Below, in pieces: positions 1 to 64,000 of a DNA stretch of 64,000 nt. Source of the DNA: Dyadobacter sp. Leaf189 (GTDB lineage Bacteria; Bacteroidota; Bacteroidia; Cytophagales; Spirosomataceae); assembly GCF_001424405.1 (NCBI RefSeq), contig NZ_LMPS01000001.1, forward strand, positions 1,795,999 through 1,859,998. The letters are read 5' to 3'. A program made the position numbers and the translations under genes. The notes beneath the pieces are model-generated. The model did not search any database, was not told the DNA's origin, and saw nothing but the letters and a program-made list of their open reading frames with translations. Positions within the stretch are counted from its first letter, which is position 1. Each line of letters starts with the position of its first letter.

Positions 1-428
1 TCGATCGTGGCTGAATACCAGGGTACATCGCCAAACCTTTTTACCATATTGAAGTAAAAATAAGCACGGAAAAAACGGGCGATCCCATTGTATTTGGCTA
101 CCGCATTCTTGTCCTGACATTTACCGGAGTTGGCCAGGAAGTAGTTGATATTTCTCAAACTTCCCCACGACCACCCGCCGCCGCTCGTAGGCACAATGCG
201 CGTACCTTGTAACTCGTCGCGCAGGTTATTTTTCACCACGTTGTCTACATCCTCATTGTACACATCCTCTGCGCCGGGCAGCATATTGTAAAAGGAGTTG
301 GTGTAAAGCAAAAGGTCATTTTCGGTGTTAAAGAAAGTCTCGGGAGAAATGGCATCCATGGGAAGCCGGTTCAGGTCACAAGAAGCCAGCCCGATACTGA
401 GGACTATAATGGCGATTAACTTTTTCAT
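1..428 (-). CDS. SusD/RagB-like outer-membrane lipoprotein, N-terminal part (runs off left edge)
   Basis: An open frame starts at ATG 428 and continues without a stop to the window edge, giving about 142 residues. It opens with a lipoprotein signal (MKKLIAIIVL, then LASC at about residues 14-17), so the mature protein should be anchored at Cys17. The segment that follows (SPETFFNTENDLLLYTNSFY, later the FRAYFYFNMVKRFGDVPW stretch) is the typical start of the SusD/RagB fold. Such proteins sit on the cell surface as the lid of a SusC channel and bind the glycan or other nutrient. It lies 28 bp downstream of the SusC gene in the same direction, the usual susC-susD order. The substrate cannot be inferred because the rest of the locus lies outside the window. 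Confidence 0.88.
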   Translation of the reverse strand, partial: MKKLIAIIVLSIGLASCDLNRLPMDAISPETFFNTENDLLLYTNSFYNMLPGAEDVYNEDVDNVVKNNLRDELQGTRIVPTSGGGWSWGSLRNINYFLANSGKCQDKNAVAKYNGIARFFRAYFYFNMVKRFGDVPWYSATI

Positions 429-456
429 ATCAGTATTTTGAATTTTTTGGACCGCG

Positions 457-3400
457 TTAGAAATTGATGCTCAAACCAGCAGAATACGTTTTTGCAAGCG
501 GGTAAGTCCGCCCGTTGGTACTGTCGCCGTCAAATTGTTCCGGGTCGATGTACTTTGTTCTGAGTGGCGTGTAGGTCAGCAGGTTCTCGCCGCTGATATA
601 GATCCGGGCATTCGGAATGCGCACTTTCCTGGTAATGCTGGCAGGAATGGTGTAGCCGATCACCACGTTTTTCAACCTGAGGTAACCCACATTCTGCACG
701 TACCGGTCGTTTCTTGCATTCAGGTCGCCGCCGCCATTCAATGCAGTATAGCCGCGCAGGATAGGGAAGTAAGCATCCTGGTTTTCAGGTGTCCAGACAT
801 CCTTTTCGAATTCTCTTGGAATAAAAGAATAGTACGGGCGGGAGTAAGGTCCCCAGAATTTATCCGCATTTGCACCCGGGTACCAGTTTTTGCGGATGAT
901 ACCTTGTGCCAGTGCAGAGAAGTCGAATCCGCCCCAGGATGCGCCTAAGTTGATACCGTAACGGAATCTCGGACTTGTATTTCCAATGATTTTCAAATCA
1001 CCGTGATCAGCCAATGTATTCGCTCCTTCCGAGATCTTGCCGTCGCCATTTACGTCGATGAATTTCAGATCGCCTGCTTGCAGCTTGCTCCATTCGCCCG
1101 GCGCGCTCAAACGCTGCTTGTTTACGAGAGTCTGATCGACGGTATAGGCTTGCGCTTCTTCATTCGTTTTGAAAAAACCATCAATCGAGTATCCCCACAT
1201 TTCACCGATTGTCTGACCGACATAGCGGTTTGACAGGATTTTATTCGGGTTATCGAATTTGGTGATCTTGGCTTTGTAGTCAGACAAGATGAAGGACGCA
1301 TTGTAAGAAAACGATTTGCCGGCCAGCTTAAACTGGTCGCGCCAGTTAATAGCCAGCTCAAATCCCCGCGTTTCCAGGTCGCCTGCATTCTGGGTAGGGA
1401 CCGTGGCTCCGTAAACCGCCGGAAGTACTTTTCCCGGGATCAGCATATCCGTCGTTTTCCTGATGTAAGCGTCAAATGACAGGTTCAGCTTGTTTTGCCA
1501 GAGATCGGCATCGATACCAATGTTAGACGTAGTTGCCTTTTCCCAGGTCAGGTTGGACGAGATCGGATTTGGATTGTTTACGTAGTTCAGTTTCTGTCCG
1601 TTTGTCATCCACGACGACAAAGAAGTAGGCATTGTAGAAATGTAGGGATAGTAGCTCGAAGAGTTATTGTTTGAAGGAAGCTGATTACCCAATGTTCCGT
1701 ATGAAGCCCTGATTTTTAAGTTAGTAACTACGTCCCGCACAGGCTCAAAGAACTTTTCTTCACTGATCCTCCAACCTGCTGAAAAAGAAGGAAAGAAACC
1801 GTAACGCCGCCCTTCTCCAAAACGGGAAGTACCGTCATAGCGTCCATTCACTTCCAACAGATACTTGCCCATATAATCATAATTCACCCGGAAGAATGCA
1901 CCGAACAGGGAGTATTGGTAAGATCCGCCTTCTGTCAGCTGCTCGCCGGTTCCGAGATCCAGGTCGTTGAGACTTTCTGAAAGCAGGTTTTTGCGCGCGC
2001 CAAACAACCGCTGGTGTTTCTTGTTTTCGTAGTTCATCCCCATTGTTCCCGCGAGGTAATGCTTGCCCAAAGTCTTGTTGTAGGAAGTATACAGGTTCGT
2101 TACATTCATCGGGTCAAACCAGAAAGTCTTCTTCATCTGGTCTGTGTTGTAATTCGGAACCGGGGTCAGAATGCCAGGCTGAATGGAATATTGCGCCACT
2201 GCAGAACGGTACCAATCGTCGGCGATATAGAAAGAGTAGGAGTGATTGGCAACGAGGTTCCAGTTTTTGGTAAAATCCATGGTTACCGTATTGATGGTCG
2301 TCAGCTCATGCACTTTCTTTTCGCCGCCCGCTGCGCCTTTCAGCAAATTGGCAAACAGCCCGTCACCAATAGAGTAATTGTTTTTCAATGTATTATAAGT
2401 AGCAGTTCCGTCAGGATTTCGCGGTGCATAAGCAGGCATTGCATGCACAGTTATAGCCACAAAATTGGAATTTGCACCGCCTTCCAACCCCGGATATTTA
2501 TATTTTGAGTCAAAATACTGGGTGTTGTTGCTCACTTTCAGCCAGGGAGTAAGCTGCGCATTCACCTTGGTCCGCAAAGTATAGGAATTGAAGCGGTCGG
2601 TATTGATCCGCATAATTCCATCCTTTTGAAAAGCCGAACCCGACAGGAAATAATTGACCTTCTCCGTTCCTCCCGATAGGTTAAGGTTGTGCTGCATTGA
2701 AGGCTCTCTCATGTCGAAAACCGTGTTCCACCAGTCGTAGTTACCATAGTAGTTGTAAATGTCTTTGCCATTTACATTCTTCACCACAGTCCACGGGCGC
2801 TCCGGGTTTTCGGTTTTATCATACCTTCTCTTTTCCAACTCGGCATAATCTTCTTCCGAGTAGCGCGTGTAAGTATTGCCGGTGGCACGTTTGAAAGCTT
2901 CGTCGTTGAGCATGGTATGCTCGTATCCGTTTGTCAGGAAGTCAGTACTTACCGTGGGTTTTCCCCATCCGAAGTTGTTGCTGTAAGACACGCTCGTTTT
3001 ACCGCTTTTGGCTGTTTTGGTCGTAACCAGGATTACCCCGAATGCACCGCGCGCACCATAGATCGCCGAAGCTGCCGCATCTTTCAAAACAGAAACAGAC
3101 TCCACGTCACCCGGATTGATCCGGTTGATATCGCCCGGTATCCCGTCGATCAGTACAAGCGGTCCGCCGCCGTTAATGGAAGTTTCGCCACGCACATTGA
3201 GGTTACCGCCCGATCCGGGCTGGCCCGTGCTGAATGTAATGTTCAGGTTGGGCACCATTCCCTGCAGGATCTGCGACATATTATTAAGCGGCCTGTTTTC
3301 CAGATCTTTCGAAGTCACCTGGCTCACAGCGCCGGTCAGGTTCACGCGTTTTTGGGTACCATAACCCACCACCACCACTTCCGACAATGCTTTGTCATCC

Positions 3401-4056
3401 GATTTCATGGTTACATTTACCTCCGAGCGGTTTCCTACTACGACCTCCTGTGAGATGTAACCCACAAAGCTGAACACCAGCACAGATTCAGGATTGGGTA
3501 CTGTGAGTGTAAATCTTCCGTCATTGTCGGTCGTTGTGCCTTGTGTACTACCTTTCAAAACCACGCTGACACCGGGCAATGTCCCCTGCGCGTCTGACGC
3601 AGTCACAGAACCCTTCACCGTAATGTCCAGTGGCCGTACGTATTGATCGAGTCTTTCTTCGAGTTCGATGATATGCGATTCCTCGCGGGTTGCTTTCGTT
3701 TTTGCCAAAACAATCTGCTCGTTGATCACCTTATACTCAATCCCGCGCGGGGTCAGCAGCTGGTCGAGTACCCGTGAAAGCTTTTGGTTCTTCACGTCGA
3801 TCGTCACCTGTTCTCGCACGGAGACGCGGCTGCTGTAAACAAACTGGGTATTGGCCTTTTCCTGAATCCGGTTCAGGGCTTCTTTCAATGACACATTTTT
3901 GAGGCTGAGTGTCACGTCTTTACTTAGCAGCGATTGAGCCGTAGTCTCTTTCGCGTAACTGCCACCGGCAAGAACGGTGACGATAATCCATTGAAGCAGT
4001 CCAATGCGCATGATCTTTCGCCAATTGAGCGGCTTGTTACGTACTGTTTTTTGCAT
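457..4056 (-). CDS. SusC/RagA-type TonB-dependent receptor with STN domain
   Basis: An outer-membrane nutrient importer of about 1,199 residues. I chose ATG 4056; the frame can be extended to a GTG at 4083 but that has no better start signal. After a signal segment (LLQWIIVTVLAGG) comes an STN (secretin/TonB short N-terminal) domain at about residues 45-115, then a carboxypeptidase-regulatory-like beta-sandwich (KGSVTASDAQGTLPGVSVVL onward), a SusC signature (SEVVVVGYGTQKR), a plug with VLIDGIPGDI and VLKDAAASAIYGARG, and a long beta-barrel ending in aromatic LSINF. The STN domain is characteristic of transducing receptors that talk to a FecR anti-sigma factor, and a FecR and an ECF sigma factor lie directly upstream. 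The pair with the SusD at 1-428 predicts transport of a polymer-derived ligand. The substrate is unknown. Confidence 0.95.
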   Translation of the reverse strand: MQKTVRNKPLNWRKIMRIGLLQWIIVTVLAGGSYAKETTAQSLLSKDVTLSLKNVSLKEALNRIQEKANTQFVYSSRVSVREQVTIDVKNQKLSRVLDQLLTPRGIEYKVINEQIVLAKTKATREESHIIELEERLDQYVRPLDITVKGSVTASDAQGTLPGVSVVLKGSTQGTTTDNDGRFTLTVPNPESVLVFSFVGYISQEVVVGNRSEVNVTMKSDDKALSEVVVVGYGTQKRVNLTGAVSQVTSKDLENRPLNNMSQILQGMVPNLNITFSTGQPGSGGNLNVRGETSINGGGPLVLIDGIPGDINRINPGDVESVSVLKDAAASAIYGARGAFGVILVTTKTAKSGKTSVSYSNNFGWGKPTVSTDFLTNGYEHTMLNDEAFKRATGNTYTRYSEEDYAELEKRRYDKTENPERPWTVVKNVNGKDIYNYYGNYDWWNTVFDMREPSMQHNLNLSGGTEKVNYFLSGSAFQKDGIMRINTDRFNSYTLRTKVNAQLTPWLKVSNNTQYFDSKYKYPGLEGGANSNFVAITVHAMPAYAPRNPDGTATYNTLKNNYSIGDGLFANLLKGAAGGEKKVHELTTINTVTMDFTKNWNLVANHSYSFYIADDWYRSAVAQYSIQPGILTPVPNYNTDQMKKTFWFDPMNVTNLYTSYNKTLGKHYLAGTMGMNYENKKHQRLFGARKNLLSESLNDLDLGTGEQLTEGGSYQYSLFGAFFRVNYDYMGKYLLEVNGRYDGTSRFGEGRRYGFFPSFSAGWRISEEKFFEPVRDVVTNLKIRASYGTLGNQLPSNNNSSSYYPYISTMPTSLSSWMTNGQKLNYVNNPNPISSNLTWEKATTSNIGIDADLWQNKLNLSFDAYIRKTTDMLIPGKVLPAVYGATVPTQNAGDLETRGFELAINWRDQFKLAGKSFSYNASFILSDYKAKITKFDNPNKILSNRYVGQTIGEMWGYSIDGFFKTNEEAQAYTVDQTLVNKQRLSAPGEWSKLQAGDLKFIDVNGDGKISEGANTLADHGDLKIIGNTSPRFRYGINLGASWGGFDFSALAQGIIRKNWYPGANADKFWGPYSRPYYSFIPREFEKDVWTPENQDAYFPILRGYTALNGGGDLNARNDRYVQNVGYLRLKNVVIGYTIPASITRKVRIPNARIYISGENLLTYTPLRTKYIDPEQFDGDSTNGRTYPLAKTYSAGLSINF

Positions 4057-4205
4057 AATTTTGATTGTCTGATGGTTAGGCACTGTTGGATAAAAAACAT
4101 CCTTTTGATCGGTGGTACGAGAAGAAAGGATGGGATCTTGAACCGGAGGTGGTGGTACACCTTCGGTTTTTTTAATGTGGGCTAAGAGCGGGTCTTTTTT
4201 ACAGG

Positions 4206-5225
4206 CTAGTCACATGGCATCGCATTAATGGTGATGTTTTCTCCGGAAAGTACATAGCTGGCATCCAGGGTGGTACAAAGCATTTCAAGGATACTGCTCA
4301 GCGGCTGCGACTCGAAGTTCGCAGTGACGCTGCATCGGGCAACTCCCGGGTTTGCGAGGCTGATATTCACCTTGAAGCGCTTTTCAAGCTGGTCTATCAC
4401 CTGGTTTACCGGGGTTTCTTCAAAAACAATTGTAACTGGTTCGTAAATGGGTTTTCGTGTCGGAATAGCAATCGGGCGCGCTGTCAGCCTGCCCGAAGCG
4501 AGTTCAAAAAGTGCCTGTTCCTGTGGTTTTAGAATAACCTGCTGAGAAGTACCGCCCGTATTTTTAGCCAATACCGACACACTTCCCGTAACGACATCCA
4601 CCTGAAACACTTCGGTGGACACAGGCGCCTTGACATTGAAACTGGTACCCAGCACGCGGATCACCAGCTTGCCGCTTTCTATGTAGAATGGTTTGGAAGG
4701 ATTTTTCTGAATGTCAAAAAAGCCTTCTCCCGAAAAGGTAACAGCGCGCCGTTTTGCTTCAAACTGCTGCGGGTAAGTAATAACTGCGCCAGGATGCATG
4801 GACACCGAACTGTTGTCGGGCAGCCGGTGCATAACAATGCGTTTTTCGTTGTTTTTAAAAGTGGTCAGTTGAAGCGACTGCCGGTGAAACTCTGCTGCAA
4901 TCTCCGGTTTACTTTCCTGTTGTTTGCCAGGGTACTGAAAGTAAATGCCGATCGCCAGCAATATGGAAGCGGCAATTCCGATCAGCCAGCCCAGGTTCAG
5001 CCTGCGAGGCACTTCTTGTCCTTCTTCGGGTTGGAGTCGATTTTTGATTTCGTGAAATGTGGTATCCTGCAAAGCCTGCTGACCTTCCTCCGGAAGCGTG
5101 TCAAGGTATTCGCTGCTACCACGCAGGGATTCGTACCAGGCTTCCACCTGCGCCTTTTCGGCTTCTGTACATTCGTCTGTCAGGTACTTCTGGAGTAGGG
5201 AAGGAGGGATACCGGCTGGCTTCAT
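4206..5225 (-). CDS. FecR-family anti-sigma factor
   Basis: 339 residues with the standard Bacteroidota FecR layout: a short cytoplasmic N-terminal part that would hold the sigma factor, one transmembrane helix at about residues 78-97 (WLIGIAASILLAIGIYF), a periplasmic FecR domain (centre around SMHPGAVITYPQQF and GEGFFDIQKNPSKPF), and a C-terminal DUF4974-like domain (PVNQVIDQLEKRFKVNISL). The C-terminal domain resembles the STN fold and is thought to contact the receptor. In this family, ligand binding by the STN-type receptor is relayed through FecR to free the sigma factor. It lies between the sigma gene (72 bp upstream) and the SusC gene (about 150 bp downstream), which supports one regulatory cassette. 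Confidence 0.93.
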   Translation of the reverse strand: MKPAGIPPSLLQKYLTDECTEAEKAQVEAWYESLRGSSEYLDTLPEEGQQALQDTTFHEIKNRLQPEEGQEVPRRLNLGWLIGIAASILLAIGIYFQYPGKQQESKPEIAAEFHRQSLQLTTFKNNEKRIVMHRLPDNSSVSMHPGAVITYPQQFEAKRRAVTFSGEGFFDIQKNPSKPFYIESGKLVIRVLGTSFNVKAPVSTEVFQVDVVTGSVSVLAKNTGGTSQQVILKPQEQALFELASGRLTARPIAIPTRKPIYEPVTIVFEETPVNQVIDQLEKRFKVNISLANPGVARCSVTANFESQPLSSILEMLCTTLDASYVLSGENITINAMPCD

Positions 5226-5297
5226 TTCTGGACTGATGGTTTATACCAAGAAGTCGCGCGCCGGAAACGCAACCCTTAGTCAGTCCTGAAAAATATT

Positions 5298-5882
5298 TTA
5301 AAAAATAACAGCGGCAATCAATGCGGAGATCATATGCTCCTTCAAATGTGACCTTAAAACCCGGAGTGCCCGGGTGATATGTGCCTCGACGGTCTTTTCA
5401 GAAATGGCGAGCTGCTCACCGATCTGCTTATTGGCAAAACCCTGGCGACTGAGCACGAACACTTCCTGGCATTTGGCCGGAAGCAGGTGCAATCCCTCTT
5501 CATACCTGTTCTGGAGATCTGCTAACAATACCGGCTGGTCCGTCGTATCATCTACTTCATTACGTTCTGCTTTCCATTGATCGTAGTGGCGAAGCCGGGT
5601 GTGTTCTTTCCGGTAAAAAGAAATAATCTGCCTTTTGGTAATGGTAAAGAGGAGAGACCGGCAGCAGGTTGCATTCAGGTTCCTGCGTTGCTGCCACAAA
5701 TTTACAAACAGCTCCTGAATGATCTCCTGGGCGGCAAACTGATCGTTTACCTTGCTGTAAGCATAGTTGAACAGCGTCTTGAAATAACGGCTGTAAAGCG
5801 CTTCAAATGCAAGCTCGTCATCCTGCTCGCGGATCAGCGCAAGGATATTTTCATCGGAACAGCTCGTGTAAATGTGGTTCAT
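5298..5882 (-). CDS. ECF RNA polymerase sigma-70 factor
   Basis: 194 residues. Region 2 covers about residues 20-85 (LAFEALYSRYFKTLFNYAY, QEIIQELFVNLWQQR) and region 4 about 125-180 (LPAKCQEVFVLSRQGFANKQ, then ISEKTVEAHITRALRVLR, a helix-turn-helix). There is no region 1 or 3, as expected for an extracytoplasmic-function factor. It matches the Bacteroidota group paired with FecR and SusC. It should direct transcription of the downstream receptor locus when the receptor is occupied. It reads away from araR, with 216 bp between the two start codons. Confidence 0.94.
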   Translation of the reverse strand: MNHIYTSCSDENILALIREQDDELAFEALYSRYFKTLFNYAYSKVNDQFAAQEIIQELFVNLWQQRRNLNATCCRSLLFTITKRQIISFYRKEHTRLRHYDQWKAERNEVDDTTDQPVLLADLQNRYEEGLHLLPAKCQEVFVLSRQGFANKQIGEQLAISEKTVEAHITRALRVLRSHLKEHMISALIAAVIF

Positions 5883-6001
5883 AATGAAGATCGCCTGGGA
5901 AGTCTGACTATAACTCAGTTGGGAAGGTTTGCAAAATTCGGAAATAAATTTATTACGACCTGTTTGAGCAGATTAAGTAATCTCTTCCTTTTTTTTACTT
6001 T

Positions 6002-6018
6002 GTTAATTAAAAATTAAC
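6002..6018. promoter_or_regulatory. Perfect AT-rich inverted repeat between sigma gene and araR
   Basis: GTTAATT, a 3-bp spacer, then AATTAAC forms a perfect 7-bp dyad about 80 bp before the araR start and about 120 bp before the divergent sigma gene. It could be an operator for AraR autoregulation or part of either promoter. Such AT-rich dyads also occur by chance, so the assignment is weak. Confidence 0.25.
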
Positions 6019-6098
6019 ACAAGCAAGGCGAATACCACCCTTTTACGGTTAATATTTATAACTGTTAAGGAAAAAGCATTACCTCCATAATCTAGCCC

Positions 6099-6809
6099 AT
6101 GAAAAATTACCCTCAGGCCGCGCGCATTCTCGTGGCCATTGACTGCATCATTTTCGGTTTCGACGGAAAAGACATCAAGCTGCTGCTTATTAAAAGAAAT
6201 TTTGAACCGGAAAAAGGAAAATGGTCCCTGATGGGCGGGTTTGTCAATCACGACGAGGACTTATCAGAAGGTGCAGCGCGCATTCTCTATAACCTGACCG
6301 GACTTAAAAACATCTATGTGGAGCAGCTGGAAACTTTCGGGAAAGCAAGTCGCGACCCGGGTGAACGAACGGTTTCAGTTGTTTTTTTCGCATTGATCAA
6401 GATCGATGATCATGATTCGGAAGCAGTAAAAAGCCACAATGCATCCTGGATTGTGCTGGAAAATCGCCCTAAGCTGATCTTTGACCACGAACAAATGGTA
6501 GTCCGCGCGATTGAACACCTCAAATACAAAGCGGCATTGCACCCGATCGGCTTCGAGCTGTTGCCCGAGCGTTTTACTATTCCGCAGCTGCAAAAGCTTT
6601 ACGAAGCGATCTACAACATCCCCATTGACCGCCGGAATTTCAGTCGCAAGCTGCTGTCAACCGGACTGCTGATCGACACGGGCGACAAAAACAACAACAG
6701 CGCTACAAAAAAAGCAACCCTATACAAGCTCGACACGGACAAGTACAGAGCCAAATTCCATTCGTTCTGGAACTTCATGCCTGATTCGATGAAAGAGGTT
6801 GAGGTTTGA
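6099..6809 (+). CDS. araR: NUDIX-domain transcriptional regulator of arabinose use (AraR-like)
   Basis: 236 residues. The N-terminal part is a NUDIX-type fold (ILVAIDCIIFGFDGKDIKLL, then GKWSLMGGFVNHDED) and the C-terminal part is an NrtR-type winged helix (LLPERFTIPQLQKLYEAIYN, then DRRNFSRKLLSTGLLID). The NUDIX box keeps its first Gly, first Glu, Arg and last Gly, but the catalytic RE..EE residues are replaced (RILYNLTGL), so hydrolase activity is unlikely and the domain probably senses a sugar. Proteins of this architecture are known in Bacteroides as AraR, a repressor responsive to L-arabinose. The position directly before araBAD supports the same role here. The gene is followed by a hairpin and a separate araB promoter region. 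Confidence 0.85.
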   Translation: MKNYPQAARILVAIDCIIFGFDGKDIKLLLIKRNFEPEKGKWSLMGGFVNHDEDLSEGAARILYNLTGLKNIYVEQLETFGKASRDPGERTVSVVFFALIKIDDHDSEAVKSHNASWIVLENRPKLIFDHEQMVVRAIEHLKYKAALHPIGFELLPERFTIPQLQKLYEAIYNIPIDRRNFSRKLLSTGLLIDTGDKNNNSATKKATLYKLDTDKYRAKFHSFWNFMPDSMKEVEV

Positions 6810-6817
6810 AGAATAAG

Positions 6818-6875
6818 TGAATGAGTGAATGAGTGAAATACGATCCGATTATTCATTCTATCATTCACTCATTCA
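6818..6875. repeat. Inverted repeat after araR
   Basis: A 15-bp perfect inverted repeat, 6818-6832 (TGAATGAGTGAATGA) and 6861-6875 (TCATTCACTCATTCA), with a 28-bp loop. The left arm is itself built of repeated GAATGAGT units. It lies just after the araR stop codon and could act as a weak terminator or RNA-stability hairpin, although no clear run of T follows. Confidence 0.5.
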
Positions 6876-6910
6876 AAATTGAAATTGTGTCAATCATACA
6901 CCAGAAACAA

Positions 6911-6946
6911 ATTTATTTATATTTGTTAGCTGATAAATTAAATAAT
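6911..6946 (+). promoter_or_regulatory. Candidate araBAD promoter -7 box inside an imperfect palindrome (possible AraR operator)
   Basis: TATATTTG at 6918-6925 matches the Bacteroidetes -7 consensus TAnnTTTG, about 60 bp before the araB start. I see no good -33 TTTG at the right distance. The box sits in an AT-rich imperfect dyad spanning 6911-6946, with matching ATT, TTTA and TT segments on either side of a GTTAGCTGA centre. A repressor bound here would block the promoter. The AraR link is an inference from position. Confidence 0.35.
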
Positions 6947-6983
6947 ACTGCCTTATTGCTCTGAATTATCCTAAACCGTTTAT

Positions 6984-8651
6984 ATGAAACAAGATTATGT
7001 AATTGGAATTGACTTTGGGACCGACTCGGTGCGCGCGCTGGTAGTGGATGCGCATTCAGGGAAGCAGGCGGGCACTGCAGTGCATGAATATGTCCGCTGG
7101 AAACAAGGTAAGTATTGCGATCCTGCGCGTTCGCAGTTCAGGCAGCACCCGCTGGACTACCTGGAAAGTATGGAAAGTGCGGTACTAGCCGCACTGGACC
7201 AGGCGCCGGCTGAGGCCAGGGCTTCGGTCCGTGGTATTTCGATCGACACTACCGGCTCCACGCCGGTTGCGGTGGATCAAACAGGAACGCCGCTCGCTAT
7301 GCTCCCGGGCATGGAAGATAATCCCAATGGGATGTTTATTCTCTGGAAAGACCATACCGCGAATGCAGAAGCAGATGAAATTAACCGGCTGGCGCGCCGC
7401 TGGACTGAGGATTATACCAGGTATGTTGGCGGCATTTATTCTTCCGAATGGTTTTGGGCCAAAATCCTGCATACGCTCAGGGCCGATCAGCAGGTGCGGG
7501 ATGAAGCGTTTTCGTGGGTGGAACATTGTGACTGGATTTCTGCGGAACTCACCGGAGTCACTGATCCGCTCCGCCTGAAAAGGTCCCGGTGCGCGGCCGG
7601 ACATAAAGCATTGTGGCACCAGGATTTTGACGGCCTGCCGCCTAATGCATTTCTCAAAGAACTTGATCCGCTGCTCGACGGACTTCGTGACCGGCTGTTT
7701 GACTCTACTGAAACTTCGGAAAAACCGATGGGTACCATTTCGGAAAAATGGGCACAGCGTTTCGGTATCCCTGCGGATACGATCATCGGCGTGGGTGCAT
7801 TTGACGCGCACATGGGTGCAGTGGGTGCATTGATCGGGCCCTATTCGCTGTGCAAAGTAATAGGTACCTCTACCTGCGATATGCTCATTGCGCCCAGTGA
7901 AGAAGCGGGGCATTTGCTTATCAAAGGTATTTGCGGGCAGGTCGATGGGTCCATTATCCCGGGTATGCTGGGAATGGAAGCCGGGCAGTCTGCATTCGGT
8001 GACATTTATGCCTGGTTTGCAAAGCTGATCGTGGAACCCGTACGTGCATTGATCGGAGAAGATGCCGCGCGGGAATTGTCCAGAAACCTGATTCCGCACC
8101 TTTCAAAGCTTGCTGCGGAGTTACCTGTCACAGAAACGGACATTGTGGCGATCGACTGGCTCAATGGTCGCCGTACTCCTGATGCGAAACATACCCTCAA
8201 AGGCGGGATACTCGGCCTTAATCTTGCGAGCGACAGCGCGCGGGTTTTCAAGGCGCTGGTAGAAGCTACTGCATTTGGTTCCAAGAGCATCGTGGAGCGG
8301 TTCAGAAATGAAGGTGTTCCGATAAACCAGGTTATTGCAATCGGTGGAGTGGCTAAAAAGTCTGCATTTGTCATGCAAACACTCGCCGATGTGCTGAATA
8401 TGCCGATCAAAGTAGCCGCTTCCGAGCAGGCTTGTGCGTTGGGGGCAGCTATGTTCGCGGCGGTTGCATCGGGCATTTATCCAACATTACAGGAGGCGCA
8501 ACAGGCCATGAACTCGGGCTTTGACGCAGTTTACCATCCGAGAGAAAATGAATCGCAGGTGTATCAGGTACTTTATGACAAATACCTCGCAGCCGGCGCA
8601 TTCATCGAGAACGAATTCCTGATACAAAAAGAACCTGCGATCGCGGGATAA
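6984..8651 (+). CDS. araB: Ribulokinase
   Basis: 555 residues, the usual length for AraB. It phosphorylates L-ribulose to L-ribulose-5-phosphate in the cytoplasm. It is a FGGY-family kinase: the N-terminal phosphate-binding motif is YVIGIDFGTDSVRALVVD, the first lobe includes DTTGSTPVAVD and MLPGMEDNPNGMFILWKDHT, and the C-terminal ATPase lobe has GAFDAHMGAVGA, VIGTSTCDML and IAIGGVAKKSAFVMQTLADV. It is followed 35 bp later by araA and then araD on the same strand, which settles the sugar specificity. It is probably controlled by AraR encoded just upstream. Confidence 0.96.
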   Translation: MKQDYVIGIDFGTDSVRALVVDAHSGKQAGTAVHEYVRWKQGKYCDPARSQFRQHPLDYLESMESAVLAALDQAPAEARASVRGISIDTTGSTPVAVDQTGTPLAMLPGMEDNPNGMFILWKDHTANAEADEINRLARRWTEDYTRYVGGIYSSEWFWAKILHTLRADQQVRDEAFSWVEHCDWISAELTGVTDPLRLKRSRCAAGHKALWHQDFDGLPPNAFLKELDPLLDGLRDRLFDSTETSEKPMGTISEKWAQRFGIPADTIIGVGAFDAHMGAVGALIGPYSLCKVIGTSTCDMLIAPSEEAGHLLIKGICGQVDGSIIPGMLGMEAGQSAFGDIYAWFAKLIVEPVRALIGEDAARELSRNLIPHLSKLAAELPVTETDIVAIDWLNGRRTPDAKHTLKGGILGLNLASDSARVFKALVEATAFGSKSIVERFRNEGVPINQVIAIGGVAKKSAFVMQTLADVLNMPIKVAASEQACALGAAMFAAVASGIYPTLQEAQQAMNSGFDAVYHPRENESQVYQVLYDKYLAAGAFIENEFLIQKEPAIAG

Positions 8652-8686
8652 TCAAATAAACTTACAGCCATTTTACCACCCACTTA

Positions 8687-10177
8687 ATGCTTGATTTAAA
8701 ACAATTCGAAATCTGGTTTGTCACGGGAAGCCAGCATTTGTATGGAGAAGATACGCTCCGGCAGGTCGACGACCATTCCTGTATCCTGGCCAAATCTTTT
8801 GATGAAGCCGCTGCGATCCCCGTGAGAGTAGTTTTCAAACCGGTAGTGAAGTCTCCAGAGGAGATTTACCAGATTATGCAGGAAGCAAACAGCACAGCAG
8901 CCTGCATTGGGCTGGTGGCCTGGATGCACACTTTTTCACCTGCCAAAATGTGGATAAGGGGATTACAGATCCTTCAAAAACCGCTGCTGCATTTACATAC
9001 ACAGTACAACCAGGACATACCCTGGGCGAGTATCGACATGGATTTCATGAACCTCAACCAATCGGCCCATGGTGACCGCGAGTTCGGTTTTATGATGACG
9101 CGTATGCGGCTGAACAGGAAAGTGGTCGTTGGTCACTGGCAGCAGCCGGAGGTTTTGGACAACATCGGCGACTGGGCGCGCGTAGCTGCTGCGTGGCACG
9201 ATATGCAAGGGGCCAGGTTTGTCCGCTTCGGAGATAATATGCGCCAGGTTGCCGTAACAGACGGTGACAAGGTAGCTGCGGAAATGAAATTCGGATTTTC
9301 TGTCAATACGTATGCAGTAGGCGACCTGGTAAAGGTGATCAACGGGGTCGAAGACCAGGAAGTGAGCCGGCTCGTTGCTGAATACGAAGATACTTACGAG
9401 CTGGCCGATGCATTAAAATTGAATGCCGGCCGCCACGGTTCGCTGCGCGATGCAGCCCGCATTGAGCTTGGGTTACATTACTTTTTGAAAGATGGAAATT
9501 TCAAGGGATACACCAATACTTTCGAAGATCTGCATGGCATGAAGCAGCTGCCGGGGATCGGCTCGCAGCGGATGATGGCGGCGGGTTTTGGTTACGCAGG
9601 CGAGGGTGACTGGAAAACGGCAGCAATGGTGCGCGCGCTGAAAGTAATGGCAAGTGGGCTCAGCGGTGGTAACTCCTTTATGGAAGATTATACTTACCAC
9701 TTTGATCCGGCCAATCAGCTGGTATTAGGCTCTCACATGCTCGAAATATGCCCCAGCATTGCAGCAGGTAAGGTATCCTGTGAAATTCATGCATTGGGGA
9801 TAGGAGGGAAGGAGGATCCTGTCCGGCTCGTTTTCAATGCGCCTGCCGGGCCGGCGCTCAACGTGTCACTAATCGATCTGGGTAACCGGTTCCGGATCCT
9901 GGTCAATGAAGTAGAGGCGGTGGAAGTCAGCGAAGCGCTGCCCAGGTTGCCTGTAGCGCGGGCATTGTGGAAGCCGCAGCCTGATATGCAAACGGGCTGT
10001 GCCGCGTGGATTTATGCTGGCGGCGCACACCACACGGTTTACAGCCAGAACCTGACTGTCAGCCACATTGAAACCTTCGCGGAAATGGCTGGCGTTGAGC
10101 TGGTGGTCATTGATCAAAACACAAACCTGCGGCAGCTCAAAAACGAGTTGCGGTGGAGTGAAGCCAGCTATAAATAA
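8687..10177 (+). CDS. araA: L-arabinose isomerase
   Basis: 496 residues, full length for AraA. It converts L-arabinose to L-ribulose in the cytoplasm using a divalent metal such as Mn2+. The N-terminus ([21 protein letters not shown]) is the family hallmark. Expected metal and catalytic residues are visible in [20 protein letters not shown], the MEDYTYHFD segment and GGAHHTVYS near the C-terminus. It is the middle gene of araBAD, 6 bp before araD, so the two are almost certainly translated from one message. Confidence 0.97.
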
Positions 10178-10183
10178 TTAATT

Positions 10184-10885
10184 ATGTCAAAATACACCTA
10201 TCTCAAAGAGCAGGTTTACGAGGCCAATATGGAGATCCCCAAAGAGGAACTGGCGATTGTGACCTTCGGAAATGTAAGTGGTATCGACAGGGCGGAAGGC
10301 GTCGTGGCGATCAAGCCCAGCGGGGTACCTTATCATCGGCTGAAAGTGGAGGATATCGTAATTGTAGACCTGGATAACGTAGTGATCGAAGGTAGTATGC
10401 GTCCCTCTTCGGATACCAGGACTCATACTTTGCTGTACAAAAGTTTTCCGGAAATAGGCGGGGTTTGTCACACGCATTCCACTTACGCGGTTGCGTGGGC
10501 GCAGGCTATGAAGCCCATTCCCAACCTGGGTACCACCCACGCCGACCACCTGACCGCCGCAGTTCCGGTTACAGAAGTAATGTCCGACGAGATGATCCAG
10601 GGGAATTACGAACTGGAAACGGGCAACCAGATACTTGATCTTTTTGCCCGGAACGGGCTCAGTTATGAAGAGGTGGAAATGGTTCTAGTTGCTTGCCACG
10701 GGCCATTTACGTGGGGTAAGGACCCTGCCAAGGCAGTATACAATTCAGTAGTACTGGAAGAAATTGCGCGAATGGCATACCTTACTTTGCAGATCAACCC
10801 GCTGGCGGGTACAATCAAGCAGAGCCTCATTGACAAGCATTATTTCAGAAAGCACGGAAAAAATGCCTATTACGGGCAGGAGTAG
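10184..10885 (+). CDS. araD: L-ribulose-5-phosphate 4-epimerase
   Basis: 233 residues, a class II aldolase-fold enzyme that epimerises L-ribulose-5-phosphate to D-xylulose-5-phosphate for the pentose phosphate pathway. Visible motifs are TFGNVSGIDR, IKPSGVPY, the zinc ligands in CHTHSTYAVAWA, and the later VACHGPFTWGKD. The length and motifs match E. coli AraD. It ends the araBAD operon and its stop codon abuts the stop of a small convergent gene. Confidence 0.96.
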   Translation: MSKYTYLKEQVYEANMEIPKEELAIVTFGNVSGIDRAEGVVAIKPSGVPYHRLKVEDIVIVDLDNVVIEGSMRPSSDTRTHTLLYKSFPEIGGVCHTHSTYAVAWAQAMKPIPNLGTTHADHLTAAVPVTEVMSDEMIQGNYELETGNQILDLFARNGLSYEEVEMVLVACHGPFTWGKDPAKAVYNSVVLEEIARMAYLTLQINPLAGTIKQSLIDKHYFRKHGKNAYYGQE

Positions 10886-11035
10886 TTAGTTTTTCTTCTC
10901 TATTTTCTTGCTGGCGATCTTGCGCATTTGTTGTAACGCTTCCTGCCGGGACATTCCCTTCTGGTTGGATTTTGCTTCTTCAATGGCTTCTTTTGAAAAC
11001 CGGCCTTTGAGAATATTATAGAGTGCTAAAAACAT
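10886..11035 (-). CDS. Small basic protein of unknown function
   Basis: A 49-residue open frame from ATG 11035 to a stop that abuts the araD stop. The protein starts MFLALYNILKGRFSKEAIEE, continues with a Lys- and Gln-rich helical segment (SRQEALQQMRKIASKK) and ends KIEKKN. A short hydrophobic start followed by an amphipathic, charged tail looks like a genuine small protein rather than a chance frame. Codon choice is like that of the neighbours. I do not recognise the family. Confidence 0.5.
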   Translation of the reverse strand: MFLALYNILKGRFSKEAIEEAKSNQKGMSRQEALQQMRKIASKKIEKKN

Positions 11036-11101
11036 TTGGAGTCTTGCTAACGAGCTTAATAAGTGATAACCAAACTTACCAAAGAATAAGCTATAAAAAA
11101 A

Positions 11102-11128
11102 CTGCCGGATCGTTTTTGGATCCGGCAG
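11102..11128 (-). terminator. Rho-independent terminator for the minus-strand gene at 11182
   Basis: A perfect 10-bp stem (CTGCCGGATC paired with GATCCGGCAG) and a 7-nt loop. On the minus strand it is followed by TTTTTTATAG, a good U-tract, so it serves genes read from the right. Confidence 0.8.
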
Positions 11129-11181
11129 CCTAATATCTTGCGGTTCAAGACTTTATTCTAAACGTTGAGTGTAATTTCTTC

Positions 11182-11370
11182 TTAGCCAGCAACTTCCTTA
11201 CGCAACTTGCTTCCTGGATTGAATTCATCCTTGATCCAGCGAACAAAATTGTGGGAGTTGGTTTTGTAAATTTCCATTGACAATGGTTTGATGCCGCTGA
11301 ACTCAACCTCTTTTACGTATTCAGCGTGCAACTTCAAAATCTCAGACAGGGTCTTGCTATCGGTTTTCAT
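11182..11370 (-). CDS. Small hypothetical protein
   Basis: About 62 residues from ATG 11370; an upstream in-frame start at 11406 would add 12 residues. The product begins MKTDSKTLSEILKLHAEY and ends NPGSKLRKEVAG. It is charged, without signal peptide or membrane segment, and ends just before a strong terminator in its own direction, which supports a real single-gene unit. I do not recognise a domain. Confidence 0.55.
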   Translation of the reverse strand: MKTDSKTLSEILKLHAEYVKEVEFSGIKPLSMEIYKTNSHNFVRWIKDEFNPGSKLRKEVAG

Positions 11371-11704
11371 TGAAAATGTTTGGATGTTAAGGTTTACAAT
11401 AAACACTGAGATCCATTGCTACAAACGTGTTCCCGAACATTGTTTATTTCTTAATATATTTAAATAATTATATTGTAGATCATATAAATACCATACAAAT
11501 AGCGTTACCGGTCGATAGCAGAATTTAAAGGTAAATGCGCAAATGAGGGGATTGTTACATTTTAGGACAATTTGAGTAAATGCGGGAATCAGAAAATTCC
11601 GCGGGAGACGCAACCTGATGTATGGTATTGAGTGCGTCTGCTTGTCCTGAAAATGATGGAAGAATAGCAAAGAGCTTGCCAGGATACCCGGCCACCTTAC
11701 TAAA
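11371..11704. other. Non-coding stretch between small gene and receiver operon
   Basis: About 330 bp with no convincing gene. The part near 11440-11500 is very AT-rich and probably carries the promoter of the small minus-strand gene at 11182. The part near 11580-11700 is the downstream end of the signalling operon; I see no strong terminator in it. Confidence 0.4.
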
Positions 11705-12094
11705 TCAGATTGCCAGCTTTTTTCTGAGGAAGGTTACTTCAAGCGGCTTGGGAAGAAGATCAATGATGTACGGGCTGGCTTTTACTTTTTCAATGTCGCG
11801 GGTATCTATCGTAGACGAAAGCATGAAGATCCGGATCTTGGAACGGAGGTGGTCAGGCAGGTTTTCAAATTCGTCGATGAATTCAAACCCATTCATATCA
11901 GGCATTTGCAGATCGAGCAGGATAATCGTGTCGGGAATTGTGCTGCCCTCGTGCAGGAGAAATTTGAGCGCTTCGCGAGCTGAATTGAAAGTTTTGACCG
12001 AATCGGTGATACCGCTTTTGATCAGCAGCTTTTCGTAAATGAAAAGATCAAAGGCGCTGTCGTCTATTAAGAAGAAGTTGAGAAGTGACTTCAT
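11705..12094 (-). CDS. Single-domain response regulator
   Basis: 129 residues forming only a receiver domain. The acidic pair is Asp11-Asp12 (FFLIDDSAFD), the phosphorylation site is Asp61 (ILLDLQMPDMNG), the switch residue lies in MLSST, and the conserved Lys is about 116 (LLPKPLEV). There is no output domain, so it would act by protein contact or as a phosphate shuttle. It is the last gene of the operon that starts at 18329, 9 bp after the receiver-kinase hybrid. Its partner is likely that hybrid or the 7TM kinase. Confidence 0.92.
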   Translation of the reverse strand: MKSLLNFFLIDDSAFDLFIYEKLLIKSGITDSVKTFNSAREALKFLLHEGSTIPDTIILLDLQMPDMNGFEFIDEFENLPDHLRSKIRIFMLSSTIDTRDIEKVKASPYIIDLLPKPLEVTFLRKKLAI

Positions 12095-12103
12095 ACCGCC
12101 TGG

Positions 12104-13195
12104 TTATTTTTTGATGGAGGGAATGTTGATTTCAAAAACGCTGCCCTGACCAATCTGCGAGCTCACGCTGATGCTGCCCCCCAGTTTCGATATTGCTTCG
12201 TGAACGATGTACAAACCGATGCCTGAACCACTGTTGGTAGCCCCGGCCCGATAGAACATTTTAAAGATTTTATCCTGATCCGACTCCCTGATCCCCGAAC
12301 CATTATCGGCCACGATGATCGTTGCGTGGGTAGGAGTGGAGCGTACAGTCAGATGTACATAAGGATCCGGCTTCGACTTATCCTGAAACTTGATTGCATT
12401 ATTGATCAGGTTATTGAAAATGATCCGCAGCTTCATTACATCGGACTGGAAAATGCCCGTCTGCTCAATGTCTGTTGTCATTTTCAGGTTACCATATTCA
12501 GGCAGGTACTGAATAGTCGCCTGCACTTCGGTCACCAGTTCTTCAAAACTGATATCGGTTACAACAGGTACCCCTCTCGCATTCTTGTAGTAGTCAATGA
12601 TATTGATAATGAATGTATCGAGCTTCTTCACCGACTGGCGGATCAGTTCCAGGTATTCGTTCTGCGACTTCACATCTTCTTCCAGCAGGGCCAGGTTCAC
12701 AATGCCGAGCACGGACATCAATGGGGCGCGGAGATCGTGGGAGGCGCTGTATACAAACTTGTCAAGCTCCTCATTGGCTTTCTGCAACTCGCTGTTACGC
12801 TGTTTCAGGTCTTCCCGCGTCTTGTAAATATCGTAAGCGCTCGCAATAGCAGTATCTACATACTGGTAATCCCAGGGTTTGTCGATAAAGCGGAACACTT
12901 CTCCCTTGTTGATTGCATCAATCGCCGCGCCGATATCCGTGTGACCGGTGATGAGGATGCGTATCGGTTTCGGGAATTTGGTCCTGATCTTTTCGAAGAA
13001 CTGCACACCCGTCATAATAGGCATGCGCTGATCGGCCAGGATAATGCAAAAATCCCTGTTCTCTAATATTTCCTCCGCCTCTATGACAGACGAGGTTATT
13101 GTAATATCATATTGTTTGCGGAAAGACGCCTTGAACGAATGCAGGTTATGCTCCTCATCGTCGATGTATAGAATGGTAATTGGTTTCTCATTCAT
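12104..13195 (-). CDS. Receiver-histidine kinase hybrid protein
   Basis: 363 residues. The N-terminal receiver has Asp12-Asp13 (LYIDDEEHN), phospho-acceptor Asp55 (ILADQRMPIMTG) and Lys106 (FIDKPWDY). A coiled linker (about 125-145) leads to HisKA with His153 (SASHDLRAPLMSVLG) and an HATPase domain with the N box (IIFNNLINNAIKFQ), G1 (VADNGSGI) and G2 (GSGIGLYIVHEA). It has no transmembrane segment, so it is a cytoplasmic phosphorelay kinase switched by its own receiver. Its start overlaps the end of the 7TM kinase gene by 4 bp (ATGA), which implies coupled translation. The receiver is clearly related to the one encoded at 18608. Confidence 0.94.
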   Translation of the reverse strand: MNEKPITILYIDDEEHNLHSFKASFRKQYDITITSSVIEAEEILENRDFCIILADQRMPIMTGVQFFEKIRTKFPKPIRILITGHTDIGAAIDAINKGEVFRFIDKPWDYQYVDTAIASAYDIYKTREDLKQRNSELQKANEELDKFVYSASHDLRAPLMSVLGIVNLALLEEDVKSQNEYLELIRQSVKKLDTFIINIIDYYKNARGVPVVTDISFEELVTEVQATIQYLPEYGNLKMTTDIEQTGIFQSDVMKLRIIFNNLINNAIKFQDKSKPDPYVHLTVRSTPTHATIIVADNGSGIRESDQDKIFKMFYRAGATNSGSGIGLYIVHEAISKLGGSISVSSQIGQGSVFEINIPSIKK

Positions 13196-15360
13196 TGAAA
13201 ATCTGGGATAGGGCGTATTTTTCTTTTTACAGGAAGTGTGATCAAAAACTCTGTTCCTTCACCTACTTCCGTATTAACATGAATTGTACCGCTGTGAACT
13301 TCTATAATTTTAAATACAATCGAAAGTCCGAGTCCTGTTCCGTCCCCTACCTGTTTGGTTGTGAAAAATGGCTCAAAAATCTTGGCACGTACTTCCGGCG
13401 GCATTCCCGGTCCATTGTCGCGCATTGAAATGGAAATATGGTCAGGGTCGCTCAGCCAGGTCTTAACCCAGATCGTCGGTACCTTTCCTTCTTGTTTGTC
13501 TTTGAGCAATGCATAGATCGAATTGGTCAGGATATTCATGAAAACCTGGTTCAGCTTGCCTGCGTAGCATTCGATACTCGGAATGTTACCCAGCTCTTTC
13601 ACCAGCTTGATGGCGTTCCCCATCTGGTAATTGAGAATGATCAGTGTGGATTCAATACCTTCATTCACATTGACCAGGTTCAGGTCGAGCTCATCCACGC
13701 GGGAGAAGATCTTTAAACCCTTTACAATTTCCACAGTTCTGTGTGCGCCATCTTCCATACCTTTTAAAAGCGTATCCAGCTCCGTTTTAATGTAGTCAAG
13801 ATCCAGTTCTGCTTTCAACTCCTCAATTTCGTTTATTTTAGTATGTAAATGCTCAATGGAGTCAATGTTCTGAATATTTTTATAAGAATCCAATATTTCA
13901 AGTACATCATCGATATCTCTCCGCAGCGGCTTGATATTGGAACTCACAAAATTGATCGGATTATTGATCTCGTGGGCGATACCCGCAGTAAGCTGACCGA
14001 GCGACGCCATTTTTTCGGCATCAATAAGTTGTGTCTGCGCATCTTTAAGGCGGGTTAATGCGAGGTTAAGCTCCTGGTTGGCAGTTTGCAATTCCGCAGT
14101 CCGCTCATCAACGCTCCTTTCCAGCAATGCATTTTGCTCTGTAATGATCTTTTCATTTTCGAGCGAAACGCGCAGTGCTTCTGCCTGGGATTCTTCCCGT
14201 TCTCTTTTGAATATATTGATTTTATCCGCCAATGCAATAGAAAGCAACACTACTTCCGCAATGGAACCGAACTGCATGGTATAGGTTGTAAAAATGTTAT
14301 ACGGCAGTATGTTCAGGTTGCGGAGGATCAGAAGGAAAAGCCCGAGTAAAAAGATTGACCAGCCGATAAGGAAAAGCTTGGCCGGTCGGTAATTTTCTCT
14401 CGAAAGCTTGATACCGATCACCAGGCAGCTAAGTGTACCGACCGCACCTGAAATATCCACCAGCCTGAAACTGAGAAGTTCAAAGCCGGCTACATTGAGC
14501 AGAATGGAGGACGAATACAGCGCAACAATAATGTAAACAATAAAGATTGCGCGCGGCCATTTCTCTTTGAGCTGCAGGAAGTTTTTAACAAAGAAAATAG
14601 CAGATATACCCGCTATTCCCGAAAAGTAAATAGTTGCTACCGAATTAAAAACGGGTGCATTCGGCCAGAGGTACTTGAATGCATAACCTGAAAGTGAGGT
14701 TTGTGCCAGCCCGATCGAAAGCACGTAAAGTACGTAGAAAAGGTAGCTTCGGTCTCTCGTTGAAAAGTAGATGAATATGTTGTAAAGCACCATGACAACG
14801 ATGATCCCGCAAAAAATCCCGTTGATTGTTTCACCCAGCTGTGCCGTTTCAAAGAAGTTGCCCTGATCGCGCAGGATCAGCGGCAGGATCACCTGGTTGG
14901 ACCCTTTGACTTTCAGATAGTAGGAGTGTTCCTGATTGGGCCCGAGCGCCAGGTCGAAAACAAGGTTTTGGTGCTTGACACGCCGTTTGTTGAAATGGTC
15001 TGCGTCGTTGTAAATTTCTGTGCGGATCTTATCCCCGATGATCTCATACATTTCGCAGGAATGGATCCCCGGATGCGCGAGTTCAAGGTAAAGCATATTC
15101 CTCGCCGAAGTATTGCGGATAGAAAACCTGATCCAGAAGCTGGATTTGCTCAGCCCGATGTTGGGAACTTCATCTTTGCTTTTTACAAAGCCATTGCTAT
15201 TGCGTACTTCGTGTAAGCTGAGTGTGCCTGCGGTATCTTCATAAATTTCAAGGTACTTTCCCAGAATCAGGGAGCCGTTTTTGTAGTCTACCGTCTCAGC
15301 GGAGAGCTTTCCGGCAGTAAATGTCAGTAAAAATAAAACCAGGATTCTGAGCACCTTCAT
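13192..15360 (-). CDS. 7TMR-DISM sensor histidine kinase
   Basis: 722 residues. After a signal peptide (about 1-21) comes a periplasmic 7TMR-DISMED2-type sandwich (about 30-165, with [10 protein letters not shown] and LELAHPG), seven membrane helices (about 180-380), a coiled coil (385-450), HisKA with His463 ([18 protein letters not shown]) and an HATPase domain with [12 protein letters not shown] and [14 protein letters not shown]. This receptor class usually binds small or carbohydrate-like ligands at the extracellular side. In the operon it follows the acyltransferase gene by 4 bp and overlaps the hybrid kinase gene. That places sensing directly after two enzyme genes, so it may detect their product; this is an inference. 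Confidence 0.94.
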
Positions 15361-15363
15361 ACC

Positions 15364-16059
15364 TCAAAACTTCATGTCCAATTCGTAATGTAAAGCTATT
15401 TCACCTTTCGGGCCCTGCTCAATTGCAAATTGAACGGGATCATTTCTCAGGCGCCTGATGTGTTTAAGTTCTTCTTCATGGGCTAGAGGCAGCTGTTCGA
15501 GGTCAGTCACGACGATCGCCGTCGCGATCAATCCTTCTTTGGGATAGTAAAAAGTACCATTGTTCCCCAACGTTCTGATCACCTCAAAACCCAGCCGCAG
15601 GCACTGGCGCAAGGTTGGCGGGGAGCATAATGCAAGCAGCTTTTTGATCCCGAGCTCCGTGGTAACAGCGATGCCCACCCGGCCCATAAAAATACTTCCA
15701 ATACCGAAACCTGCAACTTCCTTACTATTGAAAGCGCCGCAGAACTCCGCTATTTTTTCGTGTTTCAGACCGTCAACGTACCCGTAAATGCGGTCATCTT
15801 TTTTCGCGATCGCATCTTCCATTGGCAACTTGCGCGTTTCCTGCCGAACCTGGATCCTGGCGCCTCCATAAATCTTCCCTCCATCTTCGGATTCAACGAT
15901 AATGACATACGTATTCTCATCATTCAGCCAGTCGTGGTTTGCCGAGGTTACCTGTTTTACACCATAAGCTTCGAGCACTTTCCGGTGTTCGTCAATGTAC
16001 CTGAGACAAGTCTCCACGTCGGTTGTGGATCTGAATGCTCTGATTTTAGCGACCATCAA
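15364..16059 (-). CDS. GNAT-fold acyltransferase, possibly N-acyl amino acid/autoinducer synthase-like
   Basis: 231 residues. The middle and C-terminal part look like a GNAT or LuxI/FeeM-type acyltransferase: a strand with GGARIQVRQET, then AEFCGAFNSKEVAGFGIGSI, a helix MGRVGIAVTTELGIKKLLAL, and the TLRQCLRLGFEVI segment that resembles the Gly-Phe end of motif B. I cannot place the acyl donor or acceptor. It overlaps the ThiF-nitroreductase gene by 4 bp and is followed 4 bp later by the 7TM kinase, so enzyme and sensor are co-translated. An alternative is a plain acetyltransferase. The family assignment is made by eye from fold motifs. Confidence 0.6.
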   Translation of the reverse strand: MMVAKIRAFRSTTDVETCLRYIDEHRKVLEAYGVKQVTSANHDWLNDENTYVIIVESEDGGKIYGGARIQVRQETRKLPMEDAIAKKDDRIYGYVDGLKHEKIAEFCGAFNSKEVAGFGIGSIFMGRVGIAVTTELGIKKLLALCSPPTLRQCLRLGFEVIRTLGNNGTFYYPKEGLIATAIVVTDLEQLPLAHEEELKHIRRLRNDPVQFAIEQGPKGEIALHYELDMKF

Positions 16060-18329
16060 ATTTCGTCATTAACTATAAACAATACTTCATCTAATGGCAG
16101 GCGTTTTGTTTTAGTAGCTATCGTTGAAGACTTATGAATTCTTAAAAGAGCCACGGGACTATACCCGGCAGGTAAGCGTACAATGCGCTCAAACCTGGCT
16201 TTCAAAACGTTGAGTTTAACAATCTCATTTTCATTTAATCCTTCACCGGAGCGAAGGCGGCTGAACAGCGAAACCGGCGTAAGGAGCGGCTGCGCAGACA
16301 AACCCAGCTGCACGGCGCGGAGCCACATCTCCTGCGCGATCATACCCGAATAGAAATGCGGGTGCCCCTCTTCCGGCATTGAAATGATCGCAATTCCCGA
16401 GGAAGCACTTACCGCAGCAGCAATGCGTTCGGCTACAATGTTCCCTCCGTCAATGGTTTTCAAAATGTCAGCAATCTTTCTGTCGCCTAGCATTGCAAGG
16501 GCGGCACCGTGATGCGGATCCACAGCCAGCTGCAACGGATGAATGCTGGTACTTTCGCCGGAACCCGATTGGGTGTTTCGTTCAAAAACATCCTTGTAAC
16601 CCTCTTCATGCAGGATATTGATCAGCTCGCATGCACCGGCAATTTGTGCGAGCTCGCTAATATGTGATGAATTTTGAATAAAGTCAATGTGGGCATTTAC
16701 TGTTTCTGCTCCTGATTCGGTCAGGTACCGAACATCTTCTGCGCTCAGCTCGTGAGGTAAGCCCGCGTTCCGGCTGGTAGACCTTTGTGGGATCATCTCT
16801 GCAAGAATAGCGGCAACTGAGGTACTTTCGGGCTGGTCGCTCTGTGAAGTAAAATCAATAGCGGCGACGAGCTCAGGGATTTCTGCCACCGGAAAAAACA
16901 GCGGAGCGATACTGTAGCCCAGCGCATTGCTTTTAAGCCTGATATTGGTAAAAGCTGCGCCTAATGCAAGGTAGGCAGCTGTATTTTTATAGTTTACAAA
17001 TGCATGCGACCGGTGTGGATCGTGGAACAAATGCAGTCTTCCATTGCGGTAAAGCCACTTCCAGGGCTGGTCATTTCCCCAGGAAGGCGCCTGAGTGCCG
17101 GCTTCAACAATTTGCTTGATTTCTTCCCGGTCGGGCTGCGTCAATGCTTCCAGTCGGGGCAATGCAACTGCGGCTCCCAATGCATGTGCCAGGTTGAATT
17201 TTGCGTTCGGATTAGTATAAACGGATTCAGCCGGCAATGCAGCCTGGTTGGAGATGATCTGTTCCAGGTCGACGTAAAATCTGCCTGACTCTGTAAACTG
17301 GCCGAGCAAAATCCGCCTTGTCACATCTGTTACCACGCCGCCTCCAAGTGTGACAGCGCTGGCAAGCTGCGGCCAGGTACTGATAGACTGTCCCATTTCC
17401 AACAGGGAAGCGCGCCCGCGCCGTGAGGTGTTTTTTACATCGATAATGCGCATAACAAAACCCAGACGGTCGGCCGGTGGGATATTTTCCAATCTTTCCG
17501 GTGGGATATCGCTGAGCATTCCGTGTAGAATAAGCCGCCCGGGTTCGAGGTCAAACCGTTCCACATCGAGCATTCCGCGGTCGCTGGTTTCCATTATCAC
17601 CGGAATTTGAAGTGCTCTGGCAGCCTGGCGACACTTGATTTTTACTTCCAGATCGTCGCATTCATCGATCAGCAGATCAAGGTTTCCGTCCTTTGTTAAA
17701 AAATGATGAAGATTTTCCGAGGTAATTCCTTCGGTATAGCATTCCACGTCCAGAAAAGGATCTATTTCCGCTATTTCCCGAGCCGTGATAATGCTTTTAT
17801 TTAATCCTATATTATGGATGCCTGTTCTGATCCTATTCAGGTTACTGAGTTCAAGTGTGTCAAAATCAGCCAGTTTGAGTTTCCCGAAGAGGCGCTCGGT
17901 CGCAAGTGTCAGCGCCACTGCGTGGCCAACCGATAGCCCGATTATGCCTATTTTTCGTTGGGATAGGGAAGCTTGTTCCTGCGCGGTGATCTTGTGCTGG
18001 TTGCGGGTGGTGCGGAGCGCTATGAAATCGGCTTCATTAACAATGTGCAGGAGCCGGTTAGACCAGGGATAGTAGAGCCAGCAACCTTCCAGGTCCGGAT
18101 TGCTACCTGCTGTGCGTTCACTGTATCTTTCGTCGAGTTGTTCACCCGTGAGTCTCGATCTTGGATTTTGAACTTTGATAAGTTCCTTCGCCTGAGATGC
18201 ATAGAGATCGAGTACAACCGCATTTTTGTACTCGTTTCTGAACGAACGGTAACTTAGTTCATCAGTGTATTGCTCTTTCGGGATAAACAGCGGTTTATGG
18301 TTTGTGTTTGTTGTAGACTCAGAGTGCAT
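16056..18329 (-). CDS. ThiF/E1-like adenylyltransferase fused to a nitroreductase domain (Rv1355c-like)
   Basis: 757 residues with two enzyme domains. The first (about 120-345) is ThiF/MoeB/E1-like: nucleotide loop RKIGIIGLSVGHAVA, DFDTLELSNLNRIRTG (Asp155, Asp157, Asn163, Arg166) and DLLIDECDDLEVKIKCR. I see no obvious zinc CxxC pairs or transfer cysteine. The second (about 396-720) is nitroreductase-like: FMN-binding GTQAPSWGNDQPWKWLY, and near the end HPHFYSGMIAQEMWLRAVQL and GLSAQP. The same fusion is known in mycobacteria as Rv1355c, function unknown. The first 110 residues are an extra region. It heads a five-gene operon with an acyltransferase and three signalling proteins. I infer a biosynthetic role in which a carboxylate is adenylated and a flavin step modifies the product. 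Confidence 0.85.
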   Translation of the reverse strand: MHSESTTNTNHKPLFIPKEQYTDELSYRSFRNEYKNAVVLDLYASQAKELIKVQNPRSRLTGEQLDERYSERTAGSNPDLEGCWLYYPWSNRLLHIVNEADFIALRTTRNQHKITAQEQASLSQRKIGIIGLSVGHAVALTLATERLFGKLKLADFDTLELSNLNRIRTGIHNIGLNKSIITAREIAEIDPFLDVECYTEGITSENLHHFLTKDGNLDLLIDECDDLEVKIKCRQAARALQIPVIMETSDRGMLDVERFDLEPGRLILHGMLSDIPPERLENIPPADRLGFVMRIIDVKNTSRRGRASLLEMGQSISTWPQLASAVTLGGGVVTDVTRRILLGQFTESGRFYVDLEQIISNQAALPAESVYTNPNAKFNLAHALGAAVALPRLEALTQPDREEIKQIVEAGTQAPSWGNDQPWKWLYRNGRLHLFHDPHRSHAFVNYKNTAAYLALGAAFTNIRLKSNALGYSIAPLFFPVAEIPELVAAIDFTSQSDQPESTSVAAILAEMIPQRSTSRNAGLPHELSAEDVRYLTESGAETVNAHIDFIQNSSHISELAQIAGACELINILHEEGYKDVFERNTQSGSGESTSIHPLQLAVDPHHGAALAMLGDRKIADILKTIDGGNIVAERIAAAVSASSGIAIISMPEEGHPHFYSGMIAQEMWLRAVQLGLSAQPLLTPVSLFSRLRSGEGLNENEIVKLNVLKARFERIVRLPAGYSPVALLRIHKSSTIATKTKRLPLDEVLFIVNDEI

Positions 18330-18607
18330 GTCGGGTAAGTTGGAAGGGCTGCGTTTATTGCCTAAACACCTACAAATTGCTGAATTTATTTTTGTAAAAC
18401 TATCATCGGATCATTGGCTCTCAAAATATTTGGGTCAAAACAGTGGAAAGGTTACCCATAAATAAGATGTCGTAACAATGCAGGCATCAACTCTTGGGAC
18501 CTCGTCATCACTTTTCGCAATATAGAATTATCTTTACATTGTGAGAAAAGTAGGTTCGATATTTGACTACTGAATTATACCACCTCTAAGTCTGTTTTTT
18601 TAAAGTA
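18330..18607. promoter_or_regulatory. Divergent promoter region between E1-nitroreductase operon and receiver gene
   Basis: 278 bp between two divergent start codons. It must hold the promoters of both the five-gene operon and the receiver gene. On the plus strand GATATTTG at 18558-18565 is one base away from the TAnnTTTG box and lies about 45 bp before the receiver gene. I found no convincing operator. Confidence 0.4.
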
Positions 18608-19075
18608 ATGGAAACCAAAGGGAAAATTAGTGTGCTGTATGTGGATGATGAGATCAATAACCTCAATTCATTTAAAGCTGCCTTCAGAAGAGATTTCAAT
18701 ATCTTGATTGCAACCTCGGGAAGGGAAGGACTGGAGTTATTGAAACACAATGTAGTACACGTGATCATCACCGATCAGCGGATGCCGGAAATGACAGGGG
18801 TGGATTTTCTGATTGAAGTATTGAAGGATTACTCAGATCCCGTGCGGATTTTATTAACCGGCTATACGGACATTACGGCCGTGATCGACGCTGTTAACAA
18901 AGGGCATATTTACTACTATCTCAACAAGCCCTGGGATGAGCAACAGTTGCGGATCATTATAAAAAACGCCTACGAAATTTATCACCTCCGGGAAGAAAAC
19001 AAGGAATTGATAGAGAAGTTACTGGACGTAAATGGCCAGTTAGAATTTCTTTTGAGACAAAATCTTCTTTCCTAG
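18608..19075 (+). CDS. Response regulator receiver protein, paralogue of the hybrid kinase receiver
   Basis: 155 residues: a receiver domain (LYVDDEINNLNSFKAAF; phospho-acceptor Asp in IITDQRMPEMTG; Lys in LNKPWDEQQ) and a short helical tail (YEIYHLREENKELIEKLLDV). It lacks an output domain. It shares with the hybrid at 12104-13195 the pattern DDE..NL.SFKA.FR, DQRMP.MTGV.F, RIL.TG.TDI and KPWD, so one probably arose from the other by duplication. It is divergent from the operon across a 278-bp shared promoter region. It may compete with or relay to the hybrid kinase. Confidence 0.9.
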   Translation: METKGKISVLYVDDEINNLNSFKAAFRRDFNILIATSGREGLELLKHNVVHVIITDQRMPEMTGVDFLIEVLKDYSDPVRILLTGYTDITAVIDAVNKGHIYYYLNKPWDEQQLRIIIKNAYEIYHLREENKELIEKLLDVNGQLEFLLRQNLLS

Positions 19076-19261
19076 CTGTAAAAAACCGGAACGATTGTCT
19101 GCTCTGGTGAGCATCAGTGATCTTAAATTACTCAATGCAGGCACAAAGCCGCGCAGAAGGTATGACAGCATCGAAAATGCGAAAGTTACCAGTACTGCCA
19201 GGAATAGTATCGCAGTAAAGAGCAGATTTCCTATTGCTTTTAAAAATATGATTGCGTCCAT
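19040..19261 (-). CDS. Possible small membrane protein
   Basis: A 73-residue frame from ATG 19261. A strongly hydrophobic segment fills about residues 8-38 (GNLLFTAILFLAVLVTFAF), followed by a basic, polar tail. Its last 36 bp overlap the end of the receiver gene on the other strand. It could be a genuine single-pass membrane protein; the hydrophobic run and basic flank argue for it, the overlap slightly against. No family is recognised. Confidence 0.4.
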   Translation of the reverse strand: MDAIIFLKAIGNLLFTAILFLAVLVTFAFSMLSYLLRGFVPALSNLRSLMLTRADNRSGFLQLGKKILSQKKF

Positions 19262-19435
19262 GGTTTCAGTTTGTTAGCGTGTTTAAGAGGCTAAGAACTA
19301 AAATCGTACCAGAGGTTGTCTTGTCAACTAAAATGTGCGGCGAAATAGTGCTTCCTGTTCCAGGTGCTGGTATTGTTTTTATGGATAGAAGAAGGGGCTC
19401 AGATGAGTCCTTTTTATCTTAAATCGTTTACTTTT

Positions 19436-19546
19436 ATGAAAAAGATCCTGGCAATTGGCATTATATCCGGAGTTGTCCTGTTCGTGTTTGCCGGTTCACT
19501 CGCAAGCAAAATAGACAATCGCCTTCTGGCTCAGAAAAACGTGTAA
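19436..19546 (+). CDS. Possible small single-pass membrane peptide
   Basis: A 36-residue frame starting MKKILAIGIISGVVLFVF and ending LLAQKNV. Two Lys followed by an 18-residue hydrophobic run looks like a signal or membrane anchor. It lies 27 bp upstream of the esterase gene on the same strand. It may be a real small protein or a chance frame in the leader of the esterase gene. Confidence 0.3.
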   Translation: MKKILAIGIISGVVLFVFAGSLASKIDNRLLAQKNV

Positions 19547-19573
19547 AATTGCCGTAAAAGATACGCAGAGCGC

Positions 19574-20704
19574 ATGCTGAAAAAATTGTACGTTTTATGT
19601 GCTTTACTGGTTTTGATCAGGCTCTGTACCAATTGCGGCCATCCGTCCATTGTTCGCCCGCTCCCCGAGCCGGGCGGCAGTGACACAACCGGGATAGATA
19701 CCATCAGCACCCGCCCGGATCCCGGCGCGCTTGACACGCTCCGCATTATCAACTCTGACAGCTTACTGGCATTTTCAAAGCGTTTCGGGTCCGTTTATTC
19801 TTTTGATGAGGCGGATCTTGAACAGAAAACAGGTACTTTCTACAAGGCAAATGATTTCATCGGCCGGCCTGTTACATTGGATTACAAGTTTGTAGCGCCT
19901 GCAAGTGACACCATGAAGCACCGCCCATTTGTATTGATGGTCCATGAAGGTGCATTCCTTTTCGGGTCACTGGATAATGAAATGGGAAAGGCGCGGCTGT
20001 TGGCGCGCAAAGGCTACGCCGCTGCCTCTATCAATTACCGGCTTGGCTTCAATGGCGGAAGCCAGCAGAATGCATGTGGCGGAAACAACCGGGAAATAAT
20101 TCAGGCTGTTTACCGTGCGGTGCAGGATACCTATGTTGCACTCCATTATTTTGCGGGAAAAGCGGACGAACTGGGTATTGATCCGGGGCAAATGATGCTC
20201 GCGGGCAGCAGCGCCGGCGCGATTACGATCACTGCATTACTTTACATGACAGAGGCCGATTTTGAGGCGTTACTGCCAGGTATCACCGCCACGCTAGGCA
20301 GGCTGGACCCGCAGCCTTTCGGAACTCCGTTCAGGGTGCGCGCGCTGCTTTCAACGATGGGATACAGTATTTTCAAATCCAGCTACATTACCGCAGCGAA
20401 TGCAAAGCCCACCGTATTCTTCCAGCGTACCGGCGACGATATTTTACCTTACCAGCAGGGTACCTTTCTCTCCTGTCCATTTTACCTGACAGTAGAAGGT
20501 GCCAAGCCGGCATCAGAACGTTTACGTAAATGGAAGGTGCCTTTTGAGCTCAATTACCAGCCTGAAAAGGGCCACCATCTCAGCTACACGGAAGAGTATA
20601 TTACCAATCGTTACGCTCAGTTTATGAAGCGGCTCTGGGCAAATAACCCGCATCAGATCGTTAATGAGAATTTCAAAACGATTGAAGACGTATTGATAAA
20701 ATGA
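19574..20704 (+). CDS. Alpha/beta hydrolase-fold esterase (probable lipoprotein)
   Basis: 376 residues. The N-terminal segment MLKKLYVLCALLVLIRLCTNC has a hydrophobic stretch and a possible lipid-attachment Cys21, followed by a low-complexity Pro/Asp/Thr-rich linker. The hydrolase core shows an oxyanion segment (VLMVHEGAFLFG), the nucleophile elbow MLAGSSAGAITI (Ser in GSSAG) and a late His in KGHHLSYTEEY, giving a likely Ser-Asp-His triad. Similar proteins are carboxylesterases of the cell envelope. The substrate is not clear. Its stop codon abuts that of the convergent acyltransferase. Confidence 0.8.
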   Translation: MLKKLYVLCALLVLIRLCTNCGHPSIVRPLPEPGGSDTTGIDTISTRPDPGALDTLRIINSDSLLAFSKRFGSVYSFDEADLEQKTGTFYKANDFIGRPVTLDYKFVAPASDTMKHRPFVLMVHEGAFLFGSLDNEMGKARLLARKGYAAASINYRLGFNGGSQQNACGGNNREIIQAVYRAVQDTYVALHYFAGKADELGIDPGQMMLAGSSAGAITITALLYMTEADFEALLPGITATLGRLDPQPFGTPFRVRALLSTMGYSIFKSSYITAANAKPTVFFQRTGDDILPYQQGTFLSCPFYLTVEGAKPASERLRKWKVPFELNYQPEKGHHLSYTEEYITNRYAQFMKRLWANNPHQIVNENFKTIEDVLIK

Positions 20705-21862
20705 TCAGACTTTGGCGGCTGTGTGCTTCTTTGGTTGACCGGGCTTCATCATCGGGAAGCAGGATTTAAGATAGCTGGAAAGTTTCAGTTCCAGGAAGTG
20801 GTAGGAGAGCTGTGACAAAATGAGCGTAAGAGAAACCGCAAGAAAGAGCATTGCAGTACCAGAACTAAATACCGGGAAGCCCAGTCTGTTGAAAGCAATT
20901 GGAATAAACACAAGTACCGGCAGGTGGATCAGGTAAATGGAAAACGACATATCTCCGGTCCTGATCAGCCAGGCAGGGAAGCGGGTTTTTGCACCGGCTT
21001 CGTGGAATATCACTGCAAAAAACAGCATCGCCGCACCAAAGCCCCATTGAAAAGGTCCGAACCCGCCGTAAAAGCCGGACAGATATTGCCAGATCACCAG
21101 CAATACGACCGCAGAAATAACCCCGGGTTTTGAGAAAATACCCGATAAGAATGCATTAGCCTTCGGATTAATGTAAATAAGCCCGATCAATACGCCCAGT
21201 ACAAAATTCCAGATAATGGGGTTTGTGATCATATTGAGGTATCCGATGCCGTAATCGGCGGACTGGTCGGGTTTCCATGTGAAATAACCTGCGTACAATG
21301 GAATTCCCACCAAAGTAATCCCGATCAGCGCGAAGAATACAAACCAGCGGTAGCGTGCAAAAAGCAGGGAAATGGCAATCAAGAGATAAAAGTAAATCTC
21401 ATAATTGAGGCTCCATCCCACAGACAGCATTGCGCCGCCGTAGAATGGCGCGTCCGTGTGGCTGAGCGGAATAAAGAGCAGACTCTTGATCAATGCTTTG
21501 ATGAAGACAGGATTGATCTGGAAGCCGAGATGAATGAGGTAAAACCAAATACTCATAATCGCGTAGGTAGGCCAGATCCGGATAAACCGCTTAACCATAA
21601 ACCGGTAGATCTCCCGGAGCGTACCCGGCATTTTTCGGGTAATATATACCATAATGAAGCCACTGATGACGAAGAACAGCGGCACGCCGGCCGGGCCGGA
21701 GTTGAAGAAAAAACCGACTTCTTCCTTCAAAGGATCATCTTTTCCAACTACGTCCTTGGAATGGTAAACTGTCACGATCAAAGCCGCTATTCCCCTCAGA
21801 ATCTGTATGCTGTCGATCTTTGACTCTGGCTTGCTGCGGATCAGTCCAGGCGCTTCAAACAT
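20705..21862 (-). CDS. Acyltransferase 3 family membrane protein
   Basis: 385 residues with about ten membrane helices. The opening DSIQILRGIAALIVTVYHSKD carries the conserved Arg and His typical of the Acyl_transf_3/OafA family, followed by GPAGVPLFFVISGFIMVYI and, late, SFSIYLIHLPVLVFI. These proteins move acyl groups (often acetyl) from the cytoplasm onto surface polysaccharides or other extracellular acceptors. No polysaccharide genes are adjacent, so the acceptor is unknown. Confidence 0.92.
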   Translation of the reverse strand: MFEAPGLIRSKPESKIDSIQILRGIAALIVTVYHSKDVVGKDDPLKEEVGFFFNSGPAGVPLFFVISGFIMVYITRKMPGTLREIYRFMVKRFIRIWPTYAIMSIWFYLIHLGFQINPVFIKALIKSLLFIPLSHTDAPFYGGAMLSVGWSLNYEIYFYLLIAISLLFARYRWFVFFALIGITLVGIPLYAGYFTWKPDQSADYGIGYLNMITNPIIWNFVLGVLIGLIYINPKANAFLSGIFSKPGVISAVVLLVIWQYLSGFYGGFGPFQWGFGAAMLFFAVIFHEAGAKTRFPAWLIRTGDMSFSIYLIHLPVLVFIPIAFNRLGFPVFSSGTAMLFLAVSLTLILSQLSYHFLELKLSSYLKSCFPMMKPGQPKKHTAAKV

Positions 21863-22034
21863 ATTATCATTTGTAATTTGCGTATTGCTACGACAATACG
21901 TAGCTCATATTCTCTCTCAAAAAATGAAGTTTTTATCATTATACAACGCGATTAGCTATTAAAGATTTTTGTAGATTATTAATCGGCATAGTTTTTAGAT
22001 GACCATATTTTATCTGGCGTTAAATCCGATTTAC

Positions 22035-22463
22035 ATGACCGAGTCACTGATTACGAAGAAGCAGATTCAAATAGATGCGCCTGTCGCAAAAGTCTGGGAA
22101 GTATTGATAGCACCGAAGTACATCCGTCAATGGGACGATCTCCCTCAGGATTTCGGTGATTATTACCTGGAACTTGGCCGAACCATTGAATGGTCGGGAT
22201 TTTCAAGATTGACAGTTACCACCTGCGACCCGCTGGAAAAGCTCGTGTTGAAGCTATACACATTTAAATGGGAGCTTCCGGCAGCCGATTATGATATTGC
22301 CTATACCTATCTGCTCACAGAGTCGGAAGGCAGTGCCCGGCTTATATTGGAGATTGGCGACTTTGGTGTGCTGGAAGATGGCGAAAGCTACTACCAGGCT
22401 TCGGAGGAATTTGCCGAACAAGCTTTGGAGAAAATCAAAAGTTTGGCTGAGAACAGGGTTTAA
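22035..22463 (+). CDS. SRPBCC (START/AHSA1-like) domain protein
   Basis: 142 residues from ATG 22035; an upstream in-frame ATG at 21999 is less likely because the conserved first strand begins at ITKKQIQIDAPVAKVWEVL. The pattern of a beta strand, then IAPKYIRQWDDLPQDFG, alternating strands, and a C-terminal helix (EFAEQALEKIKSLAE) fits the helix-grip fold of the Activator of Hsp90 ATPase 1-like family, which binds small hydrophobic ligands. Function is not known. The MerR gene starts about 40 bp downstream. Confidence 0.8.
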   Translation: MTESLITKKQIQIDAPVAKVWEVLIAPKYIRQWDDLPQDFGDYYLELGRTIEWSGFSRLTVTTCDPLEKLVLKLYTFKWELPAADYDIAYTYLLTESEGSARLILEIGDFGVLEDGESYYQASEEFAEQALEKIKSLAENRV

Positions 22464-22505
22464 CAAGTGCGGCAATTATATTTGTAGTATACGTGTCAGC
22501 ACATC

Positions 22506-22817
22506 ATGGAGCCCAAAGCAAAACTATATTACGACATCAACGAGGTGGCCGAAAACCTCGGAATTGAAGCTTCCACATTGCGTTTTTGGGAGAAGAAATT
22601 TCCGCAGCTCGACCCGAAAAGGGATGCCCGCAACCGGCGGCGCTATACCGAGCGGGATATTGAGATCATCAAGAAGATCATGCACCAGCGAGACAAGCAG
22701 GGACGTACCATTAAAGGAACCCGCGAGCAGCTGCGTCGAAAGGAGGAATCTGAACTGATGATCCAGCGGTTGACGCGCGTCCGCAAGTTTCTCGTCGAGC
22801 TGAAAGATAACCTGTAG
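22506..22817 (+). CDS. MerR-family transcriptional regulator
   Basis: 103 residues. The winged helix-turn-helix is at the N-terminus: YYDINEVAENLGIEASTLRF, WEKKFPQLDPKRDARNRRRY and ERDIEIIKKIM. The short helical tail lacks a metal-binding domain. This compact MerR type (YDINEVA... TLRFWEKKF) is common in Bacteroidota next to an M28 or M23 peptidase gene; here the M28 peptidase follows 27 bp later. Its target is unknown. Confidence 0.9.
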   Translation: MEPKAKLYYDINEVAENLGIEASTLRFWEKKFPQLDPKRDARNRRRYTERDIEIIKKIMHQRDKQGRTIKGTREQLRRKEESELMIQRLTRVRKFLVELKDNL

Positions 22818-22844
22818 TACCTGCCCATTTAATCTTTGCCCTGC

Positions 22845-24065
22845 ATGAAGAACATACTGCTGTTTTTACTCTCATTCATTGCGTCAGATACTGCATTCGC
22901 GCAGCATTTCCAAACTGCTTCCATTCGAAAGCACATTGCGTTTCTGGCCTCCGATGATCTTGAAGGCCGCGGTACTGCCAGTCTGGGCGAGGTAAGAGCA
23001 GCTAATTACATTGCCGATTACTTTAAAACGCTCGGGTTGAAACCAGTCGGAACGAGCGGCTACTTTCAACCTTTTGAAGTAACCTTCGCGATCGATGGAA
23101 AAGCACATGCAATGACCGGCAGAAATGTAGTGGCATTCCTTGATAATGCGGCGGCAAAGACGATCGTGATCGGCGCGCATTATGATCATTTGGGAAAAGG
23201 GTTCCAAGGCAGCTCGCTTTCGCCGGACAGCAAAAACCAGATCCACAATGGGGCTGACGATAATGCGTCGGGAACAACGGGCGTAATGGAGCTGGCGAGG
23301 TATCTGACCGAAAACAATGTTACAGAAAAGCACAATTATCTTTTTATTGCTTTCTCCGGCGAAGAACTCGGTTTGATCGGTTCGAAGCATTTCACGGAAA
23401 AACCGACCCTTCCGCTTACTTCCGTTTCAAGCATGATCAATATGGATATGATCGGGCGGCTGACTGATGAAAAGGGCATTATCGTGTCCGGCTGGGGTAC
23501 CAGTCCGGTCTGGGGCAAGCTGATCCCGCCACTGGCCAGGAAGCAGAACCTGAAATACACAGTTGACTCGTCGGGCGTGGGTGCCTCTGACCATACTTCC
23601 TTTTACCTCAAAAACATACCCGTTGTACAGTTCTTCACCGGCGGCCACGGCGATTATCATAAAATATCCGACGATGCCGACAAGATCAATTATGAGGGAG
23701 AAGTAAGGATACTGAACCTCATCGCCGATCTGCTGATGAACCTGGACAAAGAGCCTGAGCCCGAGTTTGCCACGGCCGCAAACCCGCATTCGGGTGCTAC
23801 CACAAGCAACTTCAAGGTTACCCTCGGCGTAATGCCAGATTACAGCTACACAGGAAAAGGATTGAAAATCGATGGTGTGTCAAAGGCCAGGCCGGCTGAA
23901 AAGGCGGGTATCGTCGCAGGTGACATTATTACCAGATTAGGAGGGGAGGAAATCGGTACGATTTACGACTATATGGAAATTCTGGGCAAACACGAAAAAG
24001 GGCAGGTAGTAGAAGCCGAATTCTTGCGCGGGAGTGAAGTGAAGAAAGTAAAAGTGACTTTTTGA
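22845..24065 (+). CDS. Secreted M28-family zinc peptidase with C-terminal PDZ domain
   Basis: 406 residues from ATG 22845 (an in-frame ATG nine bases earlier is possible). A signal peptide (KNILLFLLSFIASDTAFAQ) precedes a PA-like and M28 domain. Zinc-binding and catalytic residues are seen in IGAHYDHLG, NGADDNASGT, FSGEELGLIGSKHF, NMDMIGR and FFTGGHGDYHK. The last 80 residues form a PDZ domain (GLKIDGVSKARPAEKAGIVA, GDIITRLGGEEI). Such enzymes are periplasmic or surface aminopeptidases. The PDZ may position substrates. Confidence 0.93.
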   Translation: MKNILLFLLSFIASDTAFAQHFQTASIRKHIAFLASDDLEGRGTASLGEVRAANYIADYFKTLGLKPVGTSGYFQPFEVTFAIDGKAHAMTGRNVVAFLDNAAAKTIVIGAHYDHLGKGFQGSSLSPDSKNQIHNGADDNASGTTGVMELARYLTENNVTEKHNYLFIAFSGEELGLIGSKHFTEKPTLPLTSVSSMINMDMIGRLTDEKGIIVSGWGTSPVWGKLIPPLARKQNLKYTVDSSGVGASDHTSFYLKNIPVVQFFTGGHGDYHKISDDADKINYEGEVRILNLIADLLMNLDKEPEPEFATAANPHSGATTSNFKVTLGVMPDYSYTGKGLKIDGVSKARPAEKAGIVAGDIITRLGGEEIGTIYDYMEILGKHEKGQVVEAEFLRGSEVKKVKVTF

Positions 24066-24068
24066 TCA

Positions 24069-24578
24069 TCAAACCATCGCGCCCCGCTTGCCGAGCTCAA
24101 TCGCTTCCATCTGACTGATGAGACCTTCGTGCATATTGAAGCGCAAAATTGTGCGGAACTTGTGAAAACCTTCCCGGCCAGCCGCTCCCGGATTGAAATA
24201 AAGCATATTATTCAGCTTCTCGTCGCGGATCACACGCAGGATATGTGAATGCCCGCACACGAAAATGTCGGGCGCGCTGTTCTTTAACTCAGGCATTACC
24301 ATCGGATTGTACCTTGGAGGCGCGCCGCCAATGTGGGTGATCCAGACACGAAATCCTTCCAGCTCGAAATGCAGGTTTTCCGCGGTCCGTACCCTTACTT
24401 CACTGCTATCGATATTCCCGAATACGATCCTGGTAGGCTTAAATGCTTCAAGCTTGCTGATGATTTCCACTGAACCAATGTCACCTGCGTGCCACACTTC
24501 GTCACAAGTGGAGAAATGGTCAAAAATCCTCTCGTCCAGATAACCATGTGTGTCAGACAGCAAGCCTATTCGCTTCAT
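24069..24578 (-). CDS. Metallophosphoesterase (YfcE/MJ0936 type)
   Basis: 169 residues with the full calcineurin-like metal set: Asp9 and His11 in LLSDTHGY, Asp33 in WHAGDIGS, Asn55 in FGNID, His82 in ITHIGG, and His110/His112 in CGHSHI. The length fits the small phosphodiesterase group. The substrate is unknown. It converges on the M28 gene with a 3-bp gap. Confidence 0.9.
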   Translation of the reverse strand: MKRIGLLSDTHGYLDERIFDHFSTCDEVWHAGDIGSVEIISKLEAFKPTRIVFGNIDSSEVRVRTAENLHFELEGFRVWITHIGGAPPRYNPMVMPELKNSAPDIFVCGHSHILRVIRDEKLNNMLYFNPGAAGREGFHKFRTILRFNMHEGLISQMEAIELGKRGAMV

Positions 24579-24851
24579 TTTTCGATTTCAGGTATTATAA
24601 AAAAGCAAAGATGCGAGAATGAGCACAACCGTAATATAAAAAGCTTGAAAATTTATGTAGTTAAAGTAACTTATATATCTACTTCTTTCTGATATTGCGC
24701 AGGAAAACTTAATAAAAGTTAAAAGTTTCCAGGATCAATATAAAATTCCTGTAAAACTAAATTTTTAGTTGTAAAGTTATTGCGCTTTGTATATTATTGC
24801 ATTATTGTCGTTCATCAGTTACAAACTCTCACTTAACCTTGCCACCTAGCC

Positions 24852-27692
24852 TTGAAAAAAACCTTACTTCTGTCCTTTTTGTGCCTGATGATTTCGGTCG
24901 CACACGCGCAGACCTCGGGACGTTTTACATTGAAGGGAGTTACGGTTGATACCTCCGGTGTCCCGCTTCCCGAATCCACTGTTATGCTGCTTGCGCCTAA
25001 GGATTCGACGCTCGTCAACTTCGCAAGAACCGCCAAAGACGGTACATTCGAATTTAAGAATGTGAAGAGAATGCCTTACCTGATCAAGATCACGTACGTG
25101 GGCTACTTGCCTTACCAGCAGGAGATTAAGCCGAAGGATGATGATGTAACGGATCTCGGCAAGATCAAGATGACCTTTATGGATCAGGTACTTTACGATG
25201 TGGTCATCAAAGCATTCCGCGCGCCGCTCAGTATCCGGGGCGATACGATCGAATATGATCCCAAGGCATTTAAAGTACAGCCGGGCGCTTCCGTGGAAGA
25301 TCTGATCAGGCGGCTTCCGGGGTTACAGGTAGACCAGGATGGTACGATCAAGGCGCAGGGTGAAACCGTCAAACGTGTAACGGTAGACGGTAAGCGGTTT
25401 TTTGGCGATGATACCAAGGCGGCAACCAAGAATTTACCCGCAGAAGCTATTTCCAAAGTCCAGGTTTTTAATGAAAAAACGGAGCAATCGCGCATTACGG
25501 GCGTTGATGACGGTAAACACGAGAAAACGCTCAACCTGCAACTGAAAGACAGCCACAAAAAAGGCGGATTCGGTAAAGCCACGCTCGCTGCGGGTACCGA
25601 CAAGCGGCTCGAAGGGAAGGTTAACTACAACAGATTCAATGAGAAGAACCAGTTTTCAATCATTGGTCTCGGCAATAACACCAACCAGGGCGGTATGTCG
25701 TGGGACGATTACCAGGATTTCAAAGGAAGTCAGTCTTTCAACTGGGGCGACGATGGCGACTTTGGCTTCGGTGGTGGAGTGCGTTATATTTCGTTCGGCG
25801 GCGACGATGAGGAAAGTCTGACGATACAAGCGGGCCGGGGCGCTCAAAACCGTGGTTTTAACAAGAACTGGGCCGGCGGGGCGAACTACAATTTCGATAC
25901 AAAAAAGACCAAGTTCAATACCAGCTACTATTATAACCAGACAACACAGGACCTGGACGCAACTTCAAGGCAGACCAACTTCCTGACCAACTCTGCATTC
26001 ACGAAGCTAGATACCAACAACAGGTTGAATTTCAATGAAAACCACCGCGGTAGTCTTCGTTACGAAAAAACCATTGACTCCCTGAACACGCTGATTGTAC
26101 TTTCCAACATGCGGATCGGAAGCGGAACTGCGGATTATTTAAGTCACCAGGAGTTTTACCGGGGAGTGCAGGATACCACGCAGCTTTCCAACACCAGCGA
26201 CCAGCGCAACTATTCGGATTTTAACTCATTTGCATTGGGTAATACGGCCATTTTCCGGCATAAGTTCAAGAAAAAGGGCAGGAACTTTGCGGTCAGTCTG
26301 GCTTACAATGTGAATAATTCAAATGGAACTATCAATCAGCGCTCAACCAACCGTTTTGTCAGAACATCCCAGGCCGAGCCGGACAGTATCCTCAATATCA
26401 ACCAGGAAAATTTTACCAAGAGCTTGCGTAACCAGTTCAAAGGCAGCTTGCTGTTCATTGAGCCGATTTCAAAGAAGTTTGTACTTGAATCTTTCTACAA
26501 TTACAGTTTGAAGAGCGATGATGTGGATCGCGATGTTTACGACGTCAGAGAAGGTGGGCGGACGATGAACAATAACCTGAGCCGCTATTATAACAACCGT
26601 TCTACATTCAACAGGGTAGGGACTTCACTGCGGTACTCGCATAATGGACTTAACATCTCGGCAGGCGCAGGTGCACAGCAAATCCACCTTGACGGGAAAT
26701 TCGCAGTTGACCAGAATGATCCTACCAGAACGAGGATCGACCGGAAGTTCTTCAACTTTGTACCCAGCGTTTCCCTCAATTTCGATCTTAAAAGGAACAG
26801 GTACTTGTATGGAGGGTATAGCGTGGGAGTGAGCGAGCCTAATATCCGCGATTTGCAGCCGATCGTTGATAACAGCAATCCGCTGTATATCAGGGTAGGT
26901 AACCCGAACCTGGTTCCTACTGTGAACCATTCGGTGAACCTGGGCTATAACTACTTCAATCCCGGCAGTTTTGTCCAGATGTTCTTCGGCGCTTATTACA
27001 ATTACTATGATAACCAGGTAATTTACAGCCAGTTTGTTGATGAAAATCTGGTAACTACCACAATGGCGACGAACATCAGCGGGGGAAATAACCTGAGCGC
27101 GTACGCCAACTATGGTTTCCCGATTGTTAAAACGAAGAGCAACTTCAATATCAATGCATCTTACAACCTTGGCCGTAACCTGACCAACATCAACGGCGAA
27201 CTGAATGAGACAAAGAGCAATGGATACAACTGGGGTGCAAGGCTGGATTACACTCCCGGCGATAACTTCACGATTTACACCAATGCGAACTGGAACATTA
27301 CAGACACGAAGTATTCGATCAGTTCAGGACAAAATCAGAAGATTATCAACTCCAATTATGGCGCTGAGATGAATTTCAAAATGCCGAAGGATATTTACTT
27401 CAACAGCCGCTTTTCATACAGCAGTTATGTAAATGATCGTTTTGGGTTTAACCAGAAGATGCCGATCCTGAATGTGTCCGTTTATAAAACAATGCTGAAA
27501 AGCAAAAAAGGAGAAATCAGACTTTCGGCCTTTGACTTATTCAACAAAAATCGCGGTATTTCGCAGTCGGCTTACCAGAACTTCGTGTCGCAGGAGCAAG
27601 TGCGTACATTGGCGCGGTACTTCATGCTGAGCTTTACCTATAACATGCGCGGGGTAGGTCACACGGTTAAAAGAAAAGGTTACGGATACTAA
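24852..27692 (+). CDS. TonB-dependent receptor-like outer-membrane beta-barrel protein
   Basis: 946 residues read from a TTG codon at 24852, chosen because it restores a complete signal peptide (KKTLLLSFLCLMISVAHAQ). A carboxypeptidase-regulatory-like domain (TLKGVTVDTSGVPLPESTVM to about 110) is followed by a plug-like region (SVEDLIRRLPGLQVDQDGTI, VKRVTVDGKRFFGDD) and a long beta-barrel with many aromatic Asn-rich strands, ending SFTYNMRGVG. It belongs to the outer-membrane beta-barrel group that lacks the classical SusC signature. The GLPGLI gene lies 21 bp downstream, a frequent pairing. The ligand is unknown. Confidence 0.9.
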   Translation: MKKTLLLSFLCLMISVAHAQTSGRFTLKGVTVDTSGVPLPESTVMLLAPKDSTLVNFARTAKDGTFEFKNVKRMPYLIKITYVGYLPYQQEIKPKDDDVTDLGKIKMTFMDQVLYDVVIKAFRAPLSIRGDTIEYDPKAFKVQPGASVEDLIRRLPGLQVDQDGTIKAQGETVKRVTVDGKRFFGDDTKAATKNLPAEAISKVQVFNEKTEQSRITGVDDGKHEKTLNLQLKDSHKKGGFGKATLAAGTDKRLEGKVNYNRFNEKNQFSIIGLGNNTNQGGMSWDDYQDFKGSQSFNWGDDGDFGFGGGVRYISFGGDDEESLTIQAGRGAQNRGFNKNWAGGANYNFDTKKTKFNTSYYYNQTTQDLDATSRQTNFLTNSAFTKLDTNNRLNFNENHRGSLRYEKTIDSLNTLIVLSNMRIGSGTADYLSHQEFYRGVQDTTQLSNTSDQRNYSDFNSFALGNTAIFRHKFKKKGRNFAVSLAYNVNNSNGTINQRSTNRFVRTSQAEPDSILNINQENFTKSLRNQFKGSLLFIEPISKKFVLESFYNYSLKSDDVDRDVYDVREGGRTMNNNLSRYYNNRSTFNRVGTSLRYSHNGLNISAGAGAQQIHLDGKFAVDQNDPTRTRIDRKFFNFVPSVSLNFDLKRNRYLYGGYSVGVSEPNIRDLQPIVDNSNPLYIRVGNPNLVPTVNHSVNLGYNYFNPGSFVQMFFGAYYNYYDNQVIYSQFVDENLVTTTMATNISGGNNLSAYANYGFPIVKTKSNFNINASYNLGRNLTNINGELNETKSNGYNWGARLDYTPGDNFTIYTNANWNITDTKYSISSGQNQKIINSNYGAEMNFKMPKDIYFNSRFSYSSYVNDRFGFNQKMPILNVSVYKTMLKSKKGEIRLSAFDLFNKNRGISQSAYQNFVSQEQVRTLARYFMLSFTYNMRGVGHTVKRKGYGY

Positions 27693-27713
27693 TCACAATT
27701 CAATTCAGAAGCT

Positions 27714-28454
27714 ATGAAAAAATTACTTGCCTGCTTCCTTCTCCTGGGCTGCTTACCTGTTTTCGCCCAGACTGACGGATTGGCGGTGACCTATGAACGG
27801 ACATTCTACTGGTCGAGACTGTACGATAAGCTGACCTTCCTGTCGGAAGAGGAGCGGAGCAGAATGAAAACTTCGTGGGGTGCAAATGACGATGGTGATA
27901 AGAGTAAAGGACAGCTTTTTATCACCAACAGCCAGAGCAAATATGTTGATCTCGAACCGGAGGTGGACGGAGGATACAGGTGGCGGCAGAGTGAATACAT
28001 GATTTTCCGGGACTTTGACAAGGGTACCAAAATGGAACTTGAAGAATTTTCCGGCAAAAACTACATTATCGAGGATTCGCTGCCTGCACCCAAATGGAAG
28101 GTGATGAACAAGATCAAGGAGATAAGTGGCTATATGTGCATGATGGCGGTTTCAGAGGACACGATCAAGGGACAGAAGATCACTGCCTGGTTTGCAAATG
28201 ATCTTGCCTACAACGGAGGTCCGGAACGTTACTATGGCTTACCCGGCCTTATCCTGGAAGTGGATGTGAACGACGGCGAGCTGATCCTGGCTGCGGTGAA
28301 GGTGGAGAAAAAGCCGGTAGCGGAAAATCTGGTGCTCTCGAAAAAGATGAAAGGCAAGAAGCTGACAAATGCGGAATACGAGAAATTGATCACGACCCAT
28401 ATACGTGACAGTATCAAATCGCGACGAAATCCATATTGGTCATTCCGATATTAG
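27714..28454 (+). CDS. GLPGLI-family secreted protein
   Basis: 246 residues. A signal peptide (KKLLACFLLLGCLPVFAQ) precedes a mostly beta domain; the family motif is visible as YYGLPGLILEVDVNDGEL around residue 172. GLPGLI proteins are restricted to Bacteroidota, have no established biochemical role, and often follow a TonB-dependent receptor as here. A strong terminator lies 40 bp after the stop, marking the end of a two-gene unit. Confidence 0.92.
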   Translation: MKKLLACFLLLGCLPVFAQTDGLAVTYERTFYWSRLYDKLTFLSEEERSRMKTSWGANDDGDKSKGQLFITNSQSKYVDLEPEVDGGYRWRQSEYMIFRDFDKGTKMELEEFSGKNYIIEDSLPAPKWKVMNKIKEISGYMCMMAVSEDTIKGQKITAWFANDLAYNGGPERYYGLPGLILEVDVNDGELILAAVKVEKKPVAENLVLSKKMKGKKLTNAEYEKLITTHIRDSIKSRRNPYWSFRY

Positions 28455-28493
28455 AAGATTATTAGAATTGCCGTTATTTGCTTAGTACATATT

Positions 28494-28532
28494 AAAAAGG
28501 GGAAATTGTCAAGGACAATTTCCCCTTTTTTT
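28494..28532 (+). terminator. Rho-independent terminator after the GLPGLI gene
   Basis: A perfect 17-bp stem (AAAAAGGGGAAATTGTC with its complement) and a 3-nt loop, ending in a run of T. The A-run on the left gives a U-tract on the other strand too, so it can work in both directions. A TAATTTTG box just after it (28534-28541) could start the next gene. Confidence 0.9.
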
Positions 28533-28645
28533 ATAATTTTGCACTTTGAAAACCGCGTCCCCGGTCTACTGGCTCGATATTTTTACTATCAGTGCAGTTG
28601 TATCATGTTTAACTTAACAGTGTTTAATTAATTTAATAACCCTTG

Positions 28646-29539
28646 ATGATTATGAAAAATACGCTTTTAGCCGTTGCAATGCTTTTTGTACTCGGTTCCT
28701 GCGCTAGCAAAAAGAAGTTGCTTACTGCCCAGAAGCAAGCAAATGAAATCCAGATTCAACTGGATAAAGCAAGAGCTGACTTGAATGATTGTGACAGCAG
28801 AACTGCTGGTTTGAATAATGATTTAAAGGCTAAGAATGACGAGCTTACCAGCAAAAATGCTAAAATGAAAGAGCTGGAAGAGCAGGTAGAATTCTTGAAA
28901 AAGAACAACAACAACTTGCTTGATCGTATGTCTGATCTTTCTGTGATCAGCAAGGAAGGTTCTGAGAGCATTAAGAAGTCACTTGCTATGATGGACGCAC
29001 AAGGCGCACAGATCCGTGACCTGAATTCAAGCATTCAGAAAAAGGATTCTTTGAATATGGCGCTGGTGCTTAACCTGAAACGTTCATTGGCTGACGTGAG
29101 CGATGAAGATGTTCAGATTGAAGTGAAGAAAGGCGTAGTATACGTTTCTTTGTCTGACAAAATGCTTTTCCGCTCAGGAAGTTCGGTTATCAACTCACAG
29201 GCTGAGAGCGTGTTGAGCAAGGTCGCTAAGATCCTGAACGACTACAAAGAAATCGAAATCCTGATTGAAGGTCACACGGATAATGTACCTATCGCGACTG
29301 ACAAAGTTGCAGATAACTGGGATCTGAGCGTTTTGCGTGCTACTGCTGTTGCGCGTACGTTACAGAAGAAATACGGAGTTGAGCCTGTTCGTATGATCGC
29401 TGGTGGTCGTGGCGAATATTTACCCAAAGTGGCAAATGATTCTGCTCCAAACCGCAGCCTGAACCGCCGGACTGAAATTATCATCACTCCGAAACTGGAT
29501 CAGTTCTTCAACCTTTACACACCTAATGCAGGTAAATAA
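28646..29539 (+). CDS. OmpA-family peptidoglycan-binding lipoprotein
   Basis: 297 residues from ATG 28646; ATG 28652 is also possible. The lipobox is VLGSC, with Cys about residue 19, followed by a coiled coil (about 30-140, rich in Lys, Asp, Gln and Leu). The OmpA C-terminal domain follows: KMLFRSGSSVINSQAESVL, EILIEGHTDNVPI, WDLSVLRATAVARTL and NRSLNRRTEIIITP. The conserved Asp and Arg that bind diaminopimelate are in the TDNV and NRRTEI segments. It should tether the outer membrane to peptidoglycan. Confidence 0.94.
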   Translation: MIMKNTLLAVAMLFVLGSCASKKKLLTAQKQANEIQIQLDKARADLNDCDSRTAGLNNDLKAKNDELTSKNAKMKELEEQVEFLKKNNNNLLDRMSDLSVISKEGSESIKKSLAMMDAQGAQIRDLNSSIQKKDSLNMALVLNLKRSLADVSDEDVQIEVKKGVVYVSLSDKMLFRSGSSVINSQAESVLSKVAKILNDYKEIEILIEGHTDNVPIATDKVADNWDLSVLRATAVARTLQKKYGVEPVRMIAGGRGEYLPKVANDSAPNRSLNRRTEIIITPKLDQFFNLYTPNAGK

Positions 29540-29560
29540 GGTCTGATTAATTTTTTAGAG

Positions 29561-29591
29561 GCCCGCAGGATTGATCCTGCGGGCTTTTTTT
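29561..29591 (+). terminator. Rho-independent terminator after the OmpA gene
   Basis: GCCCGCAGGAT and ATCCTGCGGGC form an 11-bp perfect stem with a 2-nt apex (effectively a 4-nt loop), followed by seven T. Confidence 0.92.
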
Positions 29592-29619
29592 ATTTATATT
29601 GGTCCAAACAAAATGAACG

Positions 29620-30573
29620 ATGTCCCAGGCTGTACCCGGTAAAGAAACGATAGAAGCAGCGCACCAGCTGATAGCGCCTTATATTCATCACACGCCCGTG
29701 CTAACCTCGCAGTTTCTCGATGAACAGAGCGGCGCGCAGCTGTTTTTTAAATGCGAAAACCTGCAAAAGGTCGGTGCATTCAAGGCGAGAGGAGGATTGA
29801 ATGCAATGCTCTCGCTGCCTTCTGAACAACTGACCAATGGTGTTACAACGCACTCGTCGGGAAACCACGCGCAGGCGATTGCATTCGCCGCCGCGAAAGT
29901 TGGTGCGAAGGCTTACATTGTTATGCCTGAAAATTCACCCCGGGTAAAGATCAGTGCGGTTGAAAGTTATGGTGCCGAGATCACATTTTGTGTGAACACA
30001 CCGGAAGCCAGGCAGACAGCAGTGGATGAAATTATCACCCGGACCGGCTCCGCATTCATTCACCCTTTCAACAACTACGAGGTAATCGCCGGACAGGCTA
30101 CCGCGGCAAAGGAACTGATGGAGCAGGCTGGTGAGCCGCTCGACTTGCTTATCGCACCGGTAGGTGGGGGAGGGTTACTGAGCGGAACTGCATTGGCCGC
30201 CCATTATTTCTCACCGGAAACGAAAGTATACGCAGGAGAGCCGGAAGGCGCAGCCGACGCCGTACTTTCTTTCCGAAGCGACAAAATAGAAAAAGCGCCG
30301 TATGTGAAGACAATCGCCGACGGATTGCTTACATACCTTGGAGACAAGACATTCCCGATTATCAAACAGCATGTAAGCGACATCTGGCTGGTCTCTGATG
30401 AGGAAATTATCGCGGCAATGCGGTATTTGTGGGAGCGGATGAAGCTGGTCGTGGAGCCTTCCGGCGCGGTAGCCCTGGCGGCCGTGTTGAAAAACAGGGA
30501 ACTGGTGAAAGGCAGGCGCGTTGGCATTATTTTGACTGGTGGAAATGTGGACCTGGGCAGACTGCCTTTTTAA
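29620..30573 (+). CDS. PLP-dependent threonine/serine dehydratase or serine racemase-like enzyme
   Basis: 317 residues, a fold-type II PLP enzyme. Lys55 in VGAFKARGG is the Schiff-base lysine, SSGNHAQAIAFAA binds the substrate, and GGGGLLSGTAL binds the phosphate. It lacks the C-terminal ACT regulatory domain of biosynthetic IlvA, so it is likely a catabolic threonine/serine dehydratase or a serine racemase-type protein; the sequence alone does not decide. It is read as a single gene between a terminator and a lipoprotein gene. Confidence 0.9.
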   Translation: MSQAVPGKETIEAAHQLIAPYIHHTPVLTSQFLDEQSGAQLFFKCENLQKVGAFKARGGLNAMLSLPSEQLTNGVTTHSSGNHAQAIAFAAAKVGAKAYIVMPENSPRVKISAVESYGAEITFCVNTPEARQTAVDEIITRTGSAFIHPFNNYEVIAGQATAAKELMEQAGEPLDLLIAPVGGGGLLSGTALAAHYFSPETKVYAGEPEGAADAVLSFRSDKIEKAPYVKTIADGLLTYLGDKTFPIIKQHVSDIWLVSDEEIIAAMRYLWERMKLVVEPSGAVALAAVLKNRELVKGRRVGIILTGGNVDLGRLPF

Positions 30574-30708
30574 CCGGCAGTAGAATTGCAGAAAAAGGGA
30601 ATTTTCATAAAGAACAATATGCGCTTCCGAGAAAAAGACCGTTATAGAGGAAATATTTATATTTTAGAATTTTCAAAACCGGTAATTATTTACACCTAAC
30701 ATTAAGTT

Positions 30709-31185
30709 ATGAAAAAGCTGATTTTTTGCTGTCTCGTTGTGTTAATGGGCGCTTGCAAGGATGATAAGGAAGTGGTAGAACCAGAAACTGACTTTGCTCC
30801 TGATTTTAACGGTACCTATGTGACAACAACGGTAACATCATCGCAGGTAAGCAACATGGAATGGGTGGTAACCAATAATGCCAAGAACCAGCTGGCCATT
30901 GTATTCAAGAGGGATACCGAGATTTCAGCCGCCGGAACAACAGTATCGCTTTTACAAACCTACAAGCTGATCAATGTAAAAACTACCGGTAAAGACGCGA
31001 TCGAGTTGAGTGAAAGTGTTGATGTGGAACAAAGCAATGGAAAGCCTCTGAAACAAAAAGTGGAAGGGACCGGCACCAGGATCATAAATGGAAACGGCAA
31101 GCAGCAGATTAACATTACGCTGAAATTGACAGACTCCGCCACTGGAGCTGCAACTGAGGAATATCTGGAATTCAAGAAGAAGTAA
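30709..31185 (+). CDS. Lipoprotein of unknown function
   Basis: 158 residues. The signal peptide ends in a clear lipobox (KKLIFCCLVVLMGACKDD, Cys16), followed by an acidic spacer and an all-beta domain of about 120 residues (DFNGTYVTTTVTSSQVSN onward). It should be attached to the outer membrane. No family is recognised. Confidence 0.75.
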   Translation: MKKLIFCCLVVLMGACKDDKEVVEPETDFAPDFNGTYVTTTVTSSQVSNMEWVVTNNAKNQLAIVFKRDTEISAAGTTVSLLQTYKLINVKTTGKDAIELSESVDVEQSNGKPLKQKVEGTGTRIINGNGKQQINITLKLTDSATGAATEEYLEFKKK

Positions 31186-31201
31186 TACAGCATTAAACAA
31201 A

Positions 31202-31236
31202 AACAGCGGCTGTCACATCTTGTGACAGCCGCTGTT
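31202..31236 (-). terminator. Strong hairpin terminator for minus-strand genes
   Basis: A perfect 16-bp stem (AACAGCGGCTGTCACA with its complement) and a 3-nt loop. On the minus strand it is followed by TTTTGTTT, so it mainly ends transcription coming from the right. It may also help end the lipoprotein transcript. Confidence 0.8.
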
Positions 31237-31272
31237 GCGTAAAGGCATCTTGTTAGCAATAATAAGGTGCTT

Positions 31273-31398
31273 TTATATGACTGAGCGTATCTTTTCATTT
31301 AAAATGATAAAGGGAAAAGTTACACTGAGCACAGCGCATGTAAGCACAAAAGCAATCAGCCAAAGCAGCGCGAGGGTTAATTTTACAACTACGATCAT
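31273..31398 (-). CDS. Possible 41-residue membrane protein
   Basis: A 41-residue frame from ATG 31398: MIVVVKLTLALLWLIAFVLT, then a second hydrophobic part with VTFPFIIL and a charged end NEKIRSVI. It lies between the AddB-like gene and a terminator pointing the same way, which supports a transcribed unit. Layout is similar to the possible membrane protein at 19040. No family is recognised. Confidence 0.45.
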   Translation of the reverse strand: MIVVVKLTLALLWLIAFVLTCAVLSVTFPFIILNEKIRSVI

Positions 31399-31473
31399 TT
31401 CCGTCTTATTTTATTGAATAGATCGTTTTCAGGCTGTTTTGGTTGCAATTGCCGGCTGCTTTTCAGCTACTTT

Positions 31474-34380
31474 TTATCTTCCGCAAATCCCGTTGAAATC
31501 GCAATAAACACAAGTATTCAGATCGTCCGTTTTGCGGAATGGAATATCGGGATCGAGCATTACATTCAGGATATCTGTAAGGATCACTTCTGATTTTTCG
31601 ATGAATGCACCGGGCGCCAGTTCGTCGGTTAGTTCGAGCGGGTTCGAGATCTGGTTTTTAGGATCGCGGAAAGAATAAAAGCCGGATTTGACTGCATATT
31701 CGCCGAAGTTGAAGGTATTGTCTTTGAGCTTCAAACCCTTTTCGTCCAGCATTTTCCGGTACATCAGGTACTCGTACATCCACAGCTGGCGCACGTATCC
31801 CATTTTCCTGTCCGGGTCAGTCCGGATCACTTCTTCCCTGCGCACCGGGTCTACAAGCTTTTGCTTGCCTGCGAGTTCCACGCTGCCCGTCTTATAGTCC
31901 ATTACATACAGCGTTCTTTCCGCTTCGTCCAGCTCAATGCGGTCGATCTTGCCGCCAAGTCGCACAGGTGTGTACGATCCTTGCAGGATCAGGTCAATTC
32001 TGGTGTTCAATGGTTGCTCAGCCGCGAGTATCCTTCGGCGGGGCTTTTGCTGCATCTGGTTTTGCAGGAAAACGAGGATTTGCTGCTCTCCAATCTGATA
32101 GTATATCCTGTTTAAACCTAAATCAGTCACATAACCCTTGAAAAGCCGATCGAATTCTTCGCGCAGCACAGTCCTGATCTCTGCTTCGGAAGGATCTCTG
32201 GATTCCAGAAAAAATTCCAGGTCCATTCGTTCCAGCGACGCGTGCAGCCAGGTACCGATCTTGTCCATTCCCAACTCTTCTTCCACCTCCTCTTTCTCCT
32301 TCACGCCGACAATGTGTTTGAGATAAAACTGCATCGGGCAACGTATGAATTCGTTGAGGTGCGTGGGATAAATGCCTTTATTGGCCAGATAGCTGCGGAT
32401 TGTGGCGAGCATTACTTCGTCCTTCTGAACCGCTTCTTCCAAATCGTGCTGCTGTTTTCCTTCAAAAACAACCGATTTGTGCGTAATGTGAATGCGGGGG
32501 TTAAATTGAGCCAGTTCAAATTCCAGCTGCTGGATAAACCGGCTTTTTTCCCCGCCACCCGGCGCATCGTTGGTGCTGGTATAAAGCAGGTGTACCTCCG
32601 AAGCACGTTGCAGCAGCCGGTAGAAGTGGTATGACATCACCGCTTCCTGGTGCAAATGCGTTGGTAATCCCACTGCCTGCGCAGCGTCGAAAGGAATAAG
32701 TGAATTCTGTCGTTTGGCTTGCGGTAAAATACCTTCATTCAGCGAAAGAATGATGATCCTTTCGAAGTCGAGCGCCCGCGTTTCAAGCATTCCCATGATC
32801 TGCAAGTTACTTACAGGCTCGCCGCTAAATGGAATGCGCGTTTGTCTGATCAGCTCGAACATGAACGAGCGCATTGTTCTCAGCGTGATCAGCTCTGCTT
32901 TCTCTTCGATCGTTTGTTCAAATTGTTTGAGCAGCGTATAAAAAAGATACAGGTACTCGGTTTCAAGCGCGTTTTTATAGTCTTTATAAACCTCCCGGAG
33001 CAACTCGATCAGCTGGTAAAAAGTATCCAGAACCTGCTTGGGATTGTTCTTCTGCCAATGCGTGAACAATGCACGGAATAACGGGTGGTTTTCTCCCAAA
33101 GCAAGCAGTTCTTCCGAGCTGAGAAAAACCTGGTTGTTGGAAGTAATTTCAAATAAAGTACGCTGAATGATCGTCTGCCCGTCGCTGAGTGGCTGCAAAG
33201 CAACGTATTCATAATGTCGGATAAACGGGTGGTTCAGTACCTTATCGATTGATTTGTGTCCGAACTTGGGATAGCGGACAGTCCGGCCTGCTTTATTTCT
33301 GAATTCGACCACATTCTGCTGCAAGTCAAAAATGCTGTCGACCAATGTATATAAAAGAGAGTTCCGCATGGAAAGTCCCATTGTGACATTGAGATCGTGG
33401 ACTTCCTCATCCAGCGAATAGAGCATCGGAAGCAGCAGGTTTTCATCTGCCAGCACAATGGCCGTCGGAATGCGGGCTGCATCCGTTTCTGCCTTCATGG
33501 TTTCGTAAAGCTGTCCCGCGACTTTGGTCTGCAGTGCCCCATTGGGTACGCCGTAAACGGTGATCTGCTTGGCGGTCGACAACAGATCGTTGCTTGTCCA
33601 GTTCCATTCACCAAATGCGCCGCTTTGCTGGTAATCCCGCAGGCTCTTTCCTGCTTCCACCGCCTTGTTCTCCGACATATAGTAGCGGTCGCTATCCCAG
33701 AAAACCTCGGCTTTCTGCGCCTTGATCAGGGTAGTAACGATCACCCGCTCCGACTCGGTGAATGCATTAAATCCGGCGAAATAGATCTTATCGTAATCCG
33801 TGCGCTGCTCTGCCAGATCCGAAACAGACTCGGCCAGTTGCCTGTACGCCATTCCCCGGTAAGCTTTCCCCTTTTGTTCCAGCTTGCTCCGGAAGAGCTC
33901 ATACAACGTTTTTATGTTTTCAAACAATGAAAAATATTGCTTCTGCCCGCCTTCTGTGTGAAGTGTTTTACCTGCGGGAAGATTTTCCTGCCACCGGCTG
34001 ATGGCGTGCGCTTCCGAGAGGTAATCGAACAGGAAATCTGTTTTGACAAGGTACTGGTCAATTTTATCAAGATCATTCAGCAATACAGCAGCCCAGCCCA
34101 TAAATCGCTCGAACTGCACATTGGGATCTATCTCCCGGAAAGTTTCATATAGATCAAAAAGCAGGTGTACTGGATCTTCGATTTCCAGCGTGCACATACT
34201 TTCCACGAAATCGTCAACCGCAATCACCGACGGGCTCATGATCGGTAATGTCGTCTCAATGGCAAGCTCCTGCATCAGGAAAAAAGCAGCCCTCCGCGTA
34301 GGTACCACGATCTGAATCCTTTCAAGGGAAGGGTGATTATCGAGAATTCGCTTTGCAACGAGGTTCAGAAAGGATTGCAT
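31474..34380 (-). CDS. AddB-like PD-(D/E)XK nuclease/helicase-fold protein
   Basis: 968 residues. The N-terminal part (RIQIVVPTRRAAFFLMQEL) resembles the inactivated helicase half of AddB, and LQIMGMLETRALDFERIII is a UvrD-like motif. The C-terminal nuclease has IRCPMQFYLKHIVGV, LGGKIDRIELDEAERTLYV, VMDYKTGS (PD-(D/E)XK core) and CVYCDFNGICGR; Cys in the first and last segments could hold an iron-sulfur cluster. Such proteins work with an AddA-type helicase in double-strand break repair. No addA is visible in the window. Confidence 0.85.
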   Translation of the reverse strand: MQSFLNLVAKRILDNHPSLERIQIVVPTRRAAFFLMQELAIETTLPIMSPSVIAVDDFVESMCTLEIEDPVHLLFDLYETFREIDPNVQFERFMGWAAVLLNDLDKIDQYLVKTDFLFDYLSEAHAISRWQENLPAGKTLHTEGGQKQYFSLFENIKTLYELFRSKLEQKGKAYRGMAYRQLAESVSDLAEQRTDYDKIYFAGFNAFTESERVIVTTLIKAQKAEVFWDSDRYYMSENKAVEAGKSLRDYQQSGAFGEWNWTSNDLLSTAKQITVYGVPNGALQTKVAGQLYETMKAETDAARIPTAIVLADENLLLPMLYSLDEEVHDLNVTMGLSMRNSLLYTLVDSIFDLQQNVVEFRNKAGRTVRYPKFGHKSIDKVLNHPFIRHYEYVALQPLSDGQTIIQRTLFEITSNNQVFLSSEELLALGENHPLFRALFTHWQKNNPKQVLDTFYQLIELLREVYKDYKNALETEYLYLFYTLLKQFEQTIEEKAELITLRTMRSFMFELIRQTRIPFSGEPVSNLQIMGMLETRALDFERIIILSLNEGILPQAKRQNSLIPFDAAQAVGLPTHLHQEAVMSYHFYRLLQRASEVHLLYTSTNDAPGGGEKSRFIQQLEFELAQFNPRIHITHKSVVFEGKQQHDLEEAVQKDEVMLATIRSYLANKGIYPTHLNEFIRCPMQFYLKHIVGVKEKEEVEEELGMDKIGTWLHASLERMDLEFFLESRDPSEAEIRTVLREEFDRLFKGYVTDLGLNRIYYQIGEQQILVFLQNQMQQKPRRRILAAEQPLNTRIDLILQGSYTPVRLGGKIDRIELDEAERTLYVMDYKTGSVELAGKQKLVDPVRREEVIRTDPDRKMGYVRQLWMYEYLMYRKMLDEKGLKLKDNTFNFGEYAVKSGFYSFRDPKNQISNPLELTDELAPGAFIEKSEVILTDILNVMLDPDIPFRKTDDLNTCVYCDFNGICGR

Positions 34381-34438
34381 AGTATTTGGTGATGAAGAGA
34401 ATCAAACAATGCGATCTCCGTTTCGATTCAGGGTGATT

Positions 34439-36424
34439 TTAATCAAACAACGGCCAGTTGACCCCGAATGAGAATGCGCGGGCCAGCCCCAGGTAAGTAG
34501 GGGTAACGAAATAGCCTTCCGGGAACAAGCCCAGCGACCCGCCCTGGTTCAGGTAGGCCATTTTGAAAAACAGCCTGACCCGCTTGATACGTACATTGGC
34601 AAATGCATCAACTACGGAATTCTGGTTCAGCCGGTCTCCGTTTTGCAAATGGAATTGCTGTGTTACGGGCATATAAGCATCAGCCAGGTAAGCCGACCGG
34701 TAGCGTGCCGCAAGTCCAAGCTGAATGAACAATACTTTTGCATAAGTGAAGTCAAATGTGACCTCGCCGCTTGCAAAAACCGACGGAACGCGGAGTACGT
34801 CCGTATTATCATTTAAAGTCAGGAAACTCATCGCCGCGAAGTTCCAGCGACCCAGGTGAATGCCCGAGTTGAAGCCAAGCCGCAGCAGGCGGAAGCCCGA
34901 GTTGAGCTGCCGGGGCATTGCAAGGGTATCGTAGTAAATGTAATCGTTGATCTGGTGGATCTGGATTTCAGGGACAAACTCAATCTTTTTGGTTTTGAGG
35001 GGCAGCGAGGCGTAAATAGTCTGCACTTTGGTCGGATCAAAGTTATTTCTCCATTCAAAATGGTTGCTGATGTACCTCTCAGTCAGCAGGTCAGGAGCTG
35101 TTTGAATACTTTGAAATCCGGCTTTGCCCCATTTGGTATTCAGCTCGCCTTTTAACCTGTACTCCACGTTTTTGGCCAGGTTAAGGTCAGCTTCTGCGGT
35201 CAGGTAATTGCTTGAATCTTTGAGGTAATAGCCCAGCCACGCGCCAATGATGTTGTCAAACCGTAATCCGGTACGGTAACTGGTTGAAGCGTCGCCCACG
35301 TCATTGGCGAGCTGACTAACCGCCCGCATTCCGTAAAAACGCTGCCTGATATAAGCACGGTAATTGAAACCAGAATAGAAGCCTTTGATGCCGACTTTGT
35401 TGTCGAACAATTTGTAATAAATATCCTGTCTCGTTTTTAGAGAGTCAAATCTGAAATCCGGGTAAATGTTCCGTTCAAGTCCGCGCTGAATCGACAGGTC
35501 GGTGTACCGGTTGATCGTACTTTGAAAATCCGCCTGCTGAAACAGCTGGAATCCATTGGCGAGCCTGTATTGCTGGTAAATGTGAAATACGTGCCGGCGC
35601 TCCCAGGAGTTGGCGTCGTCGCTGATCTTGGCGGCCCCGTCGTAGGAATACTTTTGTTCCACGTTGTCGATCAGATTGGGGATAATGCCGCCCTGCTCGC
35701 GCACTTTCTGGTTCATGTGGCGGTAATGCGCCAGGATGAGGTATTTTTTGTTTTTGGAAAAATAGCTGGTGTGCAGAAGCAGCGTCCAGTTTTGTCCGAG
35801 TAAAGCCTGCGAGTTGACAGTTTGCGCAAATCCGTATTGTTTGTTGGATGTAAAACGCTGCCCCCGGATACCAAAGTTGAAGCGCGGGTTCACATTCTGT
35901 GTGTAAGCGAATGTTCCCATGGAGGTTTTCCGCCCGCCGGAAAGAAAGTCCAGCTCCGTGTGTTGCGACCTCGTATCGACATATTGAACTTCATCCTGCT
36001 TGATCGCATAGGCATCGTAGGCGCGAAGCCCGAGCTGAGCGCCGATATCCTCCCGCGGCTGGAAAAACAGGTTTCGGGTAGCAGTAACTGCATTGCCCAG
36101 GTCTACCAGCTTGCCCCAGGCTTTGTCCATTGGGAGCCAGCGGTGGAAATTGGTAAGGTTGGTATCAACGCGATAGCGCACCGAATCGCGGTTATTCAGG
36201 ATATCATTTTCGTAAAAATGCAGGGTTGTATGCGGACCGTAGACGTTTTTGGTACTGTCATCGAGAATCTGCGTACCTCCCTGGCCTCCGCCGCCGCCTC
36301 TGCTGCCCCCGCCTGTACCGCCGGGCATTTGCATGCCGCCGGGCAGTCTTACCTGCGCGCTGGCTTTTGGAATGACAATAAAACCTATCAAAAACCACAG
36401 TGTGGAATAAAAAACAATTCTCAT
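34439..36424 (-). CDS. Putative outer-membrane porin
   Basis: 661 residues from ATG 36424. A longer in-frame start at 36481 would overlap lpxK and lacks a good signal peptide, so the internal start (MRIVFYSTLWFLIGFIVIPK) is preferred. A Gly-rich segment follows (about 25-55), then alternating strands with many Tyr and Asn typical of the Bacteroidota putative porin family, ending FSFGVNWPLFD. The gene starts 8 bp after lpxK, so the two are probably co-transcribed. The substrate is unknown. Confidence 0.82.
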   Translation of the reverse strand: MRIVFYSTLWFLIGFIVIPKASAQVRLPGGMQMPGGTGGGSRGGGGGQGGTQILDDSTKNVYGPHTTLHFYENDILNNRDSVRYRVDTNLTNFHRWLPMDKAWGKLVDLGNAVTATRNLFFQPREDIGAQLGLRAYDAYAIKQDEVQYVDTRSQHTELDFLSGGRKTSMGTFAYTQNVNPRFNFGIRGQRFTSNKQYGFAQTVNSQALLGQNWTLLLHTSYFSKNKKYLILAHYRHMNQKVREQGGIIPNLIDNVEQKYSYDGAAKISDDANSWERRHVFHIYQQYRLANGFQLFQQADFQSTINRYTDLSIQRGLERNIYPDFRFDSLKTRQDIYYKLFDNKVGIKGFYSGFNYRAYIRQRFYGMRAVSQLANDVGDASTSYRTGLRFDNIIGAWLGYYLKDSSNYLTAEADLNLAKNVEYRLKGELNTKWGKAGFQSIQTAPDLLTERYISNHFEWRNNFDPTKVQTIYASLPLKTKKIEFVPEIQIHQINDYIYYDTLAMPRQLNSGFRLLRLGFNSGIHLGRWNFAAMSFLTLNDNTDVLRVPSVFASGEVTFDFTYAKVLFIQLGLAARYRSAYLADAYMPVTQQFHLQNGDRLNQNSVVDAFANVRIKRVRLFFKMAYLNQGGSLGLFPEGYFVTPTYLGLARAFSFGVNWPLFD

Positions 36425-36432
36425 AGAGGAAA

Positions 36433-37491
36433 CTATCGTGCTGTGCTGGTTTGCAGGGCTTCGACGCGGGTGGTAAACCATTGAACAAAGCGGGTGTTGT
36501 CAGTCCCGAAATTGACAGTAACAGGAATATAGGCAAATCGGTCAGCACATCCCAACTGCCTGACCAGCGGCTTCAATTTGACCATATCTTTTTCGGTTGT
36601 CAATACAAAAGTATCGTTTTTTAGGTACTTAATCAGACCTTCCACCTCAGCCAGCGTGTAATTATGATGATCCGGAAAGCTAACTGTGTCTAGAACGGTA
36701 AAATGGATGTCTATATATCGGATGAATGGGGTTGGATCAGCTATTCCGGCTACGATTTTAACATTCTTTAACTGCACAGCGGCTCCATTGAAGTCTGTGG
36801 GCGCAGCGTAATCCGTGAAGGAGAAGAATACCGGCTTCTCTTTTCCCGCATAATGCGCAATTTCCCTGCTGATCTGCTCTTTGGCGAAGTTGTCCAGCTC
36901 GACGGGGCATTTTGTTACGATGACCACGTCAGCGCGTTTGGCACCGTCCCGGTTTTCACGCAGCCTTCCCGCGGGGAATGGGTGATCTTTGTAAAATGGC
37001 CGGTTGAAATCGTTCAGGAGTATATTGATATCCCGCCGGATTGCGCGGTGCTGAAAAGCGTCGTCAAGAAGTATAAGTCGCGTTTCAGGGTAGAGCTCGG
37101 CTAGTCTGGCGGCGCCTGCTGTGCGGTTTTCGCTTACGGCGACCACAACTCCCTTATTACTAAACTTTTGAAAAAACTGCAGCGGTTCATCGCCGATGTC
37201 AGCAGCTGTGGACTGGTGGCTGGCCAGAACAAAGCCGCGCGTTTGTCTTCCGTAGCCGCGGCTCAGAATGGCGGGTGGGGGAGAGAGGGCGAGTACATTA
37301 GTCAGGTATTCAGTGACAGGTGTTTTTCCCGTGCCGCCCACAGTCAGGTTACCGATTGATATGATGATCTGAGATGCTTTGTTTGACCGGAACCACCCGA
37401 GATCGTACAGCAGGTTACGTACGCGGGTGACCAATCCGTACACCCACGAAAAGGGAATTAGCGCCACTTTTAACCACTGGTGATCTTTCAT
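36433..37491 (-). CDS. lpxK: Tetraacyldisaccharide 4'-kinase
   Basis: 352 residues, the normal length for LpxK. It phosphorylates the lipid A precursor at the inner membrane. The Walker A motif is SIGNLTVGGTGKTPVTEYL at about 45-63, the N-terminal hydrophobic helix is KVALIPFSWVYGLVTRV, and later motifs include ILSRGYGRQTRGFVL, ILLDDAFQHRAI and FVLTTEKDMVKL. It is the first gene of a minus-strand group with the porin and the AddB-like gene. Confidence 0.95.
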   Translation of the reverse strand: MKDHQWLKVALIPFSWVYGLVTRVRNLLYDLGWFRSNKASQIIISIGNLTVGGTGKTPVTEYLTNVLALSPPPAILSRGYGRQTRGFVLASHQSTAADIGDEPLQFFQKFSNKGVVVAVSENRTAGAARLAELYPETRLILLDDAFQHRAIRRDINILLNDFNRPFYKDHPFPAGRLRENRDGAKRADVVIVTKCPVELDNFAKEQISREIAHYAGKEKPVFFSFTDYAAPTDFNGAAVQLKNVKIVAGIADPTPFIRYIDIHFTVLDTVSFPDHHNYTLAEVEGLIKYLKNDTFVLTTEKDMVKLKPLVRQLGCADRFAYIPVTVNFGTDNTRFVQWFTTRVEALQTSTAR

Positions 37492-37559
37492 ATAAGCTGC
37501 ATAATTACATATTTTTTGCCTAATATTGTTGCCCTTTTGATACCTGACACCACGTTCCC

Positions 37560-38654
37560 ATGCCCTTAAAAATTGTGTACAGACCCTGTACGCTTCATTT
37601 TCGTAAAGAAGCTGGCACCTCGCGTGGGGTTCTTACACAAAAGACTTCCTGGATTCTGCAGGTAACAGATTCTGAACAGCCGGGGCTTGCCGGCTACGGA
37701 GAATGCGGCCCGCTTCCGGGATTATCCGTCGACGATCTTCCTGACTTTGAACCACAGCTCCGCGCCGTTTGCGACCTGTTCAATGAACTTGATCTTGACG
37801 TCTTTCCATTCAACCTCGGCATTATCCTCGACCAGGTTGTTCCGCAGCACCTGCCTTCCATTCGTTTCGGAGTTGAAAGTGCGTTGCTGGACATTATGAA
37901 AGGCGGCAACCGCAAACCATTCAGGAATACTTTTTCGGAAGGAAAAACAGGCGTGCTGATGAACGGGCTGATCTGGATGGGCTCTTATGAAAATATGCTC
38001 GAACAGGTGGAAGAAAAGCTCGCGCAAGGCTTTACTACCCTAAAAATGAAAGTCGGCGCCATTGATTTTGATAAAGAATGCCGCATTCTTGAAACAGTGC
38101 GGAGCAAGTACAACAAGGAGCAGATCACGTTGCGTGTAGATGCAAACGGTGCTTTTTCACCTGCCGATGTGCATCAAAAACTGAATGCGCTCGCCGCATT
38201 TGACCTGCACTCGATAGAACAACCCGTCAAAGCCGGGCAGCATGAATTGATGGCTGCATTGTGCCAGTCTTCGCCTGTGCCAGTAGCGCTCGACGAGGAG
38301 CTGATAGGAGTGTTTGATTACCGTGACAAATTCGCACTGCTCAAAAAGCTCGCTCCTCCATTTATCATATTAAAACCGACGCTGCTGGGTGGTTTCCGGC
38401 ATACAAGCGAATGGATAGAAATTGCGAACCGGCTTCAAATCGGCTGGTGGATCACTTCGGCACTGGAATCGAATATCGGATTAAATGCGATCGCGCAGTA
38501 TACAGCCGCATTTGATAACCCGCTTCCGCAGGGATTGGGTACCGGGCAGCTTTTTGTTAACAATTTCGATTCGCCGCTGGAAGTCAGGAATGGGTACCTG
38601 CATTATAATGCGGAAAAAAGCTGGTCGCTGCCCGATTTCGCAAACGCCGGTTAA
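37560..38654 (+). CDS. menC: o-Succinylbenzoate synthase (enolase superfamily)
   Basis: 364 residues. Menaquinone pathway enzyme that dehydrates SHCHC to o-succinylbenzoate. Enolase-superfamily catalytic set: Lys162/Lys164 in TLKMKVG, Asp194 in RVDANGAF, Glu220 in SIEQPVK, Asp245 in ALDEEL and Lys272 in ILKPTLLGG. Dipeptide epimerases share this set; the menC call is by resemblance to Bacteroidota MenC and is not backed by neighbouring men genes. Its last 4 bp overlap the end of hemF. Confidence 0.82.
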   Translation: MPLKIVYRPCTLHFRKEAGTSRGVLTQKTSWILQVTDSEQPGLAGYGECGPLPGLSVDDLPDFEPQLRAVCDLFNELDLDVFPFNLGIILDQVVPQHLPSIRFGVESALLDIMKGGNRKPFRNTFSEGKTGVLMNGLIWMGSYENMLEQVEEKLAQGFTTLKMKVGAIDFDKECRILETVRSKYNKEQITLRVDANGAFSPADVHQKLNALAAFDLHSIEQPVKAGQHELMAALCQSSPVPVALDEELIGVFDYRDKFALLKKLAPPFIILKPTLLGGFRHTSEWIEIANRLQIGWWITSALESNIGLNAIAQYTAAFDNPLPQGLGTGQLFVNNFDSPLEVRNGYLHYNAEKSWSLPDFANAG

Positions 38655-39568
38655 TTAACCCAGTTCACGCCTTTTCTTAGCAATTTCAAAGTCTCAGCTT
38701 CCCGTGAGCCGGCTTCGGGGGTAAAGTTGTACTCCCAATTTGCCTGTGGGGGTAAGCTCATTAGTATTGATTCGGTGCGTCCATTTGTTTCCAGACCGAA
38801 CTTGGTACCTCTGTCCCACACCAGGTTAAACTCCACATAGCGGCCACGCCGCAGATACTGCCACTGTTTTTCATGTTCCGTAAATGGATCATTCCTGTGC
38901 TTTTCCATTAAAGCGGTATAAACAGGCGCAAAGTTTTCGCCAACTTCTTTGACGAATGCAAAAAGCGCTTCTTTCGATAATCCTTGCCCTTTACCTTCTT
39001 CATCCGGTTTCAGGTAGTCGAAGAAAATGCCGCCGACGCCCCGGGTCTCTGATCTGTGCGGGATATAAAAGTAATCGTCAGCCCAGGTGCTGAACTCGGG
39101 ATAAAAAGCCTCGTGGTGTTTGTCACAGGCTGCTTTTAAAGTTTGATGGAAAAAACGCGCATCTTCTTGCACCACATAGTGCGGGGTAAGGTCGATGCCG
39201 CCGCCAAACCAGCAGGTACCATTGCTGAGCTCGAAATAGCGGACGTTCATGTGTATAATAGGAACGTGCGGGTTGTGGGGATGCATGACAATGGAAACGC
39301 CCGTGGCAGTAAAATGGAAATCGTCGCCGGGGTTCAGGTTCATTTGCTGGCGCAACCTCGGATGTACCTCGCCTTTGACACTCGAAAAATTAACCCCGCC
39401 TTTTTCAATCACATTCCCATTCTGGATCAGCCGCGTTCTTCCGCCACCGCCTGAGTGATGCTCCCACAGATCTTCCTGAAACCGGGCAACACCATCGGTA
39501 CCTTCCAGCGCGCTGCAAATGCGATCCTGTAAATCCTTAAAAAACGCTTCTATTTCTTCAACTCTCAT
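38651..39568 (-). CDS. hemF: Oxygen-dependent coproporphyrinogen III oxidase
   Basis: 305 residues from ATG 39568; a TTG nine codons upstream is less likely. It oxidatively decarboxylates coproporphyrinogen III in haem biosynthesis. Family motifs are clear: FQEDLWEHHSGGGGRTRLI, GVNFSSVKGEVHPRLRQQ, GVSIVMHPHNPHVP, NVRYFELSNGTCWFGGGIDL, TPHYV, RGVGGIFFDYL and YVEFNLVWDRGTKFGL. It converges on menC with a 4-bp overlap at a TTAA sequence. Confidence 0.96.
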   Translation of the reverse strand: MRVEEIEAFFKDLQDRICSALEGTDGVARFQEDLWEHHSGGGGRTRLIQNGNVIEKGGVNFSSVKGEVHPRLRQQMNLNPGDDFHFTATGVSIVMHPHNPHVPIIHMNVRYFELSNGTCWFGGGIDLTPHYVVQEDARFFHQTLKAACDKHHEAFYPEFSTWADDYFYIPHRSETRGVGGIFFDYLKPDEEGKGQGLSKEALFAFVKEVGENFAPVYTALMEKHRNDPFTEHEKQWQYLRRGRYVEFNLVWDRGTKFGLETNGRTESILMSLPPQANWEYNFTPEAGSREAETLKLLRKGVNWVN

Positions 39569-39641
39569 AATTTTCACTTGATATCCAGCCGGCAAAAGTA
39601 CGATAAAAGTGAAAGGGAAGATAGTTAATAAAGCAGAGAGG

Positions 39642-39672
39642 TTGACACGCGTTACGTAACGTGTTACATTTG
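39642..39672 (+). promoter_or_regulatory. higBA promoter with palindromic operator
   Basis: TTG at 39642-39644 and TACATTTG at 39665-39672 are spaced by 20 bp, a very good Bacteroidetes promoter. A dyad with core GTTACGTAAC (39651-39660), extended on both sides to about 39647-39664, lies exactly between the two boxes. This is where an antitoxin would repress its own operon. The -7 box ends only 3 bp before the higB start codon, so the transcript may have almost no leader. Confidence 0.7.
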
Positions 39673-39675
39673 TAA

Positions 39676-39954
39676 ATGATCAGAAGCATCGTCAGCAAAC
39701 CCCTCAGATTGTTTTATCAAAAAGGTGACAGCTCTAAATTACCGGCTTCACAATTAGGTAAGATCAGCCTTGTATTAACATTGCTTGATGCTGCAAGTAT
39801 TCCGGAAGAAATGGATTTTCCAGGTTCAGGATTACACAAGCTATCAGGTGAACTAAAAGATTTCTGGGCTGTTAAGATCAATGCGAATTATCGAATTATT
39901 TTCAGGTTTGAGGGAAAAGATGTGACAGATGTGGATTATCTGGACTATCATTAA
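39676..39954 (+). CDS. higB: HigB-type mRNA-interferase toxin
   Basis: 92 residues of the RelE/HigB fold: MIRSIVSKPLRLFYQKGDSS, then GSGLHKLSGELKDFWAVKIN and ANYRIIFRFEGKDVTDVDYL. The conserved basic and aromatic residues near the end (NYRIIFRF, DYH) are in place. Toxins of this family cleave mRNA on the ribosome. The antitoxin gene follows 11 bp later, the toxin-first order typical of higBA. The start codon is set by the conserved beginning of the family, although the promoter leaves nearly no leader. Confidence 0.9.
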   Translation: MIRSIVSKPLRLFYQKGDSSKLPASQLGKISLVLTLLDAASIPEEMDFPGSGLHKLSGELKDFWAVKINANYRIIFRFEGKDVTDVDYLDYH

Positions 39955-39965
39955 ATAAAGCTTAT

Positions 39966-40301
39966 ATGGAAGAGCATAGTGTAAAAGGCCCGATGAAGAA
40001 TCCGGTACATCCAGGTACGGTACTTAGAGACCTGTATCTTGGACCATTGGAGTTGACGATTACCGATGCTGCAAAAGGGTTGGGCGTAACGCGTAAGACA
40101 CTTTCACAACTTATAAACGGACATCAGGCAGTCACGCCTGACATGGCGCTCAGACTTGCGGAAGCATTTAACACAACTCCGCAGCTCTGGCTTAACATGC
40201 AGCAAAATTATGACCTAAGGGAAGCGGAGAAAAAGGTAAAAACGCATACAGTCACCCACTTCTGGGCTCCTTCGCAATCCCGCAATGCGAAGGTTGTCTG
40301 A
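39966..40301 (+). CDS. higA: HigA-type antitoxin (XRE helix-turn-helix)
   Basis: 111 residues. The helix-turn-helix is ITDAAKGLGVTRKTLSQLIN, followed by GHQAVTPDMALRLAEAFNTT, the usual HigA pattern; PVHPGTVLRDLYL marks the start of the domain. It neutralises HigB and represses the operon, probably through the palindrome at 39651. An internal Met at residue 10 could also be the start. A bidirectional terminator lies 26 bp after the stop. Confidence 0.92.
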   Translation: MEEHSVKGPMKNPVHPGTVLRDLYLGPLELTITDAAKGLGVTRKTLSQLINGHQAVTPDMALRLAEAFNTTPQLWLNMQQNYDLREAEKKVKTHTVTHFWAPSQSRNAKVV

Positions 40302-40327
40302 CCATTGTGTAAGTACAGTTCCTTTAC

Positions 40328-40365
40328 AAACAGAAAAGCGGAGCACCAGCTCCGCTTTTCTGTTT
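40328..40365. terminator. Bidirectional terminator between higA and the lipoprotein gene
   Basis: A 17-bp perfect stem (AAACAGAAAAGCGGAGC with its complement) and 4-nt loop, with A-rich and T-rich ends that can serve both convergent genes. Confidence 0.8.
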
Positions 40366-40386
40366 ACTAATAACTTCTTTTAAACC

Positions 40387-40821
40387 TCAATCATCAATTC
40401 GCAGGAAGGTGCCGCTCAGGTTAAATACCAGCTCTTTTCGGTTGGATAGTTTGACTTCCTGCGTTGTTTTGCTCTTTTCCCACTCCGTAATGAAGTGATC
40501 AGCATAGTTGGTTTGTACGTATTCGAGCACTTTCAAAGGAATAACGCTGTCGGGGATCTTCGTGTCGTTGGTACCATCCACACTATAACATTCCCCTTTA
40601 TTGTCAAACTCCAGCGCGACCTGATTATCCAAAATCACATCATAGCTCGTCAGCAGATCGTCGCGGTCACGTACGACGCGGGAAATGCGGGCATCGGGAA
40701 AATGGGCCTCAATAAATTCATTGGCCTGTGGCGGCAAGCTGGTTTCGTCCACTACTTTTTCGTTATCGCAGCCAGTAATTGCCGCCAGGATCAGCATCAG
40801 GTAAATTGAAAGCGTCTTCAT
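40387..40821 (-). CDS. PepSY-like (BLIP-like) domain lipoprotein
   Basis: 144 residues from ATG 40821. The signal peptide ends in a lipobox (LMLILAAITGC, Cys about 18). Two similar halves follow: LPPQANEFIEAHFPDARISR with DVILDNQVALEFDNKGE, and SVIPLKVLEYVQTNYADHFI with EVKLSNRKELVFNLSGTF. This matches the Bacteroidota PepSY-like/beta-lactamase-inhibitor-like family, usually periplasmic and of unclear role. It lies downstream of the blaR1-like gene but with 80 bp between them. Confidence 0.82.
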   Translation of the reverse strand: MKTLSIYLMLILAAITGCDNEKVVDETSLPPQANEFIEAHFPDARISRVVRDRDDLLTSYDVILDNQVALEFDNKGECYSVDGTNDTKIPDSVIPLKVLEYVQTNYADHFITEWEKSKTTQEVKLSNRKELVFNLSGTFLRIDD

Positions 40822-40901
40822 CATTCTTTTCCGTTAGTTAAACATTGCTTTTGATGATGACAGGTGACCCCCTCGATCCCCCTATGCGGTTGCTACATTT
40901 T

Positions 40902-42437
40902 TTAAAATTTCTTTGGCCTTTCTCCCAGCCAGCCGATCCTGCTGATAAATACGCGGTCATTGATTCTTCGCTGGTAGTTTTTGTCGAAATAGTCGTTGGT
41001 GGTGAGGTCCAGCTGGTATTTGTATGACCTTCCTTTTAATGCAGCTCCGTACAATTTACTAAGATCGTACTCCGCGATGTCGGAAGGTTTGTATTTGTTG
41101 AGTTCGGAGTTCGGTACATGCTTTTCATTGATCCATACTCCGAAAACAGAAGCCTTTTTCCAGTTTTCAAACATCTCTGCATCCGGCGCTTTCTTCACAG
41201 GTATACCCATCTGGAACACTGTAATGCCGGAATCTGCGGCCATTTCAAGTTGTTCCCTGTTCATTTTTGTAAACAGCACATGCATTCTGTCTTCTAGCTT
41301 TGGCGCCATTCTGACCATCGGGTCAATACGGCCGTTTCTCTTGTTGGTGACGTAAGTGGTATGTTTTTCAATGGTATTATAAAATTCTGCCTGCTCTGCT
41401 TCGCTGATCCCCGGCCCTGGTTTCGAAATAAGTCTGCTATGCCGGAAATCGGCCCCGGGTTTTTGTTGTTTGTCCGAATTCTGATCGAATTTAATCGTAA
41501 CCACATCTACCGACGGCAAAGCTTTTGCTACCAGCTTCCCGCCTTTTTCGACCTGTGCGTAGATCTTGTCCGCAAACGTAAAAGTGAGCGCGAATGCAAG
41601 CAGGGCAATCGAAAATTGTTTGGCCAGTTGCCTGTTCAGATTTTTGATTTTCGTCATCATAGCTAATCGTTTTTTGGTGATAGAATAGTTGAAGCTGCTT
41701 GTCAGGCTTGCATGCTGCTTTTGAAGAACGGTATCCAGAAGCAGCAGCTGGTAGCTTTTTACATCGGAAAACGCTTTTAAAACAGCCTCATCGGCCAGAA
41801 ACTCGTGGTTAAGTCTGATTGCTTTTTTGTAAAAGAAAAGGAATGGATTGAACCACATCAGTGCGTGGACCAGCTCGATAAGAAGAATGTCAACTGAATG
41901 CATTTCCCGCGCATGGGCCAGTTCGTGGGTGAGGATTTCACGCCTTATCTGCTCGTTTTCGTAGGATTTTTCAGGAATAAAGATGTTGTCCAGGAAAGTG
42001 TAAGTAACAATGTCCTGCGGTACCAAAACCAGCGTTGCCTCGCGCAGCTTGATAATATTACATCTGGCCCGCAATCTTAAAATCGCCAGTACATTCCTGC
42101 CGAACCTGAGCAGTAGGAGCAAGGCAGGCAAACAGAATGTAATTTGCAAATACATCGTAAAATCGAATGGCGCAGACTGCACAGTGGCGGCTGGCAGCGG
42201 GGTACTTTCGGCTGGACTGATTGCTGTCATCATGCCGGGCAATGCGGTTGCTATCGGCCTGATCACGTTGTCAGGAGCTAAGTCAATGGATATCAGCGGT
42301 ACCGACAAGGAGAATGCCAGTGAAAGCAGCAAATAGGCGCGGTTGAAATGCAGCATCTTTTCCCTTTCGAGAAAAAGATGGTAGACCGCGATCAGGATAC
42401 CCGAGCACAGGATCGATTTTACGAGATAGTCAGTCAT
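40902..42437 (-). CDS. BlaR1-type M56 membrane metallopeptidase
   Basis: 511 residues. Membrane helices lie at about 5-23, 33-52, 96-112 and 276-292. The M56 zinc motif is HELAH (His171, Glu172, His175), with the downstream ELVHALMWFNPFLFFYKKA that completes the family. There is no penicillin-binding sensor domain: the 200-residue C-terminal part is unrelated and lies after the last helix. It should be a signal-activated protease acting on the BlaI-like repressor encoded upstream, with which it overlaps by 8 bp. What it senses is unknown, and a beta-lactam role should not be assumed. Confidence 0.9.
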   Translation of the reverse strand: MTDYLVKSILCSGILIAVYHLFLEREKMLHFNRAYLLLSLAFSLSVPLISIDLAPDNVIRPIATALPGMMTAISPAESTPLPAATVQSAPFDFTMYLQITFCLPALLLLLRFGRNVLAILRLRARCNIIKLREATLVLVPQDIVTYTFLDNIFIPEKSYENEQIRREILTHELAHAREMHSVDILLIELVHALMWFNPFLFFYKKAIRLNHEFLADEAVLKAFSDVKSYQLLLLDTVLQKQHASLTSSFNYSITKKRLAMMTKIKNLNRQLAKQFSIALLAFALTFTFADKIYAQVEKGGKLVAKALPSVDVVTIKFDQNSDKQQKPGADFRHSRLISKPGPGISEAEQAEFYNTIEKHTTYVTNKRNGRIDPMVRMAPKLEDRMHVLFTKMNREQLEMAADSGITVFQMGIPVKKAPDAEMFENWKKASVFGVWINEKHVPNSELNKYKPSDIAEYDLSKLYGAALKGRSYKYQLDLTTNDYFDKNYQRRINDRVFISRIGWLGERPKKF

Positions 42438-42804
42438 TTTTCTTGCGGTTTATTTCTTCATTGATGACCTCCCTGAGTTGTTCCAGTTCTTCTGTCGATA
42501 GATTAGTATCCCTCGCAAAGAAGGAGCCGAATTGTGCTGCAGAATTATTGAAGAAGTTGCGGATCAATCCATTCACGTGGTTAGAAAAGTAATCGCTTTT
42601 GGAAACGAGCGGATAATACTGCCGCGAATTGCCGAACATATTATAAGCCACAAAGCCTTTGTCCTGCATTCGTTTCAACAAGGTGATCACAGTAGTCTGC
42701 GCGGGTTTAGGCTCCGGCAGCGCCTCTATCAATTCCTTCAGGAATAGTTTCTCATGTTTCCACAACGGTTCCATTATCTGTTCTTCTGCTTTCGTCAGGC
42801 TCAT
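42430..42804 (-). CDS. BlaI/MecI-family repressor
   Basis: 124 residues. Winged helix at the N-terminus: LTKAEEQIMEPLWKHEKLFL, PKPAQTTVITLLKRMQDKGF and VAYNMFGNSRQYYPLVSKSD; the C-terminal helices serve for dimerisation and proteolytic control. It should repress its own operon through the dyads immediately upstream and be cleaved when the M56 partner is active. The start codon lies about 23 bp after the predicted transcription start. Confidence 0.94.
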   Translation of the reverse strand: MSLTKAEEQIMEPLWKHEKLFLKELIEALPEPKPAQTTVITLLKRMQDKGFVAYNMFGNSRQYYPLVSKSDYFSNHVNGLIRNFFNNSAAQFGSFFARDTNLSTEELEQLREVINEEINRKKND

Positions 42805-42810
42805 TGCTCT

Positions 42811-42862
42811 ACAATAAAATTGTTTACTCTACAAATGTAGATTAATGTTTTTAAATCGCAAA
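42811..42862 (-). promoter_or_regulatory. blaI promoter overlapping BlaI-type operator dyads
   Basis: On the minus strand TTTG (42859-42862) and TACATTTG (42832-42839) are separated by exactly 19 bp, a consensus promoter. The -7 box lies inside the dyad CTACAAATGTAG (42829-42840), which fits the BlaI/MecI TACAnnTGTA pattern. A second dyad, ACAAT-AAA-ATTGT, follows at 42811-42823. Repressor bound here would block the promoter. Confidence 0.75.
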
Positions 42863-42965
42863 TATTTATGGAAAAAAGACAAAAATAGTTTTGCAAACCG
42901 GGACAGCAGGATAGTTAGTAACCACTTAGCAACTACTTTTACAGTCCAAATTGACAACCTTACAA

Positions 42966-45266
42966 ATGCTCAGACTGCTACCGTTCTTCCTTCTGTTTTT
43001 TACAGCCAGCTTTGCCCAAACCCACACTTCAACCATCCGCGGAACGGTACGCGACGCGGATAGCGGTCAGCCGCTGGTCGGTGCGACCGTGCAGCTCGCG
43101 CAGGGCCAGAGTGGCACGATTACTGCCCCGGATGGTACTTTTCGATTTGATCAGCTGCAAGTCGGACGCTACCAGCTTACGGTTACTTATGTGGGTTACG
43201 AAGCGATTGTGGTTCCTGAAATTTTACTTGAATCAGGGAAGGAGAATCTCGTACAGGTGAGGCTGAGCCCGGCAGGCAGGGACTTGCAGGAGGCGACGGT
43301 TTCAGCTTCGCGCCCGGTTGCATTCAATAGCTTGCAGCCGATTACCATTGAGCAGACTTTCCGCTACGCAGCCACCTACATGGATCCTGCGCGTGTGGCC
43401 ACTTCCTTTCCGGGTGTTGCAGCGGCGAATGACCAGGCGAATGGACTGGTGGTCCGCGGTAACTCGCCGAATAGTATGCAGTGGCGCCTGGAAGGTGTAG
43501 AGATTGTCAATCCAAACCACCTTTCCAATGCAGGTACATTCAGCGACCGTCCTACTTCCACCGGCGGCGGCGTGAATATCCTGAGCACGCAGTTGCTGGG
43601 GACTTCCAATTTCCTGGCTGGTCCGTTTCCTGCGCAATACGGCAATGTAACCGGCGCGATCCTGGACATGAACCTGCGGAAAGGAAATGATGAACAAACC
43701 GAGTTTACTGGTCAGGCAAGTTTGCTGGGACTTGATTTTGCAGTCGAAGGTCCGTTTTCAAAAAAGTCGAAGGCTTCTTATCTGGTCAACTACCGCTATT
43801 CTTTCACCGGTTTGCTCGGCGCAATGGGCGTGAGTTTCGGTGGGGAAGATATCCGCTTTCAGGATTTGTCATTTAACATCAATATCCCTGCGAAAAACGG
43901 CGGCACATTTACACTTTTCGGAATGGGAGGAGTGAGCAGCAACGACTTCAAGGCTGAGCCGGACAGCACTTTGTGGGAGAAACAAAAGGACGGATATAAT
44001 ATTTTATACAAAAACAAAATGGGCGCAACCGGGGCCACTTACCTTTTGCCTTTCGGTAAAAAAGCCTCGATCAGAACGGTAGCGGCATTTTCCGGACTTT
44101 ATACTTCCCGGAATTCAAATGCTTTATACAAGTCGCCTCTTACTCCTACACCACTGGAAGGTAACGATGTGCAGGCGAGGAATATGATCTCACTAAGTTC
44201 TGTCCTCACTGTTCGTCCCAATGCAAAAAACCGGTTTAAAGTAGGAGCGTACCTCAATTACCGCTACGATAAGCTGGGCGGTTTGTATGAATTCGGGGGT
44301 TTTGACACCAAAATTGTACAGACTTTCGGGAGCTGGAATTACCAGCTGGCACCTTCTGTGACAACAGAACTGGGTCTGCACCTCGTTTCAAGTCAGATTA
44401 CAGCACGGGAAACATTCTCCAACAGCTCCATAGAGCCCCGTGCTTCGGTTAAATGGCAGGTGTCGAACAAGTCACAACTGAGTTTTTCGTACGGTTTGCA
44501 TAGTCAGCTGCAAATCCCGCAACTGTATGCAGCCACATATTCGACCACGAATGTTGCGGGTAACCTGGATCTCGGGCCCACGAGGTCGAACCATTTCGTG
44601 CTGGGTTATCAGCAGGATTTTGGGAAAAACAGCAGTCTGAAAGTGGAAGGTTACCTGCAAGATCAGTTTCAGGTACCAGTTAACATTTACTCGCAATTTT
44701 CGGCTGTTAACCAGCTGGAAAACGGCGTTTATTCGTCACTGGAAAACGATGGGACTGCACGTAATTACGGCATCGAAGCTACTTTCCAGAAGCTGCTCAC
44801 CGACGATTATTATATGCTGATATCCGGCTCACTCTACAATGCCACTTATGTTGTTGACGGTATCAGGCGTGAAAGCAGGTTCAATGGGCGTCATACTTTC
44901 AGTTTTACGGGTGGGAAAGAAATCCGGTCGGGCAATAATACCTGGGGGCTTAATGCAAAAATCCTCTGGTTGGGCGGATTTCGCGACGTGGCGATCAAAG
45001 AGTCCCAATCGCGGGAGTACAATGCAACGGTTTACGAAAACCCCAATGTATTTGCAGTAAGAATGAACGACTACTTTCGTCCGGACCTTCGCATTTACTG
45101 GAAAAAAAGCCACGCCCGCTACAACCGCACCCTGGCACTAGACCTCCAAAATGTATCCGGCACCAAAAACGACGCTTATAGCTATTACGACAGCGTAGAA
45201 AAAAGAGTTGTACGCCAGAAGCAACTGGGATTGATCCCCGTAGTGAGTTACCGGTGGGAGTTTTGA
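42966..45266 (+). CDS. TonB-dependent receptor with carboxypeptidase-regulatory-like domain
   Basis: 766 residues from ATG 42966; the frame also has a TTG at 42951. Signal peptide MLRLLPFFLLFFTASFAQ, then a beta-sandwich (IRGTVRDADSGQPLVGATVQ to about 105), a plug (AATYMDPARVATSFPGVAAA, LVVRGNSPNSMQWRLEGVEI) and a 22-stranded-type barrel ending GLIPVVSYRWEF. The layout is that of the shorter receptors not paired with SusD. It is divergent from blaI across about 160 bp, so the BlaI dyads might also influence it. The ligand is unknown. Confidence 0.93.
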   Translation: MLRLLPFFLLFFTASFAQTHTSTIRGTVRDADSGQPLVGATVQLAQGQSGTITAPDGTFRFDQLQVGRYQLTVTYVGYEAIVVPEILLESGKENLVQVRLSPAGRDLQEATVSASRPVAFNSLQPITIEQTFRYAATYMDPARVATSFPGVAAANDQANGLVVRGNSPNSMQWRLEGVEIVNPNHLSNAGTFSDRPTSTGGGVNILSTQLLGTSNFLAGPFPAQYGNVTGAILDMNLRKGNDEQTEFTGQASLLGLDFAVEGPFSKKSKASYLVNYRYSFTGLLGAMGVSFGGEDIRFQDLSFNINIPAKNGGTFTLFGMGGVSSNDFKAEPDSTLWEKQKDGYNILYKNKMGATGATYLLPFGKKASIRTVAAFSGLYTSRNSNALYKSPLTPTPLEGNDVQARNMISLSSVLTVRPNAKNRFKVGAYLNYRYDKLGGLYEFGGFDTKIVQTFGSWNYQLAPSVTTELGLHLVSSQITARETFSNSSIEPRASVKWQVSNKSQLSFSYGLHSQLQIPQLYAATYSTTNVAGNLDLGPTRSNHFVLGYQQDFGKNSSLKVEGYLQDQFQVPVNIYSQFSAVNQLENGVYSSLENDGTARNYGIEATFQKLLTDDYYMLISGSLYNATYVVDGIRRESRFNGRHTFSFTGGKEIRSGNNTWGLNAKILWLGGFRDVAIKESQSREYNATVYENPNVFAVRMNDYFRPDLRIYWKKSHARYNRTLALDLQNVSGTKNDAYSYYDSVEKRVVRQKQLGLIPVVSYRWEF

Positions 45267-45339
45267 GGTGGAGTTCATGAGTTTAAAGTTTATGAGTTTA
45301 TACAACCTTGTCACGGTGAGCAAAGTCGAACCGGAGGAA

Positions 45340-45471
45340 TTTGTCACACTGAGCGCAGTCGAAGTGGGGGGGAGCAGGGCCCATTTGTCACACTGAGCGG
45401 AGTCGAAGTGGGGGAGAGCAGGGCTCATTTGTCACACTGAGCGCAGTCGAAGTGGGGGAGGGGCACCATTT
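45340..45471. repeat. Three tandem 44-bp repeats
   Basis: Three near-identical units beginning at 45340, 45384 and 45428, each starting TTTGTCACACTGAGCG and continuing with AGTCGAAGTGGGGG. A degenerate copy lies at about 45307-45334. The same core (GTCA..CTGAGCGCAGTCGAAG) recurs in the repeat near 55888. It is a dispersed intergenic element of the kind widespread in Bacteroidota genomes, with no gene content. Confidence 0.85.
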
Positions 45472-45650
45472 TACATTCAGAAATTTTTAATATTTAATGA
45501 ACTAATAACCAGCAGATTTCAAGTTATTCGGCTAATTCAATTACAAACAAAGAACTTTCTTAGCCATAAATGTGTAAATAGCAATGCAATCGAACTTTGT
45601 GCTAATAGCTAAAAGCCAAAAGCCAAAAGCCGACGGCCGATTGCCAAAAT

Positions 45651-46019
45651 GGGGGTGACTGGAATTGACAGCGGGTTGGAAGTCTGTGTGTAAGCATGTC
45701 GGGAGTTGAGATTACCTCCCGTAAATAATGGTCTCAAACAATAACTGGCGAATCTACTTACGCCATGGCTGCTTAATCCGGAGGATTAACCAAATGCCAT
45801 CATCTCTCCACCCCACGTGCTGCCGGGTGGATCCAGAGGTGTCGAACCGCAGCGCTGGTTGGTATATTGATGCGTAAAACCAACGAGACCCTAGTATCTA
45901 AGGCTTAGACGCGGGTCCGCCGCGAACCTTGTCTGGCCCGACAATCTAATCGAGGATAAGCATGTAGAAGGCGCAGGGTTTCCCTGTTCTGGACGAGGGT
46001 TCGACTCCCTCCATCTCCA
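45651..46019 (+). ncRNA. ssrA: Transfer-messenger RNA (tmRNA)
   Basis: The gene begins GGGGGTGACTGGAATTGACA and ends with a T-arm and acceptor GGACGAGGGTTCGACTCCCT then CCATCTCCA, both hallmarks of tmRNA. GGGGGTG at the 5' end pairs with CATCTCC at the 3' end with two G-U pairs; CCA is not encoded. The tag frame is GGC at 45747 to TAA at 45774-45776 and reads GESTYAMAA, close to the GENNYALAA-type tags of Bacteroidota. With SmpB it rescues stalled ribosomes. A terminator follows immediately. Confidence 0.96.
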
Positions 46020-46022
46020 CTG

Positions 46023-46053
46023 AAAGCCGTTTCCATTTAGGAGGCGGCTTTTT
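46023..46053 (+). terminator. Rho-independent terminator of ssrA
   Basis: AAAGCCGTTTCC and GGAGGCGGCTTT form a 12-bp stem with two G-U pairs and a 5-nt loop, followed by further T residues. The same hairpin is repeated at 46132-46163. Confidence 0.88.
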
Positions 46054-46163
46054 GCATGTAGAAGGCGCAGGGTTTCCCTGTTCTGGACGGGCGGGGCGGC
46101 CCGTGCCGTTCGACTCCCTCCATCTCCACTGAAAGCCGTTTCCATTTAGGAGGCGGCTTTTTT
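46054..46163 (+). pseudogene. Duplicated 3' end of ssrA plus terminator, with GC-rich insertion
   Basis: This segment repeats 45960-46053 (last 60 bp of the tmRNA and its terminator) starting at the same GCATGTAGAAGG. It differs by replacement of AGG in the T-arm with an 18-bp GC-rich sequence (GGCGGGGCGGCCCGTGCC) and one extra T. The T-arm can no longer form normally, so it is a remnant, not a functional RNA. Confidence 0.9.
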
Positions 46164-46190
46164 GCATGTAGAGGGCGCAGGGTTCGGCTT
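46164..46190 (+). repeat. Partial third copy of the ssrA 3' repeat
   Basis: GCATGTAGAGGGCGCAGGGT matches the start of the two preceding copies with one change, then diverges. This indicates that the unit was once present at least three times in tandem, or that the duplication ended here. Confidence 0.7.
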
Positions 46191-46285
46191 GCTTTTTGGT
46201 GAAGTTGGCTGGTATAGGGCCACTGTTAGAAGGGCTCTGGCAATGTTTGTAATATATGCTTGTACAGTACAAACCCTCAAATGCA

Positions 46286-49200
46286 TCAAATTGTGGCAGC
46301 TTGAATTACCCGGCTCAATTTATTTCTCCCAGCACGATACTCAGTCGGAAGCATGTTAAACTTGGTTTTAAATGACTTTGCAAAATAATTTGGTGCCGTG
46401 AACCCCGTCATATAGGAGATCTGGGAAATGCTGAGATCACTGTTTTCCAGCAGAACCGCTGCTTTTTCGAGCTTGATTGACCGGATAAATTCGATGGGCG
46501 TTTGTCCGCTCATTTCTAATACTTTGCTGTATAAACTTCCCCGGCTCATGCCCACGTGTTTGCTGAGGTTTTCCACGCTGAGCTGGGAATTATGCAGATT
46601 ATTTTCAATGTAGACAAGCATGTCTTTCAGAAGCTTTTCCTGCGCTGATTGGATCTGCGGATCCTGGCCAGAGATTTTGATATGCCGTGAATACACACCT
46701 TTCAGCAGCCGGTTGAGCAGCACCAGGTTGTTGATCTTGGCATTGAGTATCTCGAAGTTAAAGGGTTTGGTCAGGTAATCATTCGCGCCCGAGTTGAGGC
46801 CTTCCAGTTGCTGCTGCTCGCCAGTCGATGCGGTCAGTAGAATGATCGGAATGTGTTTGGTCCGTTTGTCGGTTTTGATTTTCTGGCTCAATGCGATCCC
46901 GTCCATTTCCGGCATCGCAATGTCGCTCACGATCAGTTCAGGGTGGTGGCTGAGCGTTTTTTGCCAGCCTTCCTTTCCGTTGCTGGCCTCTATCACCTGG
47001 TAATAAGGAGCCAGGTTTTCTCGCAGATATTGCCTGAATTCGTCATTGTCCTCAATGATCAGCACGGTTGACGGTTCTTCCACACTAGCCTTTTCTAACT
47101 TGCTCGCTAAGGCCGGTGCGGAAATTGCCGGCGCAGGCGCTTTGGTCGGATCGTCATTCGCCGCCACCGACTCAAAATCCGCATTCACCGGCAGCCTCAC
47201 TGTAAAAGTACTGCCCAGTCCCGGTTGGCTCTGGACGGAAACCGAACCCTGGTGCAGCTGAACAAATTCACGCACGATCGACAACCCGATACCGCTACCC
47301 TGGTTCAGCACCGACTGACCCGCATCATTCTGGAAAAAGCGCTCGAAAATCTTTTCATGTTTGTCTTCGGGTATACCAATGCCGGTGTCAGAAATAGCAA
47401 TATCCAGCCACTGCTTGCCTTCGACGTCTTCGTGCTGCCCGATGCGCAATTTCACCTGCCCGCCTTTTTGAGTAAACTTTGATGCATTCGAAAGCAGGTT
47501 AAAAAGTATCCTTTCCAGCTTGTTGGCATCGAAATCCATGAAAAAATGCGCCGCCGAACTTTCTATCCTGAACTCAATGCCCCTACGGCCGAACAAATCG
47601 GTAAACTGGCCGCAGGTGTCTTCGATAAAGTTCACGACGTCTTTTCTGCTCAATTCAAGGCTCAGTTCCTGTTGCTGCATATTTTTCAGGTCCAGCAAAT
47701 GGTCCACCAGATTCAGCAGCCTTTTTGCATTCCTTTTAATCGCCAGAACCGGCGCGTGCAGCTCAGTATCCCTGGTTTTGCCCAGCACATTATCCACCGG
47801 CGCCAGAATAAGCGCGATCGGAGTCCGGAACTCGTGACTCAGATTGGTAAGAAATTTGATTTTCATTTGGTCCAGTTCGCGCGCTCGCTCCGCTTCGGCC
47901 TGTTCCTGCTGTTGCTGGAATTCACGTTTCAGCTTTCGGATCCCGCGTCTCCGCATGATAAACACAATCACAAACGGAGTAAGAATGTAAAATATGTAGG
48001 CGTAAATGGTCAGATAAAACGGCGGCTCTACTACCACATTCAGCGACCTGGTCTGGCCAGTCCACTCTATGCCGTCAGGGCTGGCCTGGACTTCGAAAAC
48101 ATAATTACCAGGACTCAGATTGGTATAGCTCGCCACATTGTTCGTCCCCGTCTGGTTCCACTCTGACTGCATTCCCGAGAGCCTGTGCCGGTAATGGATC
48201 TGCTTGGGATTTGTATAGTTGAGCGCGGTAAAGCCGACGGAGAAATTCTGTTTATAGCCGAGCCGGATGGTTTTGGCAACTGAAATATCCGCGTCCACCA
48301 GATTGGAATCTGCGGAAGTAATGCTCCTGTTCCCTATTCGAAGGTCTTTCAGGATAATAGGCGCAACGTTTTTTCCTGACGGAAGGCTGCGCGTATCAAT
48401 GTAATTAAAACCTGCAATGCCACCGAAAAATAGCGTATTGTCCGCCGTCCTGATCCCCGAGCCAAGCACGAATGTTTTGTTTTGGATGCCGTTGTAAGTG
48501 GTGTAGTTTGTAAACTTTTTACTATGCCGATCAAAGAAGCTGATCCCCTGATTGGTACTTACCCAAATGCGCCCCTGCACATCTTCCAACACTTTGTTCA
48601 CAATGCTGCTGGGCAGTCCTTCCCTTTCGGAGTAGGTCGTGAATTTCTTTGATTTTTGATCATAAAGCCCCAATCCCTCACCCGATGTGCCGACCCAGAT
48701 GTTCCCGTCCCGGTCTTCGAGAATGGATGAAACAATGTTGCTGGGTAGCCCGCTGGTTTGTTTGTTCAGCAGTTGGGAAGTGCGTAGGACCGGATCATAA
48801 ACCGCGATACCTGTGCCGTGTGAGCCGATCCAGAGCTTACCGTGCCGGTCCTGCATAATGTCCCTGATGTACCCATTCAGCGGAATGGGTCGGCTGGCCA
48901 TTGCAATGCCGGGATTGTAAAATCTTGTGAATTTTTCCGTAAGCGGGTCAAACTGGTGCAGGCCGCCACCATTCGTACCGATCCATATCTTGCCCAAGCG
49001 GTCCCTTTTGATGGCAAAAATGTCATTATTACTGAGCGAAGTCGAATCCTTGCCGCGTGTAAACTGGGTATAAGCGCCCGTCTGGGGATTGATCCTGATC
49101 AGCCCGTCCTGAAATGTTCCTATAAACAGCTCACTTTCCGAAGCTAATTCCATGGACAGGATCGCCAATCCCGACGAGGCATTCTTGTTTTTTGGATTAA

Positions 49201-50404
49201 TGGTAAATTTTTTAAAAAGATTGGTTTTCCGGTCATACAAATTCAATCCTCCGCCGTCGGTACCGACAAACAGCTGCCCGGTTTTACTTTCTGCGAAGGA
49301 GGTGACAAAAGGTGCGCTCAGCCCGTAAGGATCGTTGCTCTCGGATCTTTTCAAACCGAAGATTGCCAGGTTTTTATCGTACTTGTTAATGCCGCCCTTG
49401 TAAGTCCCCAACCAGCAAATACCTTCATTATCAATCAGTATGCTGCGTACGGACTTGTTACTCAGACTGAACTGGGTCCGCGCATCTGGCTCGTAGCGGG
49501 TAAATGTGCCTGTCGGAATGTCGAGAATATTTAAACCAGCATCTGTACAGATCCACAGGTTACGATCATTTTCCCGCGCCAGCGCAAAAACCATATTACT
49601 GCTCAGCGAGTTTTTGTTTCCGGCGTCGTAGCGGAAACTGCTCAAAATCCGCCCGTTCAAATCCAGTTTGTACAAGCCGCTGAATGTCCCGACCCATATA
49701 TTACCGTTCCGATCTTCCACAATGGACTTTACCGACCGTGCACCCGCGTCGTCGGACAATTGCTGCAGGTAATTGACAGGCTCCCGCGGGTTATCAGCAG
49801 GATCCATACTGAACAATCCTTTATCCGTCCCGATCCAGACAACTTGCCTGCTATCAATCGCCACGCTCAATATCAGCCCTTTCGATATCTGGTCAGGAAT
49901 GTCGGCTTTGGATAAAAAGGTGGTGGTTTGGCGTGTTTCCGGGTTCACGGTTACTAATCCTCCCGTCGTTCCTACCCAAAGCTTGCCAGTCGCATCACTG
50001 GCGATGCTCGTAACACTGTGCGGCGAGGATATGCGGATAAATGCGTCCTTATTCCTGTTGTATAAATGTAAGCCTCCCTCATTCGTCCCTACCCACATGC
50101 GCCCTTTGCGGTCTTGATGCAAACTGGTAATGTCACTCGATTTGAGAGAAGCAGAATCGCTTTTCCGGTGGCGGTACACGAGCACGTCGGTGCCGTCGAA
50201 CCGGTTCAGACCGTCATCGGTCGCAAACCACATTAATCCGTAACGATCTTTCAAAATAGCCGTTACTGTATTTGACGACAGTCCGTCCATCGACGTAAGC
50301 GAAGTGAACTTCGGCTCTGGTGCCTGTGCTAGGACACTAAAACTCCCTCCCGCCAGAATTGACAGATATAAGTATAAGAAGACGATGGAAAACCGGAATC
50401 GCAT
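46286..50404 (-). CDS. Hybrid two-component system regulator (HTCS)
   Basis: 1,372 residues combining sensor and regulator. A signal peptide is followed by two-component-regulator propeller repeats (about 30-690, with many IWVGT and LWIGT-type motifs), a Y_Y_Y domain (about 735-795), a membrane helix (about 798-820), HisKA with His about 856 (NLSHEFRTPIALIL), HATPase (ISDTGIGIPEDK, GSGIGLSIV), a receiver from about 1112 (LIIEDNDEFRQYL, IVSDIAMPEMDG) and an AraC-type helix-turn-helix at the end (LSKHVGMSRGSLYSKVLEMS). It is divergent from the SusC gene by 339 bp. In Bacteroidota such proteins sense an oligosaccharide in the periplasm and activate the neighbouring locus, here probably a glucuronoxylan product. 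Confidence 0.95.
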   Translation of the reverse strand: MRFRFSIVFLYLYLSILAGGSFSVLAQAPEPKFTSLTSMDGLSSNTVTAILKDRYGLMWFATDDGLNRFDGTDVLVYRHRKSDSASLKSSDITSLHQDRKGRMWVGTNEGGLHLYNRNKDAFIRISSPHSVTSIASDATGKLWVGTTGGLVTVNPETRQTTTFLSKADIPDQISKGLILSVAIDSRQVVWIGTDKGLFSMDPADNPREPVNYLQQLSDDAGARSVKSIVEDRNGNIWVGTFSGLYKLDLNGRILSSFRYDAGNKNSLSSNMVFALARENDRNLWICTDAGLNILDIPTGTFTRYEPDARTQFSLSNKSVRSILIDNEGICWLGTYKGGINKYDKNLAIFGLKRSESNDPYGLSAPFVTSFAESKTGQLFVGTDGGGLNLYDRKTNLFKKFTINPKNKNASSGLAILSMELASESELFIGTFQDGLIRINPQTGAYTQFTRGKDSTSLSNNDIFAIKRDRLGKIWIGTNGGGLHQFDPLTEKFTRFYNPGIAMASRPIPLNGYIRDIMQDRHGKLWIGSHGTGIAVYDPVLRTSQLLNKQTSGLPSNIVSSILEDRDGNIWVGTSGEGLGLYDQKSKKFTTYSEREGLPSSIVNKVLEDVQGRIWVSTNQGISFFDRHSKKFTNYTTYNGIQNKTFVLGSGIRTADNTLFFGGIAGFNYIDTRSLPSGKNVAPIILKDLRIGNRSITSADSNLVDADISVAKTIRLGYKQNFSVGFTALNYTNPKQIHYRHRLSGMQSEWNQTGTNNVASYTNLSPGNYVFEVQASPDGIEWTGQTRSLNVVVEPPFYLTIYAYIFYILTPFVIVFIMRRRGIRKLKREFQQQQEQAEAERARELDQMKIKFLTNLSHEFRTPIALILAPVDNVLGKTRDTELHAPVLAIKRNAKRLLNLVDHLLDLKNMQQQELSLELSRKDVVNFIEDTCGQFTDLFGRRGIEFRIESSAAHFFMDFDANKLERILFNLLSNASKFTQKGGQVKLRIGQHEDVEGKQWLDIAISDTGIGIPEDKHEKIFERFFQNDAGQSVLNQGSGIGLSIVREFVQLHQGSVSVQSQPGLGSTFTVRLPVNADFESVAANDDPTKAPAPAISAPALASKLEKASVEEPSTVLIIEDNDEFRQYLRENLAPYYQVIEASNGKEGWQKTLSHHPELIVSDIAMPEMDGIALSQKIKTDKRTKHIPIILLTASTGEQQQLEGLNSGANDYLTKPFNFEILNAKINNLVLLNRLLKGVYSRHIKISGQDPQIQSAQEKLLKDMLVYIENNLHNSQLSVENLSKHVGMSRGSLYSKVLEMSGQTPIEFIRSIKLEKAAVLLENSDLSISQISYMTGFTAPNYFAKSFKTKFNMLPTEYRAGRNKLSRVIQAATI

Positions 50405-50743
50405 TGTGTTCAGTCAAATAAGGTAGATGCTCCTGTGATAAGACGAGCGTATCAGGAATTGCACGGGTAAAAATGCAAATTTCTCTCAGAATCGGGCATT
50501 TTATCGATCGATTTGAACAATCGTAGCCTACAAATGCACAAATCTGCTCACAGCAGACAGTGTCACCACGTTAATTTTGTCAAAAATAAATCAAATAATA
50601 TCTGGAAAAAATCATGAAGTGTTTGGTGCTGTTAGTCAACAGCGCTCCAATAAATATGCCTGTGTTTATTATTGTCAAATTGACACTCAAACAAACAACC
50701 ACCAACTCCTTATCTCTTTCAAACATCAAATCATACCTCAATT
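50405..50743. promoter_or_regulatory. Regulatory region between HTCS and susC
   Basis: 339 bp without a gene. It holds TAATTTTG at 50572-50579 (fits TAnnTTTG, but no -33 box seen), short dyads TCTGCT-CAC-AGCAGA (50543-50557) and GACAGTGTC (50556-50564), and a perfect dyad TGTCAAATTGACA at 50673-50685. Three TGTCA elements lie at about 50561, 50579 and 50673. They could be HTCS binding sites; this is not shown by sequence alone. Confidence 0.4.
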
Positions 50744-53700
50744 ATGCATGACTGTTTATTAAAACGTACCGCGCTGGCGCGGATGGCAGGCATCTTCGGG
50801 CTGCCTGTTTTACTGCTGGCGGGAGTGTCTGATGACGCCGTCGCTGAGCGCGCCTCCATGGCCAATTACAGCAGCAGACACCGTGCTGCTCAGGTTGCAG
50901 ATGTGGAAATTACCGGCCGCGTCACTGGTGAGGACGGCGAGGGGCTGCCTGGCGCGAGTGTGCTTGTCAAATCTACTACTGCCGGAACCATTACCGACGC
51001 TGACGGCAGTTTCAAGCTCCGTGTCGCAGATGGCGGTAATGCCGTGCTGGTCATTTCCCTGGTTGGTTATATTTCTCAGGAAATCCCGGTAGGAAATCAG
51101 ACAGCAATTAATGTCGTCCTCAAAAACGACAGTAAGGTGCTGGAAGAAGTCGTCGTGGTCGGCTACGGCGTGCAGCGGCAGGAAGCGGTGACGGGTTCTG
51201 TAGTTTCGGTTTCAGGGGATATCGTGCGCGAAGTGCCTTCTTCAAACCTTTCACAGGCCTTGCAGGGCAGGGTAGTGGGCGTTGAAATTTCACAAACTTC
51301 TTCCAAGCCAGGTTCTGCGATGCAGATCCTGATCAGGGGACAGCGATCTTTAAGAGCTGACAACAATCCATTGATCGTACTCGACGGAATTCCTTTTGCG
51401 GGCTCGCTGACGGACATTAACCCCAACAATATCAAGAGTCTGGACATTCTTAAAGATGCGTCGGCGACGGCGATCTACGGTTCCAGGGGTGCTAACGGGG
51501 TAGTCCTCATCACGACCAACACCGGCAAGCGCGGCCAGAAGGCGATGTTCAGCTACAATGGTTTTCACGGAGTTACCTCGGTTTTTGCCAAATATCCGAT
51601 GATGAACGGACCTGAATTTGCAGCCCTCCGCGCGGCAAGTATTCAGAAGTTTCAGAACACGCTCGACGAGTCGAATGATGTCAACACAGACTGGCAGGAT
51701 ATGATTTACCGTAAGGGAATGATGACGAGCCACGACGTAAGTGTATCGGCCGGTACAGATAAGGGTAGCTACTCTTTCGGGCTGGGTTATTACAAAGAGA
51801 ATGCAGTGGTTCCATTGCAGGATTTTACCCGCTATTCGCTGCAAGGTTCTATTGATCAGGATATAAATAAGTATTTCAAAGTAGGATTATCAACCAACTC
51901 CAACTTTACGATCAACAATGGAAACAACATGCCGGCAGTAGGAATGGCGCTGGGGAGAACGCCGATCACGAATCCTTACAATGCCGACGGCAGCATGAAA
52001 ACCATTGTGCAGGAGCAAACTTCCGGTCCGCAATGGGTGCCTTCGCGCGAGCGGTTCAACAGCCTGGGCGATGCTTACATTGATCAGACCAAATCGTACG
52101 GTTCTTATAATACGGTCTTTGCAGAAGTACGCGTTCCAGGCATTACGGGATTAAAATACCGTGCAAATCTAGGTCTCAACTTCCGCCAAAGCAGCAACGG
52201 AAACTATACCGGGCAAGGTGTGTTCGCCGGTAATGTGCAAAATGTGTCAACCGCAGGTATCAGCAATACGCTGACGACCAACTGGGCCATTGAAAACATA
52301 TTGAGCTACGACAAGAACTTCGGCAAACACATGATCAATGCGGTGGGGCTTTACTCAGCGCAACAAAACACGACCAATAACTCGTCTGTCGGGGCGCGTG
52401 ATATTCCTTCGGATGCATTCCAGTTCTATAACCTGGGACGCGCGGACGGTATCATTACGGTAAATCCTGCCAATCAGGGTTACAATCAATGGGGGCTTCT
52501 CTCGTATATGGGCCGCGTGATGTATTCCTACGACGACCGCTATATGCTCAGCGTCACCTATCGCGGTGACGGATCTTCACGTCTTGCATCTGGCTATCAA
52601 TGGAATGCCTATCCCGCCGTATCTATAGGCTGGAACATCTCGAAAGAGAATTTCATGAGCTCGGTGACACAGGTTAATCTTCTGAAACTAAGAGCGGGCT
52701 ACGGACAAACTTCCAACCAGGCGGTGAACCCGTACGAAACGCTCGGCTTGCTGGCCACGCGGCCTTATAACTTTGGCGACGACGTGTATTCAACAGGATT
52801 CTACGTGTCCAATGCGCCTAACCCGCGTCTGGGCTGGGAATTTTCGAATACACTGAACTTTGGTGTCGATTTCAAAATGTTCAACAATCGCCTGTCAGGT
52901 ACGGTTGAGTATTATGAGCAGCAAACCAAGAACGTACTGCTGGGCGTAGGGCTTCCGCCCACCTCAGGGGTAGGGGGCTACACTGCCAATATTGGTCAGA
53001 CACAGAACAAAGGCATCGAACTGAATCTGAATGGTACGATCCTCGAAAATCTAAATGGCTGGACCTGGGACATCGGTTTCAACATCTACGCAAACCGAAA
53101 TAAACTGGTATCACTCGCCTCTGGACAGCAGCGCGACGAAGGAAACTGGTGGTTTGTAGGGCATCCGATCAATTCGATTTATGATTACGAAAAAGTAGGA
53201 CTCTGGCAGGCTGACGACCAGTACCGTGATATTCTGGAACCGGGTGGCAATGCAGGAATGATTAAGGTGAAATACACCGGCGACTATAACAGCGACGGAA
53301 CACCTACACGACCTATCAATGGCAACGACCGGCAGATCATCAGCATGCAACCAGATTTCCAGGGCGGATTTAACACGCACGTGGCTTACAAAGGATTTGA
53401 TCTCGGTATCGTAGGTGCATTCAAAAGCGGCGGGTTGCTCAATAGCATGATTTACAGTTCAAATGGATACCTCAATAACCTGAATGCACGGGCCGGCAAT
53501 AACGTGCGGGTCGATTACTGGACTCCGGAAAATACGGATGCGAAATATCCGGCTCCGGGCGGCATTGGCGGTGACAATCCAAAATATGGAACTACGCTGG
53601 GTTATTTCGACGCTTCTTATCTGAAAATCAGGACGATGACGCTGGGATATAACCTTAACGCAAAGCAACTTGAACGGCTGGGTATAACCAGGCTGCGCGT

Positions 53701-53896
53701 TTACTTTACCGCTCAAAATCCTTTCGTCATGTTCTCGCCTTATAACAGGGAGTCGGGTATGGACCCCGAAACGAACTCTTTCGGAAACGAAAATGCGGCG
53801 GTTCCACTGTCGGGTGCACTCAGACGTATACTTACGATCGGTACCAATACACCCTCTACCCGCAACTATCTGGTGGGCGTTAATCTGACATTTTAA
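50744..53896 (+). CDS. SusC-type TonB-dependent receptor of the glucuronoxylan locus
   Basis: 1,050 residues. The signal peptide region is MHDCLLKRTALARMAGIFGL. A beta-sandwich (ITGRVTGEDGEGLPGASVLV to about 130), the SusC signature (LEEVVVVGYGVQRQEAVTGS), a plug with VLDGIPFAGSL and DILKDASATAIYGSRGANGV, and the barrel follow, ending NYLVGVNLTF. It lacks the STN domain of the receptor at 457, in keeping with control by an HTCS rather than sigma/FecR. SusD starts 11 bp after its stop, forming an importer for oligosaccharides. Confidence 0.96.
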   Translation: MHDCLLKRTALARMAGIFGLPVLLLAGVSDDAVAERASMANYSSRHRAAQVADVEITGRVTGEDGEGLPGASVLVKSTTAGTITDADGSFKLRVADGGNAVLVISLVGYISQEIPVGNQTAINVVLKNDSKVLEEVVVVGYGVQRQEAVTGSVVSVSGDIVREVPSSNLSQALQGRVVGVEISQTSSKPGSAMQILIRGQRSLRADNNPLIVLDGIPFAGSLTDINPNNIKSLDILKDASATAIYGSRGANGVVLITTNTGKRGQKAMFSYNGFHGVTSVFAKYPMMNGPEFAALRAASIQKFQNTLDESNDVNTDWQDMIYRKGMMTSHDVSVSAGTDKGSYSFGLGYYKENAVVPLQDFTRYSLQGSIDQDINKYFKVGLSTNSNFTINNGNNMPAVGMALGRTPITNPYNADGSMKTIVQEQTSGPQWVPSRERFNSLGDAYIDQTKSYGSYNTVFAEVRVPGITGLKYRANLGLNFRQSSNGNYTGQGVFAGNVQNVSTAGISNTLTTNWAIENILSYDKNFGKHMINAVGLYSAQQNTTNNSSVGARDIPSDAFQFYNLGRADGIITVNPANQGYNQWGLLSYMGRVMYSYDDRYMLSVTYRGDGSSRLASGYQWNAYPAVSIGWNISKENFMSSVTQVNLLKLRAGYGQTSNQAVNPYETLGLLATRPYNFGDDVYSTGFYVSNAPNPRLGWEFSNTLNFGVDFKMFNNRLSGTVEYYEQQTKNVLLGVGLPPTSGVGGYTANIGQTQNKGIELNLNGTILENLNGWTWDIGFNIYANRNKLVSLASGQQRDEGNWWFVGHPINSIYDYEKVGLWQADDQYRDILEPGGNAGMIKVKYTGDYNSDGTPTRPINGNDRQIISMQPDFQGGFNTHVAYKGFDLGIVGAFKSGGLLNSMIYSSNGYLNNLNARAGNNVRVDYWTPENTDAKYPAPGGIGGDNPKYGTTLGYFDASYLKIRTMTLGYNLNAKQLERLGITRLRVYFTAQNPFVMFSPYNRESGMDPETNSFGNENAAVPLSGALRRILTIGTNTPSTRNYLVGVNLTF

Positions 53897-53907
53897 ACAG
53901 TTTGAAC

Positions 53908-55863
53908 ATGAAACTCATTCAATCTACAAGTCTGCGCGGCCTCATGCTGCTGGTGCTGTTCTCGGTGGGGTGTACCGATATCCTGGAAGAAAAGCCAAGG
54001 GCGATCTATACGCCTGAATATTTCAAAACAGAAAAGGGCGTTTACGGTGGTTTGACCGGAATGTACGCGCACCTCAGATGGATTTTCGGAAACGCTTACT
54101 ATTACAATTCCTGCGTAACCGGAACCGATGAAGCGACCTGGGGCGCGAGTGGCGGCGGAAGTAATTTCCAGATCCACGACCTTTCGGGCGGCGGATTGAT
54201 TATGGCCAACAACAGCGACGCGAGCAATGTGTGGTTCAATGCATTCCCCAATATCAACACAGCGAATGGCGTAATCGAAAATGCAACAGCCGTGGGCATT
54301 TCGCCGGCGCTCATCGCGGAGGCGCGTTTTTTCCGTGCATTCGATTACTTCTTGCTGGTACAGGCTTTCGGCGGCGTGCCGCTGGATCTCGGCTCGGGAG
54401 AACTGGCATTCAACATTTCGACACTCAGAACTTCGACCCGCAATACCGTACCGGAAGTTTACACAAAAGCTATCTTTCCGGATTTGGTGGCAGCAGTGAA
54501 TGATCTGCCTGAAACCGGACGTGTAAAAGGCGGAGTGACCAAGACTTTGGCCCGTTTGTATCTTTCAAAAGCCTATCTGACCTACGGCTGGTGGCTGGAG
54601 AATCCGAAAAACATCCCAACCTATCCCGAAACGTCACGTACCGATCCGGATGGACACAATGCACAATGGTATTTCCAGAAGGCTTACGACATTGCGACAG
54701 AAGCGATTGCCAATCCGGGTCCTTTCAAATTGCAGGATACCTACTATGATGTGAATTTGGGTTCAAATGACCGCAACAGCGAATTGTTGCTTTACGCAGA
54801 TCATACCGAAACGAGCGAGCTGTATAACGGATCTAGCCTGACCTATGCAGGCGGCGGCGATGCGGATAACTTTGCGGTATGGATGCTGACATGGAACTAC
54901 ACCGCCATTACCAGCTCGAAAACCAACTGGACAGCCCCGCAGACCGTCAATTCCGTGCAGCGCGAAGCCGACCAGTCACTGGGTCGCCCGTGGGTGAGAA
55001 TGGCGCCGCCGCATGAAGTATTCAAAAATACATTTGCCGACAAAACCAACGATTCGCGCTACGACGGCACATTCACCACCGCCTATCGCGGCAACTGGCC
55101 AAAGGCAGGCGTAACCAATGAGTTTTTGTACAATGCAAACAATTTGCAGGTACACCCGGGCGAAGCGATCCTGACATTCCTGAACGAAGATCCGGCGCAG
55201 ACGATTGACTACTCCAACACCGTTTACAAGAGCGGAATGGGGCTTGGCGTGCTGCCTGGCAGAGCCGATTACGTAATGGCTCCAAGCGCAATCAGCAGAT
55301 TGGTATATCCCGGCTTGTGGAAAATGGGCACGTACCGTACCGACAATGGAACTGGCCTCGGTCAGCCGAATGCAGCCAACACGCGTCCGTTTAATATTGC
55401 CAAGTTCTCGGAGCTGTATTTCATTGCTGCCGAAGCAGCTGTCAAAGGTGCTGCTCCACAGGCAGGAAAAACCGCCCGCGACCTGATCAATGTGATCCGC
55501 GCCCGCGCAGGCAAATGGCGCTGGAACAACCAGGGTAACGTGGCGAAAGTCGCAGATAACAGCGCTGCCATGGTCGCCGCTACCCCTGCCACGATCACGA
55601 TCAACTACCTCCTGGCAGAACGTTCCCGTGAATATTACGGTGAAGGTTACCGCTGGTACGACCTCGTGCGCACCCAAACCTGGAAAGAACTCGCCGCCAG
55701 CTATACCATCTGCGGGCCCGGTGTAGGCGATCACACGCCGGTGACGTACAAAAGGACGATAGAGAATTATCACTATCTGAGACCAATCCCACAGGGGCAG
55801 CTGGATAACCTGGATATCAGTGCAGCGGAAAAGGCGGCTTATCAGAACCCGGGGTATATGTAA
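53908..55863 (+). CDS. SusD-type surface glycan-binding lipoprotein
   Basis: 651 residues from ATG 53908 (TTG at 53902 is in frame but weaker). The lipobox is LLVLFSVGC (Cys about 22), followed by TDILEEKPRAIYTPEYFKTE and SusD features such as EARFFRAFDYFLLVQAFGGV, a C-terminal KFSELYFIAAEAAVKGAAP and YLLAERSREYYGEGYRWYDL. It is longer than most SusD proteins. It should capture oligosaccharides for the adjacent SusC channel. The receptor pair is read in one operon with the esterase and GH67 genes. Confidence 0.95.
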   Translation: MKLIQSTSLRGLMLLVLFSVGCTDILEEKPRAIYTPEYFKTEKGVYGGLTGMYAHLRWIFGNAYYYNSCVTGTDEATWGASGGGSNFQIHDLSGGGLIMANNSDASNVWFNAFPNINTANGVIENATAVGISPALIAEARFFRAFDYFLLVQAFGGVPLDLGSGELAFNISTLRTSTRNTVPEVYTKAIFPDLVAAVNDLPETGRVKGGVTKTLARLYLSKAYLTYGWWLENPKNIPTYPETSRTDPDGHNAQWYFQKAYDIATEAIANPGPFKLQDTYYDVNLGSNDRNSELLLYADHTETSELYNGSSLTYAGGGDADNFAVWMLTWNYTAITSSKTNWTAPQTVNSVQREADQSLGRPWVRMAPPHEVFKNTFADKTNDSRYDGTFTTAYRGNWPKAGVTNEFLYNANNLQVHPGEAILTFLNEDPAQTIDYSNTVYKSGMGLGVLPGRADYVMAPSAISRLVYPGLWKMGTYRTDNGTGLGQPNAANTRPFNIAKFSELYFIAAEAAVKGAAPQAGKTARDLINVIRARAGKWRWNNQGNVAKVADNSAAMVAATPATITINYLLAERSREYYGEGYRWYDLVRTQTWKELAASYTICGPGVGDHTPVTYKRTIENYHYLRPIPQGQLDNLDISAAEKAAYQNPGYM

Positions 55864-55887
55864 TTAGAAAAGGTGGATCAGCCACCT

Positions 55888-56020
55888 TTGTCATGCTGAG
55901 CGCAAAGCCTGTCCAAGCGCAAGGTCTGTGTTACCTTTGTCACCCTGAGCGCACCGGGCCGCCGGGCGGTCGAAGGGCACCTCCGGAGGCGTGCTTCGAC
56001 TGCGCTCAGCATGACAAAAA
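55888..56020. repeat. Dispersed hairpin-forming intergenic repeat
   Basis: TTTGTCATGCTGAGCGC (55888) and TTTGTCACCCTGAGCGCA (55936) are followed by an inverted copy, CTTCGACTGCGCTCAGCATGACA (56 kb). The second copy carries a 15-bp GC-rich insertion (CCGGGCCGCCGGGCG) between GAGCGCA and GTCGAAG. Together with CCTCCGGAGG at its apex it can form a long hairpin and may also act as a terminator after susD. It shares its core with the tandem repeats at 45340. Confidence 0.8.
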
Positions 56021-56094
56021 AGGCATAACAAAAATGGACTAGTATTAACAATCCAACCCTAACTACTTTTAAAAGAAAAAGTTGCCCCTAATAA

Positions 56095-58038
56095 ATGAAC
56101 ATCTTTCGAATTGCCATCCTTATTTTTCTGCCTCATTTGCTGCAAGCCCAAGTCCGCCTGCCCCACCTGGTCTCGGACAATATGGTTCTGCAACGCGATG
56201 AGCCGATAACAATATGGGGATGGGCGGCGCCGAAGGAGAAGGTGACTGTGACTTTGAAGAATAAAACGTATCGTGCCATTGCCAATGCAGACAGCAGCTG
56301 GAAAATGCAGCTGCCCGCGCAGCCTGCCGGGACAGGGTTTGATATGGTGGTTAAAGGTAAAAATCAGATTCGCATTCGAAATATTGCATTTGGTGACGTG
56401 TGGCTGTGCAGCGGCCAGAGCAATATGGTGATCAACATGGAGCGCGTCAAGGAGCGGTTTCCCGAGGACATTGCTTCTGCCAATTATCCCGACATCCGTA
56501 ACTTTTTTATCCCTACTAAAACAGACCTGAATGGTCCGAAGCAGGATTTGCCGACATCTCAATGGAAAGCAGCCACCGCGGCCGACATTCTCAGTTTTGG
56601 TGCGGTTTCCTATTTTTTCGCGCGGGATTTGTACGAGCAATATCATGTCCCGATCGGCATTATCAACAGCTCGGTAGGAGGGACACCGATCGAAGCCTGG
56701 ATCAGCGAGCAGGGTTATCAAAATTTTGGTGACATTCAAAAGGTAATCAGCCAGAATAAGGATACGAGCTATGTGAATGCGCATACATTCAGACCACCGA
56801 CTTCGAAATCTCCCAAACCGGAAAACAAGGATGCCGGACTGGCGGAACACTGGGAGCGGGAGGATTACAGACCAAAAGGCTGGCGGAATTTTAACATTCC
56901 CGGGTATTGGGAAGATCAGGGATTGAGGGAGTTGGACGGCGTGGTTTGGTTCAGAAGGGAATTTGAGGTGCCTGCCAGCTGGGCCGCAAAGCCGGTGAAG
57001 CTTTTTATGGGGCGCATTGTGGATGCAGATGAAATGTATGTGAATGGTAAAAGAATCGGCGGGACGACTTATCAGTATCCGCCGCGCAGATACCAGATTC
57101 CGGAAGGACTTTTGAAAGCAGGTAAAAACACTTTCGTGATCCGGGTTACTAATCAGGCAGGCAAAGGCGGTTTTGTGCCTGACAAACCTTATTTCATGGC
57201 ATTGGGCGAAGAGCAGATTGATCTCAAAGGAACCTGGCAGTACAAGGTTGGCAGGGTGGATGAGCCAATGAAAATCTCGGAAGGAAACAAACCGCTGGTG
57301 GCTCAAAACCAACCCACTGCCTTGTATAATGCTATGATTGCGCCTGCATTGCCGATGAAATTGAAAGGGTTTGTGTGGTATCAGGGAGAATCGAATGTGG
57401 GCAATGCAAAGGATTATTACCGTTTAATGCCTGCATTGATCAACAATTGGCGCGGACTTTGGAAAAATGTAAACCTGCCGTTTCTGGTGGTGCAGCTGCC
57501 CAATTTTCAGGATATTAGCTACCGACCTGTCGAAAGTGACCTGGCCGTGCTCCGGGAAGCACAAAACAAGGCGCTCACAGTAAAAAACACGGCTGTGACT
57601 GTCACATTGGACCTCGGCGAGTGGAACGACATTCACCCGCTCAATAAAAAAGACATTGGAAAAAGACTGGCGCTTTCGGCCAGAAATCTGGCGTACAATG
57701 AAAAAAATGTAGTGTACAGCGGCCCGCGTTTTACCTCGCAAAGCATTAATGGCGACAAAATCATACTCATATTCAGTGACGTAGCGGACGGAATTAAGTC
57801 GGCGGATGAAGAGGATTTGCGCTGGTTTGCGATCGCGGGCGAGGACAAACATTTCGTGTGGGCAAAAGCCAGGATTATAGGTAAAGACCAGATTGAGCTG
57901 TCCAGCGAGGCGGTGAAAAATCCGAAATATGTACGCTATGCCTGGCAGGATAATCCGGAGGGGATCAATTTTTACAATTCCGCCGGTCTGCCTGCCTCAC
58001 CTTTCCGGACGGACGGAGAAATTTTGAATGATAATTAA
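56095..58038 (+). CDS. SGNH-type acetylesterase (sialate O-acetylesterase/CE20-like)
   Basis: 647 residues. After a signal peptide (to about residue 18) comes a small beta domain, then the catalytic fold with VWLCSGQSNM (Ser107) and DIHP (Asp about 512, His about 514). A jelly-roll sandwich (about 262-382, NIPGYWEDQGLRELDGVVWF, GRIVDADEMYVNGKRIGG) is inserted into the catalytic domain. This architecture is seen in sialate O-acetylesterase and carbohydrate acetylesterase families. Next to a GH67 enzyme it most likely removes acetyl groups from xylo-oligosaccharides in the periplasm. Sialic acid is unlikely here. Confidence 0.88.
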   Translation: MNIFRIAILIFLPHLLQAQVRLPHLVSDNMVLQRDEPITIWGWAAPKEKVTVTLKNKTYRAIANADSSWKMQLPAQPAGTGFDMVVKGKNQIRIRNIAFGDVWLCSGQSNMVINMERVKERFPEDIASANYPDIRNFFIPTKTDLNGPKQDLPTSQWKAATAADILSFGAVSYFFARDLYEQYHVPIGIINSSVGGTPIEAWISEQGYQNFGDIQKVISQNKDTSYVNAHTFRPPTSKSPKPENKDAGLAEHWEREDYRPKGWRNFNIPGYWEDQGLRELDGVVWFRREFEVPASWAAKPVKLFMGRIVDADEMYVNGKRIGGTTYQYPPRRYQIPEGLLKAGKNTFVIRVTNQAGKGGFVPDKPYFMALGEEQIDLKGTWQYKVGRVDEPMKISEGNKPLVAQNQPTALYNAMIAPALPMKLKGFVWYQGESNVGNAKDYYRLMPALINNWRGLWKNVNLPFLVVQLPNFQDISYRPVESDLAVLREAQNKALTVKNTAVTVTLDLGEWNDIHPLNKKDIGKRLALSARNLAYNEKNVVYSGPRFTSQSINGDKIILIFSDVADGIKSADEEDLRWFAIAGEDKHFVWAKARIIGKDQIELSSEAVKNPKYVRYAWQDNPEGINFYNSAGLPASPFRTDGEILNDN

Positions 58039-58044
58039 TCTTGA

Positions 58045-60180
58045 ATGATGTTTAGAATATTACTGTCAATCCTTTTCAGCTTCCTGCTCACCTGCGCAGC
58101 GACACTCGCGAGCAGCCCCATCGCGTCGGATGGTGACGATGGTTACCGGCTGTGGCTTAAATACGAACCGGTGACGAGCAGCGCCGCAAAAGCGGAGTAT
58201 CTGAAATATGCTTCATTCATAGCGAACGCTGAAAAAGGTGAAATCACAGGCAGTGCATTGAAAGAGCTGCAAAAAGGCTTGAAGCAGCTTATTGGTAAGA
58301 ATGTTCCGGCAGTTACTATGGCTGGGAGCCGAACCGGCGGGATAGTATTTTCGCTGAAACCTGCCACTGGCGATGGTACTACACAGGAGGGTTATCAGAT
58401 TCAGTTGGCTTCCGGAAATATTGTGATCAGCGCGCAGTCGGAGCGCGGCATTTTGTACGGCACTTTTGCGCTGCTCCGGCATTTGCAAATGCAGCAGCCG
58501 ATGAAAAATCTCAGCGTTTCCAGCGCACCTAAAATCCGCTATCGGATGCTCAACCATTGGGATAATACTGACGGAACGATCGAGCGCGGTTATGCAGGCG
58601 GTTCGCTTTGGAAATGGTATGAACTACCCGAGCGCGTGGATCCCCGCTATGAGGATTATGCCCGCGCCAATGCTTCGCTGGGAATTAATGGCACTGTCCT
58701 GAACAATGTGAATGCCAGCGCACGGTTTATGTCGCAGGAATACATCGGCAAGGTCGCGGCGATTGCTAATGTGCTGCGGAAATATGGAATTAAGACGTAT
58801 TTGTCAGTTTATTTTGCTGCGCCCAAAACGCTCGGCGGACTGACTACCTCTGATCCGCTGGACCCGAAAGTGCGTGCCTGGTGGGCGGATAAGGTTGCGG
58901 AGATTTATAAAACAATTCCTGATTTCGGCGGATTTTTGGTCAAAGCGAATTCTGAGGGAGAGCCGGGACCGCAGGATTACGGGCGTACGCATGCAGATGG
59001 TGCCAATATGCTGGCCGAAGCTTTTAAACCGTACGAGGGCATTGTGGTATGGCGTGCATTTGTATATAAAGCCGATCCGAATGCCGATCGTTTCAAAGCT
59101 GCTTATGAAGAATTTGTGCCGCTCGACGGCCAGTTTGATCCCAAAGTGATTGTACAGGTAAAGAATGGTCCGATTGATTTCCAGCCGCGCGAGCCATTTT
59201 CGCCTTTGTTCGGCAATATGCCCAAAACGCCGCTGGGAATGGAATTTCAGATTACGCAGGAATACCTCGGTTTTGCCACGCATGCGGTGTACGAGGCACC
59301 GATTTTCAAAGAATGTCTGGATGCGGATACCTGGGTCAATGGGCAGGGATCGACGGTTGCGAAGGTCATCGACGGGAGTTTGCACAATTATGAACGCACC
59401 TTAATGGCTGGCGTAGCTAATACCGGCAGCGATAGAAACTGGACCGGTCACCCGCTGGCGCAGGCCAACTGGTATGCATTCGGCCGCCTCGCTTGGAATC
59501 ACCAGCTTAGTTCTGAACAGATTGCCTCTGAATGGACGCAGCTCACATTAACGCGCAATCCGAAATCAAGCGAACACATTACCAAAATGATGCTTCGTTC
59601 CCGCGAAATTTATGTTGATTATAACACGCCCCTCGGCTTGTCGCGCCCCTGGATGGGCGTGCATTTTGCCCCCGAACCCTGGCAGAGCCGTGGCGCCCGC
59701 CCGGACTGGACTGCCACTTACTACCACCGCGCCGACTCTGCCGGGTTAGGCTTCGACCGCACAGCATCCGGGAGCAATGCATTAGCCCAATACAGGCCGC
59801 AGGTGCAGGCACAATGGCAGAATCCCGACCAAACTCCGCTGCCTTATCTGCTTTGGTTTCACCACGTAAGCTGGAACAAAAAGCTTAGCAGCGGCCGCAC
59901 GCTCTGGGACGAGCTCTGTCATCGTTTGTACTCAGGTGCAGACTCGGTATCGTGGATGCAGCAGCAATGGGACCTGGCGAAAAAAGACCTTAATCCAATG
60001 GTGTACGCCGACGTAGCCGGGCGGTTGCAAGTGCAGCGCCGGGAGGCGATCTGGTGGCGCGATGCGTGGCTTTTGTATCTCCAAACCTTCTCCCGGCAGC
60101 CCGTTCCCAAAGGTCTGACGCCGCCTGGGCGGACTTTGGAAGAGGTGAAGAAATCGGTGAGTATCTACCTGATGCGGTAG
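58045..60180 (+). CDS. Alpha-glucuronidase (GH67)
   Basis: 711 residues with a signal peptide (MMFRILLSILFSFLLTCAAT). It removes (4-O-methyl-)glucuronic acid from the non-reducing end of xylo-oligosaccharides. GH67 features are clear: SAPKIRYRMLNHWDNTDGTI, ERGYAGGSLWKWYELPE, FLVKANSEGEPGPQDYGRTH (with a likely catalytic Glu), and QITQEYLGFATHAVYEAPIF. The C-terminal region (LPYLLWFHHVSW and onward) belongs to the same family. Length agrees with known enzymes. It defines the substrate of this locus as glucuronoxylan. Confidence 0.95.
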   Translation: MMFRILLSILFSFLLTCAATLASSPIASDGDDGYRLWLKYEPVTSSAAKAEYLKYASFIANAEKGEITGSALKELQKGLKQLIGKNVPAVTMAGSRTGGIVFSLKPATGDGTTQEGYQIQLASGNIVISAQSERGILYGTFALLRHLQMQQPMKNLSVSSAPKIRYRMLNHWDNTDGTIERGYAGGSLWKWYELPERVDPRYEDYARANASLGINGTVLNNVNASARFMSQEYIGKVAAIANVLRKYGIKTYLSVYFAAPKTLGGLTTSDPLDPKVRAWWADKVAEIYKTIPDFGGFLVKANSEGEPGPQDYGRTHADGANMLAEAFKPYEGIVVWRAFVYKADPNADRFKAAYEEFVPLDGQFDPKVIVQVKNGPIDFQPREPFSPLFGNMPKTPLGMEFQITQEYLGFATHAVYEAPIFKECLDADTWVNGQGSTVAKVIDGSLHNYERTLMAGVANTGSDRNWTGHPLAQANWYAFGRLAWNHQLSSEQIASEWTQLTLTRNPKSSEHITKMMLRSREIYVDYNTPLGLSRPWMGVHFAPEPWQSRGARPDWTATYYHRADSAGLGFDRTASGSNALAQYRPQVQAQWQNPDQTPLPYLLWFHHVSWNKKLSSGRTLWDELCHRLYSGADSVSWMQQQWDLAKKDLNPMVYADVAGRLQVQRREAIWWRDAWLLYLQTFSRQPVPKGLTPPGRTLEEVKKSVSIYLMR

Positions 60181-60219
60181 GAGTGTAATCCCCTTTTTAT
60201 TTTTACAAACAACTTATCG

Positions 60220-61836
60220 ATGAAACAGTTACAGTCGCTGGATTACATTATTTTCTTTATCTATTTCATCATTGTGGCCGTGTACGGTTACTGGATTTAC
60301 AACCGGAAGAAAAGCGCAGCCGCCTCTACCAAAGACTTTTTCCTGGCCGAAGGGTCGCTGACGTGGTGGGCTATCGGGGCGTCGCTGATCGCATCCAATA
60401 TCTCTGCCGAGCAGTTTATCGGAATGTCGGGAAATGGATTTTCGATGGGCCTTGCGATTTCCAGTTATGAATGGATGGCGGCGGCGACGCTGGTGATCGT
60501 CGCTCTGTTTTTCATGCCGATCTATTTGAAAAACAACATTTTCACGATGCCACAATTCCTCAGTCAGCGGTACAATCCCACGGTGAGTCTGATCATGGCG
60601 ATTTTTTGGCTGGGATTATATATACTGGTCAATCTGACGTCGATCCTGTATCTCGGCGCGCTCGCGGTATCGGGTATCTCAGGGCTTGATTTCGATCTGT
60701 GTATGTGGGGGCTGGCCATTTTCTCCATTGTTATCACGGTCGGAGGCATGAAGGTAATCGGTTTTACAGACGTGATTCAAGTCTTTTTCCTGATCATCGG
60801 CGGACTTGCCACGAGCTACATTGCCATTAACCTGGTCTCTGACAATTTCGATACAACCGGTCTGATGAATGGACTGAAAATGATGCGCGAGAATCATGGC
60901 GACCACTTTAAAATGATCCTCGGCAAAGACAACCCGCATTACATGGAGCTGCCCGGACTCACGGTTTTGCTCGGCGGGATGTGGATCGTGAACCTGAATT
61001 ATTGGGGCTGCAACCAGTATATTACCCAGCGCGCACTCGGCGCAGACTTGAAAACCGCCCGGAACGGACTGCTTTTTGCGGCTTTTCTCAAACTGCTGAT
61101 GCCGGTGATCGTAGTGCTGCCGGGAATCGCTGCCTACACATTGTATAACCAGGGACTTTTCCAGCAGGAAATGACCGAAAATGGCGTGATCGTTGCCGAT
61201 AAAGCTTATCCGGTGCTACTGAATCTGTTACCCGCGGGGCTGAAAGGACTTTCCTTCGCCGCATTAACCGCCGCGATCGTGGCTTCTTTGGCAGGAAAAG
61301 CGAACAGTATTTCGACCATTTTTACGCTGGATATTTTCAAAATATACATTGGGAAAAACAAGTCGGAAGCGCAGCTCGTCGGCATTGGCCGGATCGTGAT
61401 CGTAGTTTCGATGATCCTCGCGATTGTGGTTTCGCCTTATATGGGGATTGATAAAGCGGGAGGTTTTCAGTTTATACAGCAAATGACAGGCTTGCTTTCA
61501 CCGGGTATTTTCGCCTCGTTTATCATGGGCTTTTTCTGGAAACGCAGCAACTCAGCGGGTGCCTTGTTCGCAATCGTAGGAGGTTTCCTGATTGCGCTGG
61601 GTATGCACAACAACTGGCTTCCGTTTGTGGACTGGACGCAAGTGCCGTTCCTGGACAGAATGGGTTGGGTTTTCGTGATCTGCGTGGTCGGAATGTTTAT
61701 CCTGAGCTATGTTTTGCCTGACGAGAAAAAGGGATTGGAAGTGGATGCTTCCATGTTCAGGGCGCATAAAGGCTTTGTACTAGGCGCCGCGGTGATTCTG
61801 GTGCTGCTGGTTTTGTTGTATAGCTATTTCTGGTAG
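60220..61836 (+). CDS. Sodium:solute symporter (SSS family)
   Basis: 538 residues with about 14 membrane helices. SSS features: TKDFFLAEGSLTWWAIGASL, IASNISAEQFIGMSGNGFSM, YLKNNIFTMPQFLSQRYNPT and the conserved CNQYITQRALGADLKTARNG. In the SGLT type it takes up sugars with sodium across the inner membrane. At the end of the GH67 operon it most likely imports xylose, xylo-oligosaccharides or glucuronate; the specific sugar is inferred from context. Confidence 0.92.
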   Translation: MKQLQSLDYIIFFIYFIIVAVYGYWIYNRKKSAAASTKDFFLAEGSLTWWAIGASLIASNISAEQFIGMSGNGFSMGLAISSYEWMAAATLVIVALFFMPIYLKNNIFTMPQFLSQRYNPTVSLIMAIFWLGLYILVNLTSILYLGALAVSGISGLDFDLCMWGLAIFSIVITVGGMKVIGFTDVIQVFFLIIGGLATSYIAINLVSDNFDTTGLMNGLKMMRENHGDHFKMILGKDNPHYMELPGLTVLLGGMWIVNLNYWGCNQYITQRALGADLKTARNGLLFAAFLKLLMPVIVVLPGIAAYTLYNQGLFQQEMTENGVIVADKAYPVLLNLLPAGLKGLSFAALTAAIVASLAGKANSISTIFTLDIFKIYIGKNKSEAQLVGIGRIVIVVSMILAIVVSPYMGIDKAGGFQFIQQMTGLLSPGIFASFIMGFFWKRSNSAGALFAIVGGFLIALGMHNNWLPFVDWTQVPFLDRMGWVFVICVVGMFILSYVLPDEKKGLEVDASMFRAHKGFVLGAAVILVLLVLLYSYFW

Positions 61837-61907
61837 AAGTTGTTGCACGAAGTTAAGGTTTTGTGAAAGAGTAGTGACTGCATTCAGGGACGAGACGGGC
61901 GGAAAAC

Positions 61908-62546
61908 TCAATGAAGAGAAACAGATACGCCCAGCCTGTATGTAAGACCCTCATTCGCGTCAATAATTTGGGATTTGTTGTCGAAACGGGTATTGTAAAG
62001 GGCCTCTAAGCCAATACGTCTGCTAAGCCGTAAGTTCAGCCCAAACGCACCTGATAACGTTGGGTTCTGGGAACTGACAGTGTTATGAACACCATCAGTG
62101 AACTCTTTGCCCCATTGGAGATTATAACCGGAAGCAAGCTGCACAAATGGCTTTAACCTGAACCTCGCAATATAATAGCGCAAATAGATTTCCGGTAAAG
62201 CAGAATGTAATTGATATTCGGGGATCACAATAGTAACCGACTTTCCGGACTTAACCTTCTGGTAACGTTTTCCCATCGAAAATTGTAACCCGACAACAAG
62301 GCGATCGGCTATCAGATATCCTATTTGAGGCGTAATTGACCAGGTTCTGGTTAAAGACTGAAAATCGTTAGCCGCCGAAGCCGAGCCATTTAACGTTGCA
62401 ATGAAGCTGCCCTTTTCCAACATCTCAGAGGACTCGTCTGAAACTTCGGTAGGTTCGGTGTTTACTGAATTTCCTTGTGCATATGTACGGTTAATCGGTG
62501 CAAGGAACAAAAAGCAAATAATGAGGGTGTAGTGTAGTTGTTTCAT
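61908..62546 (-). CDS. Outer-membrane beta-barrel protein
   Basis: 212 residues from ATG 62546; upstream in-frame codons do not give a better signal peptide. The signal is MKQLHYTLIICFLFLAPINR. The mature part (SEMLEKGSFIATLNGSASAA onward) alternates beta strands with a terminal aromatic pattern (TYRLGVSVSLH), as in small 8-strand barrels. It lies 57 bp after a TonB-dependent receptor in the same direction. The two may be co-transcribed. Function unknown. Confidence 0.75.
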   Translation of the reverse strand: MKQLHYTLIICFLFLAPINRTYAQGNSVNTEPTEVSDESSEMLEKGSFIATLNGSASAANDFQSLTRTWSITPQIGYLIADRLVVGLQFSMGKRYQKVKSGKSVTIVIPEYQLHSALPEIYLRYYIARFRLKPFVQLASGYNLQWGKEFTDGVHNTVSSQNPTLSGAFGLNLRLSRRIGLEALYNTRFDNKSQIIDANEGLTYRLGVSVSLH

Positions 62547-62603
62547 TGAATGTTGATTTAGATAAATAGCGGGCAAGTCCGTTCATTTTGTAATACAATA
62601 CAG

Positions 62604-64000
62604 CTAAAATTTCAGTGTGTAACCTATATAAGGCAGGATTGGCAAAAAAGAAACCTGCTTAATGGAAATTGCAGTCGGCTTGAAATCACTATTACTACGC
62701 TGAACTTTCAAATCAAGGTATAAAGGATTGTTTCTGTTGTAGACATTGTAAACCCCAATGCTCAGCTCGGCATTTCGTTTTCGGGAAGTGATTAAGGATT
62801 TGACAGCGCCAATATCCAATCTATGAAAGCTAGGCATTCGTCCGTTATTCCGATTGTCGTATATGAACTTGGGATCGGAATTATTTTCAGTAAGTGTCGC
62901 GGCGACGGGTAGTGTGACTGCGTGCCCTGTTTGATATACAAATGTGCTGTTGAGCTTCCATTTTTTGCCAATCCCATATCCTGCTGTAATGGACAGATTG
63001 TGTCTTCTGTCGTATTTCATCGGAAACCAGGTGTTGTCGTTTATTCCTGTAAATCTTCTTTCAGATTTAGACAGGGTGTACGATAGCGATCCCGTTAATT
63101 TACCAGTGTTTCGGGCTGCCATAAATTCCACCCCCTTCCCCCTTCCGATCCCGTTTTTGACAACAATTGCATCCCAGGAATCGGCCAGCAAGCCGGTAAA
63201 ATTGGTTCCGTCAGGATAGTCAATCAGGTTTTTCATTCTTTTGGTGTATGCTTCGACCGATAATTCCCAGCCTGAGTTGAAGGTTTTGTATAACCCTAAT
63301 GACAATTGATTTGCCCTTGAAGGCGCCACCTTATCCGTAGAAGGAACCCAGGCATCATAGCCAAATCCAAAGCCGTTGTTGGTTAATTGATGAAGGTATT
63401 GGTTCATCACTGAGTAGCCGGCTTTCATTGTCCAGTTGTTCAAAACGGACCAGCTTAGCCCAAGTCGTGGTTCCGGATTGTGGAATGTGCGGCCGCTCAC
63501 TTTGTAAATACTATAACGTAAACCGGTATTGAACCGGATCCCCGGTGTTACAGCAATATCCCCGTCAACATACAAGTCTGTCTGATATGCCGGAATTCGT
63601 CCTTCTCTGGTATTATCGAACAAACCATTATAATTACTCTTTGTAACAAAAGGGCTAAATGAGTGCCTTGTTGCATCGATGCCGAATTTAACGGCTAATT
63701 GATTTGCAGGAAAATAGTCAAATTGTATTTTGCCGCCCCAATCGCTTACGCCGGCATTGGTGTTCCGGTAAAAATTCACAGGTTGCTCATCTATATTCTT
63801 ATCCTCGAAATTATTCGTGAATTCACTGACATATTTTGAATAGAGTAAGGCAAATCTGGCGAAGAGTTTTTGAGAAACAACTTTGCTGTATCTGAGTGTC
63901 GCTGTGGTGTTGCCCCAATTATTCCCCACAGCTGTTTCTGTCTCTTTGTCATTACCGCTGGCACTCCATTCGGTGTACTTAAACCGGTCAAAGCCATTGT
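62604..64000 (-). CDS. TonB-dependent receptor, C-terminal part (N-terminus beyond right edge)
   Basis: The frame remains open from the window edge to the stop at 62604, about 465 residues. The first visible codons read NGFDRFKYTEWSASGND. Repeated barrel strands follow (DWGGKIQFDYFPANQLAVKF, TPGIRFNTGLRYSIY, KAGYSVMNQYLHQLTNNGFG) and the end is ILPYIGYTLKF, a typical outer-membrane terminal strand. It resembles the SusD-independent receptor at 42966 in style. The plug and N-terminal domains are outside the window, so the ligand is not predictable. Confidence 0.88.
   Translation of the reverse strand, partial: NGFDRFKYTEWSASGNDKETETAVGNNWGNTTATLRYSKVVSQKLFARFALLYSKYVSEFTNNFEDKNIDEQPVNFYRNTNAGVSDWGGKIQFDYFPANQLAVKFGIDATRHSFSPFVTKSNYNGLFDNTREGRIPAYQTDLYVDGDIAVTPGIRFNTGLRYSIYKVSGRTFHNPEPRLGLSWSVLNNWTMKAGYSVMNQYLHQLTNNGFGFGYDAWVPSTDKVAPSRANQLSLGLYKTFNSGWELSVEAYTKRMKNLIDYPDGTNFTGLLADSWDAIVVKNGIGRGKGVEFMAARNTGKLTGSLSYTLSKSERRFTGINDNTWFPMKYDRRHNLSITAGYGIGKKWKLNSTFVYQTGHAVTLPVAATLTENNSDPKFIYDNRNNGRMPSFHRLDIGAVKSLITSRKRNAELSIGVYNVYNRNNPLYLDLKVQRSNSDFKPTAISIKQVSFLPILPYIGYTLKF

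What the first reader, a model, noticed from the sequence alone, without database searches (positions are those of the whole stretch)
11705..19075. ThiF-nitroreductase fusion plus acyltransferase in one operon with a three-protein phosphorelay
Seen directly: five minus-strand genes with 4-bp overlaps or gaps below 10 bp (E1-nitroreductase, GNAT-fold acyltransferase, 7TMR-DISM kinase, receiver-kinase hybrid, single receiver), and a divergent receiver gene. Known: the fusion occurs in other bacteria as Rv1355c-like proteins without assigned function; 7TMR-DISM receptors sense extracellular ligands. Inferred: the two enzymes make an acylated or adenylated small molecule that the membrane kinase detects, a quorum-sensing-like loop.
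Basis: partly seen in the sequence, partly recalled or inferred. Interest (0 to 1): 0.82.

Follow-up and report, generated by a model that had tools for sequence, protein, structure and literature searches.

The report
Swappable chemical-signal and receptor cassette
This bacterium (genus Dyadobacter, judged by its nearest relatives) carries a gene cluster that likely makes a small fatty amino-acid signal and the membrane receptor that would read it; across 30 genomes of the genus the signal-making genes and the receptor's sensing half vary together while the receptor's signalling half follows the species, the pattern expected of private chemical languages.

Summary
In detail: five tightly packed minus-strand genes and a divergent receiver. 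The fusion now has a function in print: its relative TrzS (Rv1355c) cyclises and desaturates N-acyl-tryptophan to an acyl-oxazolone (PMC12856293), a role its authors call unresolved. The "GNAT" is predicted to fold like the N-acyl amino acid synthase FeeM and AHL synthases. The likely product is therefore an acyl-oxazolone or its open form, made beside a 7TMR-DISM kinase.

Three comparative results support a signal-receptor pair. (1) In 80 of 80 related loci from named genomes, and 11 of 11 other positives in a 296-genome phylum sample, the kinase's sensor lies close to the synthase. (2) In 30 Dyadobacter genomes, synthase, oxidase domain and sensor vary together, while kinase domain and receivers follow gyrB; the switch falls between the 7TM and HisKA domains. 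(3) The tailoring enzyme is replaced by ThiF alone, a SAM or ICMT-type methyltransferase, or a FAD oxidase, and in Sphingobacterium the sensor tracks it. Against: across distant genera the synthase follows the kinase domain more than the sensor (sensor near saturation); the relatives' oxazolones stay mostly in cells; the cluster encodes no HPt or output domain. No experiment was possible.

The parts
18608..19075 (+). Divergent single-receiver protein (155 aa, NosR/RpfG-like receiver, C-terminus LLRQNLLS)
   Evidence: receiver motif at residue 53; C-terminal RQxLLS/LIS in 89 of 89 orthologues; opposite strand to the synthase in 78 of 78 loci of the 80-locus set where found
16056..18329 (-). TrzS-like fusion: ThiF-type (E1-like) cyclase domain (about residues 1-375) + FMN nitroreductase-superfamily oxidase domain (about 376-757); predicted oxazolone-forming enzyme
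   Evidence: NF005901 696.8 bits vs cut-off 476; ThiF columns G128, D155, D157, N163, R166, K178, D218, D225 conserved in at least 95% of 60 fusions, window included
15364..16056 (-). Predicted N-acyl amino acid synthase (FeeM/LuxI-like fold), the constant synthase of the locus
   Evidence: AlphaFold2 model pLDDT 91.1; top PDB matches FeeM 2g0b and AHL synthases; no sequence family
13192..15360 (-). 7TMR-DISM histidine kinase (722 aa), predicted receptor
   Evidence: sensor model
14872..15261 (-). Periplasmic 7TMR-DISMED2 domain of the kinase (residues 34-163), RetS-sensor fold
14221..14829 (-). 7TM domain of the kinase (residues 178-380); covaries most strongly with the synthase in Dyadobacter
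14101..14190 (-). Approximate switch point (residues 391-420) between the sensor half that varies with the synthase and the species-bound kinase half
   Evidence: 60-residue scan: rho with GNAT 0.72 (331-390), 0.56 (361-420), 0.23 (391-450); rho with receivers 0.21, 0.52, 0.79
12104..13195 (-). Receiver-HisKA-HATPase hybrid kinase (363 aa)
   Evidence: receiver motif at 52, H-box motif at 150
11705..12094 (-). Single-receiver protein (129 aa), last gene; not found in many other lineages
   Evidence: found by script in 48 of 80 loci, one of them (L109) a distant opposite-strand hit that I discount, so 47 in the operon

Best explanation
This is a six-gene cluster, recurrent in Bacteroidota, that likely works as a synthase-receptor signalling cassette: the acyltransferase is predicted to join a fatty acyl group to an amino acid, the TrzS-like fusion would cyclise and desaturate it to an acyl-oxazolone, and the 7TMR-DISM kinase next door would detect that product or one derived from it. 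Shown here: the gene order; the FeeM/AHL-synthase-like fold of a confident predicted model; conserved ThiF adenylation-site columns; the conserved linkage of synthase and receptor; in 30 Dyadobacter genomes, oxidase domain, synthase and sensor vary together while kinase domain and receivers follow the species; in Sphingobacterium the sensor varies with the tailoring enzyme. Inferred: substrate and product (from TrzAS/TyzACB/OxzAB biochemistry), ligand binding in or near the 7TM bundle, phosphotransfer from the kinase to the three receivers, release to other cells, and that sensor types act as pherotypes so that each type answers mainly its own signal. The output is unknown; no DNA-binding domain was found in the cluster.
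For: Chemistry: NF005901 (Rv1355c family) match far above cut-off; TrzA + TrzS (Rv1355c) make N-acyl tryptazolone (PMC12856293: abstract and sections 4, 7, 8 read); TyzA's model is closest to FeeM and BjaI (PMC10404671, section 5), and the window synthase has the same two at the top of Foldseek; VIA gives FeeM the highest Z, 17.4 over 173 residues, tied by its rule with a generic N-acyltransferase at 16.6 over 145. Linkage: sensor tblastn hit close to the synthase in 80 of 80 loci; in 78 of 78 with a long enough kinase gene it is same-strand and downstream, gap at most 2,495 bp; 11 of 11 positives other than the window in a 296-genome phylum sample. Covariation: synthase vs 7TM rho 0.79, vs gyrB 0.17, vs kinase domain 0.19; kinase domain and receivers vs gyrB 0.69-0.81. 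Partial Mantel synthase~7TM given gyrB and kinase r=0.78, 0 of 2000 permutations; the synthase alignment tolerates the sensor tree (delta lnL 29, AU p 0.085) but rejects the kinase tree (delta 621) and gyrB tree (delta 937); the sensor rejects its own kinase's tree (delta 1210). Enzyme swap: of 80 loci 53 fusion, 5 ThiF only, 11 SAM methyltransferase, 5 ICMT-type, 4 FAD oxidase, 2 none (Pfam on 7 representatives, the others classed by length and N-terminus). Sphingobacterium, 10 loci: same-enzyme excess identity 18.7 points in 7TM (1 of 5000 label permutations), -0.5 in kinase.
Against: Across 60 loci outside Dyadobacter the partial correlation synthase~7TM is -0.03, and the synthase follows the kinase domain (rho 0.57) more than the 7TM (0.27); 7TM identity is low there (median 36%), so saturation may explain it, but this is not shown. 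In raw Sphingobacterium matrices (14 loci) the 7TM follows the kinase (0.71) more than the synthase (0.60). Oxidase domain, synthase and sensor are contiguous, so exchange of one tract explains shared history without proving ligand recognition; only the 7TM-over-DISMED2 result (partial r 0.68 vs -0.01) and Sphingobacterium argue for more. Trees inside the module are not identical: the sensor alignment rejects the synthase tree (delta 159) and the synthase alignment rejects the oxidase tree (delta 50, p 0.014). In the TrzAS paper oxazolones were more abundant in cells and acyl-tryptophan in the supernatant, so the ligand may be the open acyl amino acid. No HPt, exporter or output gene was recognised in the cluster. 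Two loci have no extra enzyme (L082, L098), and L134 has ThiF + synthase without receptor.
Confidence: 0.64

Rival explanations
1. Regulated secondary metabolite: the acyl-oxazolone is an antimicrobial or defensive product, and the kinase reports an unrelated cue (for example envelope damage or a carbohydrate) that turns its production on; sensor and enzymes move together only because they are adjacent.
For: Biosynthetic clusters often carry their own regulators (recalled); N-acyl tyrosine derivatives of Stieleria are said to be antimicrobial in PMC12856293; the periplasmic domain resembles the RetS sensor and another DISM protein, SagS, is reported to respond to glucose-6-phosphate (PMC8544897, title and abstract start in a listing); the second ThiF cluster L245 has enzymes but no kinase among the ORFs read.
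Against: Sensor identity tracks the tailoring enzyme at similar species distance in Sphingobacterium; the 7TM, not the nearer periplasmic domain, covaries with the synthase in Dyadobacter; the synthase-receptor pair persists when the tailoring enzyme is absent or replaced.
Confidence: 0.18
2. Membrane-lipid feedback: the product is a cell-bound lipid and the kinase monitors it inside the same cell's membrane, a homeostatic loop and not cell-cell communication.
For: Tyrazolones and tryptazolones were found mainly in cells; the part that covaries with the synthase is the 7TM bundle; structural neighbours of the 7TM include WLS and a lipid-bound TMEM87A entry (helical-bundle matches, weak).
Against: Homeostasis gives no obvious reason for diverged types spread across the species tree or for replacing the enzyme by an unrelated one; acyl amino acid intermediates of the relatives accumulate in the supernatant.
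Confidence: 0.13
3. Coincidental linkage and ordinary fast evolution: sensor domains and specialised enzymes simply diverge faster, and the operon is kept together for unrelated reasons.
For: Sensor domains often evolve faster than kinase domains (recalled); the distant set shows no synthase-sensor excess.
Against: The last receiver diverges nearly as much as the synthase (median identity 70.5 vs 66.7) yet follows gyrB (rho 0.73 vs 0.17); pairs such as G012/G034 (gyrB 97.7, synthase 59.6, 7TM 50.5) and G034/G010 (gyrB 90.9, synthase 87.4, 7TM 75.2) are reversed; linkage in 80 of 80 loci.
Confidence: 0.05

Closest known systems
TrzAS of mycobacteria and Rhodococcus (Rv1356c-Rv1355c; PMC12856293)
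   Same: Acyltransferase gene beside a ThiF-FMN oxidase fusion of the same NCBIfam family; predicted acyl-oxazolone product
   Different: No receptor kinase mentioned in the paper ('kinase' occurs 0 times); neighbours are predicted c-di-GMP turnover genes; physiological role stated to be unresolved; substrate and chain length here unknown
TyzACB of M. tuberculosis and OxzAB of P. rubra (PMC10404671)
   Same: N-acyl amino acid synthase + ThiF cyclase + FMN oxidase making tyrazolones
   Different: TyzB and TyzC are separate proteins; no linked sensor described in the sections read (5, 11)
FeeM N-acyl amino acid synthase and LuxI-type AHL synthases (BjaI, LasI, TofI)
   Same: Predicted fold
   Different: No Pfam match for the window protein above cut-off; 10-20% identity in the structural alignments; acyl acceptor unknown
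ComQXPA and agr pherotype loci of Gram-positive bacteria (recalled; papers naming ComQXPA and pherotypes seen in a listing only)
   Same: Signal-making gene and the receptor's sensor part diversify as a block while the kinase end and regulator stay conserved
   Different: Peptide signals there; here a predicted acyl amino acid-derived small molecule and a 7TMR-DISM receptor in Gram-negative bacteria
LuxM-LuxN and CqsA-CqsS (recalled)
   Same: Small lipophilic autoinducer synthase paired with a multi-pass membrane histidine kinase
   Different: Different enzyme and receptor families; no swapping of tailoring enzymes known to me
RetS and other 7TMR-DISM receptors
   Same: DISMED2 + 7TM architecture; the RetS periplasmic domain is the closest solved fold
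   Different: No linked signal-synthesis gene known to me in RetS/LadS/SagS systems (recalled)

Membership tests
TrzS / Rv1355c family (NCBIfam NF005901) | Full-length match above the curated cut-off | tested here: met
   696.8 bits vs 476, profile 3-720 of 722
TrzS / Rv1355c family (NCBIfam NF005901) | ThiF adenylation-site residues kept | tested here: met
   G128, G131, G135, D155, D157, N163, N165, R166, K178, D218, C224, D225 conserved in at least 95% of 60 fusions, window included; which of these is the paper's D217 was not aligned; their roles are recalled from ThiF/MoeB
TrzS / Rv1355c family (NCBIfam NF005901) | Acyltransferase gene adjacent | tested here: met
   4-bp overlap; FeeM-like predicted fold
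TrzS / Rv1355c family (NCBIfam NF005901) | Makes an acyl-oxazolone | not testable with these tools
   Needs enzyme assay
N-acyl amino acid synthases (FeeM type) | FeeM fold | tested here: met
N-acyl amino acid synthases (FeeM type) | Recognised by a sequence family model or a solved relative's sequence | tested here: not met
   No Pfam or NCBIfam family above cut-off; no credible PDB sequence relative by phmmer or profile. So it is said to work like FeeM, not filed in that family
LuxI-type AHL synthases | Match to a Pfam autoinducer synthase model | tested here: not met
   The only Pfam hit up to E 1 is a sub-threshold, unrelated one (MlaE)
7TMR-DISM receptor kinases | PF07696 + PF07695 + kinase | tested here: met
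   102.8 and 180.6 bits, HATPase_c 89.5 bits; HisKA 25.0 bits is just below its cut-off of 26.9
His-Asp-His-Asp phosphorelay | Phosphoacceptor His and receiver Asp motifs present | tested here: met
   H-box motifs starting at 459 (kinase) and 150 (hybrid); receiver motifs starting at 52, 59, 53
His-Asp-His-Asp phosphorelay | HPt domain in the cluster | tested here: not met
   None among Pfam hits; one encoded elsewhere is not excluded
Quorum-sensing (autoinducer) system | Dedicated synthase linked to a cognate receptor gene | tested here: met
   Linkage only; cognate function is inferred
Quorum-sensing (autoinducer) system | Synthase and sensor coevolve, independent of species history | tested here: inconclusive
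   Strong in Dyadobacter, suggestive in Sphingobacterium (but); not seen in 60 distant loci
Quorum-sensing (autoinducer) system | Extracellular signal, density-dependent response | not testable with these tools
   Needs culture experiments

The most novel reading that the evidence does not exclude
Bacteroidota possess a widespread, undescribed family of chemical-communication loci built from a FeeM/LuxI-fold synthase, an interchangeable capping enzyme (oxazolone former, ThiF cyclase, SAM or ICMT-type methyltransferase, or FAD oxidase) and a 7TMR-DISM receptor kinase; species change 'language' by swapping the enzyme-synthase-sensor block while keeping their own kinase and receivers. This would give acyl-oxazolones their first physiological role (signals) and 7TMR-DISM receptors their first dedicated autoinducers.
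Probability: 0.48. Interest if true: 0.93.

Novelty: new variant of a known kind. Interest (0 to 1): 0.83.

Why it matters
What acyl-oxazolones are for is stated as a major unresolved question by the group that found tryptazolones (PMC12856293, discussion). Here a genetically linked candidate receptor, with sensor types that vary with the synthase, makes that question directly testable in soil bacteria. It would also add a signal class and a receptor class to bacterial communication in Bacteroidota, and a natural set of parts in which signal chemistry and sensor are exchanged.

Tried and rejected
Sequence-only identification of the acyltransferase failed; structure was needed. The idea that the PRK14852-type family (NF011425) would show a natural fusion of synthase and ThiF-oxidase was searched in two genomes (plus the tool's 14 control genomes) and gave only hits below the cut-off; not pursued. 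A generalisation test of synthase-7TM covariation outside Dyadobacter was negative (60 loci, partial r -0.03); kept as evidence against, with saturation as a possible but unproven reason. The idea that the conserved C-terminus of the divergent receiver (RQxLLS/LIS) is the ThiF substrate was rejected because the tail is also kept in loci without ThiF. Promoter and terminator scans were near shuffled expectation (17 vs mean 12.7 and 11 vs 8.4) and are not used. The VIA and Foldseek matches of the 7TM domain to GPCRs, WLS and TMEM87A are within what a helical bundle can give and are not used as evidence of a ligand. Literature: searches on 7TMR-DISM or N-acyl amino acids with quorum sensing and on oxazolones showed no title or abstract start about a receptor kinase with oxazolone genes; one search listed 15 of 18 papers, the others all their hits; only open-licence PMC papers are covered, and de Rond et al. 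2021 (OxzAB) is known to me only through the two JBC papers.

Rows dropped before counts: in the gyrB analysis 30 of the 48 genus genomes (own included) were used because of the 30-locus limit; I chose them to span high to low synthase identity (operons of 35 genomes including the window were extracted, gyrB was sought in 30). Some phylum-sample genomes may likewise be among the named ones (G221 is L078). In one search Dyadobacter loci, L140, L124 (same as L078) and loci without a complete kinase or hybrid gene were dropped. In one search, 10 of 14 Sphingobacterium loci were used, near-identical ones dropped. The genome-contig scan found 192 relatives and kept the best 80. In one search at most three candidates per genome were scored and the list is cut at weak hits. 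In one search the RRsolo hit of L109 is discounted. L077 was classed as FAD oxidase by the size of the gap only.
Full report
OBSERVATION. The genes are as described: five minus-strand genes from 18329 down to 11705 with junctions of -4, +3, -4 and +9 bp, and a divergent receiver at 18608-19075. Pfam and NCBIfam assign ThiF + nitroreductase (Rv1355c family, 696.8 bits against a cut-off of 476), DISMED2-7TM-HisKA-HATPase, receiver-HisKA-HATPase, and two single receivers. The 231-aa acyltransferase has no sequence family. Nearest named relatives are Dyadobacter (Bacteroidota), 98% for D. crusticola.

WHAT THE ENZYMES ARE. An AlphaFold2 model of the acyltransferase from 34 sequences is confident (pLDDT 91.1, pTM 0.88). 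Its best Foldseek match is FeeM, an N-acyl amino acid synthase, followed by AHL synthases (BjaI, MesI, TofI, RpaI, LasI) and then other acyltransferases. The fusion belongs to the family of Rv1355c, shown in a paper of December 2025 to be TrzS: with the acyltransferase TrzA it turns L-tryptophan and acyl-CoA into N-acyl tryptazolone, by ATP-dependent cyclisation and then O2-dependent desaturation (PMC12856293; abstract, sections 4, 7, 8). The sister systems TyzACB and OxzAB make tyrazolones; TyzA's own structural neighbours are FeeM and BjaI (PMC10404671, sections 5 and 11). The window's ThiF domain keeps the nucleotide-site columns found in at least 95% of 60 fusions (roles recalled). I infer that this pair makes an acyl-oxazolone or its open form; the amino acid and chain are unknown. 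The TrzS authors call the physiological role a major unresolved question and note the resemblance to AHLs.

LINKAGE. The synthase is in 47 of 47 other genus members searched, 0 of 13 genomes of other genera of the family and 5 of 38 of other families of the order; in a phylum sample in 12 of 296 genomes, the window's included. Sensor tblastn hits lie close to the synthase in 80 of 80 named-genome loci; in all 78 with a long enough kinase gene it is on the same strand and downstream, gap at most 2,495 bp. The receiver-kinase is found in 77 of 80 (the 3 others end at contig ends), the divergent receiver in 78 of 80 and always on the opposite strand, the last receiver in 47. In that sample the strong matches to the TrzS-type ThiF domain (E below 1e-40) are 12 places in 11 genomes, all synthase-positive, and 11 of the 12 lie at this locus; the twelfth is a second cluster in the window's own genome (L245).

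SWAPPED CHEMISTRY. The gene next to the synthase is not constant: in the 80 loci, 53 fusions, 5 ThiF alone, 11 SAM-dependent methyltransferases, 5 ICMT-type methyltransferases, 4 FAD-linked oxidases and 2 with none (Pfam on 7 representatives). Distant synthases (29-30% identity, L137 and L138) still have a FAD oxidase and a DISM kinase, although the receivers are not found there. The constant parts are the synthase and the receptor. A synthase with exchangeable modifying enzymes and one receptor is what a family of related signals would need (inference).

SYNTHASE AND SENSOR VARY TOGETHER IN DYADOBACTER. In 30 genomes of the genus (own included) with gyrB as species control, median identities are gyrB 92.2, divergent receiver 85.2, receiver-kinase 81.5, kinase domain 73.0, last receiver 70.5, synthase 66.7, ThiF 63.3, 7TM 57.8, DISMED2 44.0, oxidase 39.8. 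Pairwise identities of the receivers and the kinase domain follow gyrB (rho 0.69-0.81); synthase, 7TM and oxidase do not (0.17, 0.15, 0.18) but follow each other (synthase-7TM 0.79, synthase-oxidase 0.65, oxidase-7TM 0.58). ThiF is intermediate (0.54 with gyrB and with the synthase). Partial Mantel synthase~7TM given gyrB and kinase is 0.78 (0 of 2000 permutations, maximum 0.33). Given the DISMED2 domain as well, it is 0.68, whereas synthase~DISMED2 given the 7TM is -0.01, although DISMED2 lies between them on the DNA; simple linkage does not predict this order, though the noisier DISMED2 alignment may contribute. In tree tests (FastTree topologies, LG+G4, AU) the synthase alignment tolerates the sensor tree (delta lnL 29, p 0.085) and rejects the kinase tree by 621 and gyrB by 937; the sensor alignment rejects its own kinase's tree by 1210. 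Trees inside the module are similar, not identical: the sensor alignment rejects the synthase tree (delta 159) and the oxidase tree (83), and the synthase alignment rejects the 7TM-only tree (69) and the oxidase tree (50).

WHERE THE SWITCH IS. A 60-residue scan shows the kinase gene changing allegiance between residues 361-420 and 391-450, after the 7TM domain (ends at 380) and before HisKA (starts at 454). On the other side the change is gradual across ThiF. Average-linkage types of synthase and of 7TM agree: synthase type 1 is always with 7TM type 4 (10 of 10), synthase type 2 always with 7TM type 1 (10 of 10); of the other 10 genomes the one type 3 synthase also has a type 1 sensor, and the rest have sensor types of their own (type 5 synthases split over two). 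Both main types occur in both large gyrB groups (4 and 7 of 11; 4 and 3 of 8). G012 and G034 have 97.7% identical gyrB but 59.6% synthase; G034 and G010 have 90.9% and 87.4%.

SENSOR TRACKS THE ENZYME. In Sphingobacterium the slot holds ThiF or one of two subgroups of SAM methyltransferase (38-42% identical to each other). Among 10 non-redundant loci, with receivers and kinase as distance controls, 7TM identity is 18.7 points higher for loci with the same enzyme (1 of 5000 label permutations), DISMED2 12.7 (5 of 5000), synthase 5.1 (5 of 5000), kinase -0.5, receiver-kinase 1.0. At similar species distance (receiver-kinase 64-76%), methyltransferase-to-ThiF sensors are 31-37% identical (14 pairs), between the two methyltransferase subgroups 45-49% (12 pairs), same enzyme 48, 66 and 68% (3 pairs). 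Labels are partly tied to phylogeny and few, and in the raw matrices of all 14 loci the 7TM follows the kinase (0.71) more than the synthase (0.60), so this is supportive only.

AGAINST. Outside Dyadobacter, over 60 loci, the partial synthase-7TM correlation is -0.03 and the synthase follows the kinase domain (0.57) more than the 7TM (0.27). Oxazolones of the relatives are found mainly in cells while acyl-tryptophan accumulates in the supernatant. No exporter, HPt or output domain was recognised in the cluster. L134 has ThiF and synthase without receptor.

PRIOR ART. The listings (18, 28, 43, 63 and 84 show only part of their hits) gave no title or abstract start joining oxazolone or N-acyl amino acid synthesis to a 7TMR-DISM kinase; subscription papers and preprints are not covered. 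The covariation logic follows that used for LuxI/LuxR (PMC8328516, abstract).

VERDICT. A likely synthase-receptor signalling cassette of a known general kind (autoinducer plus membrane kinase) with parts not seen together before in what I could search, and with pherotype-like block exchange in one genus. Chemistry, release and response are untested.

Noticed in passing
L245 (own genome, G000:C4:310000-324000), 6305-11841, minus strand: Second TrzS-type ThiF-only gene (371 aa) beside a 252-aa ORF that to my eye reads like an acyl-amino-acid/AHL synthase (no Pfam hit), a beta-lactamase-family protein, a SAM methyltransferase and a styrene-monooxygenase-like FAD enzyme; no receptor kinase among the ORFs read. 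Looks like a separate acyl amino acid product cluster.
   Followed up: partly
window 19028-19075 and orthologues: The divergent receiver ends in RQxLLS or RQxLIS in 89 of 89 loci, an unusually fixed C-terminus with no role known to me; kept whatever the tailoring enzyme.
   Followed up: partly
L139 (G032:C479), 8356-9471: The N-terminal part of a 371-aa protein matches this acyltransferase family and its C-terminal part is an Mrr-type restriction endonuclease domain (PF04471).
   Followed up: no
L140 (G013): Synthase found in two pieces in different frames, and the receiver-kinase match lacks the first 62 residues: gene decay or sequencing errors.
   Followed up: no
L134 (G001:C40), 7777-9705: Orphan ThiF + synthase pair with no receptor or receiver nearby, in a genome that also has a synthase next to a ThiF-oxidase fusion on contig C12.
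   Followed up: no
L071 (record titled Azovibrio restrictus MAG): Cluster nearly the same in layout and match values as L072 (uncultured Bacteroides sp.), in a record named as a betaproteobacterium; probably a mis-binned Bacteroidota contig.
   Followed up: no
window 45651-46020: tmRNA gene with tag GESTYAMAA.
   Followed up: no
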